From the NCBI GenBank assembly GCA_947627325.1, contig CANQVO010000001.1, positions 186,001 through 250,000 on the forward strand: DNA of 64,000 nucleotides, given 5' to 3'. Under the pieces are notes generated by a model. The model made no database searches and had not been told where the DNA came from. It saw only the letters and a program-made list of their open reading frames with translations. This DNA comes from an uncultured Oscillospiraceae bacterium. Its GTDB lineage: Bacteria > Bacillota > Clostridia > Oscillospirales > Oscillospiraceae. Every line of letters starts with the position of its first letter. The stretch's first letter is position 1. The translations under genes and the position numbers were made by a program. This document shows, in pieces, positions 1 through 64,000 of this stretch.

Positions 1-1179
1 GTTTTCGTCGAGGTCGTAGGGCGGATGGACCCCCTTGAAATAGTAAACACGGTAGACGTTTTCATCCATCGACGCCCGCAGCTTCCCCGCCAGGATCTCC
101 TGGTTGAACAGGCTGTCGTTCGCGCCGAACTCATCTGCCGGCTTTACATCCTCAATATCCGTGTAGGAAAACCAAAAATAGGGCTTCAAGATATGCGGCA
201 TATAGCGGAAGGCCGTGATCTGGCCCATGGTCTTCACGACCTCGGCGGCCGAGACCCCCTCGGGCTCCTCGATCACGATGTTCTTGATGACAGGAGCTGC
301 TTCAGATGAGACATTTTCCGTTACCTCATAGTAGCGCGCATCATAGCCCTCCCGGGAGAGCGCGGGGAAAAATTCCGATCGCGTATAGACGTCGTCCACG
401 TTCTCCCGATAGGAGATCCCTGTCTGCTCCAGCTGTTTCCCAGTAAAGATCGTCGCGCTCCCCTCCTGGGAGTATAGAGAGGTGCCCACCGCGTTGTCGA
501 AGAAGACAAATCCGTCAAATACGTCTTCCGCCTCCGGGATGTCCTGGAGCACCTGCTGGAAATAACTCGTCTGATAGCCGTCAAAGAGCATGACGATCAC
601 GTTGTGCTGGGTGGACAGGTCCAGCATCTGTTCGTCCCGGGCGACATAGTAATTCCTCTTAAATTGAGACAAATCTGTGGTAAACAGCAACGTGGCCAGG
701 GTCAGGCACTGTATGGCCACGAGGCCCAGAGAGATATACCGGACCGCCTTTTGGTAGATGGGCTTGTCCTTGAACCGCACCGCCAGGATCACCGACGCCA
801 AGATCAGCGCGATCCAGATCGCCCCATTGATATACGGCCAGGCCCCGTAGCCGGCCCAGTCGATCGCCGTGCCGTCCATCTGCCCATAGCTGACGAACAT
901 CCAGTTGCCCTGGATATACAGCGCGAGGGCCACCCCGAACACAATGCCTGTCACAACGGGGTTGTTGCGGGAGATCCAGATGACAAACGTGAAAAGGGCC
1001 AGGGAGATCAGAAAAATGAGAAGGCACCCCGGCAGGAACATCTTCAGCGTAAACCACAGGCTGGAGAGATTGGTCAGATAGATCTCAAGAGGGCCAAAGA
1101 CAAAAAACGTAAAGGACAAAAAGAGCGAGGGAAACAGTGCCTCCGCTAGGTTCCGCTTGATTTCTTTCGTGTTTTTCAT
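1..1179 (-). CDS. Membrane sulfatase-fold (LTA-synthase-like) protein, 3' end cut by window edge
   Basis: An open frame runs from the ATG at 1179 to base 1 without a stop, giving the first 393 residues. There are five likely membrane helices (about residues 12-35, 42-69, 74-95, 115-136 and 147-167). A soluble part follows, opening with NVIVMLFDGYQ (193-203). This resembles the first metal-binding strand of alkaline-phosphatase/sulfatase-fold enzymes; Asp200 would be a metal ligand, and GSATIFTG (240-247) lies where the nucleophile Ser/Thr is expected. The layout matches LTA-synthase-like and phosphoglycerol/phosphoethanolamine transferases that decorate surface polymers. It is the last visible gene of the glycan operon. 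The substrate is unknown and the catalytic C-terminus is not visible. Confidence 0.78.
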   Translation of the reverse strand, partial: MKNTKEIKRNLAEALFPSLFLSFTFFVFGPLEIYLTNLSSLWFTLKMFLPGCLLIFLISLALFTFVIWISRNNPVVTGIVFGVALALYIQGNWMFVSYGQMDGTAIDWAGYGAWPYINGAIWIALILASVILAVRFKDKPIYQKAVRYISLGLVAIQCLTLATLLFTTDLSQFKRNYYVARDEQMLDLSTQHNVIVMLFDGYQTSYFQQVLQDIPEAEDVFDGFVFFDNAVGTSLYSQEGSATIFTGKQLEQTGISYRENVDDVYTRSEFFPALSREGYDARYYEVTENVSSEAAPVIKNIVIEEPEGVSAAEVVKTMGQITAFRYMPHILKPYFWFSYTDIEDVKPADEFGANDSLFNQEILAGKLRASMDENVYRVYYFKGVHPPYDLDEN

Positions 1180-1263
1180 GGGGTGTACTCCTTTTCTTTA
1201 GTATGATAGACGATCTTCCCTACCTCGTCAAAACCGCCGTGCCGTTGCTCGTCCGCTCGCGCC

Positions 1264-1297
1264 AGTAGTTGGGGCGAAGCCGCTTTTCCCAACTACC
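1264..1297. repeat. Inverted repeat in intergenic gap
   Basis: The arms TAGTTGGG (1266-1273) and CCCAACTA (1288-1295) enclose a loop that can itself pair (GCGAAGCCGC). It lies between the glycosyltransferase remnant and the sulfatase-like gene, 80 bases before the latter's start. No T-run follows on the minus strand, so it is more likely an mRNA processing or stability hairpin than a terminator. Confidence 0.45.
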
Positions 1298-1300
1298 AGT

Positions 1301-1562
1301 TCAACGCGCCCTTTTCCCCGCGCTGTCTGTCCCGGGGACCGACGTTCCCTCGATCAGGCCCTGGATCCGGGCGACGATCTTGTCCCACTGGTAGTTCTCC
1401 TTTACATAGGCCACGCCGTTTTTCCCCATGGCCTGGCGCTCCGCCGGGTGGGTGAGCAGCCAGTCCAGGGTGGCGGCGAACTCGGGGTAATTCTCAAACC
1501 ACAGCCCCGCGTTGCTTCGGACGCAGTGGCCTTTGGGTACCAGAGGCAATTCTATCTCTCAT
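1301..1562 (-). pseudogene. Glycosyltransferase remnant: GT4 gene collapsed by internal deletion
   Basis: A frame ending at 1301 encodes about 80 residues (HCVRSNAGLWFENYPEFAAT...) that align closely with the last ~70 residues of the GT4 gene at 4528-5724 (HCLRSNAGLWFKDYPEFAAV). No GT4 nucleotide-binding core is present. An ATG at 1562 starts MRDRIA, matching the MREKIA start of that same paralogue, but after this junction the frame is wrong for the C-terminal block. The simplest reading is a duplicated glycosyltransferase that lost about 320 internal codons, leaving first and last pieces out of frame. A short peptide from an internal TTG (1549) cannot be excluded, but it could not be an active transferase. 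Confidence 0.75.
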
Positions 1563-1605
1563 GGATCGTATCAGTCAACTTCCTGCTATTTTTGGGGCTT
1601 CCATT

Positions 1606-2868
1606 TTAAGGATCTTGCCGCCCCGCTTCGCCGTGGATGATCCGCTTTACGGCGTCCAGAAGGCTTGTTTTCTCGTCCAGCTTCACCGTTTTGCAGCCGG
1701 CGGCTATGCCCGCCGCCACGTCACTGTCAGAGTCCCCGATCATCCAACTGGCGGACAGGTCGATGTTATACCGCTCCGCCGCCTGAAGGAGCAGGCCGGG
1801 CTTGGGCTTGCGGCAGGCGCAGTCCATCTTATACTCTGGCCGCTCCCCGGGGAACCCCTTGTCCGGGTGGTGGGGGCATACAAAAATGTCATCCAGGTAG
1901 GCCCCGCTCTGGCCCAGAAGGGTCTCCATCTTGCGGTGGATCTCCCGGAGCTCCTCCCAGGTGACCTCGCCCCGGGCGATGACGGGCTGGTTCGTGACCA
2001 CGATCGCCAGATATCCGCCGCGGTTGATATCGCGAATGGCCTCCGCCGCCCCGTCAAGGAGCGAAAAGTCCTGGATATCCCGCAAAAACCCAACGAACGG
2101 ATTGATCGTGCCATCCCGGTCCAGGAAGATGGCCCTCTGCTTTTGGCGCAGATTCCTGCTGTGCACAAAACCCGTCTGAAGGTCCCGCTCCACCTCCCGG
2201 ATCCGCTCGGGCGTGCCCATATCCTTCACATATTCCGGGGAGTGATAGGCGTAGAGCTTGCCGGAGGGGATGGCGGGCTTGAGGACGTCCCGGTCCAGGT
2301 CCGTCTTTTTCGGCTTCGTCAGCGTCTCCAGCATACGCGGCGACAGGATGTGTACGCCGGCGTTGACGCGATTGGAGTACCACGCGCGCTTGTCCTCCTT
2401 GGTCAGCCAGCCGCGCACACAGTTGGTTTCATCCGCGATGATGAGCCCGCTGTCATAGGGGTGGTCGTTGGGGTGGACCAGGAGGGTCGCGTCGGCATCC
2501 CGCGCTTTGTGAAACGCCATCATGCGGTGGAAGTCCACGTCGAAGATCATGTCTCCGTTGAGGAGAAGGAAATCGTCTGTCACTTTTCCCCGCAGGTAGT
2601 ACAGCGCCCCCGCCGTCCCCAGGGGGACCTCTTCCCGGACATACTCGATGTGGACGCCAAGGCGGCTCCCATCGCCAAAATAGGCGCAGATCTGATCGGC
2701 CAGATAGCCCACCGTCAGCACGATCCGGGTGATCCCCTGGCCCTTGAGGCAGAGGATCTCATGCTCCAGAACCGGCTTTCCCGCAACGGGGAGAAGGGGC
2801 TTTGGGACCGCGCTGTTCACCGAGGCGATCCGCGTCCCCTTCCCTCCCGCCATGATGACCGCAACCAT
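1606..2868 (-). CDS. hddC-gmhB: Fused heptose-1-phosphate guanylyltransferase / heptose-bisphosphate phosphatase
   Basis: Two enzymes in one 420-residue chain. Residues 1-235 form a sugar-phosphate nucleotidyltransferase with MAGGKGTR at 6-13 and PKPLLPVAGKP following, as in HddC. Residues 245-400 form a HAD phosphatase with DRDGT (250-254), VTNQP (291-295), the GmhB zinc signature CPHHP (331-335) with CACRKP (350-355), and GDSDSD (378-383). Together they would remove the C7 phosphate from D-glycero-D-manno-heptose 1,7-bisphosphate and make the GDP-sugar. GmhA and HddA, the other two steps, are directly upstream with 1-4 nt junctions, so the context fixes the pathway. The start at 2868 follows GGGGGATTG. 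Confidence 0.88.
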   Translation of the reverse strand: MVAVIMAGGKGTRIASVNSAVPKPLLPVAGKPVLEHEILCLKGQGITRIVLTVGYLADQICAYFGDGSRLGVHIEYVREEVPLGTAGALYYLRGKVTDDFLLLNGDMIFDVDFHRMMAFHKARDADATLLVHPNDHPYDSGLIIADETNCVRGWLTKEDKRAWYSNRVNAGVHILSPRMLETLTKPKKTDLDRDVLKPAIPSGKLYAYHSPEYVKDMGTPERIREVERDLQTGFVHSRNLRQKQRAIFLDRDGTINPFVGFLRDIQDFSLLDGAAEAIRDINRGGYLAIVVTNQPVIARGEVTWEELREIHRKMETLLGQSGAYLDDIFVCPHHPDKGFPGERPEYKMDCACRKPKPGLLLQAAERYNIDLSASWMIGDSDSDVAAGIAAGCKTVKLDEKTSLLDAVKRIIHGEAGRQDP

Positions 2869-2869
2869 A

Positions 2870-3499
2870 TCAATCCCCCCAGAACTGGCACTCCAACGCG
2901 GCGCAGAGGATATGGTAGAGGGTGGAGTGGATGTCTTGTATGTCCTCCGTGGCGGCGGCGGGGGCGATTAGGGTCAGATCGAAGGCGTCCTTCATCCTCC
3001 CGCCGTCACGGCCTGTCAGGCCGATGGTCCTCATCCCCATGGCCCGCGCGACCTCTCCGGCGTAGAGGACGTTCTTGGAGTTTCCAGAGGTGCTGATACC
3101 CAGAAGCACATCCTCCGGCCGCCCATAGCTGACGACCTGCTGGGCGAAGATATACTCGCCGCCCACATCGTTGACCATCGCCGTGAGCAGGGAGGTGTGC
3201 GCCCCCAAATCAATGGCGGGCAGGCCCCCCTGGAGCTTTTCGGCCAGCTCCGCGCTGGGCAGGGCGCTTTTCAGTTCCTCGCTCAACGGACGGTGGAGGC
3301 GAAAGGATTTGACCAGCTCTCCCACGATGTGGTCGGCGTCGGCGTTGCTGCCGCCGTTGCCGCAGACAAGGAGCTTTCCGCCGCGGCGGAAGGAGTCCTC
3401 CAGCAGTTCCACCGCCTGACGGAGCGCCGGTTCCAGCGGCGCTACAAAAGTATGCCGCGCCCGATATTTGTCAAACAGCGTTTCCGTACTCTTTTTCAT
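2870..3499 (-). CDS. gmhA: Phosphoheptose isomerase (SIS domain)
   Basis: A 209-residue SIS-fold protein that would convert sedoheptulose 7-phosphate to D-glycero-D-manno-heptose 7-phosphate, the first committed step of heptose nucleotide synthesis. The phosphosugar loop GNGGSNADADH is at 47-57, and ISTSGNSKN in the middle is the second SIS phosphate site. Length fits the family (190-210). The start overlaps the stop of hddA by 4 nt (ATGA), which implies translational coupling. Adjacent heptose kinase and guanylyltransferase/phosphatase genes support GmhA over the related DiaA/LpcA-like SIS proteins. Confidence 0.88.
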   Translation of the reverse strand: MKKSTETLFDKYRARHTFVAPLEPALRQAVELLEDSFRRGGKLLVCGNGGSNADADHIVGELVKSFRLHRPLSEELKSALPSAELAEKLQGGLPAIDLGAHTSLLTAMVNDVGGEYIFAQQVVSYGRPEDVLLGISTSGNSKNVLYAGEVARAMGMRTIGLTGRDGGRMKDAFDLTLIAPAAATEDIQDIHSTLYHILCAALECQFWGD

Positions 3500-4509
3500 A
3501 GGCCCTGCACCTTTCCCTTATTCGGGTCATAGATCTCCGGGACGTAGTATATGATCCTCACGCCGCCCTCCTCAAATCGGAAGGGGATCTCCATCAAATT
3601 CCCCAGGGCGCTTCGAACAGACGCCTTGTGCTCCTCCGGCACATAGAACAGCAGAAAGCCGCCGCCTCCGGCTCCCAGGAGCTTGCCCCCAAGTGCTCCG
3701 GCGGCCATCGCCCGGGCGTAATAGTCGTTGATCAGGGGGTTGGAGACCCTGCCGTTGACCTCTTGCTTCAGCCTCCACTCCTCATCCAGCAGGCGGCCAA
3801 AGTCATCCACCCGCCGCTCCACCAGCGCCTTCTCCGCCTCGTCCACCAGGCCCTTCATCCGCAGGAGCTGGCGCGTCTTCTGGTCGATGTTCTTCTCCTG
3901 CTCCGCCTGGAGCTCCGAGGAGAAGCGGGAAAGCCCGGTGAAAAACAGCAGCAGGTTGTCGTTCAGTCTGTCCTTTGTGTCCTTCCCGATCACCACCGGG
4001 CACACCTCGTAGCCGTTCGGCCCAAAGATGATCTTGTTGAAGCCGCCAAAGGACGCGGCGATCTGATCCTGGACCCCGCCCTTCTCGTTGCACAGCACAC
4101 GCTCCAGGTGGATCGCCTCGTCCGCCAATCTGCGCTTGTCCACATACTTTCCCTTCAGCGCGTAAAAGGCGGCCAGGAGCCCCACCGCAAAGGAGCTGCT
4201 GGTCCCCAGGCCGGTGCGTGCGGGAAGGTCAGCGTCGTAGAGCACGATCATATCGTGCATATCCATGGCCTTCATGGCCTCCCGGACCGCCGGGTGCTGG
4301 ATCTCGTCTACCTCCCGGGTCCGCTCGCATTTGGAGTAGGCAATATAGTTGGAGTAGTCAAAAAACGGGGGGAGATGCCGGACGGTCAGGTAGCAGTATT
4401 TGTCGAAACTGGTAGAGAGGACCTGCCCGCCATATTGCTCATAGAAGGCCGGGAAGTCCGTCCCCCCTCCAAAAAACGAAATGCGAAATGGAGTCTGTGT
4501 AATGACCAT
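3496..4509 (-). CDS. hddA: D-glycero-alpha-D-manno-heptose 7-phosphate kinase (GHMP family)
   Basis: A 337-residue GHMP kinase. The N-terminal strand TPFRISFFGGGTDFP (6-20) is the HddA/Fkp-type substrate strand, and the ATP loop GLGTSSSFAVG is at 100-110. A late glycine-rich segment (GKLLGAGGGGF) is GHMP motif 3. It would phosphorylate heptose 7-phosphate at the anomeric C1. It lies between a GT4 gene and gmhA and shares 4 nt with gmhA. AAAGGAGGGGGG upstream of the 4509 ATG supports this start. The alpha-anomer assignment rests on pairing with an HddC-type GDP transferase and is inferred. Confidence 0.87.
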   Translation of the reverse strand: MVITQTPFRISFFGGGTDFPAFYEQYGGQVLSTSFDKYCYLTVRHLPPFFDYSNYIAYSKCERTREVDEIQHPAVREAMKAMDMHDMIVLYDADLPARTGLGTSSSFAVGLLAAFYALKGKYVDKRRLADEAIHLERVLCNEKGGVQDQIAASFGGFNKIIFGPNGYEVCPVVIGKDTKDRLNDNLLLFFTGLSRFSSELQAEQEKNIDQKTRQLLRMKGLVDEAEKALVERRVDDFGRLLDEEWRLKQEVNGRVSNPLINDYYARAMAAGALGGKLLGAGGGGFLLFYVPEEHKASVRSALGNLMEIPFRFEEGGVRIIYYVPEIYDPNKGKVQGL

Positions 4510-4527
4510 AGACGCTCCCCCCTCCTT

Positions 4528-5724
4528 TCACCGCGCCGCAGTCCTGGGCGCGGCGGCGGTACGCTCGATCAGATCCCTGATCTTCTCCATGATCCGATCC
4601 CACTGATAGTTTTCCTCCACGTAGCGTTTTCCGTTTTCCCGCATGGTCTGGTAAACTTGCTCGTGGCTGAGCATATAGTTCAAAACGGCGGCAAACTCAG
4701 GGTAATCCTTGAACCAGAGTCCGGCGTTGCTGCGCAGACAGTGCTCCTTCAGCACGGGGCAGTGCTCCGTGACGATGACCGGGCGGCCCATGAGCATACT
4801 CTCCAACACCACGGCGGACAGGCTCTCAAACCTGGAAAAGAGTACCAGCGCTTTTGCCTCGCGCATCACCGCGTATTTTGTTTCCTCGGAGACAAAGCCC
4901 AGGCTGATGACGTTCTCCGACGTGGGGACTTCCATCACCGGCTTGCCCATCAGCACCAGTTTCAAATCGCCGCCGTTCTCCCGCTTATACCGCAGGAAAA
5001 AATCGAACATCTCCCCGCAGCCCTTGGACTCGTCGATCCGGCCCGCATAGGTGATGTAGTTCATCTCCCGCAACCGCGGTGGAACGTCTGGGATCTCCCC
5101 CTCTGGCAGATCCACCCCCACGCCGGCAATGATGCCCGGCGTGTCTTTGATCTTCGGAAAACGGGACTGGGCAAACTCCCGCTCGATGGGGGTGTTCCAA
5201 ATGAAGCCCTTGGCGCCGCCAAAGACCTTTCTGTAATGCCTCAGGTACGCCGACGGCTCGTCATGTAGCGTCGGGACCAGCAAGGCGTTTTCAAAACCCA
5301 TGGGCAGGCCCATAGCGGTGAGATAGTAGAGGTAAGTCATAAAAATGACCACTTTATACTCCCCGCGCACCGCCCAAAGCCGCTCCAGCAGTTCTCCGCA
5401 GACAGGCCCCTGCAGGTCGATCCATTTGAGTTCTTCCTCGTCCGTGTGCTCCGGCCGGGTCAGGACGCGCTCGCTGAGTTGGTTGAACTTCTTCACATCC
5501 CGCGCCTTATCCACCCGGTATCGGTGGACGGTGACGCCGTTGATCGTATGTGTCCCGGGCTTATACTGGTTCTGCCACGTCATATAGTCTACCGCGCAAG
5601 TGGTATAGACCTCCACCTCGTAATAGGCGCTCAGCCGCTCTGCCAGGTGGCGGCAATGGGTCTCCGCTCCCCCGTTGACCTCCAGCCCATATCGCTGGCA
5701 CACCATGGCGATCTTCTCTCTCAT
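4528..5724 (-). CDS. Glycosyltransferase family 4
   Basis: A 398-residue GT-B glycosyltransferase, cytoplasmic, adding one sugar to the growing surface glycan. The N-terminal acceptor domain starts MREKIAMVCQRYGLEVNGGAE. The donor domain carries YAGRIDESKG (226-235) and the EX7E signature FSRFESLSAVVLES (296-309). It is a paralogue of the neighbour at 5721-6905: both have an N-terminal GGAE, a conserved PxLHDE segment, and a C-terminal NYQWD/NFSWP block. It is also the parent-like copy of the remnant at 1301-1562. Start and upstream stop overlap by 4 nt. Sugar specificity cannot be read from the sequence. Confidence 0.88.
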   Translation of the reverse strand: MREKIAMVCQRYGLEVNGGAETHCRHLAERLSAYYEVEVYTTCAVDYMTWQNQYKPGTHTINGVTVHRYRVDKARDVKKFNQLSERVLTRPEHTDEEELKWIDLQGPVCGELLERLWAVRGEYKVVIFMTYLYYLTAMGLPMGFENALLVPTLHDEPSAYLRHYRKVFGGAKGFIWNTPIEREFAQSRFPKIKDTPGIIAGVGVDLPEGEIPDVPPRLREMNYITYAGRIDESKGCGEMFDFFLRYKRENGGDLKLVLMGKPVMEVPTSENVISLGFVSEETKYAVMREAKALVLFSRFESLSAVVLESMLMGRPVIVTEHCPVLKEHCLRSNAGLWFKDYPEFAAVLNYMLSHEQVYQTMRENGKRYVEENYQWDRIMEKIRDLIERTAAAPRTAAR

Positions 5725-6905
5725 TCCTTTTCACCCGCTATTGCCTTAAAATGATCCGTGTACTTCTTGACGATCTGCGGCCAGGAGAAATTCTCCAGGA
5801 CGAATTTCCGGCCGTTGCGCCCCATCTGGTCGGCCACCTCCCGGTGGGTCAGCAGATAGTCCAGACAGGCCGCGAACTCCAGGTAAGACTCGTAGTACAG
5901 CCCGCCGTTTGTCCGGCTGACAAAGTCCCGGGTCACCGCGCACGCTCCGTTCACCAGCACAGGCCGTCCGGCGATCCAGCTCTCCATGACGACCAGGGAG
6001 AAGCTCTCAAACTGGGAGGGGTTGCAGAACACGGAGGCGGCGGCGTAGGCGTCGTACTTATCCTGGACGGGGACAAAGCCCAGGTCGATGACCTCTGGGG
6101 AGGGGATGTCGATCTGTCCGCCGCCCAACAGGACCAACTTCAGCGCCGACGGTTTTCTCCGCTTATAGTCTATAAAAAAGCGGATCAGCTCGTCCACCTT
6201 TTTCCCGGGCTCCTTCCGCCCGGCGTAGAGGAGGAAGGGATCGTCCAGGTGATATTTTGCCCGAAAGCGGGCGGCGTCAAAGGTGAAGTCCGTGTCCAGA
6301 CCCTCGCCGAGGTTCTGAAATCGCTCTCCCCGGACTCCGTAGATGCGCTCGGCCAACTCCCGCTCCGGCTCGGAGTGGAAGATCATCCCCGCCACCCGGG
6401 GGAACTGCTTTTTGAAGATGTCCATATAGGCGTAGGACTCATCGTGGAGGCAGGGGATCATCACCGTCTTCTGGGGGCACGCCTGGAGCCCAAAATAGGT
6501 GGTGCCAAACATATAGCCAATGGGCACGAACAGGCTGTACTCCCCTTGCCGCTCCCGGATGTAGCGGTACAGGGCCGGGCTGTTCACCATCTCCCGCTGG
6601 TAGGTCTCCTCCTCCTGGGCCGTGATCGGCTGATCCCGCATCAGCTTGGCGTTCACCGCGTCGAAGGCCCGCACGTCCCGCTTGCGGACCGGGAAGCGCC
6701 GGACCGGGATCCCGGCGCACAGCGCCAGCCCCGCGGGGTGGTGATCTACGTTCCAGTCGGAGCGGAAGTCCTTGACACAGGTGGTCAACACCTCCAACTC
6801 CACGCCGGCGTCGTGCAGATGGTGGACCAGTCCTCTCAGCTCCGCCTCCGCGCCGCCAGAGATATCCTCCCCGTACCATGGGGCGACAAACCCGATCTTT
6901 TTCAT
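5721..6905 (-). CDS. Glycosyltransferase family 4
   Basis: A 394-residue GT4 enzyme starting MKKIGFVAPWYGEDISGGAE at 6905. This ATG overlaps the stop of the preceding gene by 4 nt, which decides it over a longer frame beginning near 7202. The donor-site half has LLYAGRKEPGKKVDELI and the EX7E motif FESFSLVVMES. The middle segment CLHDESYAYMDIFKKQFP parallels TLHDEPSAYLRHYRKVFG in the next gene, so the two arose by tandem duplication. It acts in the cytoplasm on the glycan assembled for ABC export. Donor and linkage are unknown. Confidence 0.88.
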   Translation of the reverse strand: MKKIGFVAPWYGEDISGGAEAELRGLVHHLHDAGVELEVLTTCVKDFRSDWNVDHHPAGLALCAGIPVRRFPVRKRDVRAFDAVNAKLMRDQPITAQEEETYQREMVNSPALYRYIRERQGEYSLFVPIGYMFGTTYFGLQACPQKTVMIPCLHDESYAYMDIFKKQFPRVAGMIFHSEPERELAERIYGVRGERFQNLGEGLDTDFTFDAARFRAKYHLDDPFLLYAGRKEPGKKVDELIRFFIDYKRRKPSALKLVLLGGGQIDIPSPEVIDLGFVPVQDKYDAYAAASVFCNPSQFESFSLVVMESWIAGRPVLVNGACAVTRDFVSRTNGGLYYESYLEFAACLDYLLTHREVADQMGRNGRKFVLENFSWPQIVKKYTDHFKAIAGEKE

Positions 6906-7990
6906 CCTTGGCTCCCTTCTATGAACGCCTCCAGCAGGGATCTCAGGCGCGCGCTCACCCGTTCGTGGGAGAAGTCCGCCAGGCGCTGGCGCTGTTTTTG
7001 GAGCGTCGCCTCCCGGAAGGGTTGGTCCTGGACCAGGCGGTGGATCTGCCGGGCCGCCTCCCGGGGGTCGTTGTCCGGGACCAGGACCCCGCCACCGCCC
7101 AGGGTGTCGGGGATGGCGGTGGTGGCCCGGGCCACGATGGGCACGTCGAAGTACATGGCCTCGGTGAGAGGGACGCAGAAGCCCTCGTGCTCGCTCATGC
7201 ACACAAACACGTCCGCCAGCTTGTAGTAGGCCAGGATGGCGTTGAACTTAATGTGGCCGGGGAAAATCACGCTGTCGGTCAGCCCCAGGCGGTCCACATA
7301 GGCCGCCAGGCGCTGGTAGTAGCGCTCCATCCCCTCGTAGGCCCCCACCAGGAACAGCCGGGACTTGGGCTCAAAGAACCTGTGGTAGAAGTAGAAGGCC
7401 CGGATCACGTCCTCCTGCCGCTTGTTGGGGGCGACGCGGCCCACAAAGAGGAGGTTCACATACCCGTCCCCGCTGTACCGGCGCAGGACCGCCCGGTCGG
7501 GGGCCTTGGCGTAGTCCTCAAAGGGGATGAGGATGGGACACACGTCGATAGGGCAGGTGTAACCCATGCGGAGCAGGTCCTCTTTGTTGAACTGGGAGAC
7601 GGCGACGCAGTAGTCCAGCTTGCCCGCCAGGCGCTCTATCTGACGGATGCCGTCCGCCGACAGCCTGACGCCCGTGGGCGAATAGGGCGCGAAGAATTCC
7701 GGCGGGGTGATGTTGTGGTAGATCATCACCTTCCGCCCGGTGAACTGGGGCAGCTGGTCGTTCAGATCCGTCCCCACCGAACCGTGGTAGAGGATCACGT
7801 CCTCCGGGGCGAGTTGGGGCAGGTCGGAGACGGGATGGGCCGTCCCCTCTGGGAGGCGGGGGTCGATGTTCTCGGCGTAGATGGCCGTGTCATGATATCC
7901 CATCTCCCGGAGGAGTTCCTGGATCGCCAGGGTGTCGTTCCCCACCGCGTCTCCGTAGGATATGGTGGGCAAAAGCTGGATGATTCGCAT
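6902..7990 (-). CDS. Glycosyltransferase family 4
   Basis: A 362-residue GT-B enzyme starting MRIIQLLPTISYGDAVGND. IMIYHNITPPEFF-like text (residues ~87-100) is typical of WbaZ/WbpX-like polysaccharide transferases. The donor domain has LLFVGRVAPNKRQEDVI and the EX7E motif SEHEGFCVPLTEAM, and ends at LLEAFIEGSQG. It begins 59 bases after the FkbM gene and overlaps the next gene by 4 nt. It is clearly more divergent from the two downstream transferases than they are from each other, suggesting a different linkage. Confidence 0.87.
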   Translation of the reverse strand: MRIIQLLPTISYGDAVGNDTLAIQELLREMGYHDTAIYAENIDPRLPEGTAHPVSDLPQLAPEDVILYHGSVGTDLNDQLPQFTGRKVMIYHNITPPEFFAPYSPTGVRLSADGIRQIERLAGKLDYCVAVSQFNKEDLLRMGYTCPIDVCPILIPFEDYAKAPDRAVLRRYSGDGYVNLLFVGRVAPNKRQEDVIRAFYFYHRFFEPKSRLFLVGAYEGMERYYQRLAAYVDRLGLTDSVIFPGHIKFNAILAYYKLADVFVCMSEHEGFCVPLTEAMYFDVPIVARATTAIPDTLGGGGVLVPDNDPREAARQIHRLVQDQPFREATLQKQRQRLADFSHERVSARLRSLLEAFIEGSQG

Positions 7991-8049
7991 AAAGTCTCAC
8001 TCCAAAATCTCTTTTTCTCATGGTTTCTTTGCCCGTTCCGGCAAAGCAC

Positions 8050-9840
8050 TCAACGCAAATATACCCGCGTCAAGTAGAGGTATCCCCGCGTCTCATTGTG
8101 CAAAACGAACTCCACCTTTTCCTTCTCCTCGTCCAGGGAGAAGGCCAGGTCGTTTTCCCCGTCGGACAGTTGGAAGCGGGTGATCCGCTCCGTCCCGGTC
8201 TCCGCCATCACATCCAGGTATATCGGCGTATGCTTGTCCAGGGCCACGAGCTTTACCTGGAGGTGGTACTCCCCCGCCGGGCAGGTGATATACGGGCCAT
8301 AGGCGATTCCATCCGGTCGCAGGCAAATGCCGTTAGGAGTCCTGGACGCCCGCTCGTTGGTGAACATATCCGCATAGTAATCCGTGGGGGCGGCATGGGC
8401 TTTCCCGCGGTGGTCTTCGCGCGCCGTCAGGGCTCTTTTGTCCAGGAAAATGGAGTTGATGCCGGTAAAAGCGTACTCCACATATCCATTTTTCTGGAGA
8501 AGATCAATGATCTTCTCGTTCTTCTGACCCACCACCAGGTGGGTCTCATAGGGAATGGTCTCGATCACTATGGCCAGGGGCCTGTACTGGTCAAAGTTCC
8601 AGGTGGTCAGCACGTCCATCTCGCTGCCCTCGATATCGATATTGAGCAGCGCCGGGGCAGTGGGAAAATACTGCCGCAAGATCGTGTCCACCGACACGGT
8701 CTTCACGCGGGTGGTCTCTGTGACCTCCAAAAGGGGATTGGCGGCGATGGCGTGTTCCACCGACGCCTTTTCCTTAGACGAGATGCCGCTCCCGCTGACG
8801 ATGTAAAAGTCCACCATCTCATCGTCCGTGCTGGAGACGCAGCGGTTCAGGATCGTATCCCGATTTCTCAGAAGTCTCAGTTCAGGTATGAGGTCGGGGT
8901 TGGCCTCCACCAAGACGCCGCTGGCCCCTTGCTGATAAAAGTAGTAGGTATTGCTCAGTTCCCGGGCGTGGTTGGCCCCCAGATCCAGGTAGGAGACCTC
9001 GGAGGGACGATATCCCAACATGCGGAACACATAGGCGATAATGCTGTCCTCACCGGCCTGGGAATATTTGTTGTAATCTACTGTCTCTCTGGCAGTAAAG
9101 ATGGAGCCGTCCACCCGGCGGATGCAGTCCATGTCCCGCTCCAGGTCGGCCGCCCGCTGGTCGTTCACCTGAAGCATATCCTGGGTCTCCCGCACCAGGC
9201 CGGACAGGGCATCCACGCTCCCCGCGGCCCCGGTCAGCGCCGCCTCCTGGGCCGTCAGCGCCGCGCGCTGTTCCTCCAGGGCCTGTTTTTGCTGGGTCAG
9301 GGCCTCGTCCTGTTGGGCCAGAGTCTCGCCCTGTTGGGTCAAAATTTCGTCCTGGCGAGCCAGGAGGGTCTGCTGGCGCTCCAGTGTGCCTCGCAGCTCG
9401 TCCAATTCGCCCCGCAGCCGCGCCAGTTCGCTCTGGTGGGCGTCCGCGCGGGCCATCAGAGAGACGATGGCCTCCTTCAGGTTGTTGCAGACACGCACCA
9501 CGTGGGCGTTGAAGGCGTCCTGCATGGAGACGATGGGGGCCAGGATGCACTTGGCCAGGCGGCGGACCACGCGCTTGAGGAACGTCTTCACCTTGGAGCC
9601 CGCAAAGGGCCAATAGTAGGGGACATCGTAATTGCGGTTGATGTAGTCCAGGGACTGCTCCAGGGTCTGCCAGTCCACATTCCCCGCCGCCGGAGCGGGC
9701 GTCTCCGCCGGGGCGGGCCGCTCCCCGCCGTCCAGGGGGATGTCCTCGAACCGGGGCAGGTCCCGCAGGGCCTCCTCCATCTGGATCTCCCGCCGGATCT
9801 CCTCCATGATCTTCTCTACATTGACCACAGGTTCAGCCAT
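8050..9840 (-). CDS. Coiled-coil FkbM-type methyltransferase with C-terminal beta-sandwich
   Basis: A 596-residue, three-part protein. Residues ~120-205 form a Gln-rich coiled coil with seven-residue steps (ARQDEIL, TQQGETL, AQQDEAL, TQQKQAL). Residues ~255-440 are an FkbM SAM-dependent methyltransferase: the SAM loop LDLGAN (285-290), acidic strand VEANP (311-315), and NIDIEGSEMDVL (400-411), which is diagnostic of the family. Residues ~490-596 look like a beta-sandwich ending in ETRGYLYLTRVYLR. It probably methylates the glycan, perhaps as a chain-terminating cap measured by the coiled coil; that role is inferred. Its start overlaps the upstream gene by 8 nt and has AGGAGGAAGACCG in front. 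Confidence 0.82.
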   Translation of the reverse strand: MAEPVVNVEKIMEEIRREIQMEEALRDLPRFEDIPLDGGERPAPAETPAPAAGNVDWQTLEQSLDYINRNYDVPYYWPFAGSKVKTFLKRVVRRLAKCILAPIVSMQDAFNAHVVRVCNNLKEAIVSLMARADAHQSELARLRGELDELRGTLERQQTLLARQDEILTQQGETLAQQDEALTQQKQALEEQRAALTAQEAALTGAAGSVDALSGLVRETQDMLQVNDQRAADLERDMDCIRRVDGSIFTARETVDYNKYSQAGEDSIIAYVFRMLGYRPSEVSYLDLGANHARELSNTYYFYQQGASGVLVEANPDLIPELRLLRNRDTILNRCVSSTDDEMVDFYIVSGSGISSKEKASVEHAIAANPLLEVTETTRVKTVSVDTILRQYFPTAPALLNIDIEGSEMDVLTTWNFDQYRPLAIVIETIPYETHLVVGQKNEKIIDLLQKNGYVEYAFTGINSIFLDKRALTAREDHRGKAHAAPTDYYADMFTNERASRTPNGICLRPDGIAYGPYITCPAGEYHLQVKLVALDKHTPIYLDVMAETGTERITRFQLSDGENDLAFSLDEEKEKVEFVLHNETRGYLYLTRVYLR

Positions 9841-10483
9841 CGGTCTTCCTCCTTTCGAGCTTGCGCGTCACTACCCAGGCGGCCAGGGTGAACAGCGGGA
9901 GCGCCAGGCACACGGCCAGGCCGATCCACACGCTCCCCGGAATCTTGGGCATCCGCTCCATCTGCCGGACGGTCACGTCCTCCAGCTGGTATCCGGCGCT
10001 GTCCAAGGTGAACAGCCGGACCGACGCCCGCTCCGGCGGGGACGATCCCGGGTCCAGGGACAGGTCCAGTTGGTTGGTCCCCTCCTGGAGGGCGACCTGG
10101 CTCTCCTGGGCCGGGTCGTCGTATCCGGCCTGGTCGTTATAGAGGTCCACGATCAGGGTGTTCCCGGCGTACTCCGCCGGGCACTCTATCTTCAGGGTGA
10201 CCTGGAGGGCGGCTCCGCCGCTCAGCTCCACCTCCGCCTGGTAGCCCACCGCCTGGCCGTCGGGGCCGTTCTCCATGGGCAGGGGGCCATTCTCCCCCGC
10301 CGCCTCCCCGGCAAAGGAGGTGAAGGCGCCGCTCTCCAAAACCGGGGGCCCCACCGGCCGCCAGTGCTCCGGGCCCCGGGCATAGCTGATCACCGCCAGG
10401 ATCGCCATATAGCAGGCGATGACCTCCGTGATGGCGGCGGCGCGCCACAGGGGGCTTTGGCTCCGCGCTTTTTTCCCGCTCAT
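9833..10483 (-). CDS. Two-TM protein with extracytoplasmic beta-sandwich, unknown function
   Basis: 216 residues from the ATG at 10483, which overlaps the ABC ATPase stop by 4 nt and is preferred to a longer frame opening at 10606. A membrane helix at ~13-34, about 145 residues of Gly/Asp-rich beta-strand pattern (VELSGGAALQVTLKIECP, NQLDLSLDPGS), then a second helix at ~185-208 and a basic RKLERRKTDG tail. I recognise no named family. Its position beside the ATPase, which lacks the C-terminal glycan-recognition domain of long Wzt proteins, suggests that this membrane-anchored sandwich may serve the exporter. That is inference. Confidence 0.7.
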   Translation of the reverse strand: MSGKKARSQSPLWRAAAITEVIACYMAILAVISYARGPEHWRPVGPPVLESGAFTSFAGEAAGENGPLPMENGPDGQAVGYQAEVELSGGAALQVTLKIECPAEYAGNTLIVDLYNDQAGYDDPAQESQVALQEGTNQLDLSLDPGSSPPERASVRLFTLDSAGYQLEDVTVRQMERMPKIPGSVWIGLAVCLALPLFTLAAWVVTRKLERRKTDG

Positions 10484-11247
10484 GCTCTGCCCGCCTCCTC
10501 GATAGAGAGTTTTCCCGCCAGGAACGCCTCGTATTGGTCGCACAGGGGCTGGGTCTCCCCAAAGGCCACCTGGGCCCCCTTGTGGAGCCACAGGACCTTG
10601 TTGCACAGTTCCCGGATCTGGCTCAGGGAGTGGGACACCAGGACGGTGGCCGCGCCGCCGGCGATGATCTCCCGCATCTTGGCCGCGCTCTTCTCCTGAA
10701 ACGCCCCGTCCCCCACGGACAGCACCTCGTCCAAAATCAGGATCTCCGGCTGGACCAGGGAGGCGATGGAGAAGGCCAGGCGGGACTGCATCCCGGTGGA
10801 CAACTGCTTGAAGGGGCGGTCGGCGAAGTCCCGCAGCTCGGAGAAGTCCAGGATCTGGTCGTAGGTGCGGTCCATAAAATCCCGGGTATAGCCCAGCATG
10901 GCGCCCCGGAGGTAGGCGTTCTCCTTCACCGTCAGGTCCCCGTCGAAGCCGGAGGCCAGCTCCAGCAGAGCGGAGATGTTGCCGCCGCGCTGGATGAGGC
11001 CCTCCCGGGGCTCCATCACCCCGATCACCGCCTTGAGCAGGGTGGACTTCCCCGCGCCGTTGGCGCCGATGATGCCCAGCATATCCCCCTCGTAGAGTTC
11101 AAAGGACACGTCCCGCACCGCCATGAAGCTCTCCACGTGGTACTGCCGCTTCAGGTGCCGCACGACCCATTCCTTCAGGCCGATGTCCTTGAAATCGCCG
11201 ATCTTGTAGCCGATGGTCACGTGCTCAGCTTTTATCATTGTCTTCAT
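10480..11247 (-). CDS. Polysaccharide ABC transporter ATP-binding protein (Wzt/TagH type)
   Basis: A 255-residue ATPase: Walker A GANGAGKS (61-68), signature LSTGM (149-153), Walker B ILILDE (169-174) and the H-loop SHSLSQI near 205. The extended N-terminus before Walker A (residues 1-45, including VRHLKRQYHVESFMAVRDVSF) and the missing Q-loop-downstream insert match the TagH/Wzt/RfbB subfamily that exports finished glycans or teichoic acids. The chain ends ~50 residues after the H-loop, so there is no C-terminal carbohydrate-binding module. The permease gene is 9 bases upstream. Confidence 0.92.
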   Translation of the reverse strand: MKTMIKAEHVTIGYKIGDFKDIGLKEWVVRHLKRQYHVESFMAVRDVSFELYEGDMLGIIGANGAGKSTLLKAVIGVMEPREGLIQRGGNISALLELASGFDGDLTVKENAYLRGAMLGYTRDFMDRTYDQILDFSELRDFADRPFKQLSTGMQSRLAFSIASLVQPEILILDEVLSVGDGAFQEKSAAKMREIIAGGAATVLVSHSLSQIRELCNKVLWLHKGAQVAFGETQPLCDQYEAFLAGKLSIEEAGRA

Positions 11248-11256
11248 AGGCTCGCC

Positions 11257-12024
11257 TCACACGTAGTACAAAAATTCATGGTTGTATTTCTTGTACATCC
11301 ACGCCCCCACCGCAAAGGCGATCAGGGCGTAGGCCGCCGCCAGCAGGTGGAACTGGGGGGTGGGGATGACGCCGTCGATGACGATTTTGCGGAAGTAACG
11401 GAGATAGAGGTAGATGGGGTTGAGCAGGAACAGGTTCTGCACCATGGGGCTGTAACCGTCGATGGTATAGAAGATGGCGGACATCCACATGATGAGCTGG
11501 GTCAGGATCCCCCAGAGGTACTGCATATCCCGGAAGAACACGAACAGCGCCGAGAGGACCAGGCCAACCCCCAGGTTGAACACCACCAGGCACATGGTGG
11601 GGTAGATCAGAAGCAGGAACAGCCAGGTGAAGGGGATGCCGTCGATGGCTACAAAGGTGAAGAAGATGAGCAGGGTGAGGCCGAAGTTAATGAGGGAGGA
11701 CACGTTCTGAGAGAACAGGAACAGGTACTTGGGCACGTTGACCTTGGTGAAGATCCCGGCGTTGCCCACCAGGGAGTTCATGCCCAGGTTTGTGGCGTCG
11801 GTAAAGTAGGAGAACACCAGTTGGCCGGCGAAGAGGTAGACCGCGTAGTGGTTCACATTGTTCCCAAAGAAATTGTTGAACACCAGCCACATGATGATAA
11901 GGTTCATCAGGGGGGACAGGATGCTCCAGGCCATGCCCAGGATGGTCCGCTTGTACTTCTTCGCGAAGTCCCGTTTCACCAGTTCGCTGAACAGGAATTG
12001 GTGCTGTTTCAGTTTCTTCAGCAT
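11257..12024 (-). CDS. Polysaccharide ABC transporter permease (Wzm/TagG type)
   Basis: A 255-residue ABC-2 permease with about six membrane helices. The N-terminal RDFAKKYKRTILGMAWSILSP (residues ~19-39) is the amphipathic entry motif shared by Wzm, TagG and RfbA permeases. NPIYLYLRYFRKIVIDG near 185-201 is the conserved re-entrant region. It forms the membrane channel with the ATPase that follows. The 119 bases upstream (12025-12143) contain no recognisable gene or strong hairpin and separate it from manC, so the exporter may be weakly segmented from the sugar-nucleotide genes. Confidence 0.92.
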   Translation of the reverse strand: MLKKLKQHQFLFSELVKRDFAKKYKRTILGMAWSILSPLMNLIIMWLVFNNFFGNNVNHYAVYLFAGQLVFSYFTDATNLGMNSLVGNAGIFTKVNVPKYLFLFSQNVSSLINFGLTLLIFFTFVAIDGIPFTWLFLLLIYPTMCLVVFNLGVGLVLSALFVFFRDMQYLWGILTQLIMWMSAIFYTIDGYSPMVQNLFLLNPIYLYLRYFRKIVIDGVIPTPQFHLLAAAYALIAFAVGAWMYKKYNHEFLYYV

Positions 12025-12143
12025 ACCCTTGTCTCAACTCCGTCTCAAATTCTAGTTCGCCAGTCCTCCGATGTCTGGTCAGAGGCGCTTGTCCGCAGAG
12101 CTCCGCCGCCAAAGAACCGCGCCCTGCTTCCATCTCTGCCCTT

Positions 12144-13214
12144 TTACAGGTATTCCTCGTGGTTGCAGATGCGTAAATTCTCCAGCACCTTTTTGATGTC
12201 TCCCGCGTGCGCTTTCTCGCAGATCAAAAGGGCGTCCGGGGTGTCCACCACGATCACGTTCTCCAGCCCGACGGTGGCGATCAGCTTTTTGCCGCCTTGG
12301 ATGATGGAGCTCCGGGTCTCCACCGCCACCACGTTGCCATCGATCACATTTCCAAATTCGTTGGACGCGCGCAGCCGCTCGATGGCCAGCCAGCTCCCCA
12401 CGTCGTCCCAGCCAAAGGAGCCGGAGAGCGTATAGATATGATCCGCCTTTTCCATCACGCCGTAGTCGATGGAGACGCTCTGGAACCCCTGGAACTCCCG
12501 CTCCAGGACCTCCTCCTGGGCGGGCGTGCCGATGGCCTGCTGGATCCGCACAAGGCCCGCGTAGGTGTCGGGCAGGTACTTCTCCAGGTTGTCCAGGATG
12601 CTGGAGACTTTCCAGATGAACATCCCGCTGTTCCAGAGGTACTGCCCGGAGGCCAGGTAGGCCTTGGCCGTCTCCAGATCCGGCTTCTCCACGAACCGCT
12701 CCACCTCAAAGGCGCGGCCCAGCGTCTTCTCCGGCAGGAACTTGATATAGCCGTAGCCCGTCTCCGGGGCGTCCGGGGCGATCCCGATCGTCACCAGATT
12801 GGGCCCCTGCTCCGCCACGGCGCAGGCGTCCTGCAGGGCGCTTTGGAAGATGGCGGCGTACTGGATCAGATGGTCCGAGGGCAGGACGATCATCACCGCG
12901 TCGCCGTACTTCTTCGCCATGTGGACCGCGCCCAGGCCGATGCAGGGGGCGGTGTTGCGCCCCACCGGCTCGCACAGAATGTTCTCCTCCGGCAGGTCGG
13001 GCAACTGCTCCCGCACCAGGCGCTTGTAGTCCCGGTTGGTGGCGATATAGATGTCCTCCATGGCCACCTGGGGCAGGATCCGCTCCACCGTGAGCTGGAT
13101 CATGGTCTTCCCATCGTCGGTCAGGGACAAAAACTGCTTGGGCAGGTTCTTCCGGCTCTTGGGCCAGAACCGCTCGCCCCGGCCGCCCGCCATGATGAGC
13201 GCCGTCTTTTTCAT
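12144..13214 (-). CDS. manC: Mannose-1-phosphate guanylyltransferase
   Basis: 356 residues. The catalytic loop MAGGRGERFWPKSRKNLPKQF lies at residues ~9-29, followed by the family features TIGIAPDAPETGYGYI and ERFVEKPD. The length matches the single-domain guanylyltransferase without the C-terminal isomerase cupin, consistent with the separate manA gene just upstream. It makes GDP-mannose from mannose 1-phosphate and GTP. The start at 13214 follows AAAGGGGAAG. It supplies donor substrate for the GT4 enzymes of this operon. Confidence 0.93.
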   Translation of the reverse strand: MKKTALIMAGGRGERFWPKSRKNLPKQFLSLTDDGKTMIQLTVERILPQVAMEDIYIATNRDYKRLVREQLPDLPEENILCEPVGRNTAPCIGLGAVHMAKKYGDAVMIVLPSDHLIQYAAIFQSALQDACAVAEQGPNLVTIGIAPDAPETGYGYIKFLPEKTLGRAFEVERFVEKPDLETAKAYLASGQYLWNSGMFIWKVSSILDNLEKYLPDTYAGLVRIQQAIGTPAQEEVLEREFQGFQSVSIDYGVMEKADHIYTLSGSFGWDDVGSWLAIERLRASNEFGNVIDGNVVAVETRSSIIQGGKKLIATVGLENVIVVDTPDALLICEKAHAGDIKKVLENLRICNHEEYL

Positions 13215-13229
13215 GCGTATCTTCCCCTT

Positions 13230-14192
13230 TCATATCCGGGACAGCAGCACTCTGCAATTCCCCACGATCTGATAATCTCCCAGCGCCGCCGGGAGGAAAT
13301 AGGACCCGCCCCGCGCCAGGGGGTATGTCCCGCCGCCGCTTCGAAGGACGCCCGCCCCCTCCACGCACAGCAGGTGCTGGAAGGACTTGCCGTCGCACCG
13401 AAGGGCCACCTCGCCCCGCGCGTCCACCCGGTAGGCCCGGAAGTGCTCACAGGAGAACATCTCCCGGATCTCGAACCCCGAGAAGGAGACCATGCTGTTG
13501 GCCCGGCACTCCTCCGGGATGATGGGTGTGTAGTCCATCACCTCCGCCGCCCGGTCCAGGTTGAGGGGCCGGAGTTGTCCGGCGGCGTCCCGGCGGCGGT
13601 AGTCGTACACCCGAAAGGTGGTGTTGGAGCTCTGCTGGATCTCCGCGATGAGGAGCCCCTGGCCGATGGCGTGGATGGTGCCGGGGAGGATATAGAACAC
13701 GTCCCCCCGGGCCACCGGGACCCGGTTGAGCACCTGGCAGATGGTGCCGTCCTCCGCCCGCCGCCGGAACTCCTCCGGGCTGATCCTCCGCCGGAGGCCC
13801 AGGTACAGGAAGGACTGGGGGGCGCAGTCTACGATATACCACATCTCCGCCTTTCCGCGCTCGCCCATGCGGATCACCGCCGTCTCGTCCGACGGGTGGA
13901 CCTGGACGGACAGGGGCTTGGCCGCGTCGATGAGCTTGACCAGGATAGGGAAGGGCCTGTCCTTACAGCCGGTGCCCCAGTAGGCGGCCCGGTCCAGCTC
14001 CTCCAGCGTCTTTCCCGCCAGCGGGCCCTCCGCCACCACGGACATTCCGTCCCGGTGGCAGGAGAGCTCCCAACTCTCGGCGGTGAGGTCCGGCGCGTCC
14101 GCCTTGCCGTATTCTCTCTTTAGTCTTTCCCCGCCCCAGAGATATTCCTTGTAACAGGGGCGGAGTTTCAGCGGTGTATACTCCAAAATCAC
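13230..14192 (-). CDS. manA: Mannose-6-phosphate isomerase, type I
   Basis: 320 residues from a GTG at 14192, chosen because GGAGGAAAC precedes it and it overlaps the preceding stop by 4 nt (GTGA). Alternative upstream codons lie deep inside the neighbour. The cupin fold has the zinc-site segment VQVHPSDE and a second His-containing strand in YILPGTIHAIG. The N-terminus TPLKLRPCYKEYLWGGERL is typical of the ~315-residue Firmicutes form. It interconverts fructose 6-phosphate and mannose 6-phosphate, feeding the mutase and ManC in the same operon. Confidence 0.93.
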   Translation of the reverse strand: MILEYTPLKLRPCYKEYLWGGERLKREYGKADAPDLTAESWELSCHRDGMSVVAEGPLAGKTLEELDRAAYWGTGCKDRPFPILVKLIDAAKPLSVQVHPSDETAVIRMGERGKAEMWYIVDCAPQSFLYLGLRRRISPEEFRRRAEDGTICQVLNRVPVARGDVFYILPGTIHAIGQGLLIAEIQQSSNTTFRVYDYRRRDAAGQLRPLNLDRAAEVMDYTPIIPEECRANSMVSFSGFEIREMFSCEHFRAYRVDARGEVALRCDGKSFQHLLCVEGAGVLRSGGGTYPLARGGSYFLPAALGDYQIVGNCRVLLSRI

Positions 14193-15316
14193 GTTTCCTC
14201 CAAGACCGCCCGGCACACCTGGGCCATTTTCTCGCTGGACGCGTCCCAGGTGTATTTCCGGGCCTGAACGGCCCCGCGCCGGGTCAGCTCGTCTCCGCGG
14301 GCCTGGTCTGATATCACCTTCCAGATCCCCTCCGCGATGCTCGTCTCGTCCTCCGGCTCCACCAGCTCCGCCGCGTCCCCCACCACCTCCGGCAGGGAGG
14401 CGGCGTTGGCGCATATCACGGGACAGCCAAAGGTCATGGCCTCCAGGGGCGGGATGCCAAATCCCTCGTAGAGGGAGGGGAACACAAAGGCGGCGGCGTT
14501 TTGATAAAGCCCGTTCTTCTCCGGGGCGGAGACGTAGCCGGTGAAGAGGATGTCCCCGGCGTGGGACGCCTTCTGGGCCGCCAGGTAGATCTCCTCAGTC
14601 TGCCAGCCCTTTCCCCCCGCCAGGACCAGTTGGTGGGGGATCCCCGCCTCCCGCTTCAGTCGGTCAAAGGCCGCGATCAGGCGGGTCAGGTTCTTCCGGG
14701 GCTCGATGGTGCCCACGTAGAGGAGGTAGGGCTGCCGGAGGCCGTAACGCTCGGTCAGGTGGGCGAGATCCGCTGTCTCCGCCCCGATGGAGGGGGCGTT
14801 GGGGACCACCGCCACACGCTCCTCGGGGATGTGCAGCAGCTCCCGCAGCTCCCGCTTGGAAAATTCCGAGACGGTCAAAATCCGGTCGCTGCGCTCCACG
14901 CTGTACCGCAGGCCCTTGTCCAGCCGCCGCCGGTTTTTGGCGTCCATCGTCTCCGGGAAGCGCAGATAGGTCATGTCGTGGAGCGTGGTCATCACCTTCC
15001 CGCTGACCCGGGGCGGGACGATATAGTTGAAAAAGACGCTCAGATCCGCGCCCGCCGGGAACATGGCCCGGTAGGGGATGGGGAGGACGTTCCAAACGCG
15101 GCGGTAGATCCCGTAGGGCAAAAGCCGATTCTCCCGGATGGGCATGGAGATCCCGGACAGCGCGGCGGAATTGTCGTTCCGGCCGACAAAGTTGAACAGG
15201 TTCCCCACGAACTCCAGCCCGTCTCCGGAGCGCAGACGCCGGGCCAGCTCGTAGGTGTAGACCCCGATGCCGGAGCGTTTGCCACAGCAGGGCTGGAGCT
15301 CCAGGGCGACCCTCAT
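14189..15316 (-). CDS. Glycosyltransferase family 4 (mannosyltransferase-like)
   Basis: 375 residues from the ATG at 15316, which overlaps the mutase stop by 4 nt; an in-frame ATG at 15328 is the alternative. Starts MRVALELQPCCGKRSGIGVY. The VHDM-like strand TTLHDMTYLRFPE, the acceptor-side TVSEFSKREL, the donor-site YVGTIEPRKNLTRLI and the EX7E region SLYEGFGIPPLEAM are all present. The VGT-PRKN form of the donor motif is common in GDP-mannose-using GT4 enzymes, matching the neighbouring manA/manC, but this specificity is an inference. Confidence 0.88.
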   Translation of the reverse strand: MRVALELQPCCGKRSGIGVYTYELARRLRSGDGLEFVGNLFNFVGRNDNSAALSGISMPIRENRLLPYGIYRRVWNVLPIPYRAMFPAGADLSVFFNYIVPPRVSGKVMTTLHDMTYLRFPETMDAKNRRRLDKGLRYSVERSDRILTVSEFSKRELRELLHIPEERVAVVPNAPSIGAETADLAHLTERYGLRQPYLLYVGTIEPRKNLTRLIAAFDRLKREAGIPHQLVLAGGKGWQTEEIYLAAQKASHAGDILFTGYVSAPEKNGLYQNAAAFVFPSLYEGFGIPPLEAMTFGCPVICANAASLPEVVGDAAELVEPEDETSIAEGIWKVISDQARGDELTRRGAVQARKYTWDASSEKMAQVCRAVLEET

Positions 15317-16989
15317 GCTTTGGCCCATGCCTCAAAATACCCGGCCAGCCGGTCTGCGGCGGCCACGCTCTCCGCGCGGTCCTGGCCCACCGCCGTGAGG
15401 TACACCTTCAACTTGGGCTCCGTCCCGGAGGGGCGGACGGTGGCCTCCATGCCACCCGCCAGGAAAAAGCGCAGGACGTTGGAGGGGGGAAGGCCCGTGT
15501 CCGGGCTGAGGTAGTCGGTCACCCGCTCCACCGCGAGCCCCGCGATCTCCTCCGGCGGGGCGCTCCGCAGGCCGCCCATCAGCGCGCCCATCTTCTCGCT
15601 CCCGCTGGAGCCCTCGAAGGTGAAGGAGAGGAGCCGGCCCTCAAAGTACCCGTGCTCCCGGTAGAGCTCGTCCAGCACGTCGATGAGGGTCTTCCCCTGG
15701 GATTTGTAGTAGGCAAACATCTCGCAGATGAGCAGGGAGGCGTTCACCGCGTCCTTGTCCCGGACAAAACTGCCGCTGAGGTAGCCGTAGCTCTCCTCGA
15801 AGCCGAAGATGTAGCGCTCCGCCTCGCCCCGCTGTTCCAAAAGGCCGATCTGCTCGCCGATGAACTTGAAACCGGTGAGCACGTCGATGAGCCTCACGCC
15901 GTACTTTTGGGCGATCCGCGCCGCCATGGGGGTGGTGACGATGGTCTTCACCGCCACCGGGTCCCGGGGCATATCCCCCCGCTCCAGGCGGGACTTGCAC
16001 ACAAAATCCAGCAACAGCGCCCCCATCTCGTTGCCGGTGATGAGGGTGTAACCCTCCCCGGTCCGCACCGCCGTGCCCACCCGGTCGCAGTCCGGGTCGG
16101 TGGCCAGCAGGAGGTCGCTCCCCGTCCGCTCCGCCCAGGAAAGGCCCACGGTCAGGGCCTCCCGGACCTCCGGGTTGGGGTAGGGGCAGGTGGGGAAGTG
16201 CCCGTCCGGCGTGCCCTGCTCGGTGGGGATGGTGATGTGGGTGAAGCCGTGCTCCTTCAGACACCGGGGGACGCAGGAGATCCCCGCGCCGTTCAGAGGG
16301 GTGTAGACAATGTTCACGTCCCGGGGCACCGACGAAGACAGCACCGAGGCGCCGCCCACCGCCTGGAGGTAGCGGTCCACCGTGTCCTCCCCGATGTAGG
16401 CGATCGTCCCCGCCTGGAGGGCGGCCTCGAAGTCCGTCCGGCGCACGTCGTCAAAGGGGTCCACGGCGTCGATCTCCCCCTGGATGGCCTTGGCGGCCTG
16501 GGTGGTGATCTGGCAGCCGTCTCCGCCGTAGACCTTGTAGCCGTTGTACTTGGCCGGGTTGTGGCTGGCGGTGACCACCACGCCGCCGTCGCACTTCAGG
16601 TCCCGCACCGCGAAGGACAGGGAGGGGGTGGGCATCAGCCTGGGGTAGATGTGTACCTGGACGCCGTTGGCGGCGAACACCTCCGCCGCCGTCCGGGCAA
16701 AGAGGTCGGAGTGGATGCGGCTGTCGTAGGCGATGGCTACGGAGGGCTTGTCCGCCGTCTTGTTCAAATAGTTGGCGTACCCCTGGGTGGCCTTGGCTAC
16801 GGTGTAGACGTTCATCCGGTTGGTCCCGGCCCCCAGCACCCCCCGGAGGCCGCCGGTGCCAAATTCCAGCTCCCGGTAGAAACGGTCCTCCACCGCCGGG
16901 GCGTCCCCGGCGATGGCCCGCAGTTCCCCGGCCAGCTCCTCGTCTACCGCCAGAGCCAGCCAGCGGTCATATCTCTCTTGGACGGTCAC
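15313..16989 (-). CDS. Alpha-phosphohexomutase (phosphoglucomutase/phosphomannomutase)
   Basis: 558 residues, the size of the PgcA branch. Catalytic phosphoserine loop VVVTASHNPAKYNGYK with Ser142, metal loop ATDPDCDRVG, sugar-recognition loop FGFEESYGYLSG and the C-terminal phosphate site RPSGTEPKLK. It moves phosphate between C6 and C1 of glucose or mannose. Between two GT4 genes and upstream of manA/manC, it is the likely source of mannose 1-phosphate, and may also make glucose 1-phosphate. Both flanking junctions are 4-nt overlaps. Confidence 0.9.
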   Translation of the reverse strand: MTVQERYDRWLALAVDEELAGELRAIAGDAPAVEDRFYRELEFGTGGLRGVLGAGTNRMNVYTVAKATQGYANYLNKTADKPSVAIAYDSRIHSDLFARTAAEVFAANGVQVHIYPRLMPTPSLSFAVRDLKCDGGVVVTASHNPAKYNGYKVYGGDGCQITTQAAKAIQGEIDAVDPFDDVRRTDFEAALQAGTIAYIGEDTVDRYLQAVGGASVLSSSVPRDVNIVYTPLNGAGISCVPRCLKEHGFTHITIPTEQGTPDGHFPTCPYPNPEVREALTVGLSWAERTGSDLLLATDPDCDRVGTAVRTGEGYTLITGNEMGALLLDFVCKSRLERGDMPRDPVAVKTIVTTPMAARIAQKYGVRLIDVLTGFKFIGEQIGLLEQRGEAERYIFGFEESYGYLSGSFVRDKDAVNASLLICEMFAYYKSQGKTLIDVLDELYREHGYFEGRLLSFTFEGSSGSEKMGALMGGLRSAPPEEIAGLAVERVTDYLSPDTGLPPSNVLRFFLAGGMEATVRPSGTEPKLKVYLTAVGQDRAESVAAADRLAGYFEAWAKA

Positions 16990-18110
16990 GGTATCATCTC
17001 CTCCACTCTCTCACGCAGGAGCATCGCCGACCGCTCCCAGGAAAATCGTTTTACGTTCTCAAAGCCCCGGCGGATCAGCTCCTCCGCCGCCGACCGCTGG
17101 GACAGCACCTTGGTCATGCCCGCGCGGATGCTCTCCACGTCGTAGGGGTCCACCAACTCCGCGCTGTCCCCCGCCACCTCCGGCAGGGCGGATCGGTCAC
17201 TGGTCACCACCGGCGTACCGCACTTCTGGGCCTCCAGGACGGGGATGCCGAACCCCTCATAGAGCGTGGGGAAGGCAAAGAGGTCCGCCGCGGAGTAGAG
17301 CGCCGGCATATCCTCGTCCGGGACAAAGCCCGTGAAGACCACGTCGCCTTGGTGCTTGATCTCCCGCAGGGCGTCGGCCCGGTCGAACCGCCAGCCCTGC
17401 TCCCCGGCGATGATCAGCTTGTGGGGCAGGCCGGTCCGCTCCTTCATCCGGTCAAAGGCCCGGATGGTCCGCTTGAGATTTTTGCGGGGGTTGTTGTTCC
17501 CCACAAACAGGATATACCTCTCTGAAAGGCCGTATTTCTCCCGCGCCGCCGCCAGAGCGGCTTCGTCCTCCACCGGGGCTAGGTCCTCCCGGCAGGCCAT
17601 GGGGATCACGGATATCTTCTCCGGCGGTATCCCCAGCACCTGGACCATCTCGCTCTTTGTGAACTCCGAGATCGCCAGGAACCGCTCCGCCCGGCGGCAC
17701 ACATATTGGTATTGGAGCCGCCACAACAGCACCCGGGAACGGTCGTACACCTCCGGCATACGGAACACCGCCAGATCGGTCACCAGCGGCACCAGCTTAC
17801 AGCTTTTGGGGAGGAAAAAGGGCGTTTTGGAGTCGGTGGTCAGCAGGATTGCGTCCTCGCAGTACCTGGGCCCCATGCGGAAGGACTGAAAAAACATCCG
17901 CTTCCTGCCCTCCCCGTGGTCGAAGGGGGCGCGGACCAGTTCCGTGTCCCGCCCCGCCGGGAACGCCGGGGCGTCCTGGGGCAGAATGACCTGGCAGGGC
18001 CGCTCCGTCTGTTGGGCGTAGGCCCCGAACAGGTCCCGGATCATGACTCCGATCCCGGAGCTGTTGGGCTTATATTGCAACGCGTTGATCACGACCCGCA
18101 CACGTTCCAC
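16986..18110 (-). CDS. Glycosyltransferase family 4, first gene of the glycan operon
   Basis: 374 residues from a GTG at 18110 (MERVRVVINALQYKPNSSGIG). AGAGGAAGACGGGGA immediately before it supports this over the ATG at 18194, which would add a 28-residue Arg/Gly-rich stretch with no homology-like pattern. It has SEFTKSEMVQVLGIP, the donor motif FVGNNNPRKNLKRTI and the EX7E segment TLYEGFGIPVLEAQ. It is related to the GT4 gene at 14189-15316. As the promoter-proximal transferase it may act early in chain assembly, which is only an inference. Confidence 0.86.
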   Translation of the reverse strand: MERVRVVINALQYKPNSSGIGVMIRDLFGAYAQQTERPCQVILPQDAPAFPAGRDTELVRAPFDHGEGRKRMFFQSFRMGPRYCEDAILLTTDSKTPFFLPKSCKLVPLVTDLAVFRMPEVYDRSRVLLWRLQYQYVCRRAERFLAISEFTKSEMVQVLGIPPEKISVIPMACREDLAPVEDEAALAAAREKYGLSERYILFVGNNNPRKNLKRTIRAFDRMKERTGLPHKLIIAGEQGWRFDRADALREIKHQGDVVFTGFVPDEDMPALYSAADLFAFPTLYEGFGIPVLEAQKCGTPVVTSDRSALPEVAGDSAELVDPYDVESIRAGMTKVLSQRSAAEELIRRGFENVKRFSWERSAMLLRERVEEMIP

Positions 18111-18224
18111 TCCCCGTCTTCCTCTGTCCGTCCGCCTCTGCCGCCGTCCTGTCCGGGCCGCGCTCCGGCCTTGGCCCCATGGGCCTGTCGCCACAGCCCC
18201 GCGGACAGCCCAATCAAGCGGTTC

Positions 18225-18253
18225 ATTATATCACAGCGCGGGCCGCATTTCAA
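18225..18253 (-). promoter_or_regulatory. Sigma-A promoter of the surface-glycan operon
   Basis: On the minus strand, TTGAAA (18253-18248), a 17-base spacer and TATAAT (18230-18225) lie 115 bases before the GTG at 18110. All following genes to the window edge are same-strand and mostly overlap, so this may drive more than 18 kb. Confidence 0.75.
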
Positions 18254-18296
18254 GCATTTTCGCCATCTGTCGAATATTTTGAGTGCGGGGGCCGCG

Positions 18297-18313
18297 ACCC
18301 CCCGCCGGGGGGT
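18297..18313. repeat. Inverted repeat between divergent promoters
   Basis: ACCCCCC-GCC-GGGGGGT forms a perfect 7-bp-arm palindrome 13 bases upstream of the purA -35 box and 44 bases upstream of the glycan-operon -35. It could be a shared operator. No regulator can be named. Confidence 0.35.
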
Positions 18314-18326
18314 GGGGAAAAGGGGC

Positions 18327-18355
18327 TTGCCTTTTTGGGGGGCGGATAGTATAAT
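18327..18355 (+). promoter_or_regulatory. Sigma-A promoter of purA
   Basis: TTGCCT (18327-18332), a 17-base spacer and a consensus TATAAT (18350-18355). The leader to the purA ATG is about 60 bases, with GGAGG close to the start. No purine riboswitch is visible in it. Confidence 0.8.
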
Positions 18356-18421
18356 GAATGTGTATGGGCTCCGAAAAAGGCAGACCGAGCGGCTGCGAAT
18401 CCCGGGGCCGGAGGTACGACC

Positions 18422-19705
18422 ATGGTAAAAGCCATTGTGGGCGCCAACTGGGGCGACGAGGGCAAGGGCAAGATCACCGATTTGCTGGCCGAGAGCTCGG
18501 ACGTGGTCATCCGCTTTCAGGGCGGGGCCAACGCCGGGCACACCATCATCAACGACTACGGCCGCTTCGCCCTGCACATCCTCCCCTCGGGCACCTTTTA
18601 CCCCCACGTCACCAACGTCATCGGAAACGGCGTGGCGCTGGACGTGAAAAAGCTGGTGGCGGAGTTGAAGTCCATCACCGACCAGGGCGTGCCCCAGCCC
18701 AACCTCATCGTCTCCGAGCGGTGCCAGCTTCTTCTGCCCTACCACGTCCTCCAGGACAGCTACGAGGAAGAGCGCCTGGCGGGCAAGGCCTTCGGCTCCA
18801 CCAAGAGCGGCATCGCCCCCTTCTACTCCGACAAGTACGCCAAGATCGGCGTTCAGGTCTGCGACCTCTTTGACGAGCCCCGGCTCCGGGAGCGGCTGGA
18901 GCACGCCCTGGGGATCAAGAACGTGCTTTTTGAGCACCTCTACCACAAGCCCCCTCTGGAGCTGGACGCGCTGATGGAGGAGCTCCTGGCCCTCCGGGAG
19001 GACCTCCGCCCCTTCGTGGGCGACGCGGTGGGCTTTGTCCACGACGCGCTGGCCCAGAACAAGACCATCCTGCTGGAGGGGCAGCTTGGCTCCATGAAGG
19101 ACCCGGACCTGGGCATCGTGCCCATGACCACCTCCTCCCACACCCTGGCCGGGTACGGCTGCGTGGGCGCGGCCATCCCCCCCACCGCCATCCAGGACGT
19201 GATCTGCGTCACCAAGGCCTACTCCTCCTGCGTGGGCTCCCAGACCGAGCCCTTTGTCAGCGAGGTCACCGGCGAGGCCGGGGACGAGCTCCGCCGCCGG
19301 GGGGGCGACCGGGGCGAGTTCGGCGCCACCACCGGGCGGCCCCGCCGGGTGGGCTGGTTCGACTGCGTGGCCACCAAGTACGGCTGCCGGATCCAGGGGG
19401 CCACCCAGGTGGCCGTCACCTGTCTGGACGTGCTGGGCTATCTGGACGAGATCCCCGTCTGCGTGGGCTACGAGATCGACGGCCAGGTCACCGACGTGTT
19501 CCCCACCACCCCCGCCCTGCTCCGGGCCAAGCCGGTGTTTGAGACCCTGCCCGGTTGGAAATGCGACATCCGGGGGGAGACGGACTACCGCAAGCTGCCC
19601 CAGGCGGTGAAGGACTACGTGGACTTCATCGAATCCCGCGTGGGCGCCCCCGTCACCATCGTCTCCACCGGCCCCAAGCGCCACGAGATCGCCATGCGGG
19701 GCTGA
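18422..19705 (+). CDS. purA: Adenylosuccinate synthase
   Basis: 427 residues, full family length. Catalytic N-terminus GANWGDEGKGK (residues 8-18), IMP/GTP region FQGGANAGHTI, and the C-terminal GTP motif near VSTGPKRHE. It joins IMP and aspartate, with GTP, to form adenylosuccinate in AMP synthesis. GGAGGTACGACC precedes the ATG. It is monocistronic, between its own promoter and a hairpin terminator. The active-site N-terminus reads GANWGDEG where many bacteria have GAQWGDEG, a substitution also common in clostridia. Confidence 0.97.
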   Translation: MVKAIVGANWGDEGKGKITDLLAESSDVVIRFQGGANAGHTIINDYGRFALHILPSGTFYPHVTNVIGNGVALDVKKLVAELKSITDQGVPQPNLIVSERCQLLLPYHVLQDSYEEERLAGKAFGSTKSGIAPFYSDKYAKIGVQVCDLFDEPRLRERLEHALGIKNVLFEHLYHKPPLELDALMEELLALREDLRPFVGDAVGFVHDALAQNKTILLEGQLGSMKDPDLGIVPMTTSSHTLAGYGCVGAAIPPTAIQDVICVTKAYSSCVGSQTEPFVSEVTGEAGDELRRRGGDRGEFGATTGRPRRVGWFDCVATKYGCRIQGATQVAVTCLDVLGYLDEIPVCVGYEIDGQVTDVFPTTPALLRAKPVFETLPGWKCDIRGETDYRKLPQAVKDYVDFIESRVGAPVTIVSTGPKRHEIAMRG

Positions 19706-19730
19706 CCGCTCCGCCTTCCAAAATCGCCGC

Positions 19731-19765
19731 AAAAAAGGTCATGGCGTTTCGCCATGACCTTTTTT
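19731..19765. terminator. Bidirectional intrinsic terminator
   Basis: AAAAAAGGTCATGGC, a short loop and GCCATGACCTTTTTT lie between the convergent purA and lipoprotein genes. A-rich and T-rich flanks make it usable on both strands. Confidence 0.88.
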
Positions 19766-19768
19766 GGT

Positions 19769-20128
19769 TCAGCGGTCCTCGATCATGCGCTTAGCGTCGC
19801 GGCCCACGTCCCGGGCGGCGTCCCCGGCGTCGTCCAGGGCGTCGCGCACGCCGTCCCCGGCCTTGTCCAGGGTGTTCCGCACGTCCTCGCCCGCCTGCCC
19901 CAGAGGGCTGTCCTCCGGCCTGGCGTCGGCGCGGCCGCCGCCCACCACGCCGTCGGAGCCGGCCAGGTCGCCGCTCTCGGCGGTGCCGTGGACGGTGGTC
20001 TGGTGGGACAGCCGCGTGGCCACGGGCGAGGGCTCGGCCTGGTTCTCCCCGGTCTTTTTGTCGGCGCAGCCGGTCAGGGACAGAGCCAGCAGAGCGGCCA
20101 CGCAAAAGATGGACCAAGTCTTTTTCAT
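19769..20128 (-). CDS. Small lipoprotein of unknown function
   Basis: 119 residues. Lipoprotein signal MKKTWSIFCVAALLALSLTGC with lipobox LTGC, so Cys21 would be lipidated and the protein held on the outer face of the membrane. The C-terminal half (about residues 80-115) is a highly charged amphipathic helix with recurring D-A-G-D / A-R-D-V patterns, resembling YtxH/late-embryogenesis-like helices. No catalytic motif. GGGAGGAAAAAG precedes the ATG. It shares a bidirectional terminator with purA. Confidence 0.75.
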   Translation of the reverse strand: MKKTWSIFCVAALLALSLTGCADKKTGENQAEPSPVATRLSHQTTVHGTAESGDLAGSDGVVGGGRADARPEDSPLGQAGEDVRNTLDKAGDGVRDALDDAGDAARDVGRDAKRMIEDR

Positions 20129-20246
20129 CTCTTTTTCCTCCCCGCGCGGCAGAGTCCTGTCCGCGCTGAGGGTAGTGTTCCACTTCTCCGGCGCGAAAAA
20201 CCTGGAAAGTTCTCCCTGCCTCTCCCCCGCTTTGCCAAAAAAAGCC

Positions 20247-20274
20247 TTGCATTTTTTCCCCGCTGTGGTAAACT
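20247..20274 (+). promoter_or_regulatory. Promoter of the Fur-family/rubrerythrin unit
   Basis: TTGCAT (20247-20252), a 16-base spacer and TAAACT (20269-20274), 41 bases before the regulator's ATG. The palindrome at 20283-20295 lies over the expected transcription start. Confidence 0.6.
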
Positions 20275-20282
20275 ATGTAAAA

Positions 20283-20295
20283 AGGAATGATTCCT
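20283..20295. promoter_or_regulatory. Candidate Fur/PerR operator
   Basis: AGGAAT-G-ATTCCT is a perfect 6-1-6 palindrome whose AATGATT core matches the centre of Fur/Per-type boxes (ATAATGATTAT). It sits between the -10 box and the ribosome site of a Fur-family gene, the usual place for autorepression. Assignment by position and core similarity only. Confidence 0.55.
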
Positions 20296-20314
20296 GATAA
20301 GGGAGGTGCGGTCC

Positions 20315-20695
20315 ATGGCCGTCCGGCGCTATTCCCGCCAGCGGGAGCTGATCTACCAGACCGTCCGCGCCTCCAGCGCCCACCCCACCGCCGAAATGGT
20401 CTACGCCGCCCTCAAACCCGACCACCCCAACCTGAGCCTGGGCACCGTCTACCGCAACCTCCACCTCCTAGCCCGGGAGGGCAAGCTGCGGCAGCTTCCC
20501 TTCCCGGTGGAGCGGTTCGACGGGATGGTGGCCCCCCACAGCCACTTCTGCTGTCGGGTCTGCGGGCAGGTCAGCGACGTGGCGGGGGCGTACGACCCGG
20601 AGCTTGACCGGGCGGCCCGGGCCCTGGGGCACCAGGTGGACCGCCACGAGGTGGTCTACTACGGCCTGTGCGCCCGGTGCCGGGCCGGGGGATAG
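20315..20695 (+). CDS. Fur-family transcriptional regulator (PerR-like)
   Basis: 126 residues from the ATG at 20315, which has GGGAGGTG at a good distance; the in-frame GTG at 20306 overlaps that site. A winged-helix N-terminal half has TAEMVYAALKPDHPNLSLGTVYRNLHLL. The metal-binding half has HSHFCCRVCGQ (structural zinc CxxC) and a final CARC. It is shorter than most PerR proteins (~140-150). Directly upstream of rubrerythrin, it most likely senses peroxide or iron and controls itself and that gene. Confidence 0.88.
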   Translation: MAVRRYSRQRELIYQTVRASSAHPTAEMVYAALKPDHPNLSLGTVYRNLHLLAREGKLRQLPFPVERFDGMVAPHSHFCCRVCGQVSDVAGAYDPELDRAARALGHQVDRHEVVYYGLCARCRAGG

Positions 20696-20706
20696 CAGTC
20701 GTTTTT

Positions 20707-20722
20707 CTCCCCCCGGGGGGAG
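20707..20722. repeat. GC-rich palindrome upstream of rubrerythrin
   Basis: CTCCCCCCGGGGGGAG is a perfect 16-base palindrome without a loop, between the regulator stop and the rubrerythrin ribosome site. The following TATTTTATTTTTT is AT-rich and could hold a second promoter or a weak attenuator. Confidence 0.35.
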
Positions 20723-20761
20723 CGAGCGCATATTTTATTTTTTGAAAGGAGCTGTTTACCT

Positions 20762-21298
20762 ATGGAACTGAAGGGCAGCAAGACTGAGGCCAATCTGTGG
20801 AAGGCGTTCGCCGGCGAGAGCCAGGCCCGCAACAAGTACACCTACTTCGCCAGCAAGGCCAAGAAGGAGGGCTACGAGCAGATCGCCGCCATCTTCCAGG
20901 AGACCGCCGACAACGAAAAGGAGCACGCCAAGCTGTGGTTCAAGGCCCTCCAGGGCATCGGCTCCACCGCCGAGAACCTGGCCGCCGCGGCCGCCGGGGA
21001 GAACGAGGAGTGGACCGAGATGTACCGGGAGATGGCGGAGACTGCCAAGGCCGAGGGCTTTGACGAGCTGGCCGCCCAGTTCGCCGGCGTGGCCGCCATC
21101 GAGAAGTCCCACGAGGAGCGCTACCTGGCCCTGCTGAAGAACCTGAAGGAGGACCTGGTGTTCCAGCGGCCCGACGGGGAGTACATCTGGGTCTGCCGCA
21201 ACTGCGGCCACATCCACACCGGCAAGTCCGCCCCCCAGGTCTGCCCCGTCTGCGCCCACCCCCAGGCCTATTTTGAACTCCGCAAGGTCAACTACTAA
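20762..21298 (+). CDS. rbr: Rubrerythrin
   Basis: 178 residues. An N-terminal ferritin-like diiron four-helix bundle with glutamate ligands in [36 protein letters not shown] and [10 protein letters not shown]. The C-terminal rubredoxin knuckles are CRNCGHIH and CPVCAHP. It reduces hydrogen peroxide in anaerobes using electrons from a rubredoxin partner. GAAAGGAG precedes the ATG. It sits 66 bases after the PerR-like regulator with a terminator after it, a compact peroxide-defence unit. Confidence 0.95.
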
Positions 21299-21307
21299 GC
21301 GCCGCCC

Positions 21308-21334
21308 AAAAGCCCCGCCTCCGGCGGGGCTTTT
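21308..21334 (+). terminator. Terminator of the rubrerythrin unit
   Basis: AAAAGCCCCGCC-TCC-GGCGGGGCTTTT, ten bases after the rubrerythrin stop, with further T-runs downstream. Confidence 0.9.
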
Positions 21335-21336
21335 GC

Positions 21337-21365
21337 TTGCTTTTTTCCGCCTGTGCTGGTACAAT
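21337..21365 (+). promoter_or_regulatory. Promoter of the stalk-domain protein gene
   Basis: TTGCTT (21337-21342), a 17-base spacer and TACAAT (21360-21365), 35 bases before the ATG at 21401. It abuts the preceding terminator. Confidence 0.7.
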
Positions 21366-21400
21366 GGAGGTATCCTATCTACACTTTGGAGGTGTCTTCT

Positions 21401-22825
21401 ATGAAAAAACTTGCCCGCTGGGCGCTGGGCGCGGCCCTGTGCCTGTCCCTGCTGGTCTGCGGGGCGATGGCCGCGGAGGACCGGGTGGTCGCCGTCCAGC
21501 TGGACGGCCAGGCCCTGACCTTCACCGACGCGGCGCCCCAGGTGGTGGACCAGCGCACCTTCCTCCCCTTCCGGGCGGTCTTTGAGGCCATGGGGGCCCA
21601 GGTGGACAACCAGGGCGACGTGATCACCGCCGTCCGGGGCGACAGGACCCTGACCATGACCCTGGGCTCCACCCAGGCCACCGTCACCGAGGACGGCCTG
21701 ACCGTCCCCATCACCATGGACGTGGCCCCCTATGTGGACCCCGCCACCTGGCGCACCTACGTCCCCGTCCGCTTCGCCGCCCAGGCCTTTGACTGCGCGG
21801 TGGGCTGGGACCAGGACGCGTACACCGCCGTTATCATCGACACGGAAAAGCTGGTGGACGAGGCCCTGGCCGGCCGGAACTTCACCCACCTCCAGCAGAT
21901 CATGGACCTGGACGGGCAGTACTCCACCGGCATTTGGGATCTGGACGCCGACTTCACCATGGATATGCTCTCCCTCTTCTCCATGAGCGGCGACATCCAG
22001 GCCACCTTCCAGGACGAGGCCAAGGTGGACATGGACATGGGCCTGAAGGTGGACATGAGCGGCCTGCTGAACGGGATGGGTGACGCGGCCGCCCAGTTGG
22101 ACCAGACCGCGCTGGACGCCCTGGACGCTCTGGCCCAGCAGGGCGTGGACCTCTCCGCCCGGGGCGACATGGCCCAGGGCAAGCTCTACCTGACCGTGGA
22201 CCTCTCCGCCCTGGGCGACGCGGCGGCCCAGGCCGGCCTGACCCCCGATACCTGGCTGGAGATGGACATGGCCTCCCTGATGGAACAGACGCTGGGCATG
22301 AGCTGGGACCAGTTGATGGAGATGAGCCAGGACACGGACTACTACGCCTCCCTGCTCTCCGCCCTGGCGGGCGCCGTTTTGCGGCCCGATGACGCCGCGG
22401 GGGCCTACGCCGCCGCCAAGGCCGCGGTGAATGAGTGCGTCGCCGCCTTCTCCGACGAGGGCTTTGCCCAGGAGGGCAGCACCTACACCACCTCCTACGT
22501 CCTCCCCCTGGGGGATAGGGCCAGCGGAGTGATCTCCGTGCGGCTGGACATGGGCGCGGACGGCGCGCCGGAGCGGTATCTGCTGCGCGGCACCCTCTCC
22601 ACCAGCGGGGAGAGCGTCTCCGCCCTGGGCATGAGCGTCTCCGGCGACCGGGACGGGAAGATAAAGGCCGACGTGACCTCCAACGTCAACGGCCAGTCCC
22701 TGCTGGACGTGACCCTGGAGGGCGCCTACACCCCCGGCTCCGCCGCCCCGGAGACCGAGCCCCCCGCTGGGGCCACGGTCGTCCCCTACACCCAACTGCT
22801 GGCGGGCGCGGACAGCGCCGCGTAA
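21401..22825 (+). CDS. Secreted copper-amine-oxidase N-terminal (stalk) domain protein
   Basis: 474 residues from the ATG at 21401 after TTTGGAGGTG. Signal peptide MKKLARWALGAALCLSLLVCGAMAA. Residues ~30-150 are a CuAO N-terminal stalk domain with VVDQRTFLPFRAVFEAMGAQV and YVPVRFAAQAFDCAVGWD. The remainder (150-474) is Asp/Met-rich and lacks any enzyme motif I recognise. It repeats MDMA/MDMG-like segments and contains two charged beta-rich blocks. Such proteins are usually extracellular and bind cell wall or other polymers. It is monocistronic, between its promoter and a terminator. Confidence 0.8.
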   Translation: MKKLARWALGAALCLSLLVCGAMAAEDRVVAVQLDGQALTFTDAAPQVVDQRTFLPFRAVFEAMGAQVDNQGDVITAVRGDRTLTMTLGSTQATVTEDGLTVPITMDVAPYVDPATWRTYVPVRFAAQAFDCAVGWDQDAYTAVIIDTEKLVDEALAGRNFTHLQQIMDLDGQYSTGIWDLDADFTMDMLSLFSMSGDIQATFQDEAKVDMDMGLKVDMSGLLNGMGDAAAQLDQTALDALDALAQQGVDLSARGDMAQGKLYLTVDLSALGDAAAQAGLTPDTWLEMDMASLMEQTLGMSWDQLMEMSQDTDYYASLLSALAGAVLRPDDAAGAYAAAKAAVNECVAAFSDEGFAQEGSTYTTSYVLPLGDRASGVISVRLDMGADGAPERYLLRGTLSTSGESVSALGMSVSGDRDGKIKADVTSNVNGQSLLDVTLEGAYTPGSAAPETEPPAGATVVPYTQLLAGADSAA

Positions 22826-22838
22826 CGCTCCCAACGCC

Positions 22839-22872
22839 AAGGGGGCGGCCCACATGGGCCGCCCCCTTTTTT
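22839..22872 (+). terminator. Terminator of the stalk-domain protein gene
   Basis: AAGGGGGCGGCC-CACAT-GGGCCGCCCCC followed by seven Ts. Confidence 0.9.
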
Positions 22873-23064
22873 TGCACAGCTTTGGGGCACAGCGAAAGAG
22901 GGAACCGCCCTCTGGCCGGAAGGGCACAACGAAAGGGCGGCTGTACCGCTCCCCTGATAAAACTTGAGACGCGAAAAAGGCGGTCGGCGCGTCCCTGCGT
23001 CTGGACGCCCCGCGCGAGCGCCTTTCACACAAAAGGCCGATGTTCGTGGAAGGGCGGCGGGCAT
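22873..23064. other. Intergenic stretch with nothing recognised
   Basis: About 190 bases between two terminators. I see no ORF with a ribosome site, no promoter-like pair and no conserved RNA motif. It may be decayed sequence. Confidence 0.5.
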
Positions 23065-23103
23065 AAAAAACCGGGGGGCGTTCCGCTGGGAGCGTCCCCC
23101 GGT
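23065..23103 (-). terminator. Terminator of the AGCS symporter gene
   Basis: Read on the minus strand, CCGGGGGACGCT, a short loop and AACGCCCCCCGG (one G-T pair), followed by TTTTTTATG. Confidence 0.85.
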
Positions 23104-23129
23104 CTGTCGTTCTGAAATGCGGAGGGGCG

Positions 23130-24623
23130 TTAGTCCTCCGTGTTCGCCATCTGGGCCTTCTGGATGTCGGGGAAGTGGGAGTACATGGGCTCGATATCCT
23201 TGCCCCGGAGGCGGCGGTCCACATAGTTCTTGGTGATCTTCATCACCAGACCGCTGAGGCTGAGCACGCCGATGAGGTTGGGGATGGCCATGAGGCCGTT
23301 GAAGGTGTCGGACAGGTCCCAGGCCAGGGAGAGCTTCATGGTGGCGCCCACCATGATGAACAGCACGAAGAAGACCTTGTAGCCGATCACCGCCTTGGTG
23401 CCGAAGAGGTATGTAAAGGCGGTGGAGCCGTAGTGGGACCAGCCCAGGACGGTGGAGAAGGCGAAGAGCAGGATGGCCAGGGCGATGAACGCGGCTCCCG
23501 CCTTGCCGAAGTGCAGGCCGAAGACCTGGGCGGCCAGGGCGGTGTCCGCCGCGTCGGTGAGCACCTTGCCGCTGTTCAGATCCACCAGGCCGGAGGTGAG
23601 GATGGTCATGGCGGTGAGGGTGCAGACCACGATGGTGTCCATAAACACCTCAAAGATGCCCCACATACCCTGCTTCACCGGCTCCTTCACGTTGGAACTG
23701 GAGTGGACCATGACGGAGGAGCCGAGGCCCGCCTCGTTGGAGAACACGCCCCGCTTCATGCCCCAGGTGATGGCCAGCTTCACGCCGCTGCCCACGATGC
23801 CGCCGCCCACCGCCTTGATGGCGAAGGCGCCCCGGAAGATGGAGACGAAGGCGGGGCCGATGTTGGCGGCGTTCATGGCCACGATGACCACCGAGCCGAT
23901 GACGTAGGCGATGGCCATAAAGGGCACCAGCTTCTCGGTGACCGCGGCGATGCGCTTCAGCCCGCCCACGATGACCAGGGCGGCCAGGACCATCAGCGCC
24001 ACGCCGGTGACCACCGGCGGGATGGAGAAGGATGCCTTCATGTTGGCGGCGATGGAGTTGATCTGGCTCATGTTGCCGATGCCGAAGCTGGCCAGGACGC
24101 AGAAGCAACTGAACAGCACGGCCAGCACCCGGCCGATCTGCTTGCAGCCCTTATAGCCGCCCAGGCCGTCCCGCAGGTAGTACATGGCGCCCCCCTGCCA
24201 CTCGCCCTTCTCGTTCTTGCGGCGGTAGAAGATGCCCAGGACGTTTTCGGAGTAGTTGGTCATCATGCCGAAGATGGCCACGATCCACATCCAGAAGATG
24301 GCCCCGGGGCCGCCGGCGATGATGGCCGCGGCCACGCCGGCGATGTTGCCGGTGCCGATGGTGGCGGCCAGGGCGGTGCAGAGGCTCTGGAACTGGCTGA
24401 TGGACTTATCCTCCTTGCCGGTGTGGGCGGTAATGTGGCGGTTGGTAAAGATCCCGCCGATGGTCTCCTTCATCCAGTGGCCGAAGTGGCTCACCTGGAA
24501 GGCCTTGGTGAGAATGGTCATCAGAATGCCGGTGCCCACCAGCAGGACCAGCATGGGCAGACCCCACACGAATCCGTTGACCGCATCGTTTACCTTCTCC
24601 ACCAGAGAGACAAATGCCTCCAT
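23130..24623 (-). CDS. Alanine/glycine:cation symporter (AGCS family)
   Basis: 497 residues from the ATG at 24623. GAAGGGAAGGG lies upstream, and a longer frame would run into the riboswitch. Multi-helix transporter with the AGCS signature ALAATIGTGNIAGVAAAI near residues 85-102, then GGPGAIFWMW and MKRGVFSNEAGLGSS. It moves alanine or glycine with Na+ or H+. A tandem glycine riboswitch and terminator precede it, so glycine is the likely main substrate. As glycine riboswitches normally switch genes on, it may dispose of or import glycine for use as carbon when plentiful. Confidence 0.95.
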   Translation of the reverse strand: MEAFVSLVEKVNDAVNGFVWGLPMLVLLVGTGILMTILTKAFQVSHFGHWMKETIGGIFTNRHITAHTGKEDKSISQFQSLCTALAATIGTGNIAGVAAAIIAGGPGAIFWMWIVAIFGMMTNYSENVLGIFYRRKNEKGEWQGGAMYYLRDGLGGYKGCKQIGRVLAVLFSCFCVLASFGIGNMSQINSIAANMKASFSIPPVVTGVALMVLAALVIVGGLKRIAAVTEKLVPFMAIAYVIGSVVIVAMNAANIGPAFVSIFRGAFAIKAVGGGIVGSGVKLAITWGMKRGVFSNEAGLGSSVMVHSSSNVKEPVKQGMWGIFEVFMDTIVVCTLTAMTILTSGLVDLNSGKVLTDAADTALAAQVFGLHFGKAGAAFIALAILLFAFSTVLGWSHYGSTAFTYLFGTKAVIGYKVFFVLFIMVGATMKLSLAWDLSDTFNGLMAIPNLIGVLSLSGLVMKITKNYVDRRLRGKDIEPMYSHFPDIQKAQMANTED

Positions 24624-24663
24624 GATCTCGATCCCTTCCCTTCTTGAAAAATCGGTCCCCGGG

Positions 24664-24696
24664 GCAAAAAAGAGGGAGCGCCGCCGGGGCGCTCCC
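24664..24696 (-). terminator. Riboswitch-controlled terminator
   Basis: On the minus strand, GGGAGCGCC-CCGGC-GGCGCTCCC followed by TCTTTTTT, between the glycine aptamers and the symporter start. It is the expected expression platform: glycine binding should favour read-through. Confidence 0.85.
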
Positions 24697-24739
24697 ATCC
24701 AAAAACAGCCTGTTCCGCCGGGGCGCAGGGGCCCGGGGC

Positions 24740-24927
24740 GAACGCTCTGTCCTTTTGCCTGAGAGATTTGGCGTGTCTCCACGTCTGCCCCTTCGGCCCC
24801 CGGCGCGGGGCCGGGCGTCTCCAGAGTGCGATCCGTCTGCGGTCCTACCGCCACCATAGGCGGCACCTGAGAGTGTTACTCCGTCGGTCGGGCCAGGCCC
24901 TGTTTTCCGCAGACTTCCCATCGCACG
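24740..24927 (-). promoter_or_regulatory. Tandem glycine riboswitch (two aptamers)
   Basis: On the minus strand, aptamer 1 (24914-24835) is closed by GTCTGCGG/CCGCAGAC and holds CCGACGGAGTAA and ACTCTCAGGT. Aptamer 2 (~24825-24740) has GGCCGAAGGGGCA and CTCTCAGGCAAAAGGACAG, the near-invariant glycine-aptamer core. The leader ATCGCAC complement and linker GTGCGAT (24926-24920 with 24832-24826) can form the known P0 helix joining leader and linker. Together with the downstream terminator this is a complete glycine-sensing device for the AGCS gene. Confidence 0.95.
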
Positions 24928-24966
24928 ATATGCACTTTTTCACCCTTTGCGGGACTTATCTTCTGC

Positions 24967-24995
24967 ATTTTAGCACATTTGGCCCCTTGGCGCAA
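24967..24995 (-). promoter_or_regulatory. Promoter of the glycine riboswitch/AGCS unit
   Basis: TTGCGC (24995-24990), a 17-base spacer and TAAAAT (24972-24967), about 40 bases upstream of aptamer 1. Confidence 0.65.
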
Positions 24996-25082
24996 GGAAA
25001 TTCCTTTAGAAGAATACCCCAAATCGCCCTGTATTTTCATTCATTTCTTATGCAACATTTCCCAAAACAGGACCGCCCAACC

Positions 25083-25111
25083 TTGACAGGCGGGCGGTCC
25101 TTCGGTATGCT
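25083..25111 (+). promoter_or_regulatory. Promoter of the alkyltransferase gene
   Basis: A consensus TTGACA (25083-25088), a 17-base spacer and TATGCT (25106-25111), 33 bases before the GTG start. Confidence 0.75.
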
Positions 25112-25143
25112 GGACGGGAAATACATCAAAAGGAGGACTTGCC

Positions 25144-25647
25144 GTGGCGTATACGACCCGTTGCCCCTCCCCCCTGGGCGCTGTCGCTCTGGCCTCCGAC
25201 GGCGCGGCCCTCACCGGGCTGTGGTTCCAGGGACAGCGGCACTACCCCGCCTGGCTGGACGGCGCGTCGGAGGCGGACGGCCTGCCCATCTTTGAGCAGA
25301 CCAGGCAGTGGCTGGCGCGCTACTTCGCGGGGCGGGACCCCGGCCCCACGCCGCCGCTGGCCCCGGCGGGCACGGCCTTTCAGCGGGAGGTCTGGGCCCT
25401 GCTGGGCGCCATCCCCTACGGCCAGACCCGGACCTACGGCGACCTGGCCCAGGCCCTGGCCCGGCAACGGGATTTGACCCGTATGTCCGCCCGGGCGGTG
25501 GGGGGCGCGGTGGGGCGGAACCCCATCTCCATCCTCATCCCCTGCCACCGGGTGGTGGGCCGCTCCGGCGGCCTGACCGGCTACGCCGGGGGGCTGGAGC
25601 GGAAGCGGGCGCTGTTGGCGCTGGAGGGCGCGCTGGGGTCAGGGTAG
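25144..25647 (+). CDS. ogt: Methylated-DNA--protein-cysteine S-methyltransferase
   Basis: 167 residues from a GTG with AAAGGAGGA in front. The suicide active site IPCHRVVGRSG lies near residues 131-141, and the helix-turn-helix-like FQREVWALLGAIPYGQT DNA-binding part and the final GYAGGLERKRALLALE are typical of Ogt/AGT. It removes alkyl groups from O6-alkylguanine directly onto its cysteine. Its last 9 bases overlap the end of the convergent cysteine synthase gene, so the two transcripts are antisense at their 3' ends and no terminator separates them. Confidence 0.95.
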   Translation: MAYTTRCPSPLGAVALASDGAALTGLWFQGQRHYPAWLDGASEADGLPIFEQTRQWLARYFAGRDPGPTPPLAPAGTAFQREVWALLGAIPYGQTRTYGDLAQALARQRDLTRMSARAVGGAVGRNPISILIPCHRVVGRSGGLTGYAGGLERKRALLALEGALGSG

Positions 25648-26574
25648 GTCCGGCCGGCGCGCGGCGGCGACCAGGTGCTTCATGCTGTTGTCCGACATGA
25701 CCACCACGATGGTCTTGCCCGCGTTCTCCGGCCGCTGGGCCACCTGGGTGGCGGCGCAGAGGGCCCGGGCCGCGGAGGCGCCGGCCAGCAGACCCTCGGT
25801 GGAGATCAGCTCCCGGGCGGCGTTCAGGGCGTCCCGCTGGCCCACCTCGATGCGCTCGTCATAGGGTACCTCGCTGGTGAATTGGGAGTCCTCCCGGGCG
25901 GCGTTGCGGGGCCGGACCAGGACGATCTTCAGCTCGGGGTTCCGCTGGCGCAGATAGGTGGACAGGCCCCGGAGGGTGCCGCCGGTGTCCGCGGCCACCA
26001 CCAGGATGTCCACCGCGCCCCGGGTGGTGGTCCAGATCTCCGGGCCGGTGGTCTGGATGTGGGCGTCGGGGTTGTAGGGGTTGACCGCCTGGTGCATGAA
26101 GTACCGCCCCGGCTTGGCCTGGCAGTACGCCTCGATCTCCTCCACCGTGGCCTCCCGATCGGGGTCCGTCCAGGGCGCGCGGCGCTCCTCCTCCGTCTTG
26201 GTGCCCAGGGCGTCCCGGTAGTCCAACAGCTTGACCCCGTAGGCCTGGAGCATCAGCGTCCGCTCCGGGGAGGCGCCCCGCTCCAGGAAGATCTCCACCT
26301 GGTAGCCCCGGGGGATGGCGAAGGCGGCCAGGGCCACGCCGGTGTTGCCGCCGGTCTGCTCCACGATGGTGTCCCCGGGGCGGATCTTGCCCAGGCGCTC
26401 GGCCATCTTGATCATGTTCAGGGCCGCCCGGTCCTTGATGCTGCCGGTGGGGTTGAAGTACTCCAGCTTGGCCAGGATCTTGGCCTGGCAGTTGTGCTTG
26501 CGGGCGTAGCGGGCCAGGCCCACCAGGGGCGTGTCCCCCACCAGTTGGTCGATGGTGCGGATGATCTTTGGCAT
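25639..26574 (-). CDS. Cysteine synthase (O-acetylserine sulfhydrylase family)
   Basis: 311 residues from the ATG at 26574 (MPKIIRTIDQLVGDTPLVGL); a longer frame from 26727 carries a Pro/Gly-rich unlikely leader. PLP lysine loop NPTGSIKDRAA (residues ~42-52), substrate loop EQTGGNTGVALA and the PLP-phosphate loop DTGGTLRGL are present. GGTLRG stands where CysK has GTGGT(I/L)TG. It makes cysteine from O-acetylserine and sulfide, or a related beta-replacement. No cysE neighbour. A CysK/CysM choice is not secure. Confidence 0.88.
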   Translation of the reverse strand: MPKIIRTIDQLVGDTPLVGLARYARKHNCQAKILAKLEYFNPTGSIKDRAALNMIKMAERLGKIRPGDTIVEQTGGNTGVALAAFAIPRGYQVEIFLERGASPERTLMLQAYGVKLLDYRDALGTKTEEERRAPWTDPDREATVEEIEAYCQAKPGRYFMHQAVNPYNPDAHIQTTGPEIWTTTRGAVDILVVAADTGGTLRGLSTYLRQRNPELKIVLVRPRNAAREDSQFTSEVPYDERIEVGQRDALNAARELISTEGLLAGASAARALCAATQVAQRPENAGKTIVVVMSDNSMKHLVAAARRPDLP

Positions 26575-26782
26575 AACGGTTCCCCTACCTCTCTTGTTTG
26601 CCGCGTTCCCGCCCGGCCCGTCCCCGGGCGGCCGCCCCGCGGCTGGGGCGATGTGTTCCCTGTCAGTATATAAGAAAACCCGCGGGAAGTCAACTCGGAC
26701 CGCGCCGGTCACGGAGGAAAACGGCATTTTTTCCCGCCCCGGTCATATGGTGGTACTACCACGACTTTGGGGGAGGAATTTT

Positions 26783-27538
26783 ATGAGAGTATTCGTCATC
26801 AAGGGCCGGGCGCTGATGGCCCTGGCCTGCGCCGTCATCGCCGCGGGGATGTTCTGGGCGGTGAACCACCCCGCCGTGGTGGGGGCCTCCGCCTCCACCA
26901 GGCAGCTGCCCATCTACTGCGTCCAGCGGGACCAGAAAATGGCCTCCCTCACCTTTGACGCCGCCTGGGGGAACGAGGACACCCAGACCCTCATCGACAT
27001 TCTGGGGGCGTACAACGTGAAGGCCACCTTCTTCGTGGTGGGGGACTGGGTGGAGAAGTACCCCGAGTCGGTCAAGGCCCTCCACGACGCGGGGCACGAG
27101 GTGATGGGCCACTCCAACCACCACGACCACTTCAACGCCCTGTCTACCGACCAGATCGTGGCGGATATCAACGCCTGCAACGACAAGATCGAGGCCGTCA
27201 CCGGCGTCCGGCCCACCCTCTTCCGTCCGCCCTACGGGGAGTACGACGACCACGTCATCTCCGCCGTGCGCTCCATGGGCATCCAGCCCATCCAGTGGGA
27301 CGTGGACAGCCTGGACTGGAAGGACCTCTCCGCCGGAGAGATCACCAAGCGGGTGACTTCTAAAGTCCAGGCGGGGTCCATCTGCCTCTTCCACAACGCC
27401 GCCAAGCACACCCCGGAGGCCCTGCCGGGGCTCATCGAGGACTTGATCGGCCAGGGCTACACCCTGGTGCCCGTCTCCCAGCTCATCCTGCAGGGCGACT
27501 ACACCATCGACCACACCGGCCGCCAGTGCCCGGCGTAG
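26783..27538 (+). CDS. pdaB: Polysaccharide deacetylase, PdaB-like
   Basis: 251 residues from the ATG at 26783 after GGGGGAGGAATTTT. A single N-terminal membrane anchor (~residues 10-28), then a NodB-homology domain: SLTFDAAWGNEDT (Asp then Ala, where classical NodB has DDG), the metal-binding HSNHHDHFN, RPPYGEYDD and the late LFHNAAKHTPEAL. The NxDT and TFDAAWG forms are those of the sporulation protein PdaB, needed for spore integrity in Bacillus. It acts outside the membrane on peptidoglycan. The gene is evidence that the host belongs to a sporulating lineage. Confidence 0.88.
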   Translation: MRVFVIKGRALMALACAVIAAGMFWAVNHPAVVGASASTRQLPIYCVQRDQKMASLTFDAAWGNEDTQTLIDILGAYNVKATFFVVGDWVEKYPESVKALHDAGHEVMGHSNHHDHFNALSTDQIVADINACNDKIEAVTGVRPTLFRPPYGEYDDHVISAVRSMGIQPIQWDVDSLDWKDLSAGEITKRVTSKVQAGSICLFHNAAKHTPEALPGLIEDLIGQGYTLVPVSQLILQGDYTIDHTGRQCPA

Positions 27539-27547
27539 GGGCGTCCC

Positions 27548-27620
27548 CGCCGGGCCGCTCCGGCGGCGGCACAGGCATAGAAAAAAGCAAGACAGGAGAG
27601 GCGTTCTCCTGTCTTGCTTG
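27548..27620. repeat. Terminator-containing repeat, copy 1
   Basis: A ~70-bp sequence (CGCCGGGCCG...CGGCGGCGG.ACAGGCATA) ending in GCAAGACAGGAGA-GGCGT-TCTCCTGTCTTGC, a perfect 13-bp hairpin with A-rich and T-rich flanks. It separates the convergent deacetylase and SLH genes and can terminate both. A near-identical copy is at 30735-30801. Confidence 0.88.
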
Positions 27621-27635
27621 CTGGATGGGCGGCGG

Positions 27636-29585
27636 TCAGGCTTTGGGGTTGGGGCGGATGACGCGGATGGCGTTGGAGTCGCTGTCATAAAACAGGTACT
27701 GCTCGTCGGCGGTGACCCGCAGGTTGTGTCTGCTGGGCAGGGGCCGCAGGTCCTGGATATCCACGTCCTTGGAGGGGTCCAGCTTGGTCTGCTCGGCGCC
27801 GTCGGAGGGACGGACGACCCAGATCCCGTTGGGGCCCCAGCAGTATATCTTGCCGTTGGCGTAGCGGTTGCAATAAGCATTGGTACTGCTGGTCATGAGC
27901 GCCATATCCCCAGTCCCATAGTCGTACTTTTTCAGCCAAGAACCATCTATCGCGTAAATATCCGCGCCGCTTTGGAACACCGCATAATAAGACCTGCCAA
28001 GGCCTGCAATTACGGTATTTTCCGCAACATCAAAGATATAATCCGCATAATCGTAGGTCACATAAGAGCCATAAGCCTTGATTACAAAAGTCCCATCGCT
28101 GAGGGCACACTGAATACTTCTCGGAGAAATGGAATTGAAATAACCAATATAAACGTTGGAGGATATGTCCGCAAAATAGCTCAGATCCCCATTTTCCAGG
28201 GTGAAGAGGCCCTTGCAGCCCTTGTCGCTGTTGGGCAGGGTCCACCCCCCGTTGTCGTCATTCTTGATGGAGGCAAACTCGCCCCACACCAGCAGACGGC
28301 CCGCCACGTCGTCCCAAAAGACCTGCTTGACAGTCAGGTCCTGGTAGGTGACGGTGGATGGGACCTCGGGCTCGGGCTCCTGGGTAAGATCCTCCTCCGT
28401 CTCATCCTCGGGGGGCTCCGATCCGGGCTCCGTTTCCTGGGTGAGATCCTCCTCGTCCGCGGGGGGCTCGGCCGCCTCCGCGGCGGGAGGGTCGCCCTCC
28501 TCCTCCAGGGCGGAGAGGCTGGCGGCCTGGGGCTCCACGGGCACCTCGACGGTGGCCCGGCTCACGTCCAGCAGGGTGGTGGTCTTGCCGGTGGCGGGGT
28601 CCAGGGAGACGATCTGATCGCTCTTGGCGTTGTAGAAGATGAGGTTGCTGTCGTCATCCATGGTCATCATCAGGTCAGTGTCGGAGATCTCCACGTTCTT
28701 CACCAGCGTCTCCGCCACGTAGGGCTTGGCGGGCTCGGGCGTGGCGGTGGGCATGGGCGTGGGCTTGGAGGTGGGCTCGGAGGAGGCGTTGGAGCCGGTC
28801 GAGGTCGAGGGCTTTTGGGAGGGCTCCGGGGTGGCGGTGGTCTTGGGGACCTCGATGGTCTTCTTGGGAAGCTCGGAGGGCTCGGGGGTGCTCTCGGTGG
28901 CGATCACCTTGTTGTCGTTGCCGTACTGGAAGGCCCGCCAGAGCATGGCCGCCGCCTCACTGCGGGTGATGGTGGCCTGGCCCCGGAAGGTGCCGTCCAG
29001 ATAGCCGCTGATGATGCCGTTTTCCACCGCCAGGGCCACATAGGGCTGGGCGGCGGCGGAGATGCCGTCCACGTCGGAGAACATGGTCTGGAGGATGCTC
29101 AGATCGGCCAGGCGGGTGTCATAGCCCTTCAGCTTGACCACCGCCACGGCGATGTCCTCCCGCAGAGCGCCGTCCTTGGGGTGGAAGCTGGTGCCGCCCC
29201 AGCTGTCCTGGTAGGCGGTCATGTAGGGCTTGGCCGTCTCGATAAAGGGGCTGGCCCAGTAGGTCACGTCCACGTCGGTATAGCTGCTGTACGCCACCGG
29301 GGCGGCGGTGAGCCCGGCGGCCACCACCATGATCTTGGCAAACTCCTCCCGGGTCACGATCTTATCGGGGTAGTACTTTCCGTCGGGGTAGCCGTTGATG
29401 GCGCCCCGCTCCACCAGTTCGCCCACGTACTGGAACGCCCAGTGGTCGGGGGGCACGTCGCTGAAGCTCTGGGCATAGGTCTTTTCGTTGGGGTTCAGCT
29501 CCGCCCCGTATTCCACGGCCAGGGCGGGGGCGGCCAGGCCCAATATCAGGGCCAGGGCGCACAGCAGAGATAGTAGTTTTTTCAT
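27636..29585 (-). CDS. SLH-domain protein with Pro/Glu-rich linkers and beta-propeller-like C-terminus
   Basis: 649 residues from the ATG at 29585 (GGAAGGGAGATC in front); an ATG at 29609 is less well placed. Signal peptide MKKLLSLLCALALILGLAAPALA. Three S-layer-homology repeats (about residues 35-90, 95-150 and 165-215; FSDVPPDHWAFQYV, GYPDGKYYPDKIVTREEF, GYLDGTFRGQATITRSEAA) tether it to the wall glycan. A Thr/Pro linker and an acidic stretch with a doubled EEDLTQE follow. Residues ~310-649 show repeating NxxIYxxxxDG-like blades typical of DUF5050/PQQ propellers. Bases about 27880-28200 are clearly more AT-rich than the rest. Confidence 0.85.
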   Translation of the reverse strand: MKKLLSLLCALALILGLAAPALAVEYGAELNPNEKTYAQSFSDVPPDHWAFQYVGELVERGAINGYPDGKYYPDKIVTREEFAKIMVVAAGLTAAPVAYSSYTDVDVTYWASPFIETAKPYMTAYQDSWGGTSFHPKDGALREDIAVAVVKLKGYDTRLADLSILQTMFSDVDGISAAAQPYVALAVENGIISGYLDGTFRGQATITRSEAAAMLWRAFQYGNDNKVIATESTPEPSELPKKTIEVPKTTATPEPSQKPSTSTGSNASSEPTSKPTPMPTATPEPAKPYVAETLVKNVEISDTDLMMTMDDDSNLIFYNAKSDQIVSLDPATGKTTTLLDVSRATVEVPVEPQAASLSALEEEGDPPAAEAAEPPADEEDLTQETEPGSEPPEDETEEDLTQEPEPEVPSTVTYQDLTVKQVFWDDVAGRLLVWGEFASIKNDDNGGWTLPNSDKGCKGLFTLENGDLSYFADISSNVYIGYFNSISPRSIQCALSDGTFVIKAYGSYVTYDYADYIFDVAENTVIAGLGRSYYAVFQSGADIYAIDGSWLKKYDYGTGDMALMTSSTNAYCNRYANGKIYCWGPNGIWVVRPSDGAEQTKLDPSKDVDIQDLRPLPSRHNLRVTADEQYLFYDSDSNAIRVIRPNPKA

Positions 29586-29635
29586 GGTTTGATCTCCCTT
29601 CCTTTTCATATATCCTGGTTTCCAGGTCGAACGAC

Positions 29636-30559
29636 TTAAAAGTCCAACAGGTTGTCATAGCTGGAGAACATCGCGTCCCCAAGGGACATACCCAGCACAT
29701 CCTCCGAGCAGGGGGTGTACGGGCAGTCGACCGCGTCGATCCTGGTTGGAAGAAACACGGAGAACATCGCCTCCTGCGGCGAGACGTAAGTGTTTTCCGA
29801 CCAGGTCCACTTGTTCTTCAAAACGTACTGCCCGTCCTCGGTCACATACCGCCCCACGTCATACATAAAGCGGAAGTACGCCACCATTCCATCGGGCACG
29901 GAGGGCTCCGCCTCGACAGGGCCGCCGTATTCCTCCTCGTACCTGGCGTAGAGCTCCTCCAGCTCCGCCTGGGTATACTCCAGGGCGATGCGCTCGGTGG
30001 CGTCGTCATCCACAGACCGGATCGACACCATGCGGATATAGGGGTCGGAGGAATAGGGGTATGCGGCGATCTGGTAGTACGCGCCCGGCTCGTCCGCATA
30101 GGAGATCCGCGCGGCCAATGCCTCACCGGCGTACTCCTTTACGGCGTGGACCCGGTATTCCCGCCCGTCTATGGTCTCTTCGTCGATCGTCAGCGGCATA
30201 TCATTGTCCTCCCAAAACCAGGGGCTGTACAGATATTCCGCCAACCTGAACTCCGCTTCCTCTTTCTTCAGCGCCGCGCCGGGCACATCCAGGAACTGGA
30301 AGTTCACCCCTGACCCGCTCTCATCGTAGTCGCTGTACTTCCGCTCCATGGGGGTCGGCGTCGGGGCCGGGGTCGGGGGCGGGGTCGGGGGCGGGGTCGG
30401 CGCCGGGGTCGGCGCCGGGGTCGGGGCGGATGCGGAGGCGGCCACCGCCGGCGGGACAGTTGTCTCCTGGGCCTTCCCGGCGGGTCGGCCGCCGCAGGCG
30501 GCAAGGCACAAGAGCGCCCCCGCCAGGGCCGCGCCGCATATCAACGATCTCTTTTTCAT
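29636..30559 (-). CDS. Lipoprotein with proline-threonine linker
   Basis: 307 residues. Lipoprotein signal MKKRSLICGAALAGALLCLAAC with lipobox LAAC. Residues ~45-70 are a PTPA/PTPP repeat encoded by 12-base DNA units (30350-30430), a spacer lifting the domain off the membrane. The ~235-residue globular part is rich in Tyr and acidic residues and has no motif I recognise. A conserved-looking pair EYAGEALAARISYADEPGAYYQIAAYPYS suggests a beta-sheet fold. The gene is 50 bases upstream of the SLH gene on the same strand and may be cotranscribed. Confidence 0.75.
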   Translation of the reverse strand: MKKRSLICGAALAGALLCLAACGGRPAGKAQETTVPPAVAASASAPTPAPTPAPTPPPTPPPTPAPTPTPMERKYSDYDESGSGVNFQFLDVPGAALKKEEAEFRLAEYLYSPWFWEDNDMPLTIDEETIDGREYRVHAVKEYAGEALAARISYADEPGAYYQIAAYPYSSDPYIRMVSIRSVDDDATERIALEYTQAELEELYARYEEEYGGPVEAEPSVPDGMVAYFRFMYDVGRYVTEDGQYVLKNKWTWSENTYVSPQEAMFSVFLPTRIDAVDCPYTPCSEDVLGMSLGDAMFSSYDNLLDF

Positions 30560-30652
30560 AGGCGCCCTCCTTATGGCAGATCGGATCTCCCTCGTCGGCC
30601 CGGGCTATTCCAGCACTTCGCCTCCATTTTAACGGCAGTTTACCAGGAATTG

Positions 30653-30669
30653 GTTAGCCGGCGGCTAAC
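30653..30669. promoter_or_regulatory. Palindrome GTTAGCC-N3-GGCTAAC, copy 1
   Basis: A perfect 7-3-7 inverted repeat 94 bases upstream of the lipoprotein start. No minus-strand T-run follows, so it is more like an operator than a terminator. The same arms recur at 34256-34272 beside the XRE genes. Confidence 0.45.
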
Positions 30670-30734
30670 TCTCTCGTTTTTTCGCCACAGGGCCCCCCGC
30701 CCCGGGGCCGTCCGGCCAGGCCAAAGCCCCCGCC

Positions 30735-30801
30735 GGGCCGGTGCGGCGGCGGTACAGGCATACAAAAGCAAGACAGGAGAGGCGTTCTCCTGTCTTGCTT
30801 T
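30735..30801 (-). repeat. Terminator-containing repeat, copy 2
   Basis: A near-identical copy of 27548-27620: same GCCGGGCCG/CGGCGGCGG lead-in, ACAGGCATA, and the perfect GCAAGACAGGAGA/TCTCCTGTCTTGC hairpin with A- and T-runs. Here it terminates the minus-strand AAA+ cassette that ends at 30811. Confidence 0.88.
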
Positions 30802-30810
30802 TTTCAGCGG

Positions 30811-31839
30811 TCAGTCGCAGAGGTCCGGGTCGTAAAAGCGGGGGTCGCCGCCCGCGTCAAGGCTGGCCATCGGCTTTGTGCTTTTCGCATACTGATAGGC
30901 GTGGTTATCCCAGGGCTTGTCGCTGAGATCCAGGTCCACAAAGGTGCCGTTCTCCACCATTGGGCCCAGGGCCTGGATGACAAACAGCTGGCCCCATCCA
31001 CTGCGGCCGTTTCGATCGACCAGGCCGAAAGGCTGCAGCGCTTTGAGCCGCACGATATCATCAGCCGACATGGGCGCCTTGTCCTTCATCGCCTCTTTGA
31101 CAGCCTCCCCCAGCCGCTCAAAGGCGGCCTTGCCGAGGTAGACCCGAGCGCTGTCCAGTTCCTCGAGCACCTGTTTCCCCTTGGCGCGGTCCCGCTTTAC
31201 CTCCGGGTCGCCACGGATGGCGTCCATCGCGACCTCCAAAAATTTTTTCGGGTAGAGCTGGTCTAATTTCTTTTTGATAAGCGCGCATTCCGTGCGTAAG
31301 GTGTGCTCGTTGGAGACGATCTCGCCGCTCTGCACAAGTTTTTCCAGCTCCTGGTCGTAGTAGTACTCCCGGGCCCTCAGACCGCTTCCGCAGTACGGGC
31401 TCACAGGCAGTCCACTGGCCACGGTCTCACGGAGGGCCTGGGCCTCTGAGCGGTGAAGGTACGGCCCTACCACCAGGAAAAATACGCCTCTGACCAAGCC
31501 CAGCGTGAAAATGGAGAGCACGCTCTTGGTGGCGTACAGCGGATCGACGCCCGCATTGCCCGCTTTGTAATAGCTGTCCCCCACAAGGATATCCCGGATG
31601 CAATCCAGGATGCACAGCGCCCACAGGATCCTCAGCAAGGGCAGAAACCCGGCGCCAAAGGGGCTGGAGCCAGAGATGAGGAAGCACGCCACAAAAAAGA
31701 TCGTCACCGCGGAGTTGACCTGGGGGTGAAAGAACAGGTTCCGGACAGCGGAGGCGGTCCCGTGCAAAATAGCGGAGATGAGCTTTTTGAGCACAAAGAA
31801 CGCCACGATGGCAATAATAATGTATACCAAAAGTATCAC
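30811..31839 (-). CDS. Membrane protein of the AAA+ cassette, unknown function
   Basis: 342 residues. Hydrophobic N-terminus (~2-20), further helices at about 43-62, 66-85 and 108-130, then a ~205-residue cytoplasm-like part that is charged and helical, with long Lys/Glu stretches (ELEKLVQSGEIVSNEHTLRTE, IKKKLDQLYPKKFLEVAMDAI). A Pro/Tyr-rich tail ends GGDPRFYDPDLCD. No named family recognised. It starts within the stop of the 139-residue gene (ATGA), so it is translationally coupled to the cassette, and it closes the operon. Confidence 0.72.
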   Translation of the reverse strand: MILLVYIIIAIVAFFVLKKLISAILHGTASAVRNLFFHPQVNSAVTIFFVACFLISGSSPFGAGFLPLLRILWALCILDCIRDILVGDSYYKAGNAGVDPLYATKSVLSIFTLGLVRGVFFLVVGPYLHRSEAQALRETVASGLPVSPYCGSGLRAREYYYDQELEKLVQSGEIVSNEHTLRTECALIKKKLDQLYPKKFLEVAMDAIRGDPEVKRDRAKGKQVLEELDSARVYLGKAAFERLGEAVKEAMKDKAPMSADDIVRLKALQPFGLVDRNGRSGWGQLFVIQALGPMVENGTFVDLDLSDKPWDNHAYQYAKSTKPMASLDAGGDPRFYDPDLCD

Positions 31840-32255
31840 TCCACAGCGTATTTGATTTCTCCCGCGGTGTTCAGCTCCTCCAGCGTCTCCAAAGTGAATC
31901 GGGCCGCCGGAATGTCACAGGCCGCGTCCGCCTTTTGCCACTTTTCAGCGGCGTCCAAAAAGAAGAGGCAGAAAGACAGGGTCACCATGTTCTGCTTGCC
32001 CGCGGACATGGCGAGCTTGATCTCCCCTCCCACATAGCGCATATCCTGCTCCGCCACGATCCGATCCTTGAGCGCGTCTACTGTGCCGATGACAACGTCG
32101 GCCCACTCCTCGGCGGACATCCTTCCGGCGATCTTCCCGCGGATGGCGCCTTGGGCCGCGTCCACGGCAATTCCGCCGGCCTCCTCAACGATCGGCGCCA
32201 CCGTGGCCTTCAGCGCGCTTTTTGCCAACGCGGCCAGCGCCCCTGTCACAAGCAT
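31836..32255 (-). CDS. Small helical protein of the AAA+ cassette, unknown function
   Basis: 139 residues from the ATG at 32255, which has GAGGAGGGG in front; a frame opening at 32279 would start in the upstream gene. Residues 1-50 are Ala/Gly-rich and weakly amphipathic (MLVTGALAALAKSALKATVA, AAQGAIRGKIAGRM), a pattern seen in membrane-associating or helical-bundle proteins. The rest is an ordinary soluble helical sequence with one Cys pair (SFCLFFLDAAEKW, DAACDI). No catalytic motif. The stop overlaps the start of the 342-residue membrane protein. Confidence 0.68.
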   Translation of the reverse strand: MLVTGALAALAKSALKATVAPIVEEAGGIAVDAAQGAIRGKIAGRMSAEEWADVVIGTVDALKDRIVAEQDMRYVGGEIKLAMSAGKQNMVTLSFCLFFLDAAEKWQKADAACDIPAARFTLETLEELNTAGEIKYAVE

Positions 32256-32268
32256 ATTTGACCCCTCC

Positions 32269-32622
32269 TCACGCGCCAATGGCCAGGCTCAGTTCCTCGG
32301 TGGTGGATACCTCTGTCTCCATGGGCGCTCTGCGTACCTTGGCCAGGATCTCCGCGGGGACCTCGCTCTCGTCCACAGCTTTGGTGTAGACGACCTCCTG
32401 CCACTCCCGGGTCACCTGCTCTTTGTAGTAATATTTCGAGCGGTTCTTCAACCCCTCGGCGGTTTGGGTGATGAAGGTCCGGGTCCCCTCCGGGGCCAGG
32501 CCCAGCGCCTCCTTGATCTTATTGGCGGCCTTCTTGATCCATCCGATGATGTTCTGCCAAAAGGCGACCAGGCCGGTAATGAGGGCGGCGGTCAGCCCAA
32601 AAATAATCGTAAGAGCAATCAT
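32269..32622 (-). CDS. Single-pass membrane protein of the AAA+ cassette
   Basis: 117 residues. One N-terminal membrane helix (IALTIIFGLTAALITGLVAF, ~2-21), an amphipathic basic helix (WIKKAANKIKEALGL), and a soluble region with RTFITQTAEGLKNRSKYYYKEQVTREWQEVV. The start overlaps the AAA+ ATPase stop by 4 nt. No recognised family. The arrangement suggests a membrane partner or adaptor of the ATPase, which is inference from coupling. Confidence 0.68.
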   Translation of the reverse strand: MIALTIIFGLTAALITGLVAFWQNIIGWIKKAANKIKEALGLAPEGTRTFITQTAEGLKNRSKYYYKEQVTREWQEVVYTKAVDESEVPAEILAKVRRAPMETEVSTTEELSLAIGA

Positions 32623-33590
32623 TTTGACACATCTCCTCTTAATTGTTTTTTGACATATTCTTCACTGACGGTGCGCCTGGAGGTCAGCGTGCCCAACTCG
32701 CTGTTCTCCTCCTTGCTGGCCACGATCCGCTGGATGGCCTGCTCAAAATAGGCGTGGCGGACAAGGCCCTCCCCCAGCCGCGCCGCCCGCAGCGCGGCGT
32801 TCAACACAGCGGTGGAAATATCCGACCCCGAGATGCCCGGGTATTGGGCGCTCAATCTCGGAATATCCACGTCGGTGGGCATTTGCGGGGGGATGTACCT
32901 GCGCCACAGCTTGGCCCGGTTTTCCTCGTCAGGCAGTTCAAATTTCACATGGGAGCGTATCCTGCGCAGGAACGCCGGGTCATAGTTGGCGATAAAGTTC
33001 GACGCGAACAAAACCAGGTCGTCATATTCGCTGAGCAGTAGGAGCAGGACGGACCGGGTCTGATTTACACTGACGTCGGTGGAGTTGCTCATGTTCGTGA
33101 CCCGCCGGCTCAGCAGGGCGTCAGCCTCATCAAAAAACAGGATCGACCGGGTCCTTTTCGCGCAGTCGAACATGGACACAAGGTTCTTGGCCGTCTCCCC
33201 CACATACTTGGACTCTATCTGGGAGTAGTCCACGCAGAGGATCTTTCGGCCCAGCTGGCCGGCAATGGCGTGGGCCGCCATGCTTTTCCCCGTGCCGGAA
33301 GGGCCGTAGAGGTTTATCCCGCCCTGCCGCTGTTTTCTGTGGGTGTTCTCCAGCCCCCACTGCCCAAACAACAGTTCCCGCTTTTCGTAGAGCGCAAGCG
33401 CGTCTTGGATGGCGTCGTAGGTGGCGGGGGGAAGGATCATCTCCTCAAAGCTGTATTGCGGCTCCACCGCTGGAAAGGGACAGGCCTCCGCCGGCGCTTC
33501 CACGGGCGCGGGCCGCGCGGGAGCCGTATCCTTCTCCGCGGCGGGTCCCTGGCCCTCGGCAGAAGAGGTAATTCGTCTCCCAAGGGGCAT
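32619..33590 (-). CDS. AAA+ ATPase
   Basis: 323 residues with GGAGGTGATACC before the ATG. Residues 1-45 are low-complexity Pro/Ala/Glu. A classical AAA core follows: Walker A GPSGTGKS (96-103), ESKYVGET pore-loop-like segment (126-133), Walker B ILFFDEAD (150-157), sensor-1 ASN (196-198), arginine fingers in DPAFLRRIRSH (204-214) and sensor-2 GISGSDIS (252-259). Most like spastin/FtsH-type remodelling AAA proteins, but with no protease domain. It probably unfolds or assembles a partner at the membrane, the partners being the three genes that follow. Confidence 0.9.
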   Translation of the reverse strand: MPLGRRITSSAEGQGPAAEKDTAPARPAPVEAPAEACPFPAVEPQYSFEEMILPPATYDAIQDALALYEKRELLFGQWGLENTHRKQRQGGINLYGPSGTGKSMAAHAIAGQLGRKILCVDYSQIESKYVGETAKNLVSMFDCAKRTRSILFFDEADALLSRRVTNMSNSTDVSVNQTRSVLLLLLSEYDDLVLFASNFIANYDPAFLRRIRSHVKFELPDEENRAKLWRRYIPPQMPTDVDIPRLSAQYPGISGSDISTAVLNAALRAARLGEGLVRHAYFEQAIQRIVASKEENSELGTLTSRRTVSEEYVKKQLRGDVSK

Positions 33591-33620
33591 GGTATCACCT
33601 CCGTTCTTCCCCGCGCGCTG

Positions 33621-33779
33621 TTACCTCTCCTCCCACCTTGGGCTATGCTTTCCGTTGGGGGCGCTGGGGCATTTTCCGGGGATCGTGGGCGTAAAAGCCG
33701 GTTTCCGCCCGCTGGCGGTCGTCTGTTGGCTCCCCCGCTTCCCGCAGAATTGACAGACCGCGACCCAAGATGTGGCCAT
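33621..33779 (-). CDS. 52-residue zinc-ribbon microprotein, first gene of the AAA+ cassette
   Basis: An ATG at 33779 with GGGAGGAG eight bases upstream opens a 52-codon frame to TAA at 33621. The peptide begins MATSWVAVCQFCGKRGSQ and ends GKCPSAPNGKHSPRWEER. Cys9 and Cys12 (CQFC) with Cys37 (GKC) and His45 (GKH) form a plausible zinc knuckle, and the P-G-K-C...G-K-H-x-P-x-W ending is a pattern I have seen in short hypothetical proteins of Firmicutes. It is promoter-proximal, 30 bases before the AAA+ gene. Function unknown; an adaptor or nucleic-acid-binding role is possible. Confidence 0.78.
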   Translation of the reverse strand: MATSWVAVCQFCGKRGSQQTTASGRKPAFTPTIPGKCPSAPNGKHSPRWEER

Positions 33780-33812
33780 GTGAAACTCCTCCCTTTCTCG
33801 TCTTAATATATT

Positions 33813-33833
33813 AGATAACGTTTATCGTTATCT
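33813..33833. promoter_or_regulatory. Inverted-repeat operator of the AAA+ cassette
   Basis: AGATAACG-TTTAT-CGTTATCT, perfect 8-bp arms, lies 9-29 bases downstream of the minus-strand -10 box and 64 bases upstream of the divergent XRE start. This is a classic place for repression by the adjacent XRE protein. Confidence 0.75.
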
Positions 33834-33841
33834 TTCGACAT

Positions 33842-33870
33842 ATTCTACCACACCTTTTTTCCATTTACAA
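33842..33870 (-). promoter_or_regulatory. Promoter of the AAA+ cassette
   Basis: TTGTAA (33870-33865), a 17-base spacer and TAGAAT (33847-33842), 63 bases before the microprotein ATG. It sits in an unusually AT-rich island. Confidence 0.75.
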
Positions 33871-33896
33871 TAGCAAATTGGAGGTGCTATACGATA

Positions 33897-34235
33897 ATGG
33901 AGAAAAAACAGCTTGTGGAAATTGGCCGCCGTCTGCGCCAGCGGCGGAGCGAGCTGGGTCTGACCCGGGAGAAAATGTCCGAGCTGGCCGATATCGGCGC
34001 GGGTTACTATGGTCAGCTGGAGGTGGGCACCTCTCAGATGTCGGTGGACACCCTTTTGAAGCTGTCGGGGGCCATGCACCTGCCCATGGAATACATCCTG
34101 CTGGGCGAGGGCTGGGAGCCCGGGGATCCCGACCCGGTCATCGACCTTTTACGGCACTGCACCCCCAGGGAGTTGAAGCTGGCCCAGGAGGTCCTGACGC
34201 TCTTTTTGGCGAAACAGGACCCTATGGGATCTTAA
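33897..34235 (+). CDS. XRE-family regulator divergent from the AAA+ cassette
   Basis: 112 residues. The helix-turn-helix spans ~8-62 (IGRRLRQRRSELGLTREKMSELADIGAGYYGQLEVGTSQMSV...LLKLSGAM). The C-terminal half (EYILLGEG..., TPRELKLAQEVLTLFL) is a short dimerisation-like helix. GGAGGTGC precedes the ATG at an 11-base distance. It is divergent from the microprotein/AAA+ operon with a perfect palindrome between the two, so it is most likely its repressor. A terminator hairpin follows at 34250. Confidence 0.85.
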   Translation: MEKKQLVEIGRRLRQRRSELGLTREKMSELADIGAGYYGQLEVGTSQMSVDTLLKLSGAMHLPMEYILLGEGWEPGDPDPVIDLLRHCTPRELKLAQEVLTLFLAKQDPMGS

Positions 34236-34249
34236 CACGGGAAAAAAGC

Positions 34250-34278
34250 AAAAAGGTTAGCCACCGGCTAACCTTTTT
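34250..34278 (+). terminator. Terminator of the XRE gene; contains GTTAGCC palindrome copy 2
   Basis: AAAAAGGTTAGCC-ACC-GGCTAACCTTTTT, a perfect 13-bp hairpin with a U-tract, 14 bases after the XRE stop. A TATAAT box (34283-34288) directly follows and probably starts the next gene; its -35 is weak. Confidence 0.82.
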
Positions 34279-34317
34279 GTGTTATAATACCGCTAGAATA
34301 GAGGCGAGGTGATGGAG

Positions 34318-34737
34318 ATGAAGACCACCGATGAACTGGTCCACGAGATCAGGGCCTCTGGCGACATTCTGGACTATTTGGAGCGCAACAGCGCGGAGAT
34401 GCAGGTGGACAGTCTGCCGGAGTATCTGAAGGGCTGGCTCGCGCGCAAAAAGCTGACCAAGGCGGACGTGGTGCGCCGCTCCAACCTGAACCGGGCCTAC
34501 GTCTACCAGATCTTCCTGGGCCGGAAGTACCCCTCCCGGGACAAGGTGATCGCCCTGGCCTTCGGCCTGGGGCTGGACGCGGAGGAGGTCCAGACCCTGC
34601 TGAAGCAGGCGGGCTACCGGGAGCTCTACCCCCGGGACCCCCGGGACGCGCTGTTGCTCTACGCCTTCAGCCAGGGCCAGGACATTTTGGAGGCCAACGA
34701 GCTCCTCTTCGACCACAACATCGAAGTGTTGGAATAG
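34318..34737 (+). CDS. Helix-turn-helix regulator paired with the Ser/Thr kinase
   Basis: 139 residues from the ATG at 34318 (GGCGAGGTGATGGAG in front; ATG at 34312 is the alternative). MKTTDELVHEIRASGDILDYLERN is an N-terminal helix. Residues ~40-100 are an XRE-like HTH (WLARKKLTKADVVRRSNLNRAYVYQIFLGRKYPSRDKVIALAFGL), followed by LLKQAGYRELYPRDPRDALLLYAFSQG. Similar HTH genes lie beside membrane Ser/Thr kinases in other clostridia. Here the pair is convergent, sharing a terminator, so the kinase may act on this regulator; that link is inferred. Confidence 0.85.
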   Translation: MKTTDELVHEIRASGDILDYLERNSAEMQVDSLPEYLKGWLARKKLTKADVVRRSNLNRAYVYQIFLGRKYPSRDKVIALAFGLGLDAEEVQTLLKQAGYRELYPRDPRDALLLYAFSQGQDILEANELLFDHNIEVLE

Positions 34738-34741
34738 AAAC

Positions 34742-34776
34742 GCCGCCGGCTCGCGCTTGAGCCGGCGGCTTTTTTT
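34742..34776 (+). terminator. Terminator of the HTH gene
   Basis: GCCGCCGGCTC-GCGCTT-GAGCCGGCGGC followed by seven Ts. Its tail overlaps the kinase stop codon on the other strand, so the convergent transcripts overlap slightly. Confidence 0.9.
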
Positions 34777-35944
34777 AGAAAATGGGGGTGTCGAACACGT
34801 CCAGGGCGTAGAGAGCCCGCACCGCCGGGCCGTACCGCTCCGGCGACGCCTGGCACGCCTGTGGGTCGATCAGAGGGGTGACCGAGCCGTCCCGCGCCGC
34901 CGCGCACAGGCCCAAAAACCGCTCGTAGCGGTACTCCCCGGTGTAGACGCTGCAGCTCACCTCAAAGACGCCGAAGAGGGCGCCGTCCGCCTCGTCCAGA
35001 TAGCCGGTGTAGATCACGCCACGGTCCGGGTAGGCCGCCTGGACCCGCGCCGCCTGGCGGGAGACGTCCCCGGTGTACCGCCGCCCCACCATTCGGTCCG
35101 TCTTCAGCTTGTCCACGTCCAGCCCCTGGAACACCCGGGTCCGCTCCAGCCACGCCGTCTCGAAGATGGCCCCGTGGAGCACCTCCCGGAACTCCCCGTC
35201 GGTGGCGATGCCGTAGCCGATGATGGCCAGGTAGTAGAGCTGCCAGGCGAGGATCAGGAGCAAGGCGGGCCGCAGGAGCCACCGCCGCGCCCGCCCCAGC
35301 CAGACGGCCCGGCGGATCTGGCCCACCGAGCGGTAGCGGTCCTTGGGGTCCAGGGCGGTGCACTTTCGCAGGAGCTTTTTCCACCGCCGCTTCCGGGCCA
35401 GGGGGCCCAGGAGTTGGCGGAAGGTGACCCCCAGGGCGTAGATGTCCGCCCGGGCGTCGGTCTGGGCAAAGCCGTACTGCTCCGGCGGGGCGTAGCCCCG
35501 GGTGCCCAGCAGGCGGGTGTCCTGGTCGGCCTGGGGCCGCTCCTCCCGGGCGGCGTCGAAGTCGATGAGCCGCAGGTGGCCGTCGGCGGCCAGCATCAGG
35601 TTGGAGGGCTTGATGTCCCGGTGGAGGATGCCCTGGCCGTGGAGAAATTCCAGCACGTCGCACAGCTCCAGCAGGATCCGGGTCAACTGCCCCTGCCCCA
35701 GGGTCAGGTGGGCCAGATCCGCCCCGTCGATGTACTCCTCCAGGATGACGGTCCTGCCCTCCTCCCGGCGCACCTCCTCGATGGCGGGCAGATAGGGGTG
35801 GCGCAGGCCCTGGAGCCGCTGGTAGACCGGGGCATCCCCCGCCAGCTCCTTGCGGACGTAGCGCCGCCCCGTCTCCCCGTCCCGCATCAGCACCACCCGC
35901 CCCCGCTCCGAGACCCGCAGGATCTCCAACCCCTCCAACGTCAT
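34775..35944 (-). CDS. Membrane Ser/Thr protein kinase with extracellular domain
   Basis: 389 residues from the ATG at 35944 (GGAAGGAGGC in front). Kinase domain ~1-200: invariant Lys32 (VRKEL), catalytic loop HRDIKPSNL (108-116), metal-binding DFD (128-130) in place of the usual DFG, and APPEQYGF (152-159) in the activation segment. The Gly-rich loop is degenerate, as in PknB-like small kinases with short N-lobes. A membrane helix at ~224-246 leads to a ~140-residue outer domain without PASTA repeats. Own promoter at 36010-35982. The outer domain's ligand is unknown. Confidence 0.88.
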   Translation of the reverse strand: MTLEGLEILRVSERGRVVLMRDGETGRRYVRKELAGDAPVYQRLQGLRHPYLPAIEEVRREEGRTVILEEYIDGADLAHLTLGQGQLTRILLELCDVLEFLHGQGILHRDIKPSNLMLAADGHLRLIDFDAAREERPQADQDTRLLGTRGYAPPEQYGFAQTDARADIYALGVTFRQLLGPLARKRRWKKLLRKCTALDPKDRYRSVGQIRRAVWLGRARRWLLRPALLLILAWQLYYLAIIGYGIATDGEFREVLHGAIFETAWLERTRVFQGLDVDKLKTDRMVGRRYTGDVSRQAARVQAAYPDRGVIYTGYLDEADGALFGVFEVSCSVYTGEYRYERFLGLCAAARDGSVTPLIDPQACQASPERYGPAVRALYALDVFDTPIF

Positions 35945-35981
35945 ACCCACGCCTCCTTCCCCTGGACTATGTCTTTGGGCT

Positions 35982-36010
35982 AGTGTACCACATTTCATCC
36001 GGGAGCGCAA
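35982..36010 (-). promoter_or_regulatory. Promoter of the Ser/Thr kinase gene
   Basis: TTGCGC (36010-36005), a 17-base spacer and TACACT (35987-35982), 37 bases before the ATG. Confidence 0.6.
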
Positions 36011-36133
36011 AAGCCCCCGTCTGTCCAGTGGGGAGGCACACCCGGATGCCCTGCCGGGGCTTATCGCGGCCTTTGCCCCAAAAATGCCGCGGGGCCATCC
36101 CCATTACGGTTTGCCTTTTGCGCCACATTTCAC

Positions 36134-36174
36134 AAAAAAACAGAGCCGCCGCGGCATATTCGCCGCGGCGGCTC
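36134..36174 (-). terminator. Terminator of the O-acyltransferase operon
   Basis: On the minus strand, GAGCCGCCGCGGC, a six-base loop and its complement, then TGTTTTTTT. The 120 bases between this and the kinase promoter show nothing else. Confidence 0.9.
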
Positions 36175-36187
36175 GTCGGTTGGCTGT

Positions 36188-37567
36188 TCAGAATCGGAAG
36201 TACAAAAACGGACTATATCCGCTCCCGACCATATAGCAGATCGCGATGCCAAACACCAGCACCAGGAGAAATTCTGAAGCGGCCCGCACCGCCGCGTTCC
36301 CCCGGGCCGACGCCCGGAGCTTGGGGTGGGGCACGGAGAGGACGATCCCGGCGATCAGGAAGAACCAGTACTGCCGGTTCATGATGAAGGCGAAGTTCAC
36401 CATGTCCCGCCCCGCCGGGACAAACATCCCCCGGAGGTAGCCCACCGCGGCGCCCAGACTGTCCGCCCGGAAGAGCACCCAGCCGATGAGGATGACCAGC
36501 AGGGCGTAGAGGTGCCGGACCACCCTGGGGAGTTTTTCCAGCACGCGCTTGAAACCCAGCCGCTCGATGATCAGAAACACGGCGTAGAACAGGCCCCAGG
36601 CGATGAAGTTGAAGCTGGCCCCATGCCACAGGCCGGTGAGGAAGAAGACGATCAAAAGGTTGACGTAGGTACGCGCGGCCCCCTTCCGGCTCCCGCCCAA
36701 GGGGATATACAGGTAATCCCGGAACCAGGAGCTCAGGGAGATGTGCCATCTTCTCCAAAACTCCTGGATGGACTGGGAGATATAGGGGTAGTTGAAGTTC
36801 TCCAGGAAGTCGAACCCAAAGAGCTTGCCCAGCCCGATGGCCATGTCCGAATAACCGCTGAAGTCGAAGAAGATCTGCAGAGCGTAGGCGACGATCCCGA
36901 TCCAGTTGGCGATCAGGGAGGGGTATTGCCCCGCGAAGACCGTATCCACCAGGGTGGAGAGTTGGTCGGCGATCAGGATCTTTTTGGAGAAGCCGACCAT
37001 GAACCGTATCACGCCCTCCCGGGCCATCTCCCAGGTGGCGGTCCGCTCCCCGATTTGCTTTTCCACATCCACATATCGCACAATGGGCCCGGCGATCAAC
37101 TGGGGGAACAGGGAGATGTACAGCCCCAGGTCCAGGATGTTCCTCTGCGCCCGCACGCCGCCCCTGTACACGTCGATCACGTAGGACATGATCTGGAAGG
37201 TGTAGAAGGAGATCCCGATGGGCAGGGCGATCTGCCGGATCGCGATGGCGCTGCCGCTGAGTTGGTTGAAGGTGTCCACCGCGAAATTCAGATACTTAAA
37301 GACGAACAGCATCCCCAGGTTGTACGCCACCGCTACCACGAGCCCCGCCCGCTTGAGCTTCCAGTCCTTCTCCACCACAAAGCCCAGGGCGTAGTTCACC
37401 GCGATGGACAAAAGCATGATGGCGATATTCCTCGGCTCGCCCCAGGCGTAAAAGAACAGGGACGCCAGGAATAGGATCGCATTTCGATACCGCTCCGCGG
37501 CGATGAAATACACCGCCAGCAGAACGGGCAAAAATCCAAATAAAAAGACCGACGAGGAAAATACCAT
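36188..37567 (-). CDS. MBOAT-family O-acyltransferase (AlgI-like)
   Basis: 459 residues, about 10-11 membrane helices. The MBOAT signature region RRWHISLSSWFRDYLYIPLGG (residues ~272-292) and the catalytic histidine segment LTGLWHGASFNFIAWG (~314-329) match AlgI/PatA-type membrane acyltransferases. It moves acyl groups across the membrane for O-acetylation of an extracytoplasmic glycan. The partner gene upstream shares one base with its start (TAATG). DltB was considered but no dltA/dltC is present. Substrate could be peptidoglycan, wall glycan or the polymer made by the 18-kb cluster. Confidence 0.9.
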   Translation of the reverse strand: MVFSSSVFLFGFLPVLLAVYFIAAERYRNAILFLASLFFYAWGEPRNIAIMLLSIAVNYALGFVVEKDWKLKRAGLVVAVAYNLGMLFVFKYLNFAVDTFNQLSGSAIAIRQIALPIGISFYTFQIMSYVIDVYRGGVRAQRNILDLGLYISLFPQLIAGPIVRYVDVEKQIGERTATWEMAREGVIRFMVGFSKKILIADQLSTLVDTVFAGQYPSLIANWIGIVAYALQIFFDFSGYSDMAIGLGKLFGFDFLENFNYPYISQSIQEFWRRWHISLSSWFRDYLYIPLGGSRKGAARTYVNLLIVFFLTGLWHGASFNFIAWGLFYAVFLIIERLGFKRVLEKLPRVVRHLYALLVILIGWVLFRADSLGAAVGYLRGMFVPAGRDMVNFAFIMNRQYWFFLIAGIVLSVPHPKLRASARGNAAVRAASEFLLVLVFGIAICYMVGSGYSPFLYFRF

Positions 37568-39153
37568 TACCGGGCACCCCCAATGTATCGCAGCATAAGG
37601 GCCAGATCTCTGTTGTCCGTGCTTCCACTTATAGCGCTGGGGATAACGGATCGAGAGCAGTTTACCGTCACCACATAGCTGTCGTTTTCATCCCGCTGGA
37701 ATTGGTCGGGCGGCAGGATCATCCGCACATCTCCAGGGGCAGTATAGGTCTCCCGGCGGACCACCGTTCCGTTCACAGCGACCTCCACCTGCTGCGGCTC
37801 GCCGGGCTCTGCCGTGTGTCCATCCACCGAGAAGACGATCTCCAACCCGTTGTTCGAGATGCTCTCGCTGTGGAGCGGGACCCTGAACGAGGGCTGGGTC
37901 CAGGCATACTCGTCTCCTCGGCCATAGACCCCCCTGACCAGTTCCAGATCCCAAGTCTCTGCCCGGCTCGCGTCCAGGCACGCGGGATAATAATCGCTTT
38001 TTGGCGCGGGCACATAGTGGTCCAGGTAGGCGTCCAGGTAGTCGATGAATCCATGGGTATCGTAGACCAGCTCCGACTCTACGACCTCCAGCACCACAAA
38101 GTCCACGCGATCCAGGCACGTCTGCAGGTCCAGGTTTTCCCAATTCCCATTCAAAAGCTGCTGCTTCCCATCCGGCCCACGCAGGGAGTTGCTCCGATCA
38201 ATAGACCAAATCGAGACGTCCGCAAGGGGGTCGCCGATATCCCGGCAAAGTCCCAGTCCAAAGGAGTCGCCCATCAGCAGGATATCCAGTTCCGGTACAG
38301 GCCCCTCTTCCGCCGGCTGGGTGGTGTACTCGTAGTAATCCACGTTCTGAGGCAACCAGACATTGAGCAGGTTAAATACGTCCGAATCTCTCCAAAACGG
38401 CGTCTTGCTCGTTTTCACCCCAGTGATCTCTATGTTCTGGTAGGTCTCCCCGGACAGGGCGGACAGATCGTTGACGATCCTCTGGGACGCCAACTGCTCA
38501 TAGGTCCTGGACCAGTGTATGCCGGTGGGATAAAACGCCGGGTATTCCAGGCTGTCCTTCATGTCCGAGCAGATCAGATAGGGGACATCGGTGGCTGAGA
38601 TAAGCTCCCGGAAGAGATCCACCACGCGGACCCCGCCGGGCTGGGCCATAGCCACATAGTTCTGGGGTATATCCTCGGGGTACAGATCAGCCTTGCTGGG
38701 CGCGATATAGACATACAGATGTTTCCCGACCGCCCTTAATTTTCGGTCCACAGAGGCCATGTGGTCCACAACGTCCCGCATACGCTGTGCCCGCGCGGGG
38801 TCGGAATAGTCATAATTGCCCAGCGCCAACTCCGCCTCCACATACGCTGTCTCAAAAATCGATCCGTGGTTCCCCACGATCCGGTTTCCCAGGCCGAAGC
38901 CCTCATATCGGATCGTATTATAGGTCCTTGTAAACGCGCCCCGCAGCGGCATATTCTCCTCCATCCAGGCGCCGTAGTCCTTCTGGAAGGTCCCGTCCAA
39001 AAATGTGTGGGCGGACAGCTCCGGCTTCTCCACCGAATCTGTGTATCCCAACAATGGCACGTCAAGCCGGACGCCGGCCAGTTTTCCCGTCAGCCCCAGC
39101 AGGATCGGCGCGAAAATAACGGCTAAAAACACCCAAACAACAGCTTTTTTCAT
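37567..39153 (-). CDS. AlgX/AlgJ-like SGNH acetyl-transferase partner
   Basis: 528 residues. N-terminal membrane anchor (~4-25), then the AlgJ/X/DHHW-type extracytoplasmic fold: YGAWMEENMPLRGAF (46-60), IAPSKADLYPEDIPQNY, PTGIHWSRTYEQLA with the catalytic-type His-Trp, and LLMGDSFGLGL carrying the nucleophile-like serine. Alginate enzymes have Asp-x-His in the HW motif; here Gly-Ile-His-Trp appears. The C-terminal ~150 residues look like a beta-sandwich binding module. It should accept the acyl group brought by the adjoining MBOAT protein and place it on a polysaccharide. Confidence 0.82.
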   Translation of the reverse strand: MKKAVVWVFLAVIFAPILLGLTGKLAGVRLDVPLLGYTDSVEKPELSAHTFLDGTFQKDYGAWMEENMPLRGAFTRTYNTIRYEGFGLGNRIVGNHGSIFETAYVEAELALGNYDYSDPARAQRMRDVVDHMASVDRKLRAVGKHLYVYIAPSKADLYPEDIPQNYVAMAQPGGVRVVDLFRELISATDVPYLICSDMKDSLEYPAFYPTGIHWSRTYEQLASQRIVNDLSALSGETYQNIEITGVKTSKTPFWRDSDVFNLLNVWLPQNVDYYEYTTQPAEEGPVPELDILLMGDSFGLGLCRDIGDPLADVSIWSIDRSNSLRGPDGKQQLLNGNWENLDLQTCLDRVDFVVLEVVESELVYDTHGFIDYLDAYLDHYVPAPKSDYYPACLDASRAETWDLELVRGVYGRGDEYAWTQPSFRVPLHSESISNNGLEIVFSVDGHTAEPGEPQQVEVAVNGTVVRRETYTAPGDVRMILPPDQFQRDENDSYVVTVNCSRSVIPSAISGSTDNRDLALMLRYIGGAR

Positions 39154-39220
39154 AATATGACCCCATTTTATCTTGATATCTGGTCGGCCCCACGGCCACC
39201 CGGGCGTGGGGGTCCCTCTC

Positions 39221-39466
39221 CTATTGCGGCTGCTCCCGAATCTCCATATGATCCAGCGCGAACTGCAGCGCCATGTTGATCAACTCATTCCGGGAACGGT
39301 TGGTCCTGGCCGAGAGTTCGTTGTATTTTTCCTGTATCGTTCGGTCGATACGGATCGTCATCGTCACTCCCCTGTCCTCTTTGGGCGTAATGATAAACTT
39401 CTCCACGGCGTCACACTTCCTCACTGTTTGTTTGTATTTTTGTATTATAATTTTTACATTTGCCAT
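39221..39466 (-). CDS. Small ribbon-helix-helix protein
   Basis: 81 residues from the ATG at 39466. TMTIRIDRTIQEKYNELSARTNRSRNELINMALQFAL (residues ~35-71) is a complete Arc/CopG-type ribbon-helix-helix. A start at the internal MTIRID (with GGACAGGGGAG in front) would give a 46-residue minimal form. No toxin gene accompanies it. It is 67 bases upstream of the AlgX-like gene on the same strand and may regulate the acyltransferase pair. Confidence 0.72.
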   Translation of the reverse strand: MANVKIIIQKYKQTVRKCDAVEKFIITPKEDRGVTMTIRIDRTIQEKYNELSARTNRSRNELINMALQFALDHMEIREQPQ

Positions 39467-39639
39467 CTTGCTATATCACAAAATGCGTTGAATTTTTAAT
39501 GTGCTTTGTGTTAAGCCATGGTCGGCGGCAGTCTGCGGCACAACAAACGGGCGCGGCCGAGGCCACGCCCGTCTCTTTCACGGTCCCGCGCGCCCCGCCG
39601 GAACGCGCGTTTTGGAGGCCGCCCCACGGCGGCGGGGAC

Positions 39640-39674
39640 AAAAAGAGAGCGGACCGGGTGGTCCGCTCTTTTTG
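39640..39674. terminator. Terminator of the MATE gene
   Basis: AAAAAGAGAGCGGACC-GGGT-GGTCCGCTCTTTTT, symmetrical and usable on both strands. The 170 bases on its left towards the ribbon-helix-helix gene hold no supported feature. Confidence 0.88.
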
Positions 39675-39687
39675 GGAATGGGGGTTT

Positions 39688-41031
39688 TTACGGCTCGAAG
39701 GTCTTTTTGTGGAGGAAGGCCAGGGTGAAGGGGATGCAAAAGAGGCCGGTGAGCATATCGGCCAGGGGCTGGGAGATCTGGATGCCCAGGAGGCCCCAGA
39801 GGTGGGTGGTGAGCATCAGGGTGGGGATGAACATCAGCCCCGAGCGCATCAGGGACAGCAGGGAGGACAGCTCCGGCTTGCGGATGCTCTGGTAGAGCAT
39901 ATTCACCGGCACCGACAAGGGCAGGAACATGACCCCCACGCAGGCCCAGCGCAGGGCGAAGCTGCCGATTTGAATGACCTGGGGGCTGTGCTGGAACAGG
40001 TAGACGATGGACCCGGCGAAAATGAAGCCCGGCACGGCCAGGCAGGCCACGAACACCAGGCCCACCCCCATGGTGATCAGCAGCCCCTTCTTCACCCGGC
40101 CGTACTCCCGGGCCTGGTAGTTGAAGGAGGCCACCGGCTGGAAGCCCTGGCCGATGCCCAGGCCCACGCACATGACAAAGGCGCTGAAGCGGTTGACCAC
40201 GCTCATGGCGGCGATGGCCGCGTCCCCGTAGACCTTGGTCAGGTTGTTCAAAAGGCCGTTGGAGATGGAGCTGAGCCCCTGGCGGATCAGGGCGGGAAAA
40301 CCCACCCGGGCGATGGTGAAATAGACGTGCCTCTGGCGGCTGACGGAGGAGATGCGGATGTGGCTCTGGGCCATTTTTTGGAAGAAGTAGAGCAGGATGA
40401 AAAAGCTGATGACCTGGGACACCGCCGTGGAGATGCCCGCCCCCAGCACCCCCAGGGAGAAGATGCGGATGAGGATGTAGTCCCCAAAGATGTTGAGCAG
40501 ACCGCCTGTCACCAGGCCGATCATGGCGTAGAACGCCTTGCCCTCGTAGCGAAGGTCGTTGTTGATAACGAAGGAGCCGATGAGCATGGGGGCGCTGATG
40601 AGCACGCAGGCGCCGTACTGCCGGGCGTAGGGCAGGATGGTCTCGGTACTGCCCAGCAGGCGCATGAAGGGGGTCAGGAACAACAGCCCGCCCACCAACA
40701 GCACAAGGCCGATGCTGATGCCGGTGAAAAAGGCGGTGGAGGCGTACTCCGAGGCTTTTTTCTGGTCCCCGTCGGCCAGGGATTTGGACACCATGGTGCC
40801 CGAGCCCTGGCCCAGCATGAAGGCGAAGGCCTGGATGACCGCCTGGAGGGTGAAGAGAATGCCCGTGGCGCCCTGCTGGCTCTCCCCCAGCGTCCCCACA
40901 AAATAGGTGTCCGCCATGTTGTAGATGTTGGTCACCAGCATGGAGATGGTGGTGGGGATGCCCAGAGTGATGATGAGCTTGGCCAGGGGGGTCTTGGTCA
41001 TTCTGTCGTAGTGGGCCTTCGCGTCTGTCAT
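39688..41031 (-). CDS. MATE-family efflux transporter
   Basis: 447 residues, twelve predicted membrane helices in two halves. The first half starts TPLAKLIITLGIPTTISMLVTNIYNMADTYFVGTLG, the MATE entry signature; GFQPVASFNYQAREYGRVKKGL in the second half is the conserved repeat of that loop. It exports cationic drugs or metabolites using Na+ or H+. It has its own promoter and terminator. Substrate unknown. Confidence 0.93.
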   Translation of the reverse strand: MTDAKAHYDRMTKTPLAKLIITLGIPTTISMLVTNIYNMADTYFVGTLGESQQGATGILFTLQAVIQAFAFMLGQGSGTMVSKSLADGDQKKASEYASTAFFTGISIGLVLLVGGLLFLTPFMRLLGSTETILPYARQYGACVLISAPMLIGSFVINNDLRYEGKAFYAMIGLVTGGLLNIFGDYILIRIFSLGVLGAGISTAVSQVISFFILLYFFQKMAQSHIRISSVSRQRHVYFTIARVGFPALIRQGLSSISNGLLNNLTKVYGDAAIAAMSVVNRFSAFVMCVGLGIGQGFQPVASFNYQAREYGRVKKGLLITMGVGLVFVACLAVPGFIFAGSIVYLFQHSPQVIQIGSFALRWACVGVMFLPLSVPVNMLYQSIRKPELSSLLSLMRSGLMFIPTLMLTTHLWGLLGIQISQPLADMLTGLFCIPFTLAFLHKKTFEP

Positions 41032-41070
41032 ATGGTTCCCTTCTATTCTTCGACATATTTCGTGGGACTT

Positions 41071-41099
41071 ATTCTAGCACAAATCTTCCCCCGGCGCAA
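41071..41099 (-). promoter_or_regulatory. Promoter of the MATE gene
   Basis: TTGCGC (41099-41094), a 17-base spacer and TAGAAT (41076-41071), 40 bases before the ATG. Confidence 0.7.
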
Positions 41100-41120
41100 C
41101 TCACCGGGCCTGGACGGGAC

Positions 41121-41149
41121 AAGCGGCCTCGCGCTGGGCGAGGCCGCTT
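41121..41149 (-). terminator. Hairpin terminator of the SGNH-SLH gene
   Basis: AAGCGGCCTCGC-GCTGG-GCGAGGCCGCTT, a perfect 12-bp stem with a weak U-tract, 47 bases after the stop at 41196. Confidence 0.65.
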
Positions 41150-41195
41150 GGATGGGAATAAGCGCCGTTGAGAGCGAGCGCGGGGCCCGGGCCGG

Positions 41196-43358
41196 TCAGG
41201 CGTTCAGGGCCAGGAAGCGCTGGAGGATGACGGCGGTCTCCGCCCGGGTGGCCTGGCCCTGGGGGGCCAGAGCGCCGGCGTTGCCCTGGATGAGGCCGTT
41301 CGCCGCCGCCCACTGGACGGCGGGCAGGGCCCACGCCCCGATGGCGGAGGCGTCGGCGTAGGCGGAGAGGTCGGTGTGCGCGCTGAGGCGGGCGTCCAGG
41401 CCCTTGGCCTGGGCATAGCGGTAGAGGATGGTCACCAGCTGTTCCCGGGTGAGGGGGTCGTCGGGGCCGAAGTTGCCGCTCTCATACCCGGCGACGATCT
41501 CCCGCTCCCGGGCCCAGCGCACCGCCTCCAGATACCAGCTATCCGCGGCCACGTCGGGGTAGTCGGCGATGCGGATGCGGGCCTGGGGCTCCCCCTCCAT
41601 CCGCCACAGCAGGGTGACCAGCATGGCACGGGAGGCGGGCATATCGGGGCTAAAGTGGGTGTCGTCGGTGCCCTGCATGATCCCCTGGTCGGCCAGGGCC
41701 TCTGCCGCCGCCTGGGCCCAGTGGCCGGCGGGCAGGTCGGCGAAGCGGGCGGTGGGAGCGGCCTCGGGGAGGGCGGGCGCGCCGCCGGCGGTGGTCAGGG
41801 CGATGTCGCTGAAGGTCACGTCCATCTTCCGGGAGGCGAAGAGGCAGAGGTAGAAGTACTGGCTGTCGTTGGCGGTCAGGGGGAAGTCAAAGCCGCCGGA
41901 CTGGGCCTCCTCGTCGCCGATGGCGCAGGTAAAGCCGTCGGAGTTGCTGACGATGCTCACCCGGTAGGACTGGCCCTCCGCCGGGGCGGCGGCCAGGGGA
42001 TCCTTGAGCCCCAGCACGCCGCTGCGGCGGTAGAAGCAGTTGGAGTGGCCGTCGGCAAAGGAGCCCGCCGCCACGTAGTCGCCCAGGATGCTGGAGTCGC
42101 TGATATCCAGGTACATATCATCCCGGGCCATCAGGCCAAAGGCGGACTGCTTGGGGTTGCTGTCGGTGTTCACGCCGTTGAGGGTGACGGTGGCGGAGAA
42201 GGTGAACTGGGTCCCCACCGGCAGGCGCAGATAGTAGAGGGCCAGGCCCTCGGTGGAGGAGGCGATCTTCCCCTTGAGGGCCACCGACACCCGCAGGGCA
42301 TCCCCCTCCTGGGTGAAGTGGAAGTTGCCCTCATCCCCGGCGGTGGGCGTGCCGCCCAGGTCGCCGAAGGCGGTGGGGTAGAAGGTCAACTGGGCGGGGG
42401 CCTCGCCGGGGTCGGCGGCGGCGTTGGGCACGGTGGCCGGTTGGCCCAGCGCGCCGGCGCCGTCCACGGGGCGGGTGTACTCCTTGACCACGTAGTCCGG
42501 GTTGGAGACCAGGTCAGCGGCCTTGGCGGGCTCTCCGGCGGAGAGGTCCACGTGCTTGCCCAGCTCCGTGTCCCCGCCCTGGAGGGCCTTGGCAAGCTGG
42601 TAGGCCACCACCTTGGCACCGTAGATGTTCAGGTGGGTGTTGTCCACCGAGGTCTCGGAGTTGCTGGTCCAGGCGTGGAGGTACAGGGTCTCGGCGGGGG
42701 TCAGGGCCTCATAGAGTTCCCGGGTCAGGGCAGTCAGGTCCACCACGGCGCAGTTCTTCGCCGCACCCAAGGCCCGGATGGCGGCGGGGTAGTCGCCCCC
42801 GGGGAAGTCGCCGCTGTCGGTGGTGATGTGGAGCTGGCTGTCGGTGAAGGCGTCCTCCGTCCGCCGGACGATGGGGGTGCAGAGGATGACCTCCACCCCC
42901 TTGGCCTGGGCGGGCTCTATGTAGTTGGCCCACAGGCACTGGGCGAAGGAGCCCTCGCTCTGCCAGTCCCCGTTGGCGTCGGTGTACCGCTCCGCGTCCG
43001 CCTTCTCGTCGTTGTGGCCGAAGCCGATGATCAGCGCGTCACCGGCGGCCATGCCGTCCATCAGGGTCTGGTAGTTCTCCTCGGCCAGAAAGCTCTTGGA
43101 GCTCCGGCCGGACATGGCCAGGTTCGCCACCTGGTAGCTGCCGTCCAGATAGCCGCCCACCTGGGTGCCGTAGCCGTAGCGGGGGTAGTAGTAGAAGGCG
43201 TCGGCGTCGCCGAAGTCGCACACGGTGGAGTCGCCCACGATCCACAGGGTGTGTTCCCCCTCCCCCGCCGCCAGGGCGGGGACGCCCAGGGGGGCCAGCC
43301 CCAGCAGAAGCGCCGTCACGCACAGGGTGGAGAGGAGTTTCCGGGTTCCTTTTTTCAT
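41196..43358 (-). CDS. Secreted SGNH esterase with three C-terminal SLH domains
   Basis: 720 residues with AAGGAGGTATATGAC before the ATG. Signal peptide to ~30 (ending VPALAAGE). A rhamnogalacturonan-acetylesterase-like SGNH domain ~35-260: block I IVGDSTVCDFG (Ser at ~43), block II LAMSGRSSKSF, block III GFGHNDEK, and DNTHLNIYGA with the Asp-x-x-His end. A beta-rich module with NGVNTDSNPKQSAFGLMARDDMYLD (~310-525) follows. SLH repeats start at ~540 (FADLPAGHWAQAA, IADYPDVAADSWY, YADASAIGAWALP). It probably deacetylates plant or mucin glycans at the cell surface. Confidence 0.9.
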   Translation of the reverse strand: MKKGTRKLLSTLCVTALLLGLAPLGVPALAAGEGEHTLWIVGDSTVCDFGDADAFYYYPRYGYGTQVGGYLDGSYQVANLAMSGRSSKSFLAEENYQTLMDGMAAGDALIIGFGHNDEKADAERYTDANGDWQSEGSFAQCLWANYIEPAQAKGVEVILCTPIVRRTEDAFTDSQLHITTDSGDFPGGDYPAAIRALGAAKNCAVVDLTALTRELYEALTPAETLYLHAWTSNSETSVDNTHLNIYGAKVVAYQLAKALQGGDTELGKHVDLSAGEPAKAADLVSNPDYVVKEYTRPVDGAGALGQPATVPNAAADPGEAPAQLTFYPTAFGDLGGTPTAGDEGNFHFTQEGDALRVSVALKGKIASSTEGLALYYLRLPVGTQFTFSATVTLNGVNTDSNPKQSAFGLMARDDMYLDISDSSILGDYVAAGSFADGHSNCFYRRSGVLGLKDPLAAAPAEGQSYRVSIVSNSDGFTCAIGDEEAQSGGFDFPLTANDSQYFYLCLFASRKMDVTFSDIALTTAGGAPALPEAAPTARFADLPAGHWAQAAAEALADQGIMQGTDDTHFSPDMPASRAMLVTLLWRMEGEPQARIRIADYPDVAADSWYLEAVRWAREREIVAGYESGNFGPDDPLTREQLVTILYRYAQAKGLDARLSAHTDLSAYADASAIGAWALPAVQWAAANGLIQGNAGALAPQGQATRAETAVILQRFLALNA

Positions 43359-43408
43359 GTCATATACCTCCTTGTTTGATGGGGTCCATCGCCGGAGAAG
43401 TTACCCCT

Positions 43409-43437
43409 ATTATAACGCCCGGGGCGGCGTTTTTCAA
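43409..43437 (-). promoter_or_regulatory. Promoter of the SGNH-SLH gene
   Basis: TTGAAA (43437-43432), a 17-base spacer and TATAAT (43414-43409), 51 bases before the ATG. Confidence 0.75.
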
Positions 43438-43452
43438 CCAGATAATATGCCG

Positions 43453-44238
43453 TCAGGCCGCCGGGGAATCGGCGGCCTCCTCCGTCCGCCGGCTCTCCCC
43501 GGTGGCGTAGTCGATGGTCACGCCGGGCTGGGCGTTGTAGACGTAGACGCAAAAGCGTACCCCGTCTCCCTCGTCCTCCACCGAAAGCGCCTCCAGCAAC
43601 ACCCCCCGGGCCACCAGCTCCTCCCCTTCAAAGGCGGGGGTGGCCCGGTAGAGGACGTGGTTGCCCGTCTCCCGCACATAGTCCGCCACCTGGTCCTCCC
43701 AGGGCAGCATCCCCCGGGTGTTGCAGAAGCGGGTGCCGGTGATGAGGTTTTTCTCGTTGGCGTTCTCCCCGGTCAACTGGTAGCCGATGAGGTGACAGCG
43801 GTTGTAGAGGTACTTGCCCTCCACCAGGTCGTCATAGCGGACGGTGTGCCAGCCCGAGGGGCGGATCATGCCGATCTCCTCCCGGGGCTGGGTGGGCATC
43901 AGATCCCGGCCCACGCAGGCATAGGCGGGGCCGCACCGGCCCAGGGCGTCCAGGTCGCTGTACCGCTCAAAGCTCTGATCGGTCCGCTCCTCCTCGGTGA
44001 AATAGGGCGCGCCGCCGTTGATCTCCACCCAGGGCTCCCCCTGAAAGGCCGGGATGGCCGCCAGGTCGAAGGGGATCGCCGGGGCGGCGGGCTGGGCGGA
44101 GGGCTGGGCGGTGGGCTGGGGGGCCAGCAGGGCGGTAAGCTGGGCGAACTCCTTGGGGTACAGCACGGCGCAGAGGGCGATCAGGGCGGCCACGACCCCC
44201 GCCAGCAGGCCCAAAAGCCGCTTCCGCCAGCCCTCCAT
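43453..44238 (-). CDS. Membrane-anchored DNA/RNA non-specific endonuclease
   Basis: 261 residues. N-terminal anchor (~9-27), a Pro/Gln/Ala linker, then a beta-beta-alpha-metal nuclease: YNRCHLIGYQLTGENANEKNL (145-165) with catalytic His149 and metal ligand Asn163, as in streptococcal EndA/Spd-type DNases (usual DRGH is here NRCH). NLITGTRFCNTRGML follows as in the family. It would degrade DNA outside the membrane, for nutrition or competence. Its 3' end is close to the promoter of the SGNH-SLH gene. Confidence 0.88.
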   Translation of the reverse strand: MEGWRKRLLGLLAGVVAALIALCAVLYPKEFAQLTALLAPQPTAQPSAQPAAPAIPFDLAAIPAFQGEPWVEINGGAPYFTEEERTDQSFERYSDLDALGRCGPAYACVGRDLMPTQPREEIGMIRPSGWHTVRYDDLVEGKYLYNRCHLIGYQLTGENANEKNLITGTRFCNTRGMLPWEDQVADYVRETGNHVLYRATPAFEGEELVARGVLLEALSVEDEGDGVRFCVYVYNAQPGVTIDYATGESRRTEEAADSPAA

Positions 44239-44285
44239 GCCCGTCCCCCCTCTCTCCTTCCGCCGCCGCGGCGTTCTTTTGGAAC

Positions 44286-44294
44286 ATTATACCA
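44286..44294 (-). promoter_or_regulatory. Extended -10 promoter of the nuclease gene
   Basis: TGGTATAAT on the minus strand (44294-44286), a TG-extended consensus -10, about 48 bases before the start. The -35 (TTTTCC) is weak. Confidence 0.6.
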
Positions 44295-44383
44295 TAGCCG
44301 TGCCCACAGGAAAACCCCACTTTCCCCCAAATCGTCCTCTTTCTATTTTTTACAAAAAAGGGGTGTTCAAACGGGGGCGAGTA

Positions 44384-44392
44384 TGCTATAAT
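44384..44392 (+). promoter_or_regulatory. Extended -10 promoter of the oxidoreductase gene
   Basis: TGCTATAAT, a TG-extended consensus -10, 45 bases before the GTG start; -35 candidate TGTTCA (44364-44369) with a 17-base spacer. Confidence 0.65.
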
Positions 44393-44437
44393 ACACAAAG
44401 ACTTTCCCATCGCCACATATGAAAGGAGTCCTCGCCC

Positions 44438-45658
44438 GTGAGCCTGCATATTGAAAACGAAGCCGCCCGTTGTCTGGGCTGTAAGGTGCCTATGTGCCAA
44501 AAGGGCTGTCCCGTCAGCACCCCCATCCCCCAGGTCATCGGCCTTTTTAAGGAGAACAAGGTCATGGAGGCGGGCAAGGTCCTCTTTGAGAACAACCCCC
44601 TGAGCTTTATGTGCGCCACCGTCTGCGACCACGGCTCCCAGTGCTACGGCCACTGCGTCCTGGGCAAGAAGGGCATCCCGGTACAGTTCTTCGAGATCGA
44701 AAAATTCGTCTCCGACACCTATCTGGCCCGGATGAAGTACGAGCGCGCGCCCTCCAACGGCAAGAGCGTGGCCGTCATCGGCTGCGGCCCCGCCGGGATG
44801 ACGGCGGCCATCGTCCTGGCCAAGAACGGCTACGACGTGACCATCTTTGAGAGCAAGGACATGATCGGCGGCATGACCCAGTACGGCATCCCCGAGTTCC
44901 GCCTGGGCCACCCGGTCTTCGTCCGCTACAAAAAGCTATTGCTCAGCCTGGGCATCAAGGTCCGGCCCAACACCACCATCGGCGGCGCGCTGAAGATCGA
45001 GGACCTGTTCCGGGACGGCTACGCCTCCATCTTCGTGGGCACCGGCGCCTGGCGGCCCCGCACCCTGAACATCCAGGGCGAGAGCCTGGCCCACGTTCAC
45101 TACGGCATCTCCTACCTGGAGAACCCCTCCCACCACGACCTGGGCACCGACGTGGTCATCATCGGCATGGGCAACGTGGCCATGGACGTGGCCCGCACCG
45201 CCTTCCGGGGCGGCGCGCAGAACGTCACCTTGGTGTCCAACAGCCTCCACGCCACCGCCAGCGAGCACGAGATGGACTACACCCGCCTGGACGGGGCGGA
45301 GTTCGTCTACGGCAAGTCGGTCACCCGCATCACCGAGAAGGGCCCCATGTTCCGCACCGTCCTCTTTGACGACGATGGCAACGTCACCGGCTTTGCCGAC
45401 GACGAGGCGCTCATGCCCGCCACCGCGGTGGTCATCGCCGTGAGCCAGATGCCCAAGGACAAGCTGATCCAGTCCACCTATCACCTGGAGGGCAACGACC
45501 GGGGCCTGCTGGTGGTGGACGAGAACTCCATGACCACCCGGGAGGGCGTCTTCGCCGCCGGGGACGTGGTCACCGGGCCCAAGACGGTGGTCCACGCCGT
45601 GGCCGGCGCCAAAAAGGCCGCCGAGGCCATGATGCGCTACATGGAGCAGAACGGCTGA
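44438..45658 (+). CDS. GltD-like FAD/NAD(P) oxidoreductase
   Basis: 406 residues from a GTG with AAAGGAGTC in front. N-terminal Fe-S-type cysteines CLGCKVPMCQKGCP (12-25) and CATVCDHGSQCYGHC resemble the dihydropyrimidine-dehydrogenase/glutamate-synthase small-subunit domain. FAD loop VAVIGCGPAGMTAA is near 109-122, the NAD(P) loop VVIIGMGNVAMDVA is in the middle and GVFAAGDVVTGPKTVVHA binds FAD near the end. It is shorter than GltD (~480) and has no large subunit nearby, so it may be a stand-alone electron-transfer partner or a formate/pyrimidine-type accessory. Exact reaction uncertain. Confidence 0.85.
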   Translation: MSLHIENEAARCLGCKVPMCQKGCPVSTPIPQVIGLFKENKVMEAGKVLFENNPLSFMCATVCDHGSQCYGHCVLGKKGIPVQFFEIEKFVSDTYLARMKYERAPSNGKSVAVIGCGPAGMTAAIVLAKNGYDVTIFESKDMIGGMTQYGIPEFRLGHPVFVRYKKLLLSLGIKVRPNTTIGGALKIEDLFRDGYASIFVGTGAWRPRTLNIQGESLAHVHYGISYLENPSHHDLGTDVVIIGMGNVAMDVARTAFRGGAQNVTLVSNSLHATASEHEMDYTRLDGAEFVYGKSVTRITEKGPMFRTVLFDDDGNVTGFADDEALMPATAVVIAVSQMPKDKLIQSTYHLEGNDRGLLVVDENSMTTREGVFAAGDVVTGPKTVVHAVAGAKKAAEAMMRYMEQNG

Positions 45659-45664
45659 TCGCCC

Positions 45665-45728
45665 CCGGCGCGGGGCAAAGCCGGCGCGGGGCAAGGCCGG
45701 CGCAGGGCAAGGCCGGCGCAGGCGAAAG
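45665..45728. repeat. Four tandem 16-bp repeats
   Basis: Units at 45665, 45681, 45697 and 45713 follow CCGGCGC(G/A)GGGCAA(A/G)G; the last is degenerate. Located right after the oxidoreductase stop. No spacers, so not a CRISPR. Confidence 0.85.
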
Positions 45729-45756
45729 GCGCGCGGCACATACGACATTTGCGAGC

Positions 45757-45825
45757 AAAATCAGGGCGGGGCACGCTATGTGCCCTGCCCTGTTGTTTAT
45801 CTGGCTATTTCCCGGGGAAGTTCAG
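45757..45825. repeat. Paired intergenic element, copy A (with terminator)
   Basis: CAGGGCGGGGCAC-GCTAT-GTGCCCTGCCCTG hairpin (45762-45792) followed by TGTTGTTT, then CTATTTCCCGGGGAA and TTCAG. Terminates the oxidoreductase gene. Same order and similar sequence as 48551-48617, on the other side of the sigma-factor block. Confidence 0.75.
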
Positions 45826-45828
45826 TTT

Positions 45829-46060
45829 CTTTCCGGGGGTCAAAGTTTGTCCTCTCGACGAGGGGTTGCTCCTTTTTGTCCGTAAGGCAAAGTTTGTCCT
45901 CTCAACAGAGGGTTGGTGATTGCCCACACTGGGCAAAGGTCGCGCCTGCCCGGCGCGGGGGCCAAACCCATTTTCTTTTTCTTTGCGAAGAAAAAGAAAA
46001 CGGTTTTGGATGCCAAAAGAAAAAGAAGGGGCTATGATTGTTGCCCCTTCTTCTTCCACT
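45829..46060. repeat. Repeat- and hairpin-rich non-coding stretch
   Basis: Two ~28-bp direct repeats starting CAAAGTTTGTCCTCTC (45841 and 45888, 47 bases apart) are followed by a perfect AT-rich hairpin TTTTCTTTTTCTT-TGCG-AAGAAAAAGAAAA (45971-46000), then AGAAGGGGC/GCCCCTTCT (46024-46051). No coding sequence with a ribosome site is seen between 45659 and 46230. It may be a small mobile or regulatory-RNA element, or debris of one; nothing specific is recognised. Confidence 0.6.
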
Positions 46061-46230
46061 CGGCGGCCCGGATTGACAGGATTGGTAGTGGAAGATGCCG
46101 CCACTGGGCGGCACAATGCCGTCCCGGGAATAGAGTAGTTCTTCTATTGCTCACGCCGCGGCCGCCTCTGGGGCAAAGGACTGTGAGGTGGCTTGAACGA
46201 GGCCGGGGGCGGTGTTCCTCTCCGTTGGTG

Positions 46231-46818
46231 TTACTTTTGGTTTTTTATGAAGGAGAGCAGGGCGTTGCTGAATTGGGTCAGTTCATTCTGCGCCAAAATG
46301 TCCGTGGCGGTATCGGAAAAGCAGGTCAGGGTATAGTGGATACCCGCGTAGCAGAAGGAATGGGTCGCAAGGAAGATGGGGGGCAGATCCGGGTCATACC
46401 CCGAGAGATATTTTGTGCTGTTCAGAAGGTTGGGGGTATAGTCAAAGCTGGCCAGCCAGGTCTCTTTTGTCGGCATGGGGAGGTCGCTGTAAGAGACGTT
46501 GAGCAGGATCACCACATTTTTCTCCGTACTTTTATACACGAAAACCTTGGTGCGAAGGTCAAAGGTATCATCCTCCGCTTGCTGGGGGAGCGCCATCGTC
46601 AGATCCATGTTGTTTTTGCTCAAGATCTCCTGATAGCCGCTTGCCGAGAATCCATCCCCGATCGCCCCGCTCAGCGACAGGAAATCCTCTTCGCTGACGT
46701 TCCCGGCCCCGCCGGGGCTCCGGGCCAGCAGAATGAAATTGAAAAGCAGCGATACAAGAAACAGCGCGGCCAATATCCATGTGAACCATTTGCTCCTGAG
46801 CGGCAACTTCATATCCAT
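46231..46818 (-). CDS. Membrane-anchored protein of unknown function
   Basis: 195 residues. N-terminal membrane helix (~12-31, WFTWILAALFLVSLLFNFIL), then an outward-facing ~165-residue domain with alternating beta strands (VFVYKSTEKNVVILLNVSY) and no catalytic pattern I recognise. It lies 282 bases from and divergent to the ECF sigma gene. Base composition is lower in GC than most of the window, as in the neighbouring sigma block. Possibly an envelope-stress output, but nothing proves it. Confidence 0.6.
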   Translation of the reverse strand: MDMKLPLRSKWFTWILAALFLVSLLFNFILLARSPGGAGNVSEEDFLSLSGAIGDGFSASGYQEILSKNNMDLTMALPQQAEDDTFDLRTKVFVYKSTEKNVVILLNVSYSDLPMPTKETWLASFDYTPNLLNSTKYLSGYDPDLPPIFLATHSFCYAGIHYTLTCFSDTATDILAQNELTQFSNALLSFIKNQK

Positions 46819-47050
46819 GTTTTTTCTCCCTCTCTGTCATGTAATTCGGGCTTTGCTGGCGCCCCCTGTTTGTTGGACGCGATGTTACCTCTCCCTCCTC
46901 CAAAAATAGATATGTTATGACCGCCCTGTTTTGTTGCGTCCTTTTCCAAATTTTTTAGACCCCGGGCAAAACAAGCGCGGCCGGAGGCTGTTCCGCCCTG
47001 CCGCGTTGATGATCGGTTCGGCTTTTTCTTCCATTTTGGATAAAAGATGA

Positions 47051-47056
47051 TATAAT
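47051..47056 (+). promoter_or_regulatory. -10 box upstream of the ECF sigma gene
   Basis: A consensus TATAAT 44 bases before the ATG; TTCCAT (47029-47034) at a 16-base spacing may be a poor -35. No clear ECF-type AAC motif is seen here, so autoregulation cannot be read from the sequence. Confidence 0.45.
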
Positions 47057-47100
47057 ATCCGCATATACGTCAACGCAGTCGCGGTATGGGAGGTGAACAC

Positions 47101-47586
47101 ATGGCACAGGCTTGGAACGACTGGATCGGCTCTATCTATCAGGCGGCCTATGGGCGTATGTGCCGTGTGGCCTACCGCCTGACAGGCAATTTTGAGACCG
47201 CGCGGGAGCTGGTCCAGGACGCCTTCCTGCTGACGCTTTTTCACAAGGAGGAGCTTTTGGCCCACCCGAAGCCGGAGGCATGGCTCATGCTCACCTTGGT
47301 CAACTTATGCAAAAATGAAAATCGGCGGCTGTCAACTCAGGAGATTTCTATGGAAGTTCTATTTAATGTTCCTGCACTAAAAGACGATCATGACATTGAA
47401 GAGTGGCTCCCCGCGAAATTGTCCGAGAGGGAGCGAACGGTCCTGATCTGGTACTTTCAGGACCGCCTGGACTATCGGGAGATTGCGGATCGCTTGGGCA
47501 TCTCGGAAAGCGGGAGCAGAAGCTGTGTGTTTCGGGCCGTCGCGAAATGCAGAAAGCTGCTCGGCCCGGAAGATCTCTCCCCGTGA
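47101..47586 (+). CDS. ECF-type RNA polymerase sigma factor
   Basis: 161 residues from the ATG at 47101 (GGGAGGTGAACAC in front). Region 2 is AYGRMCRVAYRLTGNFETARELVQDAFLLTLFHKEELL (residues ~15-52). Region 4 is LPAKLSERERTVLIWYFQDRLDYREIADRLGISESGSRSCVFRAVAKCRKLL, with a helix-turn-helix in its second half. It directs RNA polymerase to a small envelope-stress-like regulon. The anti-sigma gene follows after 61 bases. Confidence 0.9.
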   Translation: MAQAWNDWIGSIYQAAYGRMCRVAYRLTGNFETARELVQDAFLLTLFHKEELLAHPKPEAWLMLTLVNLCKNENRRLSTQEISMEVLFNVPALKDDHDIEEWLPAKLSERERTVLIWYFQDRLDYREIADRLGISESGSRSCVFRAVAKCRKLLGPEDLSP

Positions 47587-47647
47587 CCCGCGGCAAAGCA
47601 GATCCTTCCAGGCATAAACGAAGGGCAGAAAGGAGGCGGGAGATCAT

Positions 47648-48508
47648 ATGAAACGGCCATCTTCACAAAAAGAGCCCGGCGGGGATGGGCTGTCAGCGGA
47701 GCGGTTTGAGGCCATGTCTCCGATCGAATTGGCCCATGATTTGGAGCGGATGCTGGATACCATGACGGAGGAAAGCTACGATCCGGACGCCATCGACGCC
47801 TGTCTGGACGCGCTGGACCGCAAGGCTCCTATGCCGGAGGCGCCCAACGCGCGGGAGGCGTTTCAGGCGTTTCAGGAAAAGCTCCAGTCCGCTTCGCCTG
47901 ACCCTGACCCGAAAGCGGCCCCTGTCAACACCGCCAAGCGCCGCCCCTATCAGCGGGCGATTGTCGCCATCGCCGCCGCCATCGTCCTCGTCTTTACGAT
48001 CATGCTGGGAGCGCAGGCCGCGGGGTTCGATGTGTTTGGCAATCTGGCCCGCTGGACGGACGAGGTGTTTTTCTTCATCCCATCTCACAGGGAAAACCCG
48101 CATACCTCGGAATTTTCCGCTGTGTTTCAGGAGGCCCTTGAGGAGCAGGAACTGCCGAAAGAACTTGCGCCCACATGGTTCCCCGATGGATTTACCGCAG
48201 GCGATCCGGAAGTTTGGGATGATGATGTGAGCAAGACTGTGGAGCTTGCATTTGTAAACCCCGAAGGAAAAGGCTTTTTTGTCAGCGTTGACTACTACAA
48301 GGAAGCCGGATCTATTGGAGCGCTTCCCTTTGAAAAGGATGCTGCCGATGTGGAGCCATATACCAGTAATGGTAGGACATTTTATATCATGTCAAATGTA
48401 AATACGAACACGGCCGCATGGGCCGACGAAAATTTGGTGACAACCATACGAGGTAAACTTTCCGTGGAAGAGATCAAGACGATCATCGACTCCATCGGAG
48501 GTTCATGA
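47648..48508 (+). CDS. DUF4367-type anti-sigma factor
   Basis: 286 residues. A cytoplasmic N-terminus (~1-110) with helical sigma-binding-like stretches, one membrane helix (~100-123, AIVAIAAAIVLVFTIMLGAQAAG), then an extracytoplasmic DUF4367-like domain: LPKELAPTWFPDGFTAGDP and the closing AAWADENLVTTIRGKLSVEEIKTIIDSI are its hallmarks. It holds the ECF sigma factor at the membrane until a signal arrives. GGAGG near 47634-47640 precedes the ATG. Confidence 0.88.
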   Translation: MKRPSSQKEPGGDGLSAERFEAMSPIELAHDLERMLDTMTEESYDPDAIDACLDALDRKAPMPEAPNAREAFQAFQEKLQSASPDPDPKAAPVNTAKRRPYQRAIVAIAAAIVLVFTIMLGAQAAGFDVFGNLARWTDEVFFFIPSHRENPHTSEFSAVFQEALEEQELPKELAPTWFPDGFTAGDPEVWDDDVSKTVELAFVNPEGKGFFVSVDYYKEAGSIGALPFEKDAADVEPYTSNGRTFYIMSNVNTNTAAWADENLVTTIRGKLSVEEIKTIIDSIGGS

Positions 48509-48550
48509 ACGTCGTTCCCTCCGCGCCTCACCTCCATGAACGATCCACCC

Positions 48551-48617
48551 AACAACAAGGCGGGGCGCACTATGCACCCCGCCCTGATTTTGATCCGCCT
48601 ATTTCCCGGGGAATCTC
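48551..48617. repeat. Paired intergenic element, copy B (with terminator)
   Basis: GGCGGGGCGC-ACTAT-GCACCCCGCC hairpin (48559-48583) and CTGATTTT, then CCTATTTCCCGGGGAA and TCTCAG, in the same order as copy A at 45757-45825. Terminates the sigma/anti-sigma operon and can do so for the convergent gene. Confidence 0.75.
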
Positions 48618-48639
48618 AGCCGCTTTTCGGGGCCCACGT

Positions 48640-49041
48640 CTACCCCGGCCCCCACGTCAGGGGCAAGCTCCCCCCGGGGCCGTGGGTGTGGACTACGGCT
48701 CCGCCGGGATACCAGTCCACCCCCGTGATGGCGGCGTCCGCCAGCGCGTGGGTCCGCTCCAAAAGCCGCTCCTCCCCCTCCGGCGAGATCAGAACAAAAT
48801 CCCACCCCGACGCGCCGCGGGGCTCATCTTCTCTCCACCGGCGGACCTCCAGCGTCAGCTCGGCGTCCGGGGCCTGGTAGGCGGTGGTTTTCGTGTAGAC
48901 CCGCGTCTCTTCCTGGCCCCGGATGACCCACAGCGCCAGGCCCAGGAGCAGGCCGCCCGCCAGCAGTATCATCAAAATGGCGCAGACAGCGCGCGTGTGG
49001 AGGATAGATCTTTCAAACCTTCCGTTCCCCGTCCCGTCCAT
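48640..49041 (-). CDS. Small membrane-anchored hypothetical protein
   Basis: 133 residues from the ATG at 49041 (GGGGGAGTTGG in front); a longer frame begins at 49149 but adds a sequence without pattern. Short cytoplasmic start, one membrane helix (~18-38, AVCAILMILLAGGLLLGLALWVI), then a beta-rich outer part with VYTKTTAYQAPDAELTLEVRRW and ending HTHGPGGSLPLTWGPG. No family recognised. Confidence 0.6.
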   Translation of the reverse strand: MDGTGNGRFERSILHTRAVCAILMILLAGGLLLGLALWVIRGQEETRVYTKTTAYQAPDAELTLEVRRWREDEPRGASGWDFVLISPEGEERLLERTHALADAAITGVDWYPGGAVVHTHGPGGSLPLTWGPG

Positions 49042-49227
49042 CCAACTCCCCCTATCCGCCGCTGATATCATCTCAGCGACATCATAACAAATTTTACAAA
49101 GCATTTCAAGCGCCGAAGAAGGCCGCGCCAAATTACTTTGGTTCCGCATCTATAATATACATATAACGACTTTCGGCAAGAAAACGCAACACCCAGATCA
49201 CGACAAAAAATGCGCCCTTTCGGGCAC

Positions 49228-49257
49228 AAAAAAGCGCCCCGGGTGGGCCCGGGGCGC
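49228..49257 (-). terminator. Terminator of the GH43/add operon
   Basis: On the minus strand, GCGCCCCGGG, a short loop and CCCGGGGCGC, followed by TTTTTTG. It ends the 49262-63192 minus-strand run. Confidence 0.9.
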
Positions 49258-49261
49258 GGGG

Positions 49262-50806
49262 TTATTTTGTGAAGGTCACGCGGTGGAAGAGGGCGTGGCC
49301 GCCGGGGCGGTTGTGGAGGTTGCGGGCGAAGAGGGCGGGGCGGGCGGCGGACCAGGCGGAGGGGGCGGCGGGGAGCGCCTCGGGCAGGAGGTGTTCCGCG
49401 CCGCCGGGGCCCAGGTAGCCGTAGGTCACGCTGCCCCCCTCCCCAAAGTGGAGCCGCAGGGTGGCCCGGTCCCCGGGCCAGGGGATGGCGCGGACCAGCG
49501 CCTCCTCCGCCGCGCCCCGGGCGGACCGCTCCGTCACCGTGCCCCGGTAGAGGCGCAGCTCGTTACCCCCCTCCCCGGCGTGCAGGGCCAGGGCGGAATA
49601 GCGGTGGCCCAGCACGGCGATCCCCGCCTCGTCCCCCGCCCCCTCCGCCGCCAGGGTCACCGGGACCTCCATGGTGTAGGTCCAGTCCTGGGCCAGTTGG
49701 GACAGGACGTTGGGCAGATACCAAAGCAAGCTCTCCCCCCGGGCGCAGGGGAGGATGGCAAGGCGCAGACCTTTACAGACCTGATACCACTCCTGCTGGG
49801 GGTTCGCCTGGAACTGCCACGGCGGGGCCAGCTCCGGGCCCGGGAAGTCGTCGTCGTTGGCGGGGGTGAAGTCCGCCCCGGGGGCGTTCTTGAGTGGCAA
49901 AGGAAATGCCTTTACAGGCTGGCCCACCCCCTCCAGGTTGGGCCGCTCCCCCATAACGGGCCAGCCGTCCCGCCAGGACATGGGCTGGAGGTGGAGGACC
50001 CGGCCATAGACCCCCCGGTCCTGGAAGTGGAAGAACCAGTCCCCGCCGTCGGGGGCGTCCACCCAGGCCCCCTGGTGGGGGCCGTTGACGTCGGTCTTGC
50101 CCTGGTGGAGGACGATCTTGTCCTCGTAGGGCCCCAGGGGGGACTGGGCCCGCAGGACGGTCTGCCAGCCGGTGCCCACCCCGCCGGCGGGGGCGAAGAT
50201 GTAGTATTCCTTCGCCCGCTTGTAGAACTTGGGCCCTTCCAGGGTGGGGTGCCGGACCGGGTCGTTGTACACCATGGTCCCCCCGTCCAGCAGGCGGGAG
50301 GCGTCGGGGGCCATCCGGCACACGTCCAGGCGGTGCTTGATGCCACAGCGGCTCCGGGCGTAGGCGTGGATCAGGTACGCCCTGCCGTCGTCGTCCCAGA
50401 GGGGGCAGGGGTCGATCCACCCCTTCCCCGCCCACAGACAGCGCAGGGGGCTCCAGGGGCCGGCGGGGTCTTGGGCGGTGGTGACGAAGATCCCCTCGTC
50501 GGGCAGGGGGACGAAGACGTAAAAAATTCCGTCGTGGTAGCGGATGGCGGGGGCCCAGGTCCCCGCGCCGTGGGCGGGCAGGGCGTAGCGGGCAAAGGGC
50601 AGGGAGGCCACGCACCAGGCGAGCTGCCGCCAGTGGAGCAGGTCCCGGGAGTGGAACAGGGGCACGCCGGGGAGGTAGGTGAAGGAGGAGGCCACCAGGT
50701 AGTAGTCCTCCCCCACCCGGATCACGTCCGGGTCGCTCAGGTCCATCCGCAAGATGGGGTTTTCGTACGCCGCCGCCCCCGGCGGGGCGCAGTCATAGAG
50801 CCTCAT
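49262..50806 (-). CDS. Glycoside hydrolase family 43 (beta-xylosidase/arabinofuranosidase-like)
   Basis: 514 residues from the ATG at 50806 (AAGGAGGGCCC in front). Five-bladed GH43 propeller ~15-310: NPILRMDLSDPDVI with the catalytic base Asp25, DPCPLWDDDGRAYL in the middle and EGPKFYKRAKEYYIF with the acid Glu. The C-terminal ~190 residues form the beta-sandwich of XynB-type enzymes (the WQFQANPQQEWYQV start is typical). No signal peptide, so it cleaves short oligosaccharides in the cytoplasm. It is the last gene of a run headed by recombination genes, which is an odd place for it. Confidence 0.9.
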   Translation of the reverse strand: MRLYDCAPPGAAAYENPILRMDLSDPDVIRVGEDYYLVASSFTYLPGVPLFHSRDLLHWRQLAWCVASLPFARYALPAHGAGTWAPAIRYHDGIFYVFVPLPDEGIFVTTAQDPAGPWSPLRCLWAGKGWIDPCPLWDDDGRAYLIHAYARSRCGIKHRLDVCRMAPDASRLLDGGTMVYNDPVRHPTLEGPKFYKRAKEYYIFAPAGGVGTGWQTVLRAQSPLGPYEDKIVLHQGKTDVNGPHQGAWVDAPDGGDWFFHFQDRGVYGRVLHLQPMSWRDGWPVMGERPNLEGVGQPVKAFPLPLKNAPGADFTPANDDDFPGPELAPPWQFQANPQQEWYQVCKGLRLAILPCARGESLLWYLPNVLSQLAQDWTYTMEVPVTLAAEGAGDEAGIAVLGHRYSALALHAGEGGNELRLYRGTVTERSARGAAEEALVRAIPWPGDRATLRLHFGEGGSVTYGYLGPGGAEHLLPEALPAAPSAWSAARPALFARNLHNRPGGHALFHRVTFTK

Positions 50807-50819
50807 AGCGGGCCCTCCT

Positions 50820-53800
50820 TTACAGTTCAACGGCCCGGCCCAGGGCGAAGAACCACAGGGCCTTTCGGGCCACGGGCCGCTCCAGCAGGGCGGACAGGGC
50901 GGCGGCGTAGGCCTCAAGCTGGGGGCGGTACGCCTCCGCCCGGGCCGCCACGGTGGCCTCCGTCACCCGGTCGCTCTTAAAGTCCACCACCACCAGGCCC
51001 GCCGGGGTGTCGAAAAAGCAGTCCACCACGCCCTGGAGCAGCACCGTCTCCCCCGGCGCAAGTTGGGGCCAATACCGCTCCGCGGGCTCCAGGAGGGAGA
51101 ACTTGAACTCCCGGCGCAGGCCCTCCCCCGCCCCAAGCGCCTCCCGGCCCAGGGGGGAGCGGAAGAAGGTGAGAAAAACCTGGGGGTCCACTGCGCCGCG
51201 CTGTTGGGGGGTGATGAAGCCCTGGGCGCTGAGGCGGTCCAGCTCCTGGTTCAGTTCCTCCAAGCTACCCACCCGGCCGTAGTCCAGATACTGCATCACC
51301 AGGTGGTGGGCGGTGCCCCGCTCCCCGGGGGTGAGGCCCTTTTGCAGGGCGAAGTCGGGCCGGTCGAAGATGGGCTTTTTGGCCAGGGGCGCCGCCTCCT
51401 CCTCCACCTCCGCGTCCAGGGCGCGGCCCTTGAGCTGGGTGGCGGTGAGCTTGGAGGGCAGGTCCGCCGCCGCCCGCCAGGGGTAGCGCCAGGTGTAGTC
51501 GGGGACCTGGACCGCCTCGGCCTGGGGCAGGTCGGTCACCTGGCCGCGGGAGGCGGGGCGGCGCTGGTAGGGCTCCGCGTCGTGGAGCTGGATGTCCCAG
51601 GGGAGGCCGAAGTCCGTCCCGGCGGGGGGCAGGTGGACCGGGGGCAGGCCGCACCGGATGGCCCCGGCCTCAGGCCGGGAGAGGGCGGCGGCCAGGATCC
51701 AGTGGCCGGGGGTGGGCATATGGGCCAGGGCCTGGGGCGCTACAGGCAGCTGGGCCTGTTCCAGCAGGCTCTCCGCCGTCTTCTCCGGGTCCCGCAGGGC
51801 GCAGGTGAGGATCAGCTTCTCCCGGGCCCGGGTCAGGGCCACGTACAGCAACCGCAGCTCCTCGCTGAGCATCTCCTCCTCCAGCTTTTCCGCCACCGCC
51901 CAGCGGCAGAGGGTGGGGTAGCGGATGAGCCGCTCCGCGTCCAGGCCCTTGGGGCCCAGGCCCAGCTCCCGGTGAAAGAGCATGGGCAGGCGGGAGTCGG
52001 TGTGGTTGAACTGCTTGCCCAGGCCCCCCACCACCACCACCGGGAATTCAAGCCCCTTGGAGCGGTGGATGGACAGGATCCGCACCCCGCCGCCGCTCTG
52101 GCCGCCGGGGGCGGTGAGGGCCTCCCCCCGGTCCCGGCGGCGGCGCAGGTGGTCCAGAAAGCCGAACAGGCCCTTGTGGCCCGCGGCGTCGAATTGCCGG
52201 GCACAGTCGTGCAGGGCCAGCAGGTGCTCCCGCCGGGCCTGGCCCCCGGGCATGGAGGCGTACAGCTCCAAAAGGCCGGTGCGGCAGTAGAGCTCCCAGA
52301 TCAGCTCAAAGCTCCGCCTGTCCCGGGCCAGCTCCCGCAGGGCGGCCAGGTCGTCCAGCACCTCCCGGCAGTCGGCCCCGCCGTCCTGGGTCAGGGCGTC
52401 GTAAAAACAGCCCTCCCCCCGGCTCCGACCCAGCTGGGCCAGGCGGTCGGGGGTGAAGCCGTAGAGGGGGGAGCGGAGGACGGCGATGAGGGGCACGTCC
52501 TGGCGGGGGTTGTCCAGGATCTCCAGGTAGGACAGGGCCACCGAGATCTCGGGGGTGTCAAAGATGTCGTCGCCCCCCTCGCTGGCCCAGGGGATGCCCT
52601 GCTCCGAGAGGGCGCGGATGTACCGGCCCAGCGCGCCGCCGGGGGAGCGGAGGAGGATGGCCATGTCCCCGGGCTCCACCGGCCGCCGGCCCCCCTGGCC
52701 GTCGTCCACGGGGAAGGCCGTATCCAGCAGGGCGCGCAGGCGCTGGGCGATGAAGCGGGGCTCGGCCATGGCGTCGTTCCCGTCCAGGTCGTCCTTGGGG
52801 TTGGCCAGGACGTGGAGCTCGCAGGCGCGGTCGTCCCGGGGGGGATCCGCCCGGCCCTGGCGCAACGCCTCGTCAGGGCCGTAGTCCAGTTCTCCCAGCT
52901 CCCGGCTCATCAGGTTGGAGAAGAGGAAGTTGACGCAGTCGATGACCTCGGCCCCACAGCGGAAGTTCTCCCCCAGGATGACCTTTCGGCCCTGGCCGGG
53001 CTGGGCGTCCCGGGCGGGGGGATAGGCGCGGTATTTTTCCAAAAAGATGGTGGGGTCGGCCAGGCGGAAGCGGTAGATGGACTGCTTCACGTCCCCCACC
53101 ATAAAGAGGTTGCCCCGCTCCCTGGTCAAGGCGTCGAAGATGGCGTTTTGCACCTGGTTGGTGTCCTGGTACTCGTCCACCATCACCTCCTCGAACCGCT
53201 GTCCCCACTCCTGGGCGGCCTGGGGGTGGTCGGTGAGCAATTTGAGGGTCAGGTGCTCCAGGTCGTTGAAGTCCAGCACGTTCCTCTTGGCCTTCGCCTT
53301 GGCGTAGGCGTCGGACAGCTGGCCGATCAGGGCCAGCAGGGCCTTGGCCGCCGGGGCGGTCAGGGCCATCTGCTCCAAAAGCTGGGCGCTGGTGAAGGCC
53401 AGGGGCTCCAGGCCCTTGGCAAGCTGGCTCTTGCACTGCTCCCGCAGGGCCTTGACCCGCTGGGCCAGGTCGGGGTCGGGGCACTTGGCGGAGGAGCCCA
53501 GCCGGGGGAACTGGGGGATCAGGGCCTCCTCCCAGCACCGGGCCCCGGCCAGCCGGGCCAGGTCGTCCACGGTGGCCTGAAGGCTGGGGCAATAGGCCGC
53601 CACCCCCTCCCGGCACTCCTCCAGCGCCGGGGTGAGCCGGCTGTGCCAGTATGCGGCAAGGCTCCTGGCCCGCCCCAGCAGATAGGCCCCCCAGGGGGTC
53701 TGGGCCGCGTCCTCCACCCCGGACAGATCCCAGGCGGCCCCCTGCTCTCTCAGCCACCGGGCTGGGTCCCGGTGGCTCTGCAATTTGTTGTAGATATCTA

Positions 53801-54317
53801 TCGCCATGTCCCGGAGGGCGCGGTCGTCCCGGCCGGCGGAAAAGACGTCCAACAGCAGGGCCAGGTCGTCGTCCGGGGCCTCGTAGCGGCGCTCCAACAA
53901 GTCCTCCATGGCCTCCTGGAGCATCAGCGCGGCCTCCTGTTCGTCCAACAGGCGGTAGTCGCTGTCCAGGTCCAGCAGATAGCCCCACTGGCGCAGAAGG
54001 TCGCCGCAGAAGGCGTGGATGGTGGAGATGTGGGCCTGGTACACCAGGGTCAACTGCCGCCGGAGGTGGCGGCTGCCCGGCTCCTGGGCCAGGGCGCGGC
54101 CCAGGTCCTCGGCGATACGCTGGCGCAGCTCCGCGGCGGCGGCGTTGGTGAAGGTGATGATGAGGAAGCGGTCCACATCCGCGCCGGCGCGCACCCGGTC
54201 CATCAGCCGCTCCACCAGCACCCGGGTCTTCCCCGCCCCGGCGGCGGCGGAGACCAACAGCGGCCCGCCGGTGTTCTCCACCGCCTGGCGCTGGGCCTGG
54301 GTGAGTTCAACGGCCAT
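50820..54317 (-). CDS. addA: AddAB helicase-nuclease, subunit A
   Basis: 1165 residues, UvrD/Rep-type helicase with a C-terminal nuclease. Walker A AAAGAGKT (24-31), the helicase motif MVDEYQDTNQVQN near 380, GDVKQSIYRFRLADP, and RILSIHRSKGLEFPVVVVGG. The PD-(D/E)XK nuclease is at the end: GVVDCFFDTPAGLVVVDFKSDR with the Asp and Lys ligands. It processes double-strand breaks for RecA loading, the Firmicutes counterpart of RecBCD. It begins 11 bases inside the end of addB, so the two are coupled. Confidence 0.95.
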   Translation of the reverse strand: MAVELTQAQRQAVENTGGPLLVSAAAGAGKTRVLVERLMDRVRAGADVDRFLIITFTNAAAAELRQRIAEDLGRALAQEPGSRHLRRQLTLVYQAHISTIHAFCGDLLRQWGYLLDLDSDYRLLDEQEAALMLQEAMEDLLERRYEAPDDDLALLLDVFSAGRDDRALRDMAIDIYNKLQSHRDPARWLREQGAAWDLSGVEDAAQTPWGAYLLGRARSLAAYWHSRLTPALEECREGVAAYCPSLQATVDDLARLAGARCWEEALIPQFPRLGSSAKCPDPDLAQRVKALREQCKSQLAKGLEPLAFTSAQLLEQMALTAPAAKALLALIGQLSDAYAKAKAKRNVLDFNDLEHLTLKLLTDHPQAAQEWGQRFEEVMVDEYQDTNQVQNAIFDALTRERGNLFMVGDVKQSIYRFRLADPTIFLEKYRAYPPARDAQPGQGRKVILGENFRCGAEVIDCVNFLFSNLMSRELGELDYGPDEALRQGRADPPRDDRACELHVLANPKDDLDGNDAMAEPRFIAQRLRALLDTAFPVDDGQGGRRPVEPGDMAILLRSPGGALGRYIRALSEQGIPWASEGGDDIFDTPEISVALSYLEILDNPRQDVPLIAVLRSPLYGFTPDRLAQLGRSRGEGCFYDALTQDGGADCREVLDDLAALRELARDRRSFELIWELYCRTGLLELYASMPGGQARREHLLALHDCARQFDAAGHKGLFGFLDHLRRRRDRGEALTAPGGQSGGGVRILSIHRSKGLEFPVVVVGGLGKQFNHTDSRLPMLFHRELGLGPKGLDAERLIRYPTLCRWAVAEKLEEEMLSEELRLLYVALTRAREKLILTCALRDPEKTAESLLEQAQLPVAPQALAHMPTPGHWILAAALSRPEAGAIRCGLPPVHLPPAGTDFGLPWDIQLHDAEPYQRRPASRGQVTDLPQAEAVQVPDYTWRYPWRAAADLPSKLTATQLKGRALDAEVEEEAAPLAKKPIFDRPDFALQKGLTPGERGTAHHLVMQYLDYGRVGSLEELNQELDRLSAQGFITPQQRGAVDPQVFLTFFRSPLGREALGAGEGLRREFKFSLLEPAERYWPQLAPGETVLLQGVVDCFFDTPAGLVVVDFKSDRVTEATVAARAEAYRPQLEAYAAALSALLERPVARKALWFFALGRAVEL

Positions 54318-57300
54318 CCTGCCCGCCTCCTTCCTCCAGGGCGTCCCAGAAGTCCTGGGCGCTCATTTTGCTCCGGCGGCGGCGACTCTCGCCGCCCACC
54401 CCCTCCTCGAACTGGCAGGCCGAGTGGTAGGGGCACCAGAGGCAGGCGTTTTCCTCGCTGCCCCGCCAATAGGGGTCGGCGGCCACGGTGCCCGCCCGCA
54501 GCTCCTGGGCCACCTGGGCCAGGATGTGGTCCACGTGGGCGGCCAGCTTGCCAAGCTGTTCCAGGCTGGCCAGGTTTTCGGAAGAGAAGTCGCCGTCCTT
54601 CTTCACCCGGATGGGCAGGAAGCGACCGCGCTCCCCCGGGTGCTCCATGGCCTCCACCACGGCGGGGTCGCCCAGCAGAAGGCCCTGGCGGGTCAGGGCC
54701 TTGTCCACCGCCTTGAGCCGGTCCTCCTCGCTCATGTCCCAGCGGCCGGACACCACCGCCTCCCGGGCGGGGATGTACAGCACCCCCGCCGGGACGATCT
54801 CCCGGCCGCCGCCGAAGTAGTCCCGGCCCTTGTCCTCCAGGGTGAAGAGGTAGAGGAGCATCTGCAGGCCGATGCCGTTGAAGATATCGGTGAAGTCAAA
54901 TGCCTTGGGGCCCGTCTTGTAGTCCACCACCCGGAGGTAGAGCTTCCCGTCGTGTTCCCAGCCGTCCACCCGGTCCACAAAGCCGCTGAGGCTGACGGTG
55001 AAGCCGTTCAGGTCCAGCTCCACGGGGGGCAGATCCTTTCCCCGGCCAAAGCCCAGCTCAAAGGCGACGGGGGCGAAGTCACTGCCCCGCAACTCGTCGG
55101 TGACGTTGTCCACCACCCGCTCCACCGTCTTCCACAGCCGCCGGAAGAGGTAGGCGAACCGGGGGGTCTTGTCCTCCATGCCCCCCAGGTCCTCCGCCAG
55201 ATACCGCTCTATGGCCTGTCGGGTCAGGGCGTGGGTCGCCTCCGCCGTCATGGACTTGTCCCACGCCCCCAGCACCTCCTCCAGCACGGCGTGGACAAAG
55301 GTGCCGTACTGGGGCGCGTCAAAGTCGTAGCGCTGGCGGGGCTGGGCCCGGAGGCCGTAGCGCATGAAGTAGGAGAAGTGGCAGGAGCGGTAGAGGTCCA
55401 GCCGGGAGGCGGACATGGGGGCCCGGTTGCCGTAGAGGGCGGCCACCCCCGCCGGGGACAGACTGCCCCGCTCCCGGCCCAGGGCCGTCTCCAACCGGGC
55501 CACCCGGGGGGCCAGCTCCGGGATGGCGGCCAGGGCGGCGCGGACCTCCGGGTGGGCGGCGGCCAGCTCCAAAGCGGGCTCCGGGGCGGCCAGCCGGGGG
55601 TCCTCCCGGGGGGCGATGTGGTCCAGGCGCGCCGCGGGGAAGAGGGAGAGGACCCGGTGGACCACAAAGGCAGGGCGGCCCTCCTCCCCGTCCTGCTGGG
55701 CGGGGTAGCTGAGGTAGAGCCGCCGGGTGGGCAGGGTCAGGGCGTTGTAGGCCACCGTCATCTCCCGGTGGAGCTTGTCGGCGGCCCGGGGGGCCAGGGT
55801 CAGGCCCAGGGCGCTGAGGGCCAGGCGGTCGTCGTCGGTCAGCAGACCCTTGGAGCCCTCCCGGGCGGGGACGTGCCTGTCGTCACAGCCCAGGAAGAAG
55901 ACGGCCTTATAGCTGTCATAGCCCAGGCGGGTGCAGTCCCCCGCCGTCACCCGGTCCAGGGCCACGGGGATGGAGCCCACCTGGTACTGGGACAGGGTCA
56001 GGGTAAAGAGCTGGGCGAACTCGGCGAAGTCCATCTCCACCGCGGCGAGCAGCCGCCCGCACTCCTCCAGCGCCCCCACCAGGATATCCCAGAGCTGGGC
56101 GTACTCGTCGGCCAGGTTCAGCTCCCCCCGCTGGGTCAGGGCGGTCACCCGCTGGGTCAGGGTCTGGGGCAGGTAGATATCCTCCAAAAACTGGTAGAGG
56201 GCCATGGCCCGGTCCCGCCCGGTGGTCCCCTCCGCCCGGCGGAGCTTTTCCAGGGGGGCGATCACCCGGCGGCGCAGAGCGTCCAGCCGGGCCACCTGGG
56301 CCTCGTCAGCGTCGGTGAAGGGCTGGCCGTAGCCGCCGGGGTGCATATGCCAGGGTTTTTGGCCGGTCCACTTGCCGCCCTTGATGTCCCAGGTCAGGAC
56401 GTAGTTTTCCAGCCGGTCCCGCTCCTCGTCGGTGAGGTCGGTCAGGCCGGTCTTGAGGTAGCGGAACATATCCTTGTAGCGGTAGCCCCCCTGGATCGCC
56501 TCCAGCGCCCCGGTGATGAGGGCCAGCACCGGCTTTTCCAGAATGTCCTGGGTGCGGGACAGAAACAGCGGCACGCCGAAGCGGGCAAAGACGCTGTGGG
56601 CCAACTCCTCGTAGGGCTCGAAGCTCCGGGCGGTGAGGGCCATGTCCCGAAAGCGCCAGCCTTTCTCCCGGCACAGCCGAAGCATCTCCCCGGCGGCCCA
56701 CTCCACCTCCTGCCGGGGGTCCTGGGCTTTCAGGCAGACCACCGGGGCGGGGCCGGGCCAGGGCGCGGGGGCGTCGGCAAAGAGGTTTTGTTCCAGGTGT
56801 TCCAGGGCGGGGTCCTTGTCCCGGCCCCCGCCGGTCAGGGTCTCCACCGCCGTCTCCCGCCCCGCCTGGCGGGCCAGGTCGGCCAGGTAGGCCGCCGTCT
56901 TCCGGGCGGGGGAGAAGACGCCAAGGCCGTCCTCGTCCTCCAAAAGGTGGTCGCAGGTCAGGGCGAAGGTGACGCTGTGGGCCCGCTCCATGAGCCGGAG
57001 GAGGACCGCCCCCTGCTGGGGGGTAAAGTCGGTAAAGCCGTCCAGGTAGAAGTCCCAGCCCGCCCCCCAGCCGCAGTCCTTCAGCGCCTCGGCCAGGCGG
57101 GTCAACCGGTCCCGGGGGTCGGCCCCCAGGGTCTGGCACAGAGCGTCGTAGGCCTCCAGGATCAGCCCCAGGTCCTGGAGCTTGTCCCCCGCCGCGCCCC
57201 CCAGCGTCCCCCCCGCCCGGGCCAGGGCCCGGGGGGTGACGGCGTAGCTCTTGCACTCGTCCAGGGTGTCCAGCAGTCCGGCCAGGAACGCGGCCTTTTT

Positions 57301-57627
57301 GGAGGGGTGGCGGTAGACGGTCAGGCCCTGGCGGGTCTGGCGCACCGCCAGGTACATCAAGAGCACCCGGCCCCCCTGGCTCAGCACGGGCCGGGCCAGG
57401 CCGCCGCGCTCAGCAAAGACGCGGCTGGCCAGGCGGGTGAAGGTGAGCACCTCCCCCTGGAGGGAAAGCAAATTCCCACCGGCGGCGCACAGCCTGCGCT
57501 CCGCCCGGTGGGAATACTGCTCGGGGACGATCAGGATCTGCCGCCGCCGGGGGGCGTTGGCGGCCATGGTCTCAAAGACCCGGCCCGACTTGCCCGCACC
57601 CCCCCGGCCGATCAAAAAACGGACCAT
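54307..57627 (-). CDS. addB: AddAB helicase-nuclease, subunit B
   Basis: 1106 residues. A helicase-like N-terminus (VRFLIGRGGAGKSGRVFETM; GRGGAGKS replaces classical Walker A), a long scaffold, and a C-terminal nuclease with VVDYKTG. Its 4Fe-4S cluster cysteines are the Cys in YRSCHFSYFMRYGL and the trio in CLWCPYHSAC (about residues 1055-1070), the AddB staple. With AddA it resects DNA ends and reads Chi. It lies seven bases after the S41 peptidase. Confidence 0.95.
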   Translation of the reverse strand: MVRFLIGRGGAGKSGRVFETMAANAPRRRQILIVPEQYSHRAERRLCAAGGNLLSLQGEVLTFTRLASRVFAERGGLARPVLSQGGRVLLMYLAVRQTRQGLTVYRHPSKKAAFLAGLLDTLDECKSYAVTPRALARAGGTLGGAAGDKLQDLGLILEAYDALCQTLGADPRDRLTRLAEALKDCGWGAGWDFYLDGFTDFTPQQGAVLLRLMERAHSVTFALTCDHLLEDEDGLGVFSPARKTAAYLADLARQAGRETAVETLTGGGRDKDPALEHLEQNLFADAPAPWPGPAPVVCLKAQDPRQEVEWAAGEMLRLCREKGWRFRDMALTARSFEPYEELAHSVFARFGVPLFLSRTQDILEKPVLALITGALEAIQGGYRYKDMFRYLKTGLTDLTDEERDRLENYVLTWDIKGGKWTGQKPWHMHPGGYGQPFTDADEAQVARLDALRRRVIAPLEKLRRAEGTTGRDRAMALYQFLEDIYLPQTLTQRVTALTQRGELNLADEYAQLWDILVGALEECGRLLAAVEMDFAEFAQLFTLTLSQYQVGSIPVALDRVTAGDCTRLGYDSYKAVFFLGCDDRHVPAREGSKGLLTDDDRLALSALGLTLAPRAADKLHREMTVAYNALTLPTRRLYLSYPAQQDGEEGRPAFVVHRVLSLFPAARLDHIAPREDPRLAAPEPALELAAAHPEVRAALAAIPELAPRVARLETALGRERGSLSPAGVAALYGNRAPMSASRLDLYRSCHFSYFMRYGLRAQPRQRYDFDAPQYGTFVHAVLEEVLGAWDKSMTAEATHALTRQAIERYLAEDLGGMEDKTPRFAYLFRRLWKTVERVVDNVTDELRGSDFAPVAFELGFGRGKDLPPVELDLNGFTVSLSGFVDRVDGWEHDGKLYLRVVDYKTGPKAFDFTDIFNGIGLQMLLYLFTLEDKGRDYFGGGREIVPAGVLYIPAREAVVSGRWDMSEEDRLKAVDKALTRQGLLLGDPAVVEAMEHPGERGRFLPIRVKKDGDFSSENLASLEQLGKLAAHVDHILAQVAQELRAGTVAADPYWRGSEENACLWCPYHSACQFEEGVGGESRRRRSKMSAQDFWDALEEGGGQDGR

Positions 57628-57633
57628 GCTCCC

Positions 57634-58764
57634 TCACCCCAGCTTTTCTCTCAGACATTGGACGGCCCGCTCCACCTGGGCCTCCGGCTCCTCCTCCGCC
57701 ACGTCCAGGGTCACCCCCGTGCCGATGAGGGACGCGCCGGAGCCGGTGGTGTAAAACCCGCTGGACAGGTTCAGCGCGCCGCCGCCGGGCAGGCGGAAGG
57801 TCTGCTGGTAATAGCCCTTGCCGCAGGTGGGCTGGCCGATCAGAACCGCGCCCCCGCTCTCCCGCAGTTGGGCGGCGAAGAGCTCGGCGGCGGAGTAGCT
57901 GTCGGCGTTGACCAGCACCGCCATGGGGAGGTCCACGCACGCCGCGTCGGAGTAGATGGTCCGCACCGGGCCGCCCTTGCGCCACTCCATGAAAATGGGC
58001 CCTTCGGGGAGAAGGTAGTCCAGCGCCCCGGTCACCTCGGTGACATACCCGCCGGGGTTGTAGCGCACGTCAAAGAGGAGCGCCCGGGCCCCCTGGCCAA
58101 TCAGCTCCTCCACCGTCTCCCGGACGGCGGCGGCGGCGCCGGAGTTAAAGTTGTCGATCCGCACATAGCCGATATCGTCCTCCAGCAGGACCCCCTGGGC
58201 GGGGGGCTCCAGCACCCGGCCGGTGCGGACGGTCACCTGGCGGGAGACGCCGTCCGCGGAGAGGACGGTGAGGGTGACGTCCCGGCCCACCTGCTCCTGG
58301 ATGCCGCGCACCAGCCGGTCCATGTTCTCCCCGTTGAGGGCCTGGCCGTCGATGGCCACGATCCGCTCCCCGGCCAAAAGCCCCGCCGCCTCGGCGGGAC
58401 TGCCGGGGGTCACCTCCAGGATCTCCATGGCGGTGCCGTCCTCGCTGGCGGTGTAGGTCACCCCCACCCCCACGTAGGTGTTCTCCATCCATTCCTCCCG
58501 GGCGGCGTACTCGTCCGCGGTGAGGTAGTAGGACCAGCGGTCCCCCAGGCCGTCCACCATCCCCTGGATGGCGTCCTCCGCTGTCTGGGCGCGGGAGTGG
58601 TCGCCGGGGAAGTAGTGGTGGATGAGCTCCATGCTCTCCAGCACAGCAAGGCCGCCCGACCCCAGGTGGAGCCAGGCGGCGAGCGCCACCCCACCCAGGG
58701 TCAGGACCAGGGTGAGGGCGGCGGTGACGATCAGGGCGCGGACGGTAAAGCGTTTTTCCCTCAT
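57634..58764 (-). CDS. S41-family carboxy-terminal processing peptidase
   Basis: 376 residues. N-terminal signal anchor (~9-30), a PDZ domain (~100-175, GVGVTYTASEDGTAMEILEVTPGSPAEAAGLLAGERIVAID), then the tail-specific protease core: VLVNADSYSAAELFAAQL with catalytic Ser and QPTCGKGYYQQTF with the Lys. It cuts proteins outside the membrane. It is between a murein hydrolase and addB; CtpB-like proteases often work on the hydrolase's partners, so a link to the FtsEX unit is possible. Confidence 0.92.
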   Translation of the reverse strand: MREKRFTVRALIVTAALTLVLTLGGVALAAWLHLGSGGLAVLESMELIHHYFPGDHSRAQTAEDAIQGMVDGLGDRWSYYLTADEYAAREEWMENTYVGVGVTYTASEDGTAMEILEVTPGSPAEAAGLLAGERIVAIDGQALNGENMDRLVRGIQEQVGRDVTLTVLSADGVSRQVTVRTGRVLEPPAQGVLLEDDIGYVRIDNFNSGAAAAVRETVEELIGQGARALLFDVRYNPGGYVTEVTGALDYLLPEGPIFMEWRKGGPVRTIYSDAACVDLPMAVLVNADSYSAAELFAAQLRESGGAVLIGQPTCGKGYYQQTFRLPGGGALNLSSGFYTTGSGASLIGTGVTLDVAEEEPEAQVERAVQCLREKLG

Positions 58765-58774
58765 GGCGTTACGG

Positions 58775-60067
58775 TCAGTTGTACGGGAAGCCGGTGCCGT
58801 TGATCCAGTTCACGTTGGGGTAGTATTTCAGCGCGTCCACCCGGGTGCCGTTGATCCGCAGCTCAAAGTGGAGGTGGGGGCCGGTGACCCGGCCGGTGTC
58901 GCCCACGTAGCCGATGACCTGGCCCTGCTTCACCGTGTCCCCCTCCTTCACCGCCCGCTTGGACATATGGGCGTAGAGGGTGGTGACGCCGTCGCCCCGG
59001 CTGATGACCACGTAGTTGCCGTAGGTCCCCTGGTGGACGGAGGTGAGCACCACCCCGCCGTGGGCGGCGTAGATCTCCACGCCCTTGGCCGCGCCGATGT
59101 CGGTGCCGGCGTGGTTGGAGTACTGGCCGGTGACCGGGTGGGTCCGGGGGCCGAAGAAGGAGGTGACCCGGACGTTGCTCATGGGCAGGGGCCAGTAGTA
59201 GCCCGTGCCGGGGTCAAATTGGTAGCTGTTGCTGCCGCTCTTCTGGGCGGCGGCGATGGCGGCCTGGAGCTCCTTTTCCTTCTTGACGATCTCCGCGTCC
59301 ATCTCCTTGGCCGCGGCGTTCAGCTCGTCCAGAGCCTGCTGGGTCAGCTTCTCGTCGGCCTTGATCTCGTTGATGAGCGCCTGGACCTCCGCCTGCTGGC
59401 TCTGCAGCTCGTCCTTGGCGGCCTGCTGGGTCTCCCGGAGGGCCTGGGTCTCGGCCTGGGCCTGTTCCAGCTGGGCCTTGGCCGCCTTCAGCGCCTCCCG
59501 GGCCTCCACCAGCTGGTCGCAGACCTTCTGGTTGTAATCGGTGATGTTGTTGACCATCTCCACCCGGTCCAGCAGATCGGTAAAGCTCTCCGCGGAGAGG
59601 AGGATCTCCCAGTAGGAGACGGTGCCCTGCTCCTCCATGGCCCGGACCTGCTTGCAGAAGAGGGCAAACTGGGCCCGCTCCTTCTCCTCGTTCTCCGCCA
59701 CCTCCCGCTCCTTTTCCTCGATGAGGGCGGCGTACTGCGTCAGCTGGGCGTCCAGGTTCTCGATCTCCTCTTCCAGCACGGAGATCTGCTGGTCCAGCAG
59801 ACCCTTGCGGGCGGTGGCCTTGTCCCGCTCGGCCCCCAGGGCGTCCAGCTCCTTTTTGAGTTCGGACTTCTGCCCGGCCAGGTCCTTGTTCTTAGCCCGG
59901 AGGGCGTCGATCTCGCTCTGGATCTGGGCGGTGGAGGAGGCCGCGCCGGCGGAGCCCAAGTTGCCCAGGACCATGAAGACCATGGGCAGGATCATCAGCA
60001 ACGCCAGAATACAGGCCAGCAGGGCGGTGAACCGCTGGCGGCGGTTTTTCTTGTGATAGGCGCTCAT
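58775..60067 (-). CDS. Murein hydrolase activator/M23 endopeptidase (PcsB/EnvC-like)
   Basis: 430 residues. Signal anchor (~15-43), a long coiled coil (~45-285: QIQSEIDALRAKNKDLAGQK, EQAQAETQALRETQQAAKDE), then an M23 domain with YSNHAGTDIG, YGNYVVISRGDGVTTLYAHM and GPHLHFELRING. The His-Asp-His zinc residues (NHAGTD, HLH) appear intact, so it could itself cut peptidoglycan. The coiled coil fits the FtsX-driven EnvC/PcsB mode, and ftsE/ftsX lie immediately upstream. Confidence 0.92.
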   Translation of the reverse strand: MSAYHKKNRRQRFTALLACILALLMILPMVFMVLGNLGSAGAASSTAQIQSEIDALRAKNKDLAGQKSELKKELDALGAERDKATARKGLLDQQISVLEEEIENLDAQLTQYAALIEEKEREVAENEEKERAQFALFCKQVRAMEEQGTVSYWEILLSAESFTDLLDRVEMVNNITDYNQKVCDQLVEAREALKAAKAQLEQAQAETQALRETQQAAKDELQSQQAEVQALINEIKADEKLTQQALDELNAAAKEMDAEIVKKEKELQAAIAAAQKSGSNSYQFDPGTGYYWPLPMSNVRVTSFFGPRTHPVTGQYSNHAGTDIGAAKGVEIYAAHGGVVLTSVHQGTYGNYVVISRGDGVTTLYAHMSKRAVKEGDTVKQGQVIGYVGDTGRVTGPHLHFELRINGTRVDALKYYPNVNWINGTGFPYN

Positions 60068-60092
60068 ATCCCGCGCTCCCCCTTTATGGAAA

Positions 60093-61379
60093 TCAGACCT
60101 TCAGGAACCGGCGGATGGCAAGCAGGGAGCCCAGCACGCCGATGGCCAGCCCGCCGCCGCAGAAGGTCGCCAGCACAGCGGGCCAGAGGTTCTGGAAACT
60201 CACCACCACCAGGAAGCTCAGCTGTCCCGCGGAGGCCATGGACCGGGCGATCATGTTGTAGACCAGCCACTGCGCCCCGAAAGCCAGCCCGGCGCTGAAC
60301 AGCCCCAGCATGACCCCCTCGGCCACGAAGGGCCAGCAGATAAAGCCCTTGGTGGCCCCGCACATCCGCATGATGGCGATCTCGTCCCGGCGGTAGAAGG
60401 TGGCAAGGCGCAGGGTGTTGGCGATGATGAACAGGCTCACCACCGCCAAAATGGCCACCAGGATCAACGCGACCCCCGCGCCCACGTTCCGCAGGGCCAC
60501 CATCCCCTCCGCGCCCGCTAAGAAGCTGGAGGTGTCCGCCACGCCGGGCACCTGCTCCACCGCCCGCACCGTCTCCTCCAGCCGCTCCAGGTCGTTGACG
60601 TAGACCCGGAAGCGGTGGCGGAAGGTGTCGTCGGGCAGGAGCGCGAAGAGGCCCTGGTCGTCGGGCCGCTCGGCCCGGAACTCCTCCAGCACCTCCAGCC
60701 GGTCCACGAACTGGACCTGGCGGACGTTGGGCACGGCCAGGATCGCCTCCTCCAGGCCCCGGGCCTGGCTCTCGCTCAGGCTCTCGTCCAGGTAGGCGGA
60801 AAACTCGTTCCGGCGCTCCAGCTCCCGGAAGTTGGCGTCCAAATTCACCGCCACCAGGGTGAAGGTGCCCATGATGAGCAGACAGGCCACCGTCATGCAC
60901 ACCGCGGCGAAGGACATCAGGCCGTGGCGGAAGATGCTGACGATGCCCTCCCGCAGGAAATAGCCGAAATTCCAGCCCCGGCGGGGCTTTCTGCTCCGGG
61001 TGCGGTTGGTGCCCACCATCCGCCCCGGGTCCAGGGTCGCCCCGCGGCCCTGGGGATCGGGGATGGTCACCCGCTCCACCGGCACGTCGTACCCCGGCAC
61101 CCGGTCGTCCTCGGGGTCCGGGGCCCGCTCGTCCCGCCCCGGCTCCTCCTCGGCGGGCTCCTCCGGGGCCGGTCCCTCCGGCTGGGCGGAGTCGTCCGGG
61201 GGGGGCGCCGGCCCTTCGGCGGGGTCGTCCGTGGCCGGTTTCTCCGGCCCGGTGGGCGTGGCAAAAGTCGGCTCCGCCGGTTCGGCGGGGCCGTCCGTGA
61301 TAGCTTCCTCCGCCCCAGCGGGGCCGTCCAAGGCCGGCTCCTGGGGCGCTGTTTCGTCCTTCATCCGCTCGTCATCCAT
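60093..61379 (-). CDS. ftsX: Cell-division ABC permease with long acidic N-terminal extension
   Basis: 428 residues from the ATG at 61379, eight bases after AGGA; ATGs at 61385 and 61394 are alternatives. About 120 Pro/Glu/Ala-rich residues precede the usual FtsX start (NFGYFLREGIVSIFRHGLMSF). The FtsX core then has one helix, an outer domain (SAYLDESLSESQARGLEEAILAVPNVRQVQF) and three further helices. With FtsE it relays a cytoplasmic signal to the downstream M23 protein. Normal FtsX is ~300 residues, so the extension is unusual. The start overlaps the ftsE stop. Confidence 0.9.
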   Translation of the reverse strand: MDDERMKDETAPQEPALDGPAGAEEAITDGPAEPAEPTFATPTGPEKPATDDPAEGPAPPPDDSAQPEGPAPEEPAEEEPGRDERAPDPEDDRVPGYDVPVERVTIPDPQGRGATLDPGRMVGTNRTRSRKPRRGWNFGYFLREGIVSIFRHGLMSFAAVCMTVACLLIMGTFTLVAVNLDANFRELERRNEFSAYLDESLSESQARGLEEAILAVPNVRQVQFVDRLEVLEEFRAERPDDQGLFALLPDDTFRHRFRVYVNDLERLEETVRAVEQVPGVADTSSFLAGAEGMVALRNVGAGVALILVAILAVVSLFIIANTLRLATFYRRDEIAIMRMCGATKGFICWPFVAEGVMLGLFSAGLAFGAQWLVYNMIARSMASAGQLSFLVVVSFQNLWPAVLATFCGGGLAIGVLGSLLAIRRFLKV

Positions 61380-62088
61380 TGGCATAGTCCTCATATCTGC
61401 TGGGCGGGACGTCTCTATAATAGCCGCCGGTCCCGTCCCGGAGGATGCGGCCCTCCTCGATGGCGATGACCCGCTTGCCCAGCCGGTCCACCAGGCCCTT
61501 TTCGTGGGTGACCACCAGCATGGTGGTGCCCAGGTCGTTGATCTGGGCCAGAAGTTCCATGAGCTCCACGCTCAGGCCGGGGTCCACATTGGCGGTGGGC
61601 TCGTCGGCGATGATCATCTCCGGGTTGTTCACCAGGGCCCGGGCGATAGCCAGGCGCTGCTGCTCCCCGCCGGAGAGCTGGTTGGGAAATTCCCGCTCCT
61701 TCCCCGACAGGCCCACCAGCTCCAGCACGTAGGGGATGCGCTTTCGCATGGTGTGGGTGGAGGAGCCCACCACCCGCATGACAAAAGCCAGGTTCTCCCA
61801 GACCGTCTTGTTTCGCATCAGCCGGAAGTCCTGGAACACCACCCCCAGGGTCCGCCGCAGATAGGGGACCTGGGAGGGCTTGATGTTGTTGAGGTTGTGG
61901 CCGTTGACCATGATCCGCCCGCCGGAGGGGGCGATCTCCGCGGTCATAAGCCGGGTGACGGTGGATTTGCCCGAGCCGGAGGGGCCCACCAGAAAGGCAA
62001 ATTCCCCGTCGTTGATCTGAAACGAGACCCCCTTCAGGGCCTCGGTCCCATTTTCGTAGACTTTGGTCACGTCAATGAAGCGTACCAT
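61372..62088 (-). CDS. ftsE: Cell-division ABC ATPase
   Basis: 238 residues. Walker A GPSGSGKS, Q-loop region VVFQDFRLM, signature LSGGEQQRLAIARAL and Walker B MIIADEPTANVD, all typical of FtsE. MVRFIDVTKVYENGTEALKGVSF is the usual N-terminus. It drives FtsX to activate cell-wall cleavage during division. It starts 12 bases after the PucR-type regulator. Confidence 0.96.
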   Translation of the reverse strand: MVRFIDVTKVYENGTEALKGVSFQINDGEFAFLVGPSGSGKSTVTRLMTAEIAPSGGRIMVNGHNLNNIKPSQVPYLRRTLGVVFQDFRLMRNKTVWENLAFVMRVVGSSTHTMRKRIPYVLELVGLSGKEREFPNQLSGGEQQRLAIARALVNNPEMIIADEPTANVDPGLSVELMELLAQINDLGTTMLVVTHEKGLVDRLGKRVIAIEEGRILRDGTGGYYRDVPPSRYEDYANG

Positions 62089-62100
62089 GGGAGCCTCCCG

Positions 62101-63192
62101 TCAGTTGTCGATACCCCGGGAGACCAGGTATTTCTTCACCATCAGCGCCACCTTGAAGGTGATGGCGTCGTCAAATTCCCGCAGGTCCAGGCCCGTGAGC
62201 TTCTTGATCTTCTCCAGCCGGTAGACCAGGGTGTTGCGGTGGACAAAGAGCTTGCGGGCGGTCTCGGATACGTTCAGGTTGTTCTCAAAGAACTTGTTGA
62301 TGGTAAAGAGGGTCTCCTGGTCCAGCGCGTCGATGGGGTTTTTCTTAAAGACCTCTTGCAGGAACATCTCGCACAGGGTGGCGGGCAGCTGGTAGATCAG
62401 CCGGCCGATGCCCAGGTTTTCGTAGTTGATGACGGCGATCTCGGTGTTGAAGACCTTGCCCACCTCGATGGCCACCCCGGCCTCCTTGCAGGAGCGGCCC
62501 AGGTCCCGCAGGTGGGGGGCCACGGTGCCGATGCCGATGACGCACTTGACGTGGAGCTCCTCCTCCAGCTGCTCCTGCATCTGGGTGGCGATGCGGTGGA
62601 GTTCCTTGGCGTCCCAGTTCTCCTCCAGGGCCTTGACCACGGCGATGTCCGTGTCGCTCAGGGAGAGGACGAAGTCGGACTGCTTGTCGGGGAACAGGCC
62701 CTGGATCAGGTCGATGGCGCCGGGGTCCCCCTCGGGGACCATGCGGATGAGGAAGACGGTCCAGGGGTGCTCGTCGGGGAAGTGGAGCTCCCGGGCCCGG
62801 ACGTAGATGTCGCCCACCAAAATATTGTCGGTGATGATGTTTTTCACAAAGGTGGCCCGGTCGTGCTTTTCCTCGTAAGACGCCTTGGCCCCGTTGAGGG
62901 CCACGGCGGCCAGACCGCAGAGGCTCTGGGCCTCCTCCCCCTCCCCGCCGATGAAGGCGGCGTAGTCGTAGAGGGTGCTCCAGCCCGACAGGGCGCGGAA
63001 GAGCTTGCCGTCCACATTCACATAGGCGCTGTCATGGCGGTTGATGGCCTCGGCCACGTGGGGCCAGCGCTCCCCCACCATGCTTAGATCGGTGCAGGCC
63101 ACCACCGCGCCCTCTCCGTCCACCACGCCTAGGGGCAACTTGGTGCAGTCCTTCATCTGAAGGATCACGCTTTGAAAGATGCGGCTGGACAT
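62101..63192 (-). CDS. PucR/CdaR-type transcriptional regulator
   Basis: 363 residues. A sensory N-terminal half (~1-130), a GGDEF-like CdaR central domain (~160-270, DIAVVKALEENWDAKELHRIA, VIGIGTVAPHLRDLGRSCKEA), and a C-terminal HTH (FFENNLNVSETARKLFVHRNTLVYRLEKIKKLTGLDL) matching the PucR HTH-30 family. Such regulators sense small metabolites. Its promoter carries two direct-repeat boxes. Being the first gene, it may control the ftsEX operon, but a role there is not established. Confidence 0.88.
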   Translation of the reverse strand: MSSRIFQSVILQMKDCTKLPLGVVDGEGAVVACTDLSMVGERWPHVAEAINRHDSAYVNVDGKLFRALSGWSTLYDYAAFIGGEGEEAQSLCGLAAVALNGAKASYEEKHDRATFVKNIITDNILVGDIYVRARELHFPDEHPWTVFLIRMVPEGDPGAIDLIQGLFPDKQSDFVLSLSDTDIAVVKALEENWDAKELHRIATQMQEQLEEELHVKCVIGIGTVAPHLRDLGRSCKEAGVAIEVGKVFNTEIAVINYENLGIGRLIYQLPATLCEMFLQEVFKKNPIDALDQETLFTINKFFENNLNVSETARKLFVHRNTLVYRLEKIKKLTGLDLREFDDAITFKVALMVKKYLVSRGIDN

Positions 63193-63250
63193 GGGTGTCC
63201 CCCTCCTTAACCCTCACACAGGTTCCTGATATTCTCTTCCTTTCCGTCGT

Positions 63251-63262
63251 CAACTCGACGAA
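63251..63262. repeat. Promoter-flanking repeat, box 1
   Basis: CAACTCGACGAA, in the leader of the PucR-type gene. It matches box 2 (63335-63346) at 11 of 12 positions in the same orientation and lies just downstream of the -10 box. Confidence 0.6.
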
Positions 63263-63282
63263 AAATTTTACCGAGTATGCCC

Positions 63283-63311
63283 ATTATACTGGAAGTTGGG
63301 AAAGAGTTCAA
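63283..63311 (-). promoter_or_regulatory. Promoter of the pucR-ftsEX-add run
   Basis: TTGAAC (63311-63306), a 17-base spacer and consensus TATAAT (63288-63283), 91 bases before the regulator's ATG. Confidence 0.8.
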
Positions 63312-63333
63312 TAGGTTTTGCAAAAAAATTTGT

Positions 63334-64000
63334 TCAATTCGACGAAGCGCCGCCCCCCGGGCCCTCCGCCGCCGCCAGCAGGGCGGCCACCTCCTCCCGG
63401 GTCAGAGGCCGGAAGGCCCCGGGCGCCAGCCCGGGGTCCAGCGTCAGGGGCCCAAAGGCCACCCGGGTCAGATGCCGCACCGGCTTGCCCCGGGCCGCGC
63501 ACATCCGCTTGACCTGGTGGTACTTCCCCTCCCCCAGGGTCACAAGCCCCTGGCCGGGGCCGGTGGGCCGCAGAGTGGCGGGGCGGCACATCTGCCCGTC
63601 CGCCAGGGTCATGCCGTCGGCGAAAGCGGCCACATCCTCCGCGTCAAACGTCCCCTCCACCTCCACGGCGTAGGTCTTGTCCACGTGGAAGCGGGGGGAG
63701 AGCAGGCGGTGGGCCAGCGGGCCGTCGTCGGTGAGGAGGAGCAGGCCGGTGGCGTCCTTATCCAGCCGCCCCACCGGGAAGAGGGCCCGGCGGCGGAGGT
63801 CGTCGGGGAGGAGCTCCAGCACCGTCCGCTCCCGCCGGTCCTCCGTGGCCGAGACCACGCCGGCGGGCTTGTGGAGCATCAGGTAGACAAAGCCCCCGCC
63901 CAGGACCTGACCGTCCACGGCGATCTCCGCCTCCGGCGGGCACTTCTCCTCCGGGCGGGCGGCCACCCGCCCGTCCACCGTCACCCGCCCCCGGCGGATC
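63334..64000 (-). CDS. RsuA/RluB-type pseudouridine synthase, start beyond window
   Basis: The open frame continues past base 64000 (IRRGRVTVDGRVAARPEEKC), so the first part of the S4 RNA-binding domain is missing. The visible ~222 residues hold the catalytic GRLDKDATGLLLLTDDG with the invariant Asp, KTYAVEVEG, and GKYHQVKRMCAARGKPVRHL, typical of RsuA/RluB/RluE enzymes that modify rRNA uridines. It ends with a low-complexity Gly/Ala tail. The substrate uridine cannot be told. Confidence 0.9.
   Translation of the reverse strand, partial: IRRGRVTVDGRVAARPEEKCPPEAEIAVDGQVLGGGFVYLMLHKPAGVVSATEDRRERTVLELLPDDLRRRALFPVGRLDKDATGLLLLTDDGPLAHRLLSPRFHVDKTYAVEVEGTFDAEDVAAFADGMTLADGQMCRPATLRPTGPGQGLVTLGEGKYHQVKRMCAARGKPVRHLTRVAFGPLTLDPGLAPGAFRPLTREEVAALLAAAEGPGGGASSN
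63335..63346. repeat. Promoter-flanking repeat, box 2
   Basis: CAATTCGACGAA, 24 bases upstream of the -35 box of the PucR-type gene and overlapping the pseudouridine-synthase stop. Box 1 is 84 bases away on the other side of the promoter. Confidence 0.6.

Follow-up and report, generated by a model that had tools for sequence, protein, structure and literature searches.

Gene organization of the cassette

A compact group of minus-strand genes, in which one recognizable AAA+ ATPase is accompanied by proteins of no named family, raises the question of whether an uncultured Oscillospiraceae bacterium encodes an undescribed molecular system and, if so, what that system might do. The window of our study, that is, the whole stretch of 64,000 nucleotides that was analysed, contains the five ORFs (33779 to 30811) and the divergent XRE gene at the coordinates and on the strands given in the initial annotation (Table 1). 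The genes are indeed joined by overlaps or short gaps, with intergenic spacings of +30, -4, +13, and -4 nt in operon order, and a Shine-Dalgarno-like purine-rich stretch is found upstream of four of the five.

Table 1. Features of the cassette and its immediate surroundings (positions in the window).
Feature	Position	Strand	Basis
Cys/His microprotein, 52 aa, operon gene 1	33621..33779	-	ORF
AAA+ ATPase, 323 aa	32619..33590	-	ORF; Pfam AAA 1.6e-24
Single-pass protein, 117 aa	32269..32622	-	ORF; family adjoining AAA gene
139-aa protein	31836..32255	-	ORF; AlphaFold2 model
Membrane protein, 342 aa, GTG start	30811..31839	-	ORF; homologues and model
Perfect palindrome, 8-bp arms, probable XRE1 operator	33813..33833	.	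Sequence, genome-wide count
Promoter-like -35/-10, cassette operon	33842..33870	-	Consensus match only
XRE1 regulator, 112 aa, divergent from cassette	33897..34235	+	HTH_3 5.1e-8
XRE2 regulator, 142 aa	34309..34737	+	HTH_31 1.6e-6; homologues beside kinases elsewhere
Ser/Thr protein kinase, 411 aa	34775..36010	-	Pkinase 1.7e-26
Palindrome GTTAGCC-N3-GGCTAAC, copy 1, just downstream of cassette, upstream of lipoprotein gene	30653..30669	.	
Palindrome GTTAGCC-N3-GGCTAAC, copy 2, upstream of XRE2	34256..34272	.	

Conservation, rarity and mobility

Our genome search provides evidence that the set is conserved together: among the 47 genome loci of the core clade, the 117-aa gene follows the AAA gene in 32, and both the 117-aa and the 139-aa genes follow it in 25 of the 27 core loci with a full-length ATPase. 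AAA loci outside the core do not carry the 117-aa or 139-aa families, apart from L008, a Comamonas plasmid with both of them, and L059, with one weak 117-aa match. The AAA/117-aa/139-aa set is distributed over several phyla and plasmids, the four-gene order is the same on plasmids of Moraxella and Comamonas, and the sequence of the fourth gene varies between lineages. Because the same genes recur together in unrelated genomes, their five-gene order goes beyond chance.

At the same time, the cassette is rare and absent from genus mates: the AAA gene was found in one of 391 genomes of the class, and the 342-aa protein in one of 250 genomes of the family. This rarity, the patchy distribution, and the carriage on plasmids suggest an accessory role. 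The open-licence papers that we searched contain neither a description of the gene set nor a named function for it. A selfish or neutral passenger that brings its host no benefit, as an addiction-like or a decaying mobile cassette, would be in line with the plasmid carriage and with gain and loss between congeners; nevertheless, we consider it very improbable, given that partners and gene order are retained over large divergence and that every ORF of the cassette is intact.

The ATPase and its partner proteins

The ATPase has one classical AAA domain, with Walker A GPSGTGKS, Walker B ILFFDEAD, a pore-loop-like SKYVGET, a conserved Arg-Arg (AFLRRI; alignment A1), and the C-terminal tail SRRTVSEEYVKKQL. 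It matches PF00004 with 87.3 bits (cut-off 21.2) and PHROG 3757 with an E-value of 5.9e-59, its nearest solved structures are Cdc48-type AAA proteins, and in our tree it forms a well-supported clade of its own in which phyla are intermixed. Profile searches and the alignment agree with the earlier view that no protease or nuclease is fused to it, and the Walker motifs are intact. About 15 clade members from Selenomonadaceae, mostly short and several of them adjoining housekeeping genes, stand without partners, from which it follows that the AAA protein can function alone. The motif RxVSEEYVK of this tail is also found in accessory proteins, for example in an acyl-carrier-like protein (L021, L028_2480). 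We rejected the idea that RxVSE is a free tag present in many proteins, as few cases were found outside AAA proteins and adaptors and all or nearly all of these come from Selenomonadaceae; in part, the motif may simply be the strand-plus-helix of the adaptor domain.

As had been claimed for three of the partners, no family covering them is present in Pfam, NCBIfam, PADLOC, or PHROGs, and sequence searches of the partner proteins against solved structures returned nothing usable. The 52-aa microprotein (CxxCGK...PGKCP...GKHxxxW) has direct homologues in two loci (L012, L015); its zinc-ribbon pattern also appears directly ahead of the AAA gene in three more (L019, L020, L035), and different Cys-rich small proteins occupy its position in L013, L014, L016, and L017. 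The 117-aa protein consists of a single N-terminal hydrophobic helix, an amphipathic region, and a small C-terminal domain with the motif YY..W.E..T..(V/I)..S(E/D)VP..I (alignment A3), and its family, with 57 members at iteration, is nearly always found beside an AAA gene. Weak matches of the C-terminal domain to the PepSY-like PF11396 (best E 0.0023) were obtained for six of 37 family members, though not for the protein of the window itself, and a phage-tail relationship (PHROG 1272, E 1.6e-5) was judged to be amphipathic-helix likeness.

The structure models, which are of single partner proteins and not of a complex, have moderate confidence. In the AlphaFold2 model of the 139-aa protein (mean pLDDT 75.8, residues 1-27 of low confidence), a helical N-terminal part is followed by a b-b-b-a-b C-terminal domain; the profile-profile match to the 117-aa family reaches a probability of 81%, and this domain is probably, judging by sequence, a paralogue of the 117-aa C-terminal domain. 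Foldseek found no clear relative of this model among PDB and viral models and no match at E 0.001. The model and homologues of the 342-aa protein indicate approximately four membrane helices, tandem winged-helix domains, and then a conserved acidic C-terminal tail, with homologues in five related loci (L012, L013, L014, L016, and L017). Its model (pLDDT 75.3) gave no Foldseek match at E 0.001, and with VIA-align it resembles the winged helices of SelB (Z 8.3, 121 aa, 3.8 A), Z-alpha (Z 6.6, 63 aa, 1.5 A), and VPS25 of ESCRT-II (Z 6.6, 134 aa, 4.5 A).

Regulatory elements and neighboring genes

The initial annotation placed a perfect palindrome just downstream of the -10 box of the operon. This palindrome, AGATAACG-TTTAT-CGTTATCT, does lie a few bases beyond a promoter-like site that ends at 33842 (TTGTAA-17-TAGAAT, a 9/12 match with TG ahead of the second hexamer, of which approximately one is expected by chance in the stretch examined). 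The 2.3-Mb genome has a single copy of it, and 0.01 occurrences are expected in the window when up to two mismatches are allowed; on these sequence grounds it is probably the operator of the divergent XRE1 regulator. Candidate target sequences are AGATAACGTTTATCGTTATCT for XRE1 and GTTAGCCNNNGGCTAAC for XRE2, and the two copies of GTTAGCC-N3-GGCTAAC in Table 1 are the only exact ones genome-wide. The proposal that the cassette has its own repressor holds in part: the palindrome is unique and faces the operon, but one congener (G207) keeps XRE1 and the palindrome facing an unrelated zinc-ribbon membrane protein, with the cassette absent, and in another (G152), which represents a cassette-free site, the cassette is lost together with part of XRE1. 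Since XRE1 is kept without the cassette in G207 and, in G039, has a homologue beside XRE2 and the kinase without an AAA gene, the case for a dedicated repressor is weakened.

The kinase and second XRE gene next door (34309-36010) had been overlooked, and they recur with the cassette elsewhere. The kinase, which has a predicted membrane segment, is located upstream of the cassette on the same strand, and in six loci of other lineages (L013, L016, L019, L020, L025, and L026), from genomes with one to three such kinases each (at least 140 bits), the pair lies 1.2-5.3 kb upstream with the kinase likewise on the cassette strand. Of the 34 core loci whose upstream sequence is long enough to tell, 28 lack the pair; it is also common without the cassette, XRE2 homologues being found beside kinases both near related cassettes and in their absence.

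Comparison with named systems and alternative roles

Among the nearest named relatives of the ATPase, by sequence search as well as by tree position, are the classical AAA+ proteins Pvc15/Afp15 of eCIS. Pvc15 handles tagged proteins selectively: N-terminal peptides determine which cargo it accepts, and its N-domain is similar to winged-helix regulators (PMC11495950). By analogy, the cassette ATPase could thread cargo that carries a tag into an assembly bound to the membrane, in the way that Pvc15 feeds signal-peptide cargo into a contractile tube, and the recurrence of the tail motif in accessory proteins and the weak matches of the 139-aa model to gp25/TssE/sheath domains (Z 4.7-5.9) point in this direction. 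However, Z values below 8 may reflect a common arrangement, Pvc15/Afp15 have an N-D1-D2 architecture whereas the 323-aa ATPase has one AAA stretch, and the eCIS AAA proteins form a separate clade (support 98/99). No sheath, tube, or baseplate genes were found among the nine window proteins scanned, all from nearby genes, and membrane-bound partners stand in place of the contractile-system genes. The cassette is thus not an eCIS, and kinship with injection-system loading seems quite unlikely.

A role in anti-phage defence, in which an AAA ring would sense a phage signal, perhaps via the kinase, and activate the multi-pass protein to cause membrane damage and abortive infection, is possible but doubtful. 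The patchy distribution across phyla is consistent with it, as are the toxin-antitoxin genes adjoining the plasmid-borne cassette, an AAA gene that a prophage carries (Moraxella phage Mcat5, at its end), the presence upstream in L014 of a tyrosine recombinase and of a macrodomain-XRE fusion, and the variable fourth gene, which resembles exchangeable effectors. The ATPase is also distantly similar to IetA, its best NCBIfam and PADLOC model match, and IetAS (AAA+ ATPase IetA and serine protease IetS) is likewise a compact operon. Nevertheless, the score of 111.7 bits is far from the cut-off of 510, and no cassette protein matches a protease family, three membrane/adaptor partners taking the place of the IetAS protease; hence the cassette was rejected as IetAS. 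In addition, the cassette offers no nuclease, NADase, or protease effector, and no defence island was found: the flanking proteins give only two LeoA-type GTPase matches and kinase-type PADLOC matches, the latter being expected of any kinase. No established defence system was found adjoining the related loci, and the defence role that the initial annotation offered as a guess is still conjectural.

Membrane house-keeping or envelope stress, with the ATPase extracting or remodelling damaged membrane proteins under kinase control in the manner of ESCRT/Vps4- or Psp-type systems, appears rather unlikely. The Vps4/ESCRT-III and PspA-linked systems also combine a classical AAA+ with membrane-proximal partners, a pairing of Snf7/PspA genes with AAA+ genes has been published (PMC11237479), and ESCRT-II contains winged-helix proteins, VPS25 being among the matches of our 342-aa model; the membrane anchors of cassette proteins, the Cdc48-type structures, and the membrane segment of the kinase fit as well. 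Against this, the winged-helix matches are middling and generic, a house-keeping system is not expected in merely one of 391 genomes, and the cassette proteins include no PspA/Snf7 homologue. As neither Snf7/PspA nor MIT domains were detected and the partners are unrelated in sequence, identity with an ESCRT-III/PspA-AAA pair was discarded.

FtsH also acts as an AAA+ at the membrane, but it has a C-terminal M41 peptidase (a zinc metalloprotease) and fused membrane helices, both absent from the cassette ATPase, which has no M41 match, reaches 91.5 of 600 bits in the FtsH model through the AAA part only, and lies far from the FtsH-like rows in the tree. The MoxR-vWA ternary conflict systems resemble the cassette in their AAA+ core, several helper genes, and variable effectors (PMC7159879), but its AAA is of the classical PF00004 type and no cassette protein matches MoxR or vWA. 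As judged from the cassette and nearby genes, then, it is not IetAS, eCIS, FtsH, MoxR-vWA, or ESCRT-III/PspA under another name.

Proposed mechanism and significance

A membrane-linked remodelling complex, as the initial annotation proposed, is still the natural reading of the sequences, because the partners include single-pass and multi-pass proteins. We hold it about evenly balanced whether the cassette is a mobile, membrane-docked AAA+ threading machine with adaptors, possibly kinase-controlled and perhaps serving in conflict, defence, or stress. The sequences themselves show the gene set with its conservation, rarity, and mobility, the domain content, and the link to the kinase. Counting against this reading are the AAA proteins that stand without partners, the differences in the fourth gene between lineages, the many kinase pairs without a cassette, and the moderate confidence of the models. 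In such a machine, the AAA+ protein would assemble into a ring pulling polypeptides through its pore, an ATP-driven remodelling or unfolding at the cytoplasmic membrane face, and the 117-aa protein would anchor the ring to the membrane. The 117-aa C-terminal domain and the related 139-aa domain may be adaptors presenting or gripping clients, and the 342-aa protein, with its two cytoplasmic winged-helix domains, may be the membrane client or effector, on which the ATPase would act by switching or disassembling it. The microprotein would be a zinc-binding accessory, and XRE1 at the palindrome would set cassette expression. Activity is probably coupled, perhaps by phosphorylation, to the kinase/XRE2 pair, which would sense envelope or infection stress; the overall role would most likely be a conflict or stress response on mobile DNA.

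A bolder version, which we think unlikely, is a new category of kinase-linked membrane machine in which an AAA+ ring on paralogous single-domain adaptors drives a winged-helix effector and recruits clients by a short modular tag (RxVSEEYVK / RxVSExxVP) common to ATPase tail, adaptor, and cargo; such a machine would be the membrane-bound equivalent of loading in injection systems.

If the threading-machine reading is correct, the cassette would represent an AAA+ system that has not been described before and that has spread horizontally. Three of its protein families are missing from the libraries searched, and in several lineages it is physically linked to a pair made up of a Ser/Thr kinase and a regulator. 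Next to the loading ATPases of contractile injection systems, such a system would form a further branch, anchored in the membrane, and it would offer a compact gene set for studying ATP-driven membrane-protein remodelling in bacteria and, possibly, a new defence mechanism.

Conservation of the gene set

On re-examination of the window, the five open reading frames and the gaps between them were as the initial annotation describes, and so were the palindrome and the divergent XRE gene. The XRE1-side palindrome occurs once in the 2.3-Mb genome (whole-genome search), and the promoter-like site upstream of the cassette fits the consensus weakly. When four ATPases were used to search 84,980 species genomes, 80 loci were recovered, 47 of which constitute the core clade (ATPase score of at least 290 bits). 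The family of the 117-aa protein adjoins the ATPase in 32 of these 47, and it is joined there by the 139-aa family in 25 of the 27 core-clade loci whose ATPase has at least 304 residues; these genes are conserved as a set. Neither family was found near the more distant genome ATPases, except for one weak 117-aa match (L059). In a translated search, two plasmids, one of Moraxella osloensis and one of 10 kb from Comamonas, showed the same gene order: the ATPase, a protein of about 117 aa with a single membrane helix, a protein of about 130 aa and a variable protein. Homologues of the 342-aa protein are present in five loci (L012, L013, L014, L016, and L017); in other lineages the protein encoded by the fourth gene is not the same one and often contains membrane helices. 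Immediately 5' of the ATPase, Cys-rich small proteins are of the window type in L012, L015, L019, L020, and L035, and of other types in L013, L014, L016, and L017. Searches of the open-licence literature turned up no published description of these genes as a set.

Other arrangements were observed around related ATPases. Small CxxCxxxCC (YkgJ-like) proteins adjoin them in five genomes (L019 10644, L030 8774, L031 2229, L053 7899, and L059 8484). On a Streptomyces plasmid (L011), small adaptor-resembling proteins precede the ATPase and a CHAT-domain protein of about 1200 aa follows it, and on a Lactobacillus paragasseri plasmid (L010) the ATPase comes as the last gene, behind a lantibiotic-dehydratase/AMP-binding cluster. 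Arrays of two to five small proteins (about 95-175 aa) precede distant ATPases in Bacteroidota, Metabacillus, and cyanobacteria (L060-L066, L108), and a DUF87 protein follows a distant ATPase on a Planktothrix plasmid.

Protein families and predicted structures

Matches to named families were obtained only for the ATPase and the XRE gene product. The ATPase is a single-domain, classical AAA protein; IetA (111.7 of 510 bits) and proteasome-activating nucleotidase are its top named models, and both score far under their cut-offs. Family-model searches gave no usable match for the microprotein or the 117-aa, 139-aa, and 342-aa proteins. A BrxA match to the 139-aa protein (E 0.016) and a tape-measure match to the 117-aa protein, confined to a helical part of that profile, were unusable.

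Judging from profiles, the 117-aa and 139-aa proteins are probably related to each other: iterated searches of the two families merge, and their C-terminal parts align with 81% probability. In the predicted 139-aa structure, a helical part is combined with a b-b-b-a-b domain; structure comparisons found no confident fold relative, and gp25, TssE, and a phage sheath domain, which matched weakly, serve as a lead only. In the 342-aa model (pLDDT 75.3, built from six sequences), helices and short strands come after about four membrane helices. Since VIA-align assigns residues 124-319 to a winged-helix region, matching SelB winged helices (Z 8.3, 121 residues, 3.8 A), Z-alpha (Z 6.6, 63 residues, 1.5 A), and VPS25 (Z 6.6, 134 residues, 4.5 A), the modelled protein likely contains winged helices, which does not imply nucleic-acid binding.

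ATPase phylogeny and mobility

A maximum-likelihood tree built from 51 ATPase domains sets apart the core clade and also the clade of extracellular contractile injection systems (eCIS), each as one side of a branch supported at 98/99, and three eCIS rows come from annotated contractile-system loci. The core clade mixes organisms, with Treponema inside Selenomonadaceae rows and a Synergistaceae row among Clostridia and Sporomusa, which points to horizontal transfer. Of the genus's six genomes, only two carry the ATPase at high identity, namely the window genome and G251; the 342-aa protein was detected in 1 of 250 genomes of the family, and the ATPase, at E 1e-55, in 1 of 391 genomes of the class. 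In the congener G152, about 30 bases separate the lipoprotein gene (window 30592) from an XRE1 remnant (window 33872); the cassette is absent from this site, and XRE1 carries an internal deletion. The congener G207 retains XRE1 and a near-identical palindrome, under which a 481-codon open frame (L130, about 2295-3740) encoding a membrane protein with N-terminal zinc ribbons and membrane segments takes the cassette's place. A tyrosine recombinase lies just upstream of the cassette in L014, between it and a macrodomain fused to an XRE2-like HTH (3601-4677).

The kinase and XRE2 neighbourhood

Features beside the cassette (window positions)
Feature	Position	Remark
XRE2	34309-34737	small gene; not in the initial annotation's finding
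Kinase	34775-36010	not in the initial annotation's finding
GTTAGCC-N3-GGCTAAC copy	34256-34272	before XRE2
GTTAGCC-N3-GGCTAAC copy	30653-30669	just past cassette, upstream of lipoprotein gene 29636-30559

In L013, L016, L019, L020, L025, and L026, a kinase of the window kinase's type is encoded 1.2-5.3 kb upstream of the ATPase on the same strand, and an XRE2 homologue adjoins each of these kinases; the surroundings of the more distant ATPases yielded no kinase. Whole-genome searches identified one to three such kinases (at least 140 bits) in each genome with a kinase-linked cassette, and the linked copies were verified on the same contigs as the cassette. By our own arithmetic, the chance of a kinase falling in those few kilobases is about 0.002-0.015 per locus; since linkage was seen in 6 of the 34 loci with enough upstream sequence versus about 0.3 expected, it is far above chance, with loci counted as independent though some share ancestry. 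XRE2 is present in 33 of 120 family genomes, and the kinase adjoins it in 10 of 12 loci inspected, the AAA gene in none. Because the XRE2-kinase pair also exists without the AAA gene, it is a frequent neighbour of the cassette and not part of it. Such pairs, usually divergent, are frequent in the family without the cassette (L135, L137, L139-L146).

The two copies of GTTAGCC-N3-GGCTAAC are the only ones in the whole genome; they happen to bracket the cassette and XRE1, and are plausible candidate XRE2 sites. In L131 (G077, 4603-6306), the XRE2 segment is inverted beside the kinase relative to the window and the junction sequence resembles window 30610-30736, a possible inversion between palindromes.

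Proposed mechanism and role

Defence, offered as a guess in the initial annotation, is one possible role of the cassette, as are stress and loading; among 74 flanking proteins, PADLOC returned kinase-type matches, expected of any kinase, and two LeoA-type GTPases. The ATPase tail motif RxVSEEYVK recurs in a few accessory proteins, and Pvc15, an ATPase of the clade neighbouring that of the window ATPase, uses short peptides to select its cargo, and its N-domain is winged-helix-like (PMC11495950). By this analogy, the recurring motif and the peptide selection of Pvc15 make short-tag cargo recognition by the cassette ATPase an attractive but unproven idea. Acyl-carrier-like proteins were also observed within related operons (L021 7967-8299 and L033 8470-8784), the former ending in RxVSEDYVK, the same motif as in the ATPase tail. 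What the sequences themselves show is the gene set with its domains, its conservation and mobility, and the link to the kinase. In the mechanism we propose, the ATPase would form a hexameric ring that the 117-aa protein docks to the membrane, clients would be presented by the C-terminal domains of the 117-aa and 139-aa proteins, the 342-aa protein would be the main client or effector, and the kinase may feed a signal into the machine.
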